DNA of 20,449 bases from a virus, in IMG/VR virus record IMGVR_UViG_3300025759_000910, positions 1-20,449 of that record, one strand, 5' to 3'. The notes under the pieces were generated by a model. It was not told the origin of the DNA. It worked only from the letters and a program-made list of their open reading frames with translations, and did no database searches. Below, piece after piece: positions 1-20,449 of this stretch (position 1 is the stretch's first letter; the number at the start of each line of letters is the position of its first letter). The position numbers and the translations under genes were made by a program.

Positions 1-73
1 AGCCATAAGCATCACCGATAGCTGTTCTCAGCTTATCCTCAGCGTTCTTATTTTCTTCAGTTTCATATAGCAT
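1..73 (-). CDS. Unidentified protein, N-terminal 24 residues only (3' part outside window)
   Basis: The start codon at 73-71 overlaps the stop of the upstream nuclease gene in an ATGA arrangement, and the frame stays open to the window edge. The visible peptide begins MLYETEENKNAEDKL and is strongly charged and probably helical. It is too short to assign to a family. The overlap shows translational coupling with the nuclease gene, so both belong to one leftward transcript. The downstream part is needed for any functional call. Confidence 0.6.
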   Translation of the reverse strand, partial: MLYETEENKNAEDKLRTAIGDAYG

Positions 74-495
74 CACATCAACTCCCGGCAGATCATACAA
101 AATGTGTCAAAGTCAACCTCACACGCATAGCGCCAGTCATAAGGATTGCCGCCACCTGAATACACATTGAACTCTGGCATATCGATAACCGCCTGCAACG
201 GTATTCGGCAACGTACTGGCTGGCGGTTGTAGCGGTACAGTAGCGCCGGATAGTTGCCTGCCAGTTGTGCCGCAACGATGGCCTGATCCCACCATTCTGG
301 CCTAGCTTGGACGCCTTCCTTATAATGCTTCAGCTCTAAGGTGAAGGGAAACGAACCGCTGACCGGGCGCAGATCGCCCAGACCAGCCTGTCTGGTTTGA
401 TCTAATATTCTCTCAAACTTTATGCCAAGGGCTTCGTATAGATCTGCCGCCACCTTTAGTTCGTTGCGACTGCCCTTTGCTCTTGAATTAACCAT
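73..495 (-). CDS. PD-(D/E)XK endonuclease, Holliday-junction-resolvase-like
   Basis: Predicted 140-residue nuclease of the PD-(D/E)XK fold, the type found in phage and archaeal Hjc-like resolvases. The motifs fall in the expected order: Glu12 in the N-terminal helix after a basic segment (SRAKGSRNE), Asp41 in GLGDL, and the E-x-K pair Glu54/Lys56 in LELKH, followed by a conserved-looking EWWDQA helix. The frame is open further upstream to 561, but the ATG at 495 is preferred: it has a GGGAGA ribosome site at 506-501, and the first resolvase-like residues follow it directly. Likely roles are resolving branched replication or recombination intermediates, or trimming concatemers for packaging; a VRR-NUC-like or other structure-specific nuclease cannot be excluded. 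It is the first gene leftward from the divergent intergenic region. Confidence 0.72.
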   Translation of the reverse strand: MVNSRAKGSRNELKVAADLYEALGIKFERILDQTRQAGLGDLRPVSGSFPFTLELKHYKEGVQARPEWWDQAIVAAQLAGNYPALLYRYNRQPVRCRIPLQAVIDMPEFNVYSGGGNPYDWRYACEVDFDTFCMICRELM

Positions 496-520
496 CTGCA
501 TCTCCCGATTAGAGCTAAAA

Positions 521-549
521 TAGTTATATGGGAATACATAGTGTTGCAA
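521..549 (-). promoter_or_regulatory. Possible weak leftward promoter
   Basis: On the minus strand TTGCAA (549-544) is followed after 17 bases by TAACTA (526-521), or after 15 bases by TATAAC (528-523). Either could serve the nuclease gene that starts at 495. Spacing and -10 matches are imperfect, so this is a weak candidate based only on position and similarity to the sigma70 consensus. Confidence 0.3.
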
Positions 550-589
550 GAGCATCATCATTTTTTTTCGATTTATGGCTAAATTTTAC

Positions 590-620
590 TTGAACATTAT
601 GTATTTTGGCCTTATATAAT
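590..620 (+). promoter_or_regulatory. Sigma70-like promoter of the rightward early operon
   Basis: TTGAAC at 590-595 is followed by TATATA at 613-618 (17-base spacer) or by the perfect TATAAT at 615-620 (19-base spacer). It lies 33-63 bases upstream of the first plus-strand gene, in the only sizeable AT-rich intergenic region of the window. This suggests that host RNA polymerase transcribes the recombination operon. A short palindrome ATAATTAT at 619-626 overlaps the -10 edge and might be an operator, but it is too short to argue for. Confidence 0.6.
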
Positions 621-622
621 AA

Positions 623-656
623 TTATCAGACAGACAAAAGGGAGATTATCTGATGA
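623..656 (+). promoter_or_regulatory. Inverted repeat spanning ribosome site and start codon
   Basis: ATCAGA (625-630) is the exact reverse complement of TCTGAT (649-654), and the outer bases 623-624 can pair with 655-656 (one G-U). In RNA this gives an 8-bp stem whose 3' arm contains the ATG at 653-655, with the GGGAGA ribosome site exposed in the 18-base loop. It could modulate translation of the first gene, or the DNA could be an operator. Confidence 0.4.
640..655 (+). repeat. Repeated translation-start module, copy 1
   Basis: GGGAGATTATCTGATG, containing the Shine-Dalgarno sequence, a fixed 8-base spacer and the start codon of the gene at 653. It is identical to copy 2 at 888-903 and differs by one base from copy 3 at 1159-1174. 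Copies 1 and 3 also share the next five bases of coding sequence (ACTAA). Confidence 0.85.
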
Positions 657-874
657 CTAAATTGATTGAACTTTATAAAAAACTTTTAGACGCGCAAGAA
701 AAACTGGCTGAAACCCAGCAATATAGCGATTGGTCAAGAAGCGTTGGTGCGTATAAGGCGGCTGAAACAAAGGCAAATCAAAAATTGTTAGAGGGTTGCC
801 GCAAACATCTAGGCCAAAATTATACACAACAAGGCCTGATTAACCTTCTAACCAAATTAAGGGATGCGGCCTAG
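653..874 (+). CDS. Small hypothetical helical protein
   Basis: A 73-residue protein beginning MTKLIELYKKLLDAQEKLA. It is lysine- and glutamate-rich with no signal peptide, membrane segment or cysteine pair, and probably forms a short helical hairpin. I do not recognise a family. It is the first gene of the rightward operon behind the 590-620 promoter, the usual place for small early phage proteins that bind host factors or DNA. The start is fixed by the GGGAGA ribosome site eight bases upstream. Its stop codon (872-874) lies in the loop of a GC-rich hairpin. Function unknown. Confidence 0.7.
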   Translation: MTKLIELYKKLLDAQEKLAETQQYSDWSRSVGAYKAAETKANQKLLEGCRKHLGQNYTQQGLINLLTKLRDAA

Positions 875-883
875 TGCCGCCCC
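861..883 (+). promoter_or_regulatory. GC-rich hairpin over the stop codon between first and second early genes
   Basis: GCGGC (866-870) and GCCGC (876-880) pair around a CTAGT loop that contains the UAG stop of the upstream gene. GGG (861-863) and CCC (881-883) can extend the stem past a two-base bulge. No U-tract follows, so it is not a standard terminator. It sits just before the ribosome site of the next gene and may affect coupling or mRNA stability. Confidence 0.4.
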
Positions 884-887
884 GAAA

Positions 888-903
888 GGGAGATTATCTG
901 ATG
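888..903 (+). repeat. Repeated translation-start module, copy 2
   Basis: GGGAGATTATCTGATG, base-for-base identical to copy 1 at 640-655. It sets the start of the second gene at 901 and rules out the longer GTG-initiated frame from 874. Confidence 0.85.
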
Positions 904-1179
904 AATGATAATAGGCGAAAAAAAATTGATGAGGTGCTTTTTATGGTCAGAGCCGCCGAGAGAATTACTCAAGATCTGTATGATGATGAGTATGATGCTT
1001 GGGATAATTTGCCAGATAATTTAAGGTATTCATCCAATGGCGAGGTTATGGAATTTTCAGTAGAATGTTTGGATCAAGCTGTCGCACATTTAGATAGCTT
1101 AATAGATTATCTTGAGGATGCGAAAGTAGATAACTGGGGTGGAAAATCCGCCTTTACAGGGAGATCATCTGATGACTAA
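901..1179 (+). CDS. Small acidic hypothetical protein
   Basis: A 92-residue acidic protein beginning MNDNRRKKIDEVLF. Two probable helical stretches flank a segment rich in Asp and Tyr (LYDDEYDAWDNLPDN, about residues 22-36). No known catalytic motif, signal peptide or membrane segment is visible. Acidic small early proteins in phages are sometimes DNA mimics or inhibitors of host enzymes; here that is only a possibility. The start at 901 follows an exact copy of the start module of the preceding gene. Its end overlaps the recombinase start by 8 bases, which indicates translational coupling. Confidence 0.7.
   Translation: MNDNRRKKIDEVLFMVRAAERITQDLYDDEYDAWDNLPDNLRYSSNGEVMEFSVECLDQAVAHLDSLIDYLEDAKVDNWGGKSAFTGRSSDD
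1138..1152 (+). promoter_or_regulatory. Small hairpin upstream of the recombinase ribosome site
   Basis: GGTGGA (1138-1143) can pair with TCCGCC (1147-1152) around AAA, with one G-U pair. It ends six bases before the GGGAG of the third start module, much as the 861-883 hairpin precedes the second one. It lies inside the preceding gene and is short, so support is limited. Confidence 0.3.
1159..1174 (+). repeat. Repeated translation-start module, copy 3
   Basis: GGGAGATCATCTGATG, one base different from copies 1 and 2. It fixes the recombinase start at 1172 rather than the upstream in-frame ATG at 1139. Confidence 0.85.
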
Positions 1180-1819
1180 TTACATTGCTTATTACCGTGT
1201 ATCAACTCAGCGCCAAGGCCAATCCGGCCTTGGTTTAGACGCCCAGCGTGTAGCTGTTGCGCCATTTGCTGACAAAATTATCTCTGAATATGTTGAGGTA
1301 GAGAGCGGCAAAAAGAATGACCGCCCACAATTAGCTGAGGCATTAGCCCACGCCAAGCGCGAAGGCGCCACCTTACTTATCGCCAAGCTCGACCGTCTAG
1401 CTCGCAACGTGGCATTCATCGCCAACTTGCTTGAAGCTAATGTCCCAATCACTTGCGCTGATATGCCAGAGGCAGACCGCACTATGCTACAGATGATGTC
1501 AGTCTTTGCAGAGTTCGAGGGGCGCCGCATCAGTGAGCGCACCAGAGACGCCCTAGCCGCCGCCAAACGCCGTGGCATCAAGCTGGGCAGTCCTAACCCA
1601 CACGCAGGCGGTAAAGCCGCTGGTGAGGCTCGCAGGGGCAAGACAGCCACTGTTGCTGTTGAAGCTATGCCCATCATTAAAACATTACGTCAATCCGGCG
1701 TGTCGTTTGCGAAGATCGCCGACACCTTGAATGACGCAAGAATACCGTCAGCAATGGGCGGTGTGTGGCACAGCACATCTGTGCGTAACTTAATCAGCCG
1801 GGAGCTAACTAATGCCTGA
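1172..1819 (+). CDS. Small serine recombinase (resolvase/invertase family)
   Basis: A 215-residue site-specific recombinase. The N-terminal resolvase domain (about 1-135) begins YIAYYRVSTQRQ with Arg9 and the nucleophile Ser11, and has the KLDRLARN motif at 72-79 (Asp74, Arg75, Arg78). A linker helix carrying FAEFEGRRISERTRDAL follows at 112-128. The C-terminal part (about 160-215) is a short DNA-binding region with a helix-turn-helix-like VSFAKIADTLNDARIPS and GGVWHSTSVRNLI, as in short chromosomal and plasmid 'recombinase family' proteins. The catalytic set looks intact. The protein is shorter than large serine integrases (450+ residues), so inversion or resolution is as likely as integration. 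It overlaps both neighbours by 8 bases and is coupled to an excisionase-like gene. The start is set by the GGGAGA ribosome site at 1159. Confidence 0.9.
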   Translation: MTNYIAYYRVSTQRQGQSGLGLDAQRVAVAPFADKIISEYVEVESGKKNDRPQLAEALAHAKREGATLLIAKLDRLARNVAFIANLLEANVPITCADMPEADRTMLQMMSVFAEFEGRRISERTRDALAAAKRRGIKLGSPNPHAGGKAAGEARRGKTATVAVEAMPIIKTLRQSGVSFAKIADTLNDARIPSAMGGVWHSTSVRNLISRELTNA

Positions 1820-1994
1820 TTTTGCAAGACAGACGACCATCTGGGAAATCGAAGAACCCCAGATGTTTTTCCCCACCAAGGGTGAAGCCTACCGCTGGTG
1901 GAAAAAAAATTCACCGAAGCCGTGGCGTGAGGTGAAACTTAACCGCCACATATTCTTTAACAAAAGGGAGATTGTCGAATGGCTAAATGCTTAA
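1812..1994 (+). CDS. Excisionase-like / small winged-helix DNA-binding protein
   Basis: A 60-residue protein whose start overlaps the end of the serine recombinase gene by 8 bases; GGGAG at 1800-1804 is a suitable ribosome site. The C-terminal part runs WKKNSPKPWREVKLNRHIFF (30-49) and ends FFNKREIVEWLNA. That resembles the wing and final helix of MerR/excisionase-type HTH proteins, whose typical end is 'a hydrophobic strand, then a K/R-E-E-hydrophobic-x-x-W-L helix'. PTKGEAYRWWKK (about 21-32) would be the first helix. Its position suggests a recombination directionality factor or an accessory regulator for the recombinase. Similarity is by pattern only; a general transcription regulator is an alternative. 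Confidence 0.55.
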   Translation: MPDFARQTTIWEIEEPQMFFPTKGEAYRWWKKNSPKPWREVKLNRHIFFNKREIVEWLNA

Positions 1995-2104
1995 TGAACA
2001 TAATTCTTGGTGGCTTTGCAGTGCTGTACTGCCTGAGCTGGACTAACATCTTACACCCCACCTATAATTTCTGGGGCGCAATCGCTTACTTTGGGGGAAT
2101 GTAA
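1979..2104 (+). CDS. 41-residue single-pass membrane microprotein
   Basis: A short frame with a clear ribosome site, AAAAGGGAGATTG at 1962-1973, and an ATG at 1979 that overlaps the previous stop by 16 bases. The product starts MAKCLMNIILGGFAVLYCL: a hydrophobic span at about residues 5-23, then an aromatic tail (YNFWGAIAYFGGM) with possible membrane-interface contact. The frame fills the space between the excisionase-like gene and the exonuclease exactly, and the exonuclease ribosome site (GGGGGA, 2093-2098) lies in its last codons. Both points favour a real gene. Function unknown; small early membrane proteins can exclude superinfecting phage or inhibit host envelope proteins. Confidence 0.55.
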   Translation: MAKCLMNIILGGFAVLYCLSWTNILHPTYNFWGAIAYFGGM

Positions 2105-2105
2105 A

Positions 2106-3062
2106 ATGGTCGGTAAACTAACACCTGATAATATGATATCAGCATCGCGTATACCTGTATTGCTGGGGCTGTCGCCTTACCAAACGCAGAACGAATTGCT
2201 AACTGAAATGATCCAGCGTTATCACGATAAGTTTGAGCCTACGTTTCACGGCAATGAGATTACTGAGTGGGGCGATAGACTTGAGCCTGTCATTCTAAAC
2301 GAAGCCGCCAAACGTCTGGGCTTACGCAATCATGAGATCCATATAACCAAGCCAGAGTTCCATCCTGATCTGCCATTAGCCGCCAGCCTTGATGGGCTGG
2401 GCGTTGCTAATGGCACGATCAAGACGAACGCCGCAAATGGTATATACTGCATGACTGCTGATGAGATAGACATTAGCACGATAGGCGTATTGGAAGCGAA
2501 AGTCACCAGCGCTATGCCCGAAGAGATGCCAGCCGCCCATCGTGGCGTATGGCAACTACAGGCACAGATGATGTGTGGCGGTTACAAGTGGGGTGCCATC
2601 TGCGTTCTATACCGGGGCATCGAAATGCGGATCTTTGTTTATGAAGCTGATGCGGTCATGCAAAAACGCATCGAGGATGCCATCCTAAACTTTGAGAAGC
2701 GCCGCAAGACAGGTGACGTCTATCCTGTCCTAACGTCTGACGATGGCAACGCGGCGTACCCCTACGCCGAACCAGACGCAGATCCATTGGATCTAAACGA
2801 TCAGCCGGATGCGCTGACAGCGTTTGAAGATCTGATGCTAGCCAAAGAGGCCAAGCGGCAAGCCGAAGCTGACATCGATATGGCTGAAGCGACCATCAAA
2901 GAATATATGGGCAACCACGATCAGGCTCATATCAATATCGGTCTATCTCGCTATCAGATCAAATGGCCTATGCGCCGCACCAAAGCACAGCCAGAAAAGG
3001 TTGTGCCTGCCAAGCCGGAAGCCACTGTCCGGCAGAAGACACTCAGCATTAAAGAGCTGTAG
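2106..3062 (+). CDS. YqaJ / lambda-exonuclease family viral recombinase
   Basis: A 318-residue nuclease of the lambda-Exo/YqaJ family, which digests dsDNA 5' to 3' to expose ends for single-strand annealing. All family motifs are visible: ISASRIPVLLGLSPYQT at 11-27, the WGDRLEP helix (Glu60), Asp96 in AASLDGLG, the catalytic E-x-K as LEAKVT (Glu130, Lys132), and WQLQAQM (Gln150, Gln152). The C-terminal third (about 230-318) is a helical then Lys/Pro-rich tail. A TTG-initiated frame begins at 2091, but ATG 2106 is preferred because GGGGGA ends seven bases before it. It is the last gene of the operon, directly followed by a terminator. No annealing protein (Erf, Rad52, RecT type) is visible in the window. 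Confidence 0.9.
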   Translation: MVGKLTPDNMISASRIPVLLGLSPYQTQNELLTEMIQRYHDKFEPTFHGNEITEWGDRLEPVILNEAAKRLGLRNHEIHITKPEFHPDLPLAASLDGLGVANGTIKTNAANGIYCMTADEIDISTIGVLEAKVTSAMPEEMPAAHRGVWQLQAQMMCGGYKWGAICVLYRGIEMRIFVYEADAVMQKRIEDAILNFEKRRKTGDVYPVLTSDDGNAAYPYAEPDADPLDLNDQPDALTAFEDLMLAKEAKRQAEADIDMAEATIKEYMGNHDQAHINIGLSRYQIKWPMRRTKAQPEKVVPAKPEATVRQKTLSIKEL

Positions 3063-3063
3063 G

Positions 3064-3088
3064 AAAGGGGGCATAAGCCCCCTTTTTT
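3064..3088 (+). terminator. Intrinsic terminator of the rightward operon
   Basis: A 9-bp perfect stem, AAAGGGGGC (3064-3072) and GCCCCCTTT (3077-3085), with an ATAA loop and a T-run at 3083-3088, two bases after the exonuclease stop. It separates the converging transcripts. For the leftward operon, whose last stop codon is at 3089-3087, the same hairpin is followed only by UUUCCU, so it would be a weaker terminator in that direction. Confidence 0.9.
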
Positions 3089-3446
3089 ATTTCTTAGCTT
3101 TGATGCTATCCACTACGCCGCCACCAAAATAAAATGTCAAGATAATCAGCATAGCGTAATTAATGCTAAACTGTTCCATTACCTTGGTCACTGCGTCTGG
3201 ATCACCAAATCCAGATATCGTCATGCCTAGCACAATGAGATAGCTACCCAGAAATGTGCCGCCAAACATCAGCGCAAGATAACGCTGTGCAATTTTGAAC
3301 GGCGCATAAGCGCCCATCAAATCTATCTTTGCTTTGCTCTTAGCTTTAATCTCTTCTTCGGTGCTGGTGTGCATATCATCAATAAGGTCTAACCCTTTCT
3401 TGATAACATCACCGCCGCCTAGAATACTGTTTAATACGTTTAACAT
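3087..3446 (-). CDS. Holin, GTA_holin_3TM type
   Basis: A 119-residue membrane protein matching the three-segment holin family first described from gene transfer agents (PF11351-like). An N-terminal amphipathic region (MLNVLNSILGGGDVIKKGLDLIDD) is followed by a charged linker (28-42), then by KIAQRYLALMFGGTFLGSYL (51-70), which opens a membrane span of about 57-78, and a second span at about 96-112. The tail is basic (IKAKK). Holins form timed holes in the inner membrane that let the endolysin reach the murein. It is the last gene of the late operon and starts right after the endolysin stop codon, a typical lysis-cassette pairing. Confidence 0.8.
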   Translation of the reverse strand: MLNVLNSILGGGDVIKKGLDLIDDMHTSTEEEIKAKSKAKIDLMGAYAPFKIAQRYLALMFGGTFLGSYLIVLGMTISGFGDPDAVTKVMEQFSINYAMLIILTFYFGGGVVDSIKAKK

Positions 3447-3818
3447 TTAATAACTCCATATATTAGGACGAGGCCCACCAGTGAACGTATCCAAATGCAA
3501 GAACCGACCGCCGCCAGACTGACTGACACCGATCCCGGTGAAACCGTGCTTCATTGCCAGCGCCATAATCCGATACGCCTGCTGACCATCACACGCTATG
3601 TCCACCGCAACACCCCTTGTATGCGTCCCCGGACGCCCCTTGCTGGCCTCAACAGGGTGGCTGGTGTCTCTATACCCAGACGTCACTGTCATCGCCTCAG
3701 CAAGCTCTGAGCGCAATGCCTGTAGCTTATCCATAAAGCCACTGTCCATTGCACACTTGCCAGTGTGACTACACTTAAATTCATCCTCACTAAAATTAGG
3801 ATACCTTGACCAATCCAT
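3447..3818 (-). CDS. Endolysin, peptidase M15A-type murein peptidase
   Basis: A 123-residue zinc peptidase of the M15A / D-Ala-D-Ala carboxypeptidase-like fold, expected to cut peptide cross-links of murein at lysis. Visible motifs: YPNFSEDEFKCSHTGKC at the N-terminus, VTSGYRD (Arg50), GTHTRGVAVDI with zinc ligands His66 and Asp73, and GGRFLHLD with His108. Family-typical full length, no signal peptide, so it depends on the holin encoded next. The frame is open up to 3881, but those extra residues lie inside the upstream gene. ATG 3818 has a GAGG ribosome site six bases away and gives the standard N-terminus. It overlaps the upstream nuclease gene by 23 bases. Confidence 0.85.
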   Translation of the reverse strand: MDWSRYPNFSEDEFKCSHTGKCAMDSGFMDKLQALRSELAEAMTVTSGYRDTSHPVEASKGRPGTHTRGVAVDIACDGQQAYRIMALAMKHGFTGIGVSQSGGGRFLHLDTFTGGPRPNIWSY

Positions 3819-4221
3819 TTCGCGCCTCGATGATTTCAATCGCATACTTAAAGCTGTCGATTTCGTTTTCCAGATCTTCAAACCAACTCCGGGTGCATCG
3901 CTTCGTAAATTGTTGCACCTGTTCTGTGGCTAGATATTTGACCCGGCGCTGATCGACAGCAACCAGCGCCATCATATCGAATTGCTGGATTGATGGCAAT
4001 TTCTTTGACTTAGATCCAGACCCTAGCTGGAATTGATAGCCGCCCTTGTTGTAGGCATAAGCGCTGGCAGACTTAACTTGAACCCGGATATATGTGCGGT
4101 CATCCCAAGCCAGCAGATCCACGCCGTCCTGTTGCGTCATCCCGACACGCCAACCCATAGACAGAATGGATGCGGCGGCAATGTGTTCACCAATAAGACC
4201 AACGGTTGTGGCTGTTATCAT
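3796..4221 (-). CDS. PD-(D/E)XK nuclease-like protein in the lysis cassette
   Basis: A 141-residue protein with the restriction-endonuclease-like signature of the group close to archaeal Holliday junction resolvases: GLIGEHIAAASILSMGW (Glu12), DGVDLLAWDD (Asp35) and IRVQVKS, where the catalytic pair is Q-x-K (Gln48, Lys50) instead of E-x-K. The Q-x-K form is known in active members of this fold. A lysine-rich KSKKLPSIQQFD segment and a short aromatic tail follow. It could process packaged or replicating DNA or host DNA; the family is seen, the role is not known. It lies between a membrane protein gene and the endolysin and overlaps the latter, so it is expressed late. It differs clearly from the nuclease at 73-495. 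Confidence 0.65.
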   Translation of the reverse strand: MITATTVGLIGEHIAAASILSMGWRVGMTQQDGVDLLAWDDRTYIRVQVKSASAYAYNKGGYQFQLGSGSKSKKLPSIQQFDMMALVAVDQRRVKYLATEQVQQFTKRCTRSWFEDLENEIDSFKYAIEIIEARNGLVKVS

Positions 4222-4650
4222 TTATCCTCTGAGGAAATAAACTGCCGTTCCTACGATACTAACAAATAGTATAGTAGCGATAAACCCTACAAATATCTCA
4301 GTAAAAAATTCCTTGCGCCGTTCCGCTTTCAGCTCTGCCTCGCGGCGCTCTTTCCTAGCTTCAGCTTGGAACGCCTGCCAATCTGACCAAAGCCCCGGCC
4401 TGCCCGAATAGATCATAATCTCTTTGAGGTCTTTTTCGTATTGCTTGATTTGTTCTAGCGCGAGGAAGGCTTGCAGATCTGACTGGTTAGCGGCGGCCTT
4501 ATTCTTGCCACGAACCCTTTTCTCTAGGTCTTCCTTGGCTGACGCAAAAGACGCAATGGCAGACCCAGCTCTAGCAATATCCCCGGCATTGCTGACAGCT
4601 TGCTTGATTACAGCGAAGGCGGCGTTAGCGGCGGCAAGTTCAGCTAACAT
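4222..4650 (-). CDS. C-terminally anchored coiled-coil membrane protein, possibly spanin-like
   Basis: A 142-residue protein, alanine-rich at the N-terminus (MLAELAAANAAFAVIKQAV) and then helical and charged. A GRPGLWSDWQAFQAEARKER segment lies at about 83-102, a charged coiled-coil continues to about 115, and a single strong membrane span closes it (about 119-140, ending FLRG). With the N-terminal body in the cytoplasm, this topology differs from a standard i-spanin, whose membrane span is N-terminal. It lies just upstream of the nuclease and endolysin genes and abuts the nuclease start. It may be a lysis-timing or virion membrane protein; I recognise the style from marine phage lysis regions but not a named function. 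Confidence 0.55.
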   Translation of the reverse strand: MLAELAAANAAFAVIKQAVSNAGDIARAGSAIASFASAKEDLEKRVRGKNKAAANQSDLQAFLALEQIKQYEKDLKEIMIYSGRPGLWSDWQAFQAEARKERREAELKAERRKEFFTEIFVGFIATILFVSIVGTAVYFLRG

Positions 4651-4886
4651 CAGAATATCTCCACAAGGCTAGGGTCATATGCTTGAGGCACACAGTATGT
4701 CGTAACCCTATCTCTTGGGTCAATGAAATCTATATGGCTGTAGTTACCGTGTCGCTGAGAAAGACGAGATGCAAAATAAAGACAATCGTCCACATTATAA
4801 AATCGGAGATTTGTATCAACAGGCCGTCTAGCATCACCTGTTCCCAGATACATCACTAACGAAAAAGCTACTACCAGATTGGACAT
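4650..4886 (-). CDS. Small exported protein with two cysteines (A)
   Basis: A 78-residue protein with a short hydrophobic N-terminus (SNLVVAFSLVMYLGT) that looks like a signal peptide or anchor. A polar domain follows with two cysteines, Cys35 in DDCLYFASRL and Cys65 in TTYCVPQAY, suited to one disulfide in the periplasm. No lipobox is seen, so it is not a typical o-spanin lipoprotein. It overlaps both neighbours by one base (TGATG/TAATG style), so expression is coupled. The next gene upstream has the same size class and cysteine layout. Function unknown; an envelope role late in infection is the most reasonable guess. Confidence 0.55.
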   Translation of the reverse strand: MSNLVVAFSLVMYLGTGDARRPVDTNLRFYNVDDCLYFASRLSQRHGNYSHIDFIDPRDRVTTYCVPQAYDPSLVEIF

Positions 4887-5068
4887 TACACATTACTGCC
4901 TCGATTAAAACACTGGTACGACCAATACCCCACATCGTATTCTTGATAGAGGTGGCTCATATTTGCTTTAGCCTCTTCGTAATTTGGGCAATAATCTAAT
5001 TCGTATGGCTTAATCACAAACGTCATCTGTTGTGTCAGGATAACAAAGATGACTAGGAACTGGCTCAC
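4886..5068 (-). CDS. Small exported protein with two cysteines (B)
   Basis: A 60-residue protein starting MSQFLVIFVILTQQMTFVI, a hydrophobic N-terminus without a clear cleavage site, followed by ELDYCPNYEEAKANMSHLYQ and SYQCFNRG. Its two cysteines (27, 53) are 26 residues apart, compared with 30 in the neighbouring gene, and each protein has an acidic residue and an aromatic near the first cysteine and a Tyr two before the second. The pair may be diverged paralogs. The start overlaps the upstream stop in an ATGA arrangement. No family recognised. Confidence 0.5.
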   Translation of the reverse strand: MSQFLVIFVILTQQMTFVIKPYELDYCPNYEEAKANMSHLYQEYDVGYWSYQCFNRGSNV

Positions 5069-5286
5069 TTCTCCATCAGCCTGTGAAGCAAGTCTTCTAG
5101 CCGACCAAACCTATCTTCAATGCGACCCATCATAGATGACATCTCATCCTTGTGGATGAAGGTTTCTCTGGTGGAATTAATGCGTTCCTCAAGCCGCCCA
5201 ACCCTAGCAGTCAGGTGATTGATATACCAACCACCACCAGCGATTATAACACCTATTAGAACATCAGCTAAGAAACCCATTTCCAT
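5065..5286 (-). CDS. N-terminally anchored coiled-coil membrane protein
   Basis: A 73-residue protein: a single membrane span near the N-terminus (MGFLADVLIGVIIAGGGWYI) followed by a heptad-patterned helix (LTARVGRLEERINSTRETF and MGRIEDRFGRLEDLLHRLME). The layout is like haemolysin-XhlA-type or small phage membrane proteins encoded beside lysis genes, and also fits the topology of an i-spanin, though it is short. A GTG at 5295 would extend the frame, but ATG 5286 follows an AGGGTGG ribosome site and begins three bases after the upstream stop. The end overlaps the next gene by four bases. Confidence 0.55.
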   Translation of the reverse strand: MEMGFLADVLIGVIIAGGGWYINHLTARVGRLEERINSTRETFIHKDEMSSMMGRIEDRFGRLEDLLHRLMEK

Positions 5287-5288
5287 TG

Positions 5289-5633
5289 TTACCACCCTGC
5301 TGGAGTTTTGCCTACAATCGGCGGCGTGATAAGATTGTCTAACTGTTGACTTAGCATCGCCTGTAACTCTTCTTCAGTCTTGTCCAGACTTGCCAGCACC
5401 CAGCCCTTTACCTGTTCTTTGGTCAGGCTGTCAAACGCTGTGAAGCTGTCGGCGTTTGCCTCGCCAACACCAGCGGAGCCATATGCGCTGACAGAAAGCG
5501 GTGCGCCTTCTGCGTTCGTGGCTGTGTCGTGCGTTGCCGTTAGACGCCAGTGAATAGCTTTGGCTACATCTGTTAAGTCACCCTCTGTTGGGGCAGTGTC
5601 GATTTGTGGGAAATCCCAAGTGTAGGTTGCCAT
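5289..5633 (-). CDS. Phage accessory protein downstream of tail fibre
   Basis: A 114-residue protein beginning MATYTWDFPQIDTAPTEGDL, a pattern shared by many small phage proteins encoded after tail fibres. It continues with AKAIHWRLTATHD and a helical C-terminal half (SLTKEQVKGWVLASLDKTEE) and ends in a proline-rich tail. I know the type as conserved hypothetical; no enzymatic motif is seen. Of the two ATGs at 5636 and 5633 the second is preferred, with GGAG six bases upstream instead of three. It lies in the tight late operon, so a virion or fibre-assembly function is possible. Confidence 0.6.
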   Translation of the reverse strand: MATYTWDFPQIDTAPTEGDLTDVAKAIHWRLTATHDTATNAEGAPLSVSAYGSAGVGEANADSFTAFDSLTKEQVKGWVLASLDKTEEELQAMLSQQLDNLITPPIVGKTPAGW

Positions 5634-5642
5634 CATTTACTC

Positions 5643-6005
5643 CTATATATAAGGGCTTTCGCCTAGGATACCAGCATCCCAAGCCGCTTTGAGTTCGTCA
5701 ATCGTTGTCGCCGCACCAATCGCCGATGACGCTGGTGCATCACGCAGTGCCTGTTTGTCAGCCACAATCTGCGTAGTGTCTGCGCTGGTTTCCAATGCCT
5801 TCATATAACTGGCATCCAAAGCCTCAAGCAGAGGCTTGCGAACCTCACGCACCTTGTCCTTGAAAATCTCTTTTGCCTTGTCTAGGTCTTCGCTAATCAC
5901 ATTGCCTGACAGTGACCACGCTCCGCGAAAGTCACGATTTGCTGGGATAGTTACATCAGCCGCATTAGCTTCGTTGCCATCCTTGTCAATAATAAATGTA
6001 TCCAT
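5643..6005 (-). CDS. Tail-fibre-assembly-like accessory protein
   Basis: A 120-residue protein. The N-terminal part is polar (MDTFIIDKDGNEANAADVTI) and then carries NRDFRGAWSLSGN, followed by a helix typical of this phage group (DLDKAKEIFKDKVREVRKPL) and LLEALDASYMKALE. The C-terminus has the recurring DKQALRDAP...ATTIDELKAAWD. This type is common downstream of fibres in marine and alphaproteobacterial phages and is often annotated as tail fibre assembly or hypothetical protein. A chaperone role for the fibre is inferred from position. A 9-base gap separates it from the gene upstream. Confidence 0.6.
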   Translation of the reverse strand: MDTFIIDKDGNEANAADVTIPANRDFRGAWSLSGNVISEDLDKAKEIFKDKVREVRKPLLEALDASYMKALETSADTTQIVADKQALRDAPASSAIGAATTIDELKAAWDAGILGESPYI

Positions 6006-6014
6006 TGTAATATC

Positions 6015-6479
6015 CTACGCCGCTAGTTGTACATCATCAGCAATACGCCACGCATTGCGCCACGTTCTTGTTTCAGGCAGTTGTTCTTTCTTGCAGATAA
6101 CCATCTTGGGGCGGTTGCCCTCATTCCAGCTTTGCCAAACGTGCTGAGGCACATCTTTCATAATTAAGTATTCGATAGCCTGTTCTTCTGTCATCGCTGG
6201 CATTGGCTCAGTCTCATGCAACAGGTAGCCACGAGTATGTTTCTTAAAATCAGGTTGTGCTTCATCTTCAGCCAACTCGTGGTACACCCACACTGGCGGT
6301 AGGATGCCGCCTTGTAGCGCACACGCCATCCAGTTAGGGTCAGGCACAAGTATCTTGGCGCACTCGTCCACGCTGTCCTCATAGACAACACAGTAGTCAG
6401 ACTGCACACCGTCTAGGTTCTCTTTAGCCCAGCACAGTCGGTCAAACAGATGAGTGCCTTTGAAATCAGGTGTCTGCAT
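6015..6479 (-). CDS. Hypothetical fibre-cluster protein
   Basis: A 154-residue soluble protein rich in Trp and Cys (LCWAKENLDGVQSDYCVVYE, VPDPNWMACALQGG, HVWQSWNEGNRP). No membrane segment or known catalytic motif. The even spread of aromatic residues suggests a compact alpha/beta fold. The start overlaps the upstream stop by one base (TAATG), so it is co-translated with the beta-rich fibre-associated protein. Fibre assembly, receptor binding or host takeover are all possible; I cannot assign it. Confidence 0.55.
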   Translation of the reverse strand: MQTPDFKGTHLFDRLCWAKENLDGVQSDYCVVYEDSVDECAKILVPDPNWMACALQGGILPPVWVYHELAEDEAQPDFKKHTRGYLLHETEPMPAMTEEQAIEYLIMKDVPQHVWQSWNEGNRPKMVICKKEQLPETRTWRNAWRIADDVQLAA

Positions 6480-6823
6480 TATGCGAGGTCTCCTGAGATT
6501 GTAACGGCAATACCAGCATTGTCCACACTTGTACCGCTTGAGTTTCTTGCGCCTACATTTGCATATGAAGCATTGTAAGAAAAATTTTCCCCATAGCGTC
6601 CTGTGTCTGCACTATAACCTGCTGTTACTTGTGATGAGAAATCAGCATTGCCCATAGCATTAGTAAAGTTTACATCGTAATTACCTGTGCCATTATCATC
6701 TAAGCTAGAAACATTAAAACTGTCACGAGCCGCAATAGTGCCTGTTCCATTAAAGTTAACCCAAGACTTTGCGCTTCCATTCATCACATGATTGACTGCG
6801 GCTGGTGCTAGTGTGTTAGCCAT
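6479..6823 (-). CDS. Beta-rich tail-fibre-associated / receptor-contact protein
   Basis: A 114-residue protein rich in Asn, Ser, Thr, Gly and aromatics, with the recurring phage-fibre pattern AKSWVNFNGTGTIAARDSFN followed by SSLDDNGTGNYDVNFTNAM. In many phages this stretch is the C-terminal tip of a fibre or a separate tip protein. Here it is a separate gene after the main fibre and overlaps its stop by one base; the ribosome site GGAGG lies inside the last fibre codons. The most likely role is fibre tip or adhesin subunit. It has no chaperone of its own, which fits co-assembly with the neighbouring fibre. Confidence 0.65.
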   Translation of the reverse strand: MANTLAPAAVNHVMNGSAKSWVNFNGTGTIAARDSFNVSSLDDNGTGNYDVNFTNAMGNADFSSQVTAGYSADTGRYGENFSYNASYANVGARNSSGTSVDNAGIAVTISGDLA

Positions 6824-9800
6824 TACTTAGCCTCCAATTCTGCGACACGTTCTTTCAGTGTCTTGATTTCATTTACAGCATCCTGCAATGCCGCTACTAG
6901 CACAGGCGTGATGCGTCCATAATCCATAGACCACATATCATCTTCACTGTCGCCCTTGCTCACGGCCTCTGGCACAATCTCTGCCATCTCCTGTGCGATA
7001 AAGCCAACCACCGCATCAGCGTCAGGGTCTGCCTTCCACTTGTGGGTGACAGCGTTCATAGCCATCAGTTTGTCGGTGGCATCAGCGATAGGTGCGATGT
7101 CAGTCTTCAGGCGAATGTCTGATGTGGTGTTGTAGGTTGTGCCTGATGCGCCTAAAGATATTGAACCTACTTTGCTTGCATCATTGTAAAACTCAATTCC
7201 GTCACCATCGGTGCCGTCTCGTCTTACCCTAACAACAACATCATTATCACGATTAAAACTGGTTAAGCCCCCAGCCCCCAGCACACACCCTTGTGATGCG
7301 GTGCTAGTATTAGTCTTCCCAACCAGAAGATTGCCTGACGAATCCACCCTTAACCGTTCAGTGCCAACCCCAGATGGCGCGGCATTGCGGTCAGCATATG
7401 GTATTTGCTTGATTATAAAGCTGTTGCTGTCAACATACTGAAGCCAGCTATCTTGGTTTAACTCTGTATCTTTAAACTTTAACCACGGCCACGCTCCTTC
7501 AAGCTCAACTCCAGCACTTGCGCTGTTCATAGCAAGGCCAGTGACAGATAGCTTTGCACTTGGCGCGGCAGTCCCAATGCCCACGTTGCCGCCCAAAAAG
7601 GTCATAGGATTGGCAGATGAACCGTTATCAGCCGTTAGGAATCTTGTCTTTGATGTTCTGGTTGCGTCTGTGTTATCAGTCCACTCGCTATCTATAAAAA
7701 AGAGTTGCCGTTCTTGCGCTGTGCTGTTTGCTCTTAATTCCAAACCAGAACCGTTTCCAACAGCCGATGTTGCGGTATTGCGGAATTGGCTGAGAACAGT
7801 GCCACCACTGCTTGAGCCTCCAACTCTAAAAGGTGCGCTACTGGAAGCCTCAATATCTAAAGCGTTGCTAGGGCTTGTTCGTCCAATGCCTAATCGCTGT
7901 GTGGAGGCGTCCCAGTAAAAGCCTTGTGTCACTTGGTCAGCCGCATAAAAAGAAATGTCACCACTGGACGCAACATCCAAACGATTATAAGCCGAACCAG
8001 AGCCTAATCTTATTCCCCCAGAAGCGTTGCTGGCCCGAATATAGTTTGTGCCGTTTCGGTCTAAATCAATTTCAAAGCCAGAAGAAACAGTCAGGCTTCC
8101 ATCTGCTGTGTCAACAGTCAGCCCATCAGCCGTCACTGTGCCTGTTACGTCAATGCCGCCAGATATGGTGGCGAGTTTAGGAGAATTTTGATACGACAAA
8201 GTTATGGCGTTTGCGCTGGTTAATAACAGATTTTGGCCAGATGTGTTTTGAATAGCAACGCCTGTATCTTGACCACCTAAAATTAAATATCCAGCACCAG
8301 AATCTTTAACATATGAATTAGACCCATCATGAAATATCTGCAAATCGCCACCGACAGCATCGCCAAACGTGGCCTTGTCATTGTCGCCAAAGGTGATGTC
8401 GTTGCCGTTGGTGTCAAGGTTGCCGCCAAGCTGTGGTGTGGCATCGTCAAGCACAGACCCAATGCCAGACACATTAACGGTTTGCCAAGACGTCCCATCG
8501 TAAAATTTATAGGTATTGTCGGTCGTGTTAAAAAATAAATCCCCTTCGTCAAGTGACGTAGTAGGGTCAGTCGCACCAACACGATAGCGTTCTGCAAAAC
8601 TATTGACGCCAGTAATATTGGCGGCAGTAGCATTAACATTGGCAATAGAACCAGCCACGGTATTGACGTTAGCTATATTGGTGGACACTGTGCCAATGTC
8701 AGTTGCATCAGCCGCAACCGCTTGAATAGCGGCACTGTCGCCAGCCACTGTCGTCACATCTGCTGAGATACCAGCCACAGTATTAATATTGGTGGAATTG
8801 CCAGCCACACTATTAATGTTTGTGGTATTCCCAGCAACAGAATTAACATTAGTTATATTCGTTGCAACAGTACCAATATCAGTGCCATCAGCCGCCACCG
8901 TGGTAACGTCAGCAGATATGCCAGCCACAGTAGTCACATTGCCACTGATGCCAGCTACAGTAGTCACATTAGCTGAAATACCAGCCACAGTGGTGACATT
9001 GCTATTATTCCCAGCCACGGTATTGACGTTAGCTATATTGGTGCCAACGGCATCTACATTACTAATGGATGCGGCGACAGTTTCAATCTCTGACACTGCT
9101 TCATTCAGGTCATTGGCTACTGTTTCAACCTCTGACACCGCTTCGTTAAGATCATTGGCAACGGCAATGACCTCGCTAATGTTTCCAGCAACCGTATTAA
9201 CAGACGCTATGTTTGTGGCTACTGTGCCAATGTCGGTAGCGTCAGCCGCCACAGAGGTTACATCAGAAGAAATGCCAGCTACGGTGGATACATTAGCCGC
9301 AACGCCAGCAACCGTAGTCACATTGGCTGATATACCAGACACGGTTGTGATAGCATTAGTCGCAACCGTACCATCCTGTATATCAGCTAGTGTGGCAATA
9401 TCGGTAGCAATATCAGCAAGCGCAGTAACATCGGTGCTGTCAGGGCCAGCCTCTGGGTTTCCTGTCGTGCTATTGAATTGCAGATACTTACCAGCGCGAG
9501 CCGCCTTAGCAGGCAGTGTCATATCTAATGTGCCGCCATCATCAACGTGAGCTGGGTCATAGACCGGGGCTTGCAATGTGCGCTTTTGCTCTTCTGCAAT
9601 CTGTTGATCGAAGATGGTCAGGCCGTCAAGCTGTTCGTTAAGAGCTGAGGCGCGAAGATCCCCGGCGGTAACAAAGTCGGTGGTGCGCTCGATGTCTCTG
9701 GCGCCCACGATAATAATCGTATCATCCGCATCAGGCGTGGTAGGCACATTGGTGCCAACAACAATAGTCACAGACCCGGTGCCGTTAGCCGCAATAGAAA

Positions 9801-9957
9801 CGGTGTAGTCAGTCGTCAGCGTCAGCTTAGTCGTGTTAAAGTATACCGCCAGATCGTTTTGATCTAACACCTCAAACGTAAAGCTATACGGCCCAACGCC
9901 TGCTGAACCTGTAAACACGACACGGCGTGTCACTGCGTTAATGTTATAGTCTGCCAT
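6823..9957 (-). CDS. Tail fibre with T7-type N-terminus, repeat shaft and S74 chaperone
   Basis: A 1044-residue trimeric fibre predicted to bind the host receptor. Residues 1-135 match the T7 tail-fibre N-terminal attachment domain (VVFTGSAGVGPYSFTFEVLD; ERTTDFVTAGDLRASALNEQ). A shaft of about twenty 10-residue repeats of the type N-V-x-T-V-A-G-I-S-A fills 202-457, interrupted by two 14-residue units at 268-295. A linker (TSLDEGDLFFNTTDNTYKFY, LDDATPQLGGNLDTNGNDI) leads to a beta-rich body. Residues 942-1044 are a peptidase S74 intramolecular chaperone: SDIRLKTD (Ser946, Lys951), VVGFIAQEM, PEAV, DYGRITPVL and a C-terminal coiled coil. S74 domains help the trimer fold and then cut themselves off before the serine, here expected around 945/946. 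The GAGG ribosome site precedes ATG 9957. Confidence 0.9.
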   Translation of the reverse strand: MADYNINAVTRRVVFTGSAGVGPYSFTFEVLDQNDLAVYFNTTKLTLTTDYTVSIAANGTGSVTIVVGTNVPTTPDADDTIIIVGARDIERTTDFVTAGDLRASALNEQLDGLTIFDQQIAEEQKRTLQAPVYDPAHVDDGGTLDMTLPAKAARAGKYLQFNSTTGNPEAGPDSTDVTALADIATDIATLADIQDGTVATNAITTVSGISANVTTVAGVAANVSTVAGISSDVTSVAADATDIGTVATNIASVNTVAGNISEVIAVANDLNEAVSEVETVANDLNEAVSEIETVAASISNVDAVGTNIANVNTVAGNNSNVTTVAGISANVTTVAGISGNVTTVAGISADVTTVAADGTDIGTVATNITNVNSVAGNTTNINSVAGNSTNINTVAGISADVTTVAGDSAAIQAVAADATDIGTVSTNIANVNTVAGSIANVNATAANITGVNSFAERYRVGATDPTTSLDEGDLFFNTTDNTYKFYDGTSWQTVNVSGIGSVLDDATPQLGGNLDTNGNDITFGDNDKATFGDAVGGDLQIFHDGSNSYVKDSGAGYLILGGQDTGVAIQNTSGQNLLLTSANAITLSYQNSPKLATISGGIDVTGTVTADGLTVDTADGSLTVSSGFEIDLDRNGTNYIRASNASGGIRLGSGSAYNRLDVASSGDISFYAADQVTQGFYWDASTQRLGIGRTSPSNALDIEASSSAPFRVGGSSSGGTVLSQFRNTATSAVGNGSGLELRANSTAQERQLFFIDSEWTDNTDATRTSKTRFLTADNGSSANPMTFLGGNVGIGTAAPSAKLSVTGLAMNSASAGVELEGAWPWLKFKDTELNQDSWLQYVDSNSFIIKQIPYADRNAAPSGVGTERLRVDSSGNLLVGKTNTSTASQGCVLGAGGLTSFNRDNDVVVRVRRDGTDGDGIEFYNDASKVGSISLGASGTTYNTTSDIRLKTDIAPIADATDKLMAMNAVTHKWKADPDADAVVGFIAQEMAEIVPEAVSKGDSEDDMWSMDYGRITPVLVAALQDAVNEIKTLKERVAELEAK
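8651..8683. repeat. 33-base exact direct repeat, copy 1
   Basis: Bases 8651-8683 (starting CCAGCCACGG, ending ATATTGGTG) are identical to 9011-9043. The copies are 360 bases apart, exactly twelve 30-base shaft units, so recombination between them would delete or duplicate twelve units in frame. Confidence 0.85.
9011..9043. repeat. 33-base exact direct repeat, copy 2
   Basis: Identical to 8651-8683; both encode the same shaft segment TNIANVNTVAG (or its edge). Identity through the third codon positions suggests recent duplication or gene conversion. Confidence 0.85.
9073..9156 (-). repeat. Two 42-base tandem units inside the fibre shaft
   Basis: Residues 268-281 (NDLNEAVSEVETVA) and 282-295 (NDLNEAVSEIETVA) are a 14-residue tandem duplication. 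It breaks the 10-residue register and is more acidic, and may form a helical or flexible hinge in the shaft. Confidence 0.8.
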
Positions 9958-9989
9958 CTGTTACCTCACTGGTGTGCAGTATACCCTAT

Positions 9990-12956
9990 TTATTTCGCCG
10001 CTTCTACCTTCTTGAGAAGATCTGGATATTCGCCAAGCAAAATCCGCTTTGCGCCCACAAACTTGTTTCCGCTACCGTTGTAATAAGTTGAAACCAGTGT
10101 CTTTATATATTCCAACTTTTTCTCATCGTCTAAATTCTTATAGGCATCAGTCTGGATGTTTCTGTTTAGAGTGGCTAACAAAGTATTATCTTCGTTATAA
10201 CCAGCCATCCCCGGTAGCTTTCTACCTGACGCATCCAGCGTATTAGCTAGCTCAATCCAACGGTTGTATTGTTCATTATTTAACAAGACGCCGCTAATCG
10301 TTTTGGGCGGCATAGACACGCCATCGCCCAAACGCATCAGCTCTTTGTCTATACCCTCATACTTTGCGTTCTGAACCCGAATAGGTGACAGCCATTCAAA
10401 TGGCATAGCTGGGTCTGTGGATTTAACCTTTTCACCCCAGATGTTAAGAGCTGGCGGCACCTGATCGCTAAAGAATGGATTGCGAGCTTTGGCCTTTTGC
10501 AATGCGGTATAGAACCCTTGAAACATTGGATGTAACATTGTCGGGTCTTCGCCAAACAATCCCTCTGGCGGTAACATTGTGTTAGACGCAGTCGGCGCTA
10601 TCTCGCGCTCAACTGCGGCTGACGCAGATGATACTGTAGGGAATACAGCTAATGCGGCAGAAGCAAATTTTTCGCCAAACAGTTTAGTTAAGTTTTCAAC
10701 TTGCACCTCTTCGTCTGAATTAGCTAATGCAGTGGAAAGCTCGGCGATGCCCTGCAATGCTGGAAACTCTAACATATAATTATATGTGCTAAGAACAGCG
10801 GCAGATGCTAATTCAAGTGGCACCTCAGCGGCATATTGCATCCAGCTTGTATCGTCTGGCTCATCTGTGTGCCTACCCATATAATAAGCAAAGTCTGCCG
10901 CCATAGCTAATGTGCCGGATATGGGGTCAAGACGATTAAACGAAACGCTTTTATATGTGCCATCCTCTTGCCGGATATTAATGGTGAATGGCTTTAGGTT
11001 CATCCGCATCATTGCTTGCTTAGTTTGCGGATCAGTCGGCCCAGATCCAATAATCAATATTTGCTGGTCTGTGTTTACATTTCCATCCCACGCAAGCCCT
11101 GTAAAGTAACCCATAACCGCGCTACCCATTACCACCCTAGAAATCTCAGCATCAGCCACGGCGCCGCCAGCCGAAATATTTTTATAAAGATTTTTGTGTA
11201 AAGCTCTAAGGGGGCTACGAGCTAACACTTGCTTAACAATATTAGCTGGCGTTTTGTAAAACGGCATAAATAACTTAACAACTGGATGCGTGGCACCAGC
11301 CTGAAGGTCACCAAGAAATCCACTAATGTCGTTCTGGAATGTAAGCTCTTTAGCGGCTTCCTTCGCGTCTCGGACAATGTCCTCTGGCTCTGTGTTTAAG
11401 ATCCTGTCGTACTCAGCCCGACCTAATGCAAATGCTTCTTCTGGGTCTTTCCCTGCCTCTAAAGCCGCATCATATGCTTTGTGCTGGGCGTGAAGAGCTG
11501 ACTTTCTCATTGCGGCGCGATAGCCTATAGCTTTGAAAAACTCATCTTCAGTAATCAGCATACGACCAGCCATCCGCGTGTAAATGCCCCACGCATTTAC
11601 TGCCGCCGCCATCATGTTGCCATCTCTAATTTCTTTAAGAACTTCGCCAGATCCCATCTGGATAGCTTTGGGCTTTCTGACATCAATCTTGCTAACGGCG
11701 TCTGACGCCTCTTCTTTAATAAATGCCTTGCCAGCTACAAGCGCCGCATCAAAGAAACTTTCACGAATGGCATCTAATTGAATAATGCCATCACGAATAA
11801 AGGCACGGTCTTTACCGCCAATGCCAACCGCTGTCCTTGCTCTGCCAATAGCGCCAGCCGCCATTTGCTCGAAGCTACGCAACACCATAAAACTACTGTT
11901 ACCAATTACATTAACCATATGCGTTGATGGCGCAGACAGAATAGAGTTAATCCACGATTCGATGATGACATCCATTGTGGTAGCTCTAACGCCGTTCTGG
12001 ACAAACTTTGACTTTGATGCCGCATCTGGCAAAGCTAAGTATAGTTCGCCCATATACTCAAAATCTTCCAGCGTAGTTGCGCCAAAGATAAGATTGTCCA
12101 TTGCCTCAAGCTGTGACGCCCGGCCTTTTTCAAATCCTAGATCTTGCGCTAACTGCAATGCTCTCATAGTACGACCAGCCTCAGAGCCACCAGCAGAAAT
12201 ATTGGCATAAAGATTTCTCTCAAGAGTAACGAGCTGGGCAAATCGTGTGTATAGCTGTTCTTTCTCAACCGGGTCAGTTGCGGCTCTCGATAACAATAAT
12301 GTTTCTTGCGCTGTGCGTGATACCTTTCTGGCGGCGATCATTCCGGCTAGTAAGTTCTCAGCAGTCTCACCAGATCCCGGCGCTCGCAATGCCCAATATT
12401 TAATAGCCTCTTCCATACCCTGACTTTCTGCCATCTTTAACAGATTGTCATAGGTAATGGTGCCGCGCCGTGCCGCATCAAATTGCTCGGCGTTGGCGTC
12501 TTTAACTCTAGCTAAATACTCAGCATGAGTGGGCAGATCATCGCCCATAGCAATCTCAGGCAGATTGACGCCATCTAAAAACTCGCCGCCAAGCGCTTCA
12601 TTTATAGCTTTGATTTCTTCATCAGACGCTGGCTTAATAATAATGCTAGATCCAAGCCGTTGGATAGGCTCATCTGGTAATGGTGGCAATACTTTCTTTT
12701 CTGCCTGAGCTGTACGTTTGGCAAGCCATTCGGCGCCCTTAGTAATGAAATTGGTTTTGCCACCAACTTCCATTAGCTTTGGCATTTGGTTTTCTTCTGG
12801 CTTTAGCACCGGGTCTATCATCTGAGGCTGTTCCATTTCTGGCGCAACATCAGGCGTAGGCTCTCTGAAAACAGCCTCTTGGACTGTTTCCTTAGCTACC
12901 TTTTCGTCTACCATCTCATTGACGCGAGCGGTGATATCTCTAGGTGGTCGTGCCAT
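9990..12956 (-). CDS. Large internal virion (ejection) protein, T7 gp16 position
   Basis: A 988-residue, mostly helical protein, the largest internal-protein gene and the last before the tail fibre, the place of gp16 in T7-like phages. In podoviruses such proteins leave the capsid first and form the conduit that carries DNA across the cell envelope. Visible landmarks: a disordered, acidic/proline-rich N-terminus (1-60), WINSILSAPSTHMVNVIGN at 335-353, KLFMPFYKTPANIVKQVLAR, a pattern I associate with large phage ejection proteins, and a hydrophobic stretch around VVMGSAVMGYFTGLAWDG that may insert in membrane. I do not see a lytic transglycosylase (SLT) domain as in T7 gp16, and it is shorter (988 against about 1318). 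The start overlaps the upstream stop by one base. Confidence 0.7.
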   Translation of the reverse strand: MARPPRDITARVNEMVDEKVAKETVQEAVFREPTPDVAPEMEQPQMIDPVLKPEENQMPKLMEVGGKTNFITKGAEWLAKRTAQAEKKVLPPLPDEPIQRLGSSIIIKPASDEEIKAINEALGGEFLDGVNLPEIAMGDDLPTHAEYLARVKDANAEQFDAARRGTITYDNLLKMAESQGMEEAIKYWALRAPGSGETAENLLAGMIAARKVSRTAQETLLLSRAATDPVEKEQLYTRFAQLVTLERNLYANISAGGSEAGRTMRALQLAQDLGFEKGRASQLEAMDNLIFGATTLEDFEYMGELYLALPDAASKSKFVQNGVRATTMDVIIESWINSILSAPSTHMVNVIGNSSFMVLRSFEQMAAGAIGRARTAVGIGGKDRAFIRDGIIQLDAIRESFFDAALVAGKAFIKEEASDAVSKIDVRKPKAIQMGSGEVLKEIRDGNMMAAAVNAWGIYTRMAGRMLITEDEFFKAIGYRAAMRKSALHAQHKAYDAALEAGKDPEEAFALGRAEYDRILNTEPEDIVRDAKEAAKELTFQNDISGFLGDLQAGATHPVVKLFMPFYKTPANIVKQVLARSPLRALHKNLYKNISAGGAVADAEISRVVMGSAVMGYFTGLAWDGNVNTDQQILIIGSGPTDPQTKQAMMRMNLKPFTINIRQEDGTYKSVSFNRLDPISGTLAMAADFAYYMGRHTDEPDDTSWMQYAAEVPLELASAAVLSTYNYMLEFPALQGIAELSTALANSDEEVQVENLTKLFGEKFASAALAVFPTVSSASAAVEREIAPTASNTMLPPEGLFGEDPTMLHPMFQGFYTALQKAKARNPFFSDQVPPALNIWGEKVKSTDPAMPFEWLSPIRVQNAKYEGIDKELMRLGDGVSMPPKTISGVLLNNEQYNRWIELANTLDASGRKLPGMAGYNEDNTLLATLNRNIQTDAYKNLDDEKKLEYIKTLVSTYYNGSGNKFVGAKRILLGEYPDLLKKVEAAK

Positions 12957-14848
12957 TACATAGTCTCACTTTCGTCATTAGACAGCCTGCTACCTGTTTC
13001 AAGCAGGGTTAGGCCACCAATGGATAACAGCGGTATTTTACCAGAAAAGAAATCAATAAACACATCTTCTTTTGGTCTGCCTGTTGCTTTGGCGGTAACG
13101 TCTACACGATCATCAATGAGATCAACAACAGTTTTCATTTCTGACGCCAAGCCTGTTCTGTCGCCGCTTCCAAACCAACCAAGAGATTGCGCCTCAGCCG
13201 GACTAACGCCAAGTATCTCTGCGGCCTTTTTATATATATCAGAAAAAACAGCATACTCGGTTTGCATTTTAGTGCCATCAACCATTTGATCGCCTAGCGT
13301 GTCATCTATCATCGTAGCCGGGTCAAGAGAGGATGGATCGTTTTTATATTGATCTCTAAATTCTTTCTTGATGAAGCCTTCTGGGATTGAGCCGGGTTCA
13401 ATCTCATTCATTGCGTCAAGAACGCCTCTAATTGCGTGGGTGTCTACGGTAACCCCAGAAAGATTGCCAGCTACGTTTTCTGCAAATGTGGCTGGTTTAG
13501 GGTTAGTATTAAAATCTATTCCTTCTGCCGCCGCCGCGTCTACAAGTTTTCTGTGAATGCCAGATGGGCCTATCATCATAGGATAGCCCTTTTCGTTCAT
13601 GCCTTCACCACCGGGGCCGATAACATCCTCAATCGGCACACCTCTTTCTTGTTTAGCTGTAACAAGTGAGGCGTTTCTTAAATTTTGCTCTGTCATTGTG
13701 CGAGGGCTGGTCGCCGCATAATTCAAAGCAAATCGTTTTAACTGTTGCCTTGCGACATCTTCTGGCACACCAAGATCAACAGCCTTTTGAATGATTGGGC
13801 CTGTATTATAAAAATATTGTGCAGGCGTTCCAAGGTATGGTTTCATTCGCTCTGCTAGTTGTTGCGCTATGATGTCTTGTTTTTCCACTAGCAATGCCGC
13901 TCTATTACCTTTTGGCAAGGTGGTATTAGGCAAGGCTCTAGGCACTGGCGTTTCAGCTTGCTCTGGTAAATTTGCAACATATGCTTCTGGTGACGTGTCA
14001 AACATTTTTTCGCCTGATGGCTGTATCCTGTCTTTAGGGGCAAGCCGCATTTGATCAGCTCTTAGCCTTAACACATTAACTAGCTCATCGCGCTCAATGG
14101 GCGGTGTGCGATTTTGCATAGCTACAATAGCCTCATCAATAACAGCAGGCACATCTACGCCAGCATTTAACTGCACAGATTTGTCAGCTTGCCTTGCGGC
14201 TACGCGAGCTGGGGCGCCTTCAATAAATTCCTGAGTGGCGCTAGCAACTGTCTTAGCTCCGGCTTTAATTCCCTTAACGCCAGCGGCGGTAGCAATGCCA
14301 GCGCCGGGGATGCTAAAGAATTGACCAATGCCAGACCCTAGCCGGATGTCTTCTTTGGCGGCCTCAGATATTGGCAACTTTTCTAACCAGCCATCAAACT
14401 TGCTAGAGAAATATTCTGTGCCGTAGCTCTTAGATATTTCACCAAACTCCTCAGCAAACACCATTAAGGATTGCTCTGGGTATTCTTCCGGGAATATTTC
14501 TTTTAGCTGTGAGTAAGCGCCAGCTTTACCAGCCGCCGCAACCAACCCATAGATATCGCCGGGTATGCCCAAGGCGCCCTCAACCATACCCTTTGGTAGT
14601 CCAGCGGCGATTTGTAGCTGTTGCTCATCAGGGGTAAATTGTTCCCCGGTCATTCGTGCAACATCAATATCTGGCGCAAATGCCGCCATTGGCCCCATCG
14701 CTGTTTCAAGAGTATCTAGGTCAGCCCTTACCTCTGGCGGCTTAGGCTCGATACGAGCGCGGCCTAGCTTATCCATACTGACTTGCATATCAACGTCAGT
14801 CCTAGCGTATGCGTACACTCTTACCGCTTCATCAAATACACTACTCAT
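12956..14848 (-). CDS. Internal virion protein (second large ejection protein)
   Basis: A 630-residue protein between the gp15-like and gp16-like genes. A Gly/Ala-rich segment with FFSIPGAGIATAAGVKGIKA (near 180-200) and a preceding GIPGDIYGLVAAAGKAGAY look membrane-active or flexible. The middle is helical, and the C-terminus carries a short hydrophobic stretch (FFSGKIPLLSIGGLTLLETG). No enzymatic motif recognised. It overlaps the upstream gene by four bases (ATGA) and the next gene by one. From order, size and composition it is probably an ejected core protein; a clear T7 counterpart is lacking. Confidence 0.6.
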   Translation of the reverse strand: MSSVFDEAVRVYAYARTDVDMQVSMDKLGRARIEPKPPEVRADLDTLETAMGPMAAFAPDIDVARMTGEQFTPDEQQLQIAAGLPKGMVEGALGIPGDIYGLVAAAGKAGAYSQLKEIFPEEYPEQSLMVFAEEFGEISKSYGTEYFSSKFDGWLEKLPISEAAKEDIRLGSGIGQFFSIPGAGIATAAGVKGIKAGAKTVASATQEFIEGAPARVAARQADKSVQLNAGVDVPAVIDEAIVAMQNRTPPIERDELVNVLRLRADQMRLAPKDRIQPSGEKMFDTSPEAYVANLPEQAETPVPRALPNTTLPKGNRAALLVEKQDIIAQQLAERMKPYLGTPAQYFYNTGPIIQKAVDLGVPEDVARQQLKRFALNYAATSPRTMTEQNLRNASLVTAKQERGVPIEDVIGPGGEGMNEKGYPMMIGPSGIHRKLVDAAAAEGIDFNTNPKPATFAENVAGNLSGVTVDTHAIRGVLDAMNEIEPGSIPEGFIKKEFRDQYKNDPSSLDPATMIDDTLGDQMVDGTKMQTEYAVFSDIYKKAAEILGVSPAEAQSLGWFGSGDRTGLASEMKTVVDLIDDRVDVTAKATGRPKEDVFIDFFSGKIPLLSIGGLTLLETGSRLSNDESETM

Positions 14849-16566
14849 TTGCCACCAGCCACATCGTACATATTAAATAGATTGCTAAACTCTAATGAGT
14901 TAATCTCACCATCTTGTTGCGCCCGATCTAATGCTAAGAGAACTTGCGTTCTGTCTTCTGGATCAACGCCTTTGGTCTTCAAGAAATTAGTGAGCTTTTT
15001 ATATTCATTCCCAAATATTCTAAGCCCAGCACCTTCAGCCAATTCGACACTTTCACCGCGACTATCTTTAATAAATGACTTTGCCCACGCTACTGCGTCT
15101 AAATCCGCATTTGCTTTTTTCGCTTCAATCAACTCTAACTCAGCTTGAATAACTTTCTGATTATTGTTTATGTCTTGTGGATCGTTAAGATTAAAGGCAA
15201 GGCCAGTAACAGCAGACACATTAAACTCTGAACGAATAAGTTGCATTGCTTTGTTATGTGAACTATCGCGCTGTGACTCCAAAATTCTATAGTATGAACG
15301 AGCTGTATCTGTGGATAAATCTCTGTTAGTAATTTGTTGGACGATTATACTTTCGGTTAGCTGGCCTCTAGCCGCCATACCATCAAGGAATATAATAGTA
15401 TCTTTGTTATCAATAATGTTCTTGCCAGAATAAAACACAGTAAGTTCTGTACTGTATAGATCCTCATCAATCTCGCGTAGGCTTTCGATAAAGGCTAATT
15501 CGGCATCAGGATCGCCATCAATCCTAGCGTCAATAATATCTGCCTTGATGCCATCAACTTTTTCTTTTCTAGCTTTTTCATCCCTATCGTCATTAGCCGC
15601 GATAACACTTTGTTCATCAGACAACGCGGATAGAGCTTTGCCAAATGCAAATTCAGCTTGCTCAGGCGACATCTGCGACACAAGAATGGCTACGTTTTCA
15701 TCTTTAATATCACCAGTAGTAAGCTGGTTGACAGCGTCAAGAGGTGAATCCGAATCTCTGATCCAGTCCACAACGTATTGGGCTTTGGCTTCATTTACAG
15801 CATCATCAAATTGTTTTAGGCGTGTGCTAAGAAATGCCTCATCCTCTATGGCAAAAGATAATACAGCAATTCGCTCTCTCTCAAGCGCAAGAGAATCATC
15901 AATGGTTACTATTGTCTTATCTGGGGCTAGACGATTACCAGCCGCCACAATATCAGGAACGCTATTAATAATAGTATCAACGCCAATAGATACAGCAACT
16001 TTCTCTCTTGCCTCAGCTTTCGCCGCCATTGCATTGGCGTGGGTGATGAGCTTGCTATTAGAAACAGGCGCGATTGCGGCCTGTAAGTTAACTGCCGCAA
16101 CCGGGTCTACCTGACCAAGCGCAGAGCTATAACCGTCAATAATCCCATTGAGCTGAAGCTGAAACTCATCAGCCGACATATCGGTGTCTTTAGCTTGAAT
16201 GCTAAGAGCGCTGATTTCGTTGCGAGCCGCAATTTCCATATTGGTTTGCATTACGTCAATGGCAGTCTTGCGAGCTTTCTGATCGAAGATAGTAAAGCCA
16301 TCCGGCAGATCAGGGTCAATGGTAATGCCAGTGCGACTAGCTTCCTCAAGCTGTTTGACGCTTGGCGCAATCTCCGCGCCATACTTAACAGCCGCAATCT
16401 CTGCCTCAGCCACAGCTCGCTCATAAACAAACTCGGATATAGCATTTAGACCCTTGCTGATATTGTCATAGACCTGAGCCTCAGCCGCACCAGTTTGAAT
16501 AAAGTTAACTGATGGCATACTGCCAATAGAAACGCCTAACGGTCTGTAACGTGGTAGCTCTGCCAT
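14845..16566 (-). CDS. Internal virion protein, T7 gp15 position
   Basis: A 573-residue protein, nearly all helical, with no membrane span. It begins MAELPRYRPLGVSIGSMPSV and continues through AAEAQVYDNISKGLNAISEF, a start typical of podoviral core proteins in marine phages. The body is rich in Ala, Glu and Asp with repeated helix segments. T7 gp15 (about 747 residues) is the periplasmic tunnel protein, and a similar role is inferred. The start overlaps the upstream stop by one base, with GAGGGG seven bases before the ATG. Confidence 0.65.
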   Translation of the reverse strand: MAELPRYRPLGVSIGSMPSVNFIQTGAAEAQVYDNISKGLNAISEFVYERAVAEAEIAAVKYGAEIAPSVKQLEEASRTGITIDPDLPDGFTIFDQKARKTAIDVMQTNMEIAARNEISALSIQAKDTDMSADEFQLQLNGIIDGYSSALGQVDPVAAVNLQAAIAPVSNSKLITHANAMAAKAEAREKVAVSIGVDTIINSVPDIVAAGNRLAPDKTIVTIDDSLALERERIAVLSFAIEDEAFLSTRLKQFDDAVNEAKAQYVVDWIRDSDSPLDAVNQLTTGDIKDENVAILVSQMSPEQAEFAFGKALSALSDEQSVIAANDDRDEKARKEKVDGIKADIIDARIDGDPDAELAFIESLREIDEDLYSTELTVFYSGKNIIDNKDTIIFLDGMAARGQLTESIIVQQITNRDLSTDTARSYYRILESQRDSSHNKAMQLIRSEFNVSAVTGLAFNLNDPQDINNNQKVIQAELELIEAKKANADLDAVAWAKSFIKDSRGESVELAEGAGLRIFGNEYKKLTNFLKTKGVDPEDRTQVLLALDRAQQDGEINSLEFSNLFNMYDVAGGK

Positions 16567-17111
16567 TATAGACCCCTCGGTATGTATGGCGTAGCTATGC
16601 CAGTTGTTCTGCCATATGTGATAGCAGGCTCAAGTGTTGTCGGCCCACCAATCAAACCAAACTTATAAGCTGTCGTTCCAAATGATGTAAACGCACCAAT
16701 CATTCCAGCCTTCATAGTAGACTTAGCTTGTTGCATATACTGAGCCGCTTGCATCTCACCGCCACGCATTGTGATTAATTCGTTGTCTTGAACCGTGTAC
16801 AATTCCTGAACGCCTTTAGCCGCCGCGTATCTAGCTAATCTTAATGCGCTACCTGAGAATGGGTCAATGCCGCCAGACCCGGCTCTGGCAACAATAGCCG
16901 CCTGCGTCCTTAGAATATTGTCCATAACTTGAACGCCTTGCGCTTTGTATTTAAGGCTTTCCTGTTTGGCTTGTATTCTAGCCATAGTCGCTTGCGCCGC
17001 AAGCCCTTTGGCTTGCGAGCGAGCGCTCATCATTTGCGACATAGAGCTGGCGGCAGATACTGCGTAACCAAACCCCGGTGATGCCATTGCGGCGGCTAAT
17101 CCTGCACCCAT
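16566..17111 (-). CDS. Internal virion protein, T7 gp14-like
   Basis: A 181-residue protein, close to the 196 residues of T7 gp14, which forms the outer-membrane channel during ejection. It begins MGAGLAAAMASPGFGYAVSA, a small-residue hydrophobic segment. A long helix rich in Gln and Lys follows (ARSQAKGLAAQATMARIQAK), then the characteristic ARAGSGGIDPFSGSALRLAR and MRGGEMQAAQYMQQAKSTMK, and a second hydrophobic stretch near 130-150. This 'GSGGI...SGS' plus 'Q-A-x-Q-x-x-Q-A' arrangement is typical of gp14-like internal proteins. It lies one base downstream of tail tubular protein B, the canonical T7 order. Confidence 0.8.
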   Translation of the reverse strand: MGAGLAAAMASPGFGYAVSAASSMSQMMSARSQAKGLAAQATMARIQAKQESLKYKAQGVQVMDNILRTQAAIVARAGSGGIDPFSGSALRLARYAAAKGVQELYTVQDNELITMRGGEMQAAQYMQQAKSTMKAGMIGAFTSFGTTAYKFGLIGGPTTLEPAITYGRTTGIATPYIPRGL

Positions 17112-17112
17112 T

Positions 17113-19320
17113 TTACTGTCCTGCGCTCACTTTATAATCTATGCCCAAGAGTGTCATCTTGAGCGGTACTGTTTGGCCTATGGTAATCTGACCATCATAA
17201 TTATAACCTAGAATGCCGTGCAATGTCTTTATTCCTGTAAACTCAGCCACATCATCATCAAGAACCTCAGATCCAAACCGCCGGAATGGAACCTCTTTGC
17301 CATTGATCGTTAGCGCCTGTGTTTCAAACAATTCAGCATTCACCTCAAATATTCTCTTCTTAAAGCCCTTTAGAGAGCCGCTGGGTAGCCTTGGCTCCAC
17401 TGGCAGTGTCTTTACTTCCGGCGTGAAGTTAAGGCCGACCTGATAGCTCTCAGACGCCGCCGTAGCAAACGTGATCGTAAACGGCGTTGCAGGCACAGTT
17501 TGGTCTTGCTCCACAATCCCATCACGAATGATCTTAACTGTTTCAGCTTCAAGGTGATCCATCGTGACAGACGATGCCGCGCCCCCTGTTTTGGCGCAGT
17601 CAAGCAATACTGTGCTATCAAATAATTCGACATAATAAACCGTGACACTATTGACCGTGCGTTTGACCACCACATAGATATCATCAACATCAACCCCGAC
17701 ATTTACAAACTCTCCATCGGTTGTCCATTCAGATGGCGCAATGACATTCTGCGATCTTAGTAATGTATAACACGCAATCGACCCATCGTCACCATTTACC
17801 ACTAACAGGCGGTCACCTTCATCGGTACCAGTGGATTTACGCACCGCCATTTCCTCTGGTGACTTTAGCAAATGCGATGACAGCAATGAGATCTTTGCTG
17901 ATGTGTATGCGTTTTGCGTATCGGTAAACAAGAACTCTTGCAGGGCTTTGCCTTGTCGTTGCACAAAAATGGTGGCGCCGTCCACGTTCTGCACCCGGAT
18001 GCCCGGCTTGATGCCAAACCCGGTCTGCTGTTTAACAATAAGATTGCTGGGCGTAATTGGCTCATCCAATGTTTGCGGCACATAGAACTCGCCGCCTGTT
18101 GTAAACACTTGCAGATGGCGACCAGAGTAAATATCAACAATCGCATTAAATGTGCCAGTGTCTAGCGTGGCTTCAACGCCGTCATCGTCTAGCGCTTCGC
18201 CGGGGTTAAAGTTAAAGAAATCTGATACCCGGCTACCGTATAGCGTTGATGGCCTGCTGTTTGTGCCGCCAAAATATAAACGACCTTCGTGAAATGTCAC
18301 AGATCTTGGGTAGCCTCTAGTGGCTGACCACACATCCTCGTAGCCGTGTTCTGTCTCAAAGTTGCCGCTGACTATTGCGCTGGTATCAAAGAATGGTATT
18401 TCCACATAGGCTTTGACCTCAGTGTCACTAACATACTCAGTCACCCTTGCGCGACCAAAACCAGACAGCACATTAAAATATTCATCAACCATAGCGGTGC
18501 CAAATGCCTTGACCGAATATTGACTTGTGGCATCCGGCGCCGTGTCCCACGCTGGGAAAACAGTCAGCACCTTAGTTGATGCCACATAATCCTCAACGTG
18601 TCTGACTTGCCCAGCACCAGTGCCTGATGTAATCCGAATAAACATCCCATTGGGCTGATCATCTGATGTATAGCTTGATGCGGCCTTTAGCGTAATTGTG
18701 TTGCTAGTTCCAGCCTGAGCTGTGCCGTTATCGGTCGTCACGCTTGATGCCGTAATCGTAATGTTGCCGCTAGTGGCTGATGGCGTGATTGTATATTGTG
18801 GCTCATGCGTGTCTAGGTCATACGCATACTTTGGGACGTGGGTAAAAGTAATGGTGCTGGCTGTCCAATCGGCATCAGTAGCGCCGCGTACGATTTTTAG
18901 TGGCGCAAGATCCTCATGCACCACAATCACCGTATCGGCAGACTGCACCCAATTCATTTCCGGCAAGATGGCGCTAGTTAATGCGGCAACCGTTAGATAG
19001 TCGTTGCCCGATCCATTAATGTTAGTGATGAGCGCACCATCCTTAAACACATACATCTTGCCGGGTGTGAACACCAGCATATAGCTGTCGGTCACACTAA
19101 ACTCAAATGGCACCATCCGCACAGCCGTACCAGCTCCGCTATCTAGCGCGGCAACAAACTTTGTGCCGTCACGGCGCTTGGCGCCGCCTTGTGGCTGGAT
19201 AGACACGTTGCGAGCTGTGGTCAGGCCAGACGCATACTGCGTGATGTCAGTCCGGGCGCGGAGCTTCGGATCAAGCTCGCCTGCCGTGAAATCATTTTGG
19301 ATCTGGATGATGCGGCTCAT
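17113..19320 (-). CDS. Tail tubular protein B (nozzle), T7 gp12-like
   Basis: A 735-residue beta-rich structural protein; T7 gp12 is 794. The N-terminus is diagnostic: IQIQNDFTAGELDPKLRART followed by YASGLTTARNVSIQPQGGAK, then RRDGTKFVAAL. Beta-propeller-like repeats follow (FHEGRLYFGGTNSRPSTLYG and others), and the C-terminus has GILGYNYDGQI. It forms the distal nozzle of the short tail, below tail tubular protein A and next to the fibre attachment sites. Full length, with the start one base after the upstream stop, in normal podoviral order. Confidence 0.92.
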   Translation of the reverse strand: MSRIIQIQNDFTAGELDPKLRARTDITQYASGLTTARNVSIQPQGGAKRRDGTKFVAALDSGAGTAVRMVPFEFSVTDSYMLVFTPGKMYVFKDGALITNINGSGNDYLTVAALTSAILPEMNWVQSADTVIVVHEDLAPLKIVRGATDADWTASTITFTHVPKYAYDLDTHEPQYTITPSATSGNITITASSVTTDNGTAQAGTSNTITLKAASSYTSDDQPNGMFIRITSGTGAGQVRHVEDYVASTKVLTVFPAWDTAPDATSQYSVKAFGTAMVDEYFNVLSGFGRARVTEYVSDTEVKAYVEIPFFDTSAIVSGNFETEHGYEDVWSATRGYPRSVTFHEGRLYFGGTNSRPSTLYGSRVSDFFNFNPGEALDDDGVEATLDTGTFNAIVDIYSGRHLQVFTTGGEFYVPQTLDEPITPSNLIVKQQTGFGIKPGIRVQNVDGATIFVQRQGKALQEFLFTDTQNAYTSAKISLLSSHLLKSPEEMAVRKSTGTDEGDRLLVVNGDDGSIACYTLLRSQNVIAPSEWTTDGEFVNVGVDVDDIYVVVKRTVNSVTVYYVELFDSTVLLDCAKTGGAASSVTMDHLEAETVKIIRDGIVEQDQTVPATPFTITFATAASESYQVGLNFTPEVKTLPVEPRLPSGSLKGFKKRIFEVNAELFETQALTINGKEVPFRRFGSEVLDDDVAEFTGIKTLHGILGYNYDGQITIGQTVPLKMTLLGIDYKVSAGQ

Positions 19321-19321
19321 A

Positions 19322-19936
19322 TTAGAACCTTATGTCAGATATCGGAAATTCCTGTATGCTTTGCGCTGGTTTGTCGATGCCATCAATATTGATAGCAACG
19401 CGAACCAAGCCGCCACGCATATTATCAGATGGGGGGCCATAGGCTTTGTTATGATAGTAATCAGCCTTGGTGAGCTGGTCGGTAATTGGTTCAGCAAACT
19501 CAGCCGCCAGTGCTGTCTTTAGCAATCTCACAAAGTATGGTGGGAAATCAGTAGGATCAGGCCGATACTGATAATCAATATAAACAGTCTCTAGGTTTGT
19601 ATATAAACCACCAGCATAGATTTCATAATCACGCACCGGGCGCTCTGATACTGCGCTGGTAGGAAATACCGCTTTGGGCAATCCCAGCCTGTCGCCGGGG
19701 AGCTGATACTTATATTTCCATTCGTTGATCGGGGTATCGAGTAACCGGGCAACCTGTACTTTCTTTAGTGTCCAGCTATATGGGTATTGCATCAGAAGAG
19801 TGTCGCGCACATCGTCATAAAGACGGTCAGCAACCTGAGCCTCATCTGTGCCATCAGAAAAACTTGAAAGAGGTGATGCGCCTAGCATGATGAGCGCATC
19901 GGAGCAGATAGATAGTTTTGTGTCGCCAGAGGCCAT
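19322..19936 (-). CDS. Tail tubular protein A (adaptor/gatekeeper), T7 gp11-like
   Basis: A 204-residue helical protein; T7 gp11 is 196. It begins with TKLSICSDALIMLGASPLSS and continues with YDDVRDTLLMQYPYSWTLKK, the conserved start of the gp11 family. It forms the dodecameric ring between the portal and the nozzle. AGGAG lies eight bases before ATG 19936, and a 51-base gap with a hairpin separates it from the head-side gene upstream. Confidence 0.92.
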   Translation of the reverse strand: MASGDTKLSICSDALIMLGASPLSSFSDGTDEAQVADRLYDDVRDTLLMQYPYSWTLKKVQVARLLDTPINEWKYKYQLPGDRLGLPKAVFPTSAVSERPVRDYEIYAGGLYTNLETVYIDYQYRPDPTDFPPYFVRLLKTALAAEFAEPITDQLTKADYYHNKAYGPPSDNMRGGLVRVAINIDGIDKPAQSIQEFPISDIRF

Positions 19937-19958
19937 AGTCCACTCCTAAGTGAAGGAA

Positions 19959-19977
19959 GGGGCGGCGGTGCCGCCCC
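19959..19977 (-). terminator. GC-rich hairpin between head and tail genes, possible attenuator
   Basis: A perfect 8-bp stem, GGGGCGGC (19959-19966) and GCCGCCCC (19970-19977), with a 3-base loop. On the minus strand it is followed by UUCCUUCACUU, pyrimidine-rich but not a true U-tract. It could partly terminate transcription or protect the 3' end of the capsid message so that capsid protein is made in excess over tail proteins. Confidence 0.5.
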
Positions 19978-19987
19978 AACCAATATA

Positions 19988-20260
19988 TTAGTCGCTGTCA
20001 GTCATGCTGATGGCGGTGCCATCGGTCACGTCAACAACGCCAGAAGCATTTGACGCCACCATAACGATTGACATCGTTGGGGTTGCGCTGTCGTGAACGA
20101 AGATGATATCGCCGACTGACAGAGTGTCTGACAAGTCATTGAAATATCCGCTTGTGTTCACAGTTGCGATAGCGTCAGCAGATGTATAGGTGTACATCGA
20201 AGGCGCATTGCCTTTCTTTGAAGCACCAATAACATTCCAACCTGAAGATGCGAAAGCCAT
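19988..20260 (-). CDS. Small virion-type protein downstream of the major capsid gene
   Basis: A 90-residue protein starting MAFASSGWNVIGASKKGNAP, rich in Ser, Thr, Asp and Val, with alternating beta patterns (TSADAIATVNTSGYFNDLSD, GDIIFVHDSATPTMSIVMVA). Similar small proteins follow the capsid gene in many phages and are probably head-decoration or head-associated; I infer that role. The longer frame from 20317 would start inside the capsid gene. ATG 20260 has GGAGAC six bases upstream and follows the capsid stop by 16 bases, so it is the natural start. Confidence 0.7.
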   Translation of the reverse strand: MAFASSGWNVIGASKKGNAPSMYTYTSADAIATVNTSGYFNDLSDTLSVGDIIFVHDSATPTMSIVMVASNASGVVDVTDGTAISMTDSD

Positions 20261-20276
20261 AATATAGTCTCCTCTC

Positions 20277-20449
20277 TTACTCGGTTGCGCTGATCTTGAC
20301 GATACCTTCGTCATCAATGGCTACTGCACCAGCAGAGAACATTGAAGACACGAGGAAGGATGTCTTTTCAGCTACATAGTTGATTTCTGAACGCTGGTTC
20401 ATGCCAATGCCCATCCCTACTGCATCGCGGTGGAATGCGAAGCAAGTGC
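20277..20449 (-). CDS. Major capsid protein, C-terminal 57 residues (5' part outside window)
   Basis: The frame enters from the right edge and stops at 20279-20277. The peptide reads TCFAFHRDAVGMGIGMNQR and ends DDEGIVKISATE. 'FHRDAVG', followed by 'KTSFLVSSMFSAGAVAIDD', is the characteristic C-terminal end of podoviral and other HK97-fold capsid proteins. The position upstream of the tail tubular genes on the same strand fits. Only the tail of the gene is present, so family membership rests on this short match. Confidence 0.75.
   Translation of the reverse strand, partial: TCFAFHRDAVGMGIGMNQRSEINYVAEKTSFLVSSMFSAGAVAIDDEGIVKISATE

Follow-up and report, generated by a model that had tools for sequence, protein, structure and literature searches.

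The window analyzed here is a 20,449-base record of a marine podovirus from IMG/VR (IMGVR_UViG_3300025759_000910, positions 1-20,449), taken at its full length. Its sole rightward operon runs from approximately 653 to 3062 and contains, in order, two small genes, a small serine recombinase gene (SR), a 60-aa ORF, a 41-aa ORF and a RecE/YqaJ-like exonuclease gene (Table 1). The start of the 41-aa ORF falls within the end of the 60-aa ORF. A promoter-like match is present at 591-620, where consensus matches were no commoner than in shuffled sequence. The sequence AACAyTATGTATT is common to both divergent promoter-like regions (approximately 532-548 on the minus strand and 591-606 on the plus strand), in each case just after the -35-like hexamer. 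It is conserved in 24 aligned loci of clade 1, the window's own clade, and is a possible operator. The leader AGGGAGATTATCTGATG precedes four genes of the window (639, 887, 1158, and 1965) with 0, 0, 1, and 3 mismatches, respectively, for a chance expectation of 0.03. Gene exchange between relatives breaks at the promoter end, at start codons and at stop codons. The leader was considered as a cassette recombination site and rejected, as it includes a Shine-Dalgarno sequence along with the start codon, the spacer differs from one relative to the next, and exchange breakpoints lie at start and stop codons in general.

Table 1. Features of the SR operon and its surroundings, in window coordinates.
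Feature	Coordinates	Strand	Remarks
PDDEXK_15 nuclease gene	76..561	-	Divergent constant neighbor; longest ORF; conserved start probably near 495
Divergent promoter region of SR operon	496..652	.	Conserved ACTTGAACATTATGTATTTTGG around rightward -35
Small exchangeable early gene upstream of SR	653..874	+	
Small exchangeable early gene upstream of SR	901..1179	+	PHROG 4068, function unknown
Small serine recombinase (SR), 215 aa	1172..1819	+	ATG start after leader AGGGAGATCATCTG
60-aa ORF ("excisionase-like"), lineage-restricted accessory early gene	1812..1994	+	Predicted beta-beta-alpha-beta-alpha fold
41-aa ORF with hydrophobic stretch, possible membrane protein	1979..2104	+	Usually third gene of SR block
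RecE/YqaJ-like exonuclease	2106..3062	+	Constant downstream neighbor of SR
Terminator-like hairpin closing operon	3062..3088	+	

The left neighbor contig of the window's phage, L024, was 99.96% identical to it over 5,590 shared bases. It adds two PDDEXK nucleases, a primase-helicase, an HTH_36 protein, terminase genes and the start of a putative portal gene, the terminase and portal labels being assigned by comparison with the gene order of Methylophilales phage MEP301 and the portal by its place. MEP301 is the nearest isolate and has the same SR-YqaJ order, with a tail protein 54% and an exonuclease 33% identical to those of the window's phage. Its SR (ORF4) is 37% identical, and its small gene gp03 lies upstream rather than downstream. 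The authors of the MEP301 report name the resolvase domain and note that the protein may not be a functional serine recombinase as PF07508 is absent (PMC8024684).

Relatives of SR are encoded on 399 viral stretches. The 80 retained, together with the window and L086, gave 82 loci, 27 in clade 1 (SR 89-100% identical) and 55 in clade 2 (67-73%). L001, L082-L085, L087, and L088 were left out of the locus counts as duplicates or MEP301. SR matched Pfam Resolvase PF00239 at 104.2 bits (cut-off 23.3) and its best PHROG was PHROG 125 "DNA invertase" at 130 bits. Neither the serine motif (YYRVST) nor the DRLAR stretch is disrupted. S11, D74, R75, and R78, which correspond to catalytic residues of resolvases, are invariant in a 34-sequence alignment of SR. 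The gene is under purifying selection, with a median dN/dS of 0.077 in clade 1 (153 pairs) and 0.130 in clade 2. The large recombinase domain is absent and the C-terminal DNA-binding part is short; 40 residues of it resemble the start of PF07508 (20.9 bits, just below the cut-off of 21.1). The catalytic domain is the same as that of Tn3/gamma-delta resolvase and the Gin/Hin-type invertases (PDB matches 4m6f, 5cy1, 3uj3, and 1gdt). SR differs from these enzymes in the PF07508-like C-terminal part and in a candidate site of 36 bp; their sites are approximately 26-28 bp. By sequence, SR is a small serine recombinase of the resolvase/invertase group, judged on the catalytic domain together with the short C-terminal part. 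The initial sequence-only reading of an intact small serine recombinase overlapping the 60-aa gene by 8 bases (1812-1819) was thus borne out, given the PF00239 match and the intact motifs.

SR was located between PDDEXK15 and RecE wherever both were on the contig. A sample picked by RecE gave 52 further loci, 21 with PDDEXK15 upstream, and SR lay between the two genes in 16 of the 21. It was absent from L230, L240, L245, L249, and L256. The long SR-less records G22, G19, and G20 have nothing that matches TTA and TTB, the tail genes of the window. When 23 long records were picked by TTA, two reached RecE, both with SR, and 21 had neither. All seven long records with a window-type TTA or TTB plus RecE, whether picked through RecE or TTA, carry SR. 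As far as sampled, SR therefore accompanies this virion type, since the long SR-less records are without TTA and TTB and the TTA-picked records that reach RecE have SR. The SR-less records, like the 33 records checked for an integrase, are mostly fragments. L256 (G022, 35,456 bp), L240, and L245 have the same early and replication genes, with no SR and no match to a window-type tail gene; in these the virion module was apparently swapped. Variable slots of the SR operon hold genes that by sequence are GIY-YIG or HNH-type endonuclease-like (L256 3502-4794; downstream of SR in L048, L050, and L051). A small protein resembling a LexA-type DNA-binding domain was noted by eye after RecE in G8, the contig of L045, at 1422-1652 (+).

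Clade-2 relatives have a gene of 62-77 aa, RHH-like (Arc-like), divergent from the SR operon, for example L047 9287-9481 (-), L060 4372-4578 (-), and L027 725-958 (-). The window's clade is without it and has the 60-aa protein instead, and L027 carries both. The RHH-like name rests on the sequence pattern, as the Pfam matches were weak (RHH_5 E 0.049, Arc E 0.15) and found in one of four proteins, with none in the other three. The absence of a repressor, remarked on from the window, therefore held for the window's clade as far as read and did not extend to clade 2. The accompanying statement that no tyrosine integrase is visible was confirmed, with no PF00589 found across 33 related records, a set that includes many fragments.

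The 60-aa ORF is also under selection, with a median dN/dS of 0.144 (72 pairs). Its family directly follows SR in 26 of 27 clade-1 loci, the contig of the 27th (L026) ending inside SR. In clade 2 it follows SR in one of 55 loci (L027), and the contig of L045 ends at SR. Near relatives of the protein were found on 25 contigs, every one of them from clade 1. An iterated profile of the family, run over 134 loci and 13,342 frames, gave 31 members and none in shuffled frames. Five members lie outside clade 1: L027 adjoins SR, L215 and L216 lie one gene from it, L221 has no SR visible on a contig that starts approximately 550 bases upstream, and L230 is in an operon without SR between PDDEXK15 and RecE. 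In most other relatives quite different small genes occupy the slot after SR. The protein scored 14.4 bits against HTH_17 (cut-off 27), and the best of 17 members gave E 0.017. The PHROG 66 excisionase matched two of the 17 members at E 0.2. AlphaFold models of two members (pLDDT 88 and 83) had a beta-beta-alpha-beta-alpha arrangement and no helix-turn-helix. No significant fold match was found in PDB or BFVD fold searches; the resemblance to AFV1p06 (Z 4.7, 42 residues) and to the hybrid-binding domain of RNase H1 (Z 2.7, 37 residues) is confined to the rough arrangement. Sequence comparison found no match in phage records at E up to 1 and none in PDB with E below 0.4.

This protein had been read from the sequence as an excisionase-like, dedicated directionality partner of SR. 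Neither description was supported: no excisionase helix-turn-helix family matched above its cut-off, HTH_17 included, the two models are without a helix-turn-helix, the protein is absent after SR in 54 of 55 clade-2 loci, and L230 has it without SR. The linkage of the two genes is tight within clade 1 and is seen in a single locus of clade 2. The 60-aa protein looks like an optional extra and not a required partner of SR. It is probably an exchangeable early gene product with a binding role.

Outside phages, at least 5,000 plasmid records matched SR at the domain level. Among the matches listed, the nearest non-phage relatives are recombinase/resolvase genes of Rhodobacterales plasmids (including Paracoccus yeei pLM20P5, Phaeobacter pP18_i, and Marinovum pMaD11), at 50-56% identity (best 55.8%) over nearly full length. 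One further plasmid record, outside the matches listed, is placed at 60-80% identity without a stated alignment length, and apart from it no relative above 56% was found in cellular DNA. The best of 98 relatives found in a scan of cellular-genome contigs was 55% identical. On prophages carrying the SR pair, which had been proposed as a check on integration, the scan showed none of these 98 relatives above 55%; the hosts may be unsequenced. The Rhodobacterales plasmids with SR relatives range from 4.9 to 44 kb, the smallest being 4.9, 5.8, 7.3, and 10 kb. ParA and RHH genes adjoin SR, divergent from it, in six of the nine plasmids read, and most of the plasmids have a replication gene nearby. 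The divergent RHH gene is shared with phage clade 2; ParA was not seen in the phage. Most simply, a recombinase on such small plasmids would be a multimer resolvase.

The pattern TGTATAA-N22-TTATACA (at most one mismatch) was found 68-413 bp upstream of SR in all nine plasmids read, and exactly once in each of the four read whole (L364-L367). The site is a 36-bp dyad in which a central dinucleotide separates arms of 17 bases. The words differ in more distant relatives, but the 17-2-17 geometry is kept, with up to 17/17 arm match. A 17-2-17 dyad of at least 13/17 was present within 100 bp upstream of SR in 11 of 15 further loci compared to three of 571 random windows. Of 79 cellular-genome loci, 26 were scanned for the TGTATAA pattern and seven entered the dyad test, five of them with dyads already known from the scan; the test added L093 and L094, which scored 13 and 16. 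L379, one of nine later plasmids, was left out, its SR starting at base 299. The TGTATAA form itself was seen in only one (L089) of the 26 loci scanned. The centers of the 17 sites listed are AA, AC, AG, GA, GT, TC, or TG. None is palindromic, which fits directional recombination.

In the phages, 12 records extend over the position immediately after the HTH_36 gene; all of them carry SR, and in each a conserved element is located there. Its form in most records is TGTRYAAAAGCAAAC-CAMC-GTWTGC plus an arm. In the window's phage it reads CGTGCAAAAGCAAACCACCCTTTGCCTCACTGCACG and is located at L024 4597-4632, outside the window and approximately 5.4 kb from SR. As in the plasmids, the candidate is a 36-bp dyad-like element with a central dinucleotide, one per genome read. 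It differs from the plasmid sites in the distance to the gene and in a slight loss of register between its half-sites (in the window's clade the outer and inner arms are displaced by 1-2 bases). No candidate site was found beside SR in the phages, unlike the plasmids.

The best genome-wide match to the plasmid consensus was at this same gene position in G14, G11, G13, and G29. When a matrix of the 17 bacterial sites was scanned over clade-2 genomes (19,419-34,192 positions), the element ranked 1st in G14 and G29, 2nd in G13, 3rd in G8 and G26, 5th in G11 and 9th in G27; these ranks are partly circular for G14, G11, G13, and G29, whose sites were first chosen by similarity to the plasmid consensus, while the elements of G8, G26, and G27 were located by gene position and not by score. 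In the window's own clade the ranks were 41, 58, 74, 105, and 146 of 16-31 thousand positions. None of 60 column-shuffled matrices reached the observed mean rank over six lineages, for which six of the 12 sites were taken. In cross-lineage scoring the element was the sole strong match in nine records (G1, G2, G3, G5, G6, G8, G11, G13, and G14), with 23.6-41.7 bits and a next best of at most 12.1, and was weaker in G26, G27, and G29. In G8 it scored 32.2 bits, the next match 12.1. The ends of G8 share a 123-base repeat that closes the genome into a circle, so that the count of one site can be taken at face value for this phage. No second candidate site was found in the phage genomes read. The HTH_36 locus and the element are absent from the long SR-less records G22, G19, and G20, and the matrix gave no recognizable site in MEP301. 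An inverted-repeat site with a central dinucleotide, suggested from the window as something to search for, was therefore found as a single candidate, with a high rank in clade 2 and not in clade 1.

Two other candidate sites were rejected. An iteron/palindrome array between the helicase gene and a 190-aa gene is also carried by the SR-less G22, G19, and G20. A dyad around the -35 box of clade 2b reached 17/24 or more at one place in one of 13 records (G8) and is not conserved between clades; it may be an operator of the RHH-like protein. The origin-like array lies at L024 approximately 5835-5955, between the primase-helicase and the 190-aa gene, and consists of several copies of a short word, always arranged alike and closed by a palindrome of 22-28 bp. 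Lineages differ in the word (ATCACA, ATCGCA, TCGCAC, or ATCTCA) and not in the layout, in SR-carrying and SR-less phages alike. A conserved non-coding block, AAAATTTTGTGTGA..CACCCCC...GGGGNGGGGGGCAAGGGGT, was found at L024 approximately 4504-4565, within about 110 bases of the element and near the terminase genes. Contigs G17, L383, and L387 end inside this CCCCC...GGGGG block, which may be a packaging cut, or the contig ends may be only an assembly problem.

The element could be the intrinsic terminator of the HTH_36 gene, with the true SR site elsewhere (for example in the divergent promoter region) or unrecognizable. We regard this as unlikely though by no means negligible. The element begins at the HTH_36 stop codon, which it overlaps in the window's phage, and a strong RNA hairpin was predicted there (z -4.66) and in G14 (z -3.10), with TTTT after it. 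The low matrix rank in the window's clade points the same way. In the other four of six lineages, however, the fold was not clearly better than shuffles (z -0.79, +0.63, -1.31, and -0.53), yet there the recombinase-site matrix ranks the element 1st to 9th. SR might also be a passenger of an exchangeable cassette region with no fixed role in the phage life cycle. The swapping of other operon genes at gene borders and the five relatives with the same flanks and no SR are consistent with this. The presence of SR in every long record with the window-type tail genes and RecE, the different virion module of the three long SR-less records, and the dN/dS of SR argue against it, and it is improbable.

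Integration and inversion were the other roles offered by the sequence-only reading, and neither gained support. A small serine integrase with the 60-aa protein as its Xis would explain the overlapping genes, the weak HTH_17 resemblance, the purifying selection on both genes and the restriction of near 60-aa relatives to contigs with a clade-1 SR. The 60-aa partner is nevertheless missing from most SR loci, and relatives of SR reach at most 55% in the cellular scan and 55.8% among listed plasmids, with the one further record at 60-80%. The best plasmid match of the tail protein is 29%. In each of the 13 contigs where the left half-site was found, it was accompanied by the right half and by the HTH_36 gene, and hence no host junction was seen; a second half-site scan with 15 bases gave at least 120 stretches, mostly chance given the short length. 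Every phage genome read has one site. With no foreign DNA at the half-site in these 13 contigs, no tyrosine integrase in 33 records and no close relative in cellular genomes, common lysogeny is disfavored and we give the integrase little credence. A role as DNA invertase, in which SR would switch part of the phage genome (a tail-fiber region, for example), is suggested by the best PHROG and by the names of some phage relatives. Among 13 related contigs there was no minus-strand alignment of 60 bases or more and hence no inversion. A single site per genome, including G8, argues against inversion, as do the non-palindromic centers, and this role is very improbable.

With inversion and lysogeny disfavored, monomerizing or circularizing the phage genome remains. 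The resolution of multimers, the third role offered, is favored by the plasmid relatives and by the single site per genome. We consider it somewhat probable that SR is a working plasmid-type resolvase that would act on phage dimers or redundant ends through the single 36-bp element, with no need for the 60-aa protein. From the sequence comparisons we infer that SR binds and cuts the phage element, and the phage's reason for needing the enzyme is likewise what we infer. SR, an early gene product, would recombine two direct copies of the element, so that genome dimers, or linear genomes with the element in both redundant ends, would become monomer circles. The 60-aa protein, as an exchangeable early gene product of one lineage, would be dispensable for this reaction. 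If the CCCCC...GGGGG block is a packaging start with terminal redundancy, the element would be present twice in each virion DNA, which SR could then circularize. A point against the resolvase reading is that it is not obvious why a lytic phage would require monomers.

The Cre-loxP system of P1 serves circularization and dimer resolution, Cre being a tyrosine recombinase and P1 having a plasmid prophage. Cre is unrelated in sequence to SR, and the role proposed for SR resembles it in one site per genome, circularization and dimer resolution. The iteron-like origin with a primase-helicase, the RHH-type regulator and a resolvase with one site near the packaging region could even indicate that these podoviruses are partly plasmid-living, with SR closing incoming genomes as Cre-loxP does. 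This is a tentative suggestion and we think it rather unlikely.

Searches of the open-licence PMC literature turned up no description of this type of site, either for the phages or for the plasmids, and no treatment of this enzyme was seen in PMC9004378 and PMC11288001. Small serine recombinases are common in lytic-looking phages, where they are filed as "resolvase" or "DNA invertase" without a known site. The present analysis gives a predicted site for the enzyme family in plasmids together with a matching single candidate site in phages, which makes the role directly testable. If SR does circularize or monomerize phage genomes, abundant aquatic podoviruses would be using a plasmid maintenance enzyme, and this would bear on their persistence in hosts.
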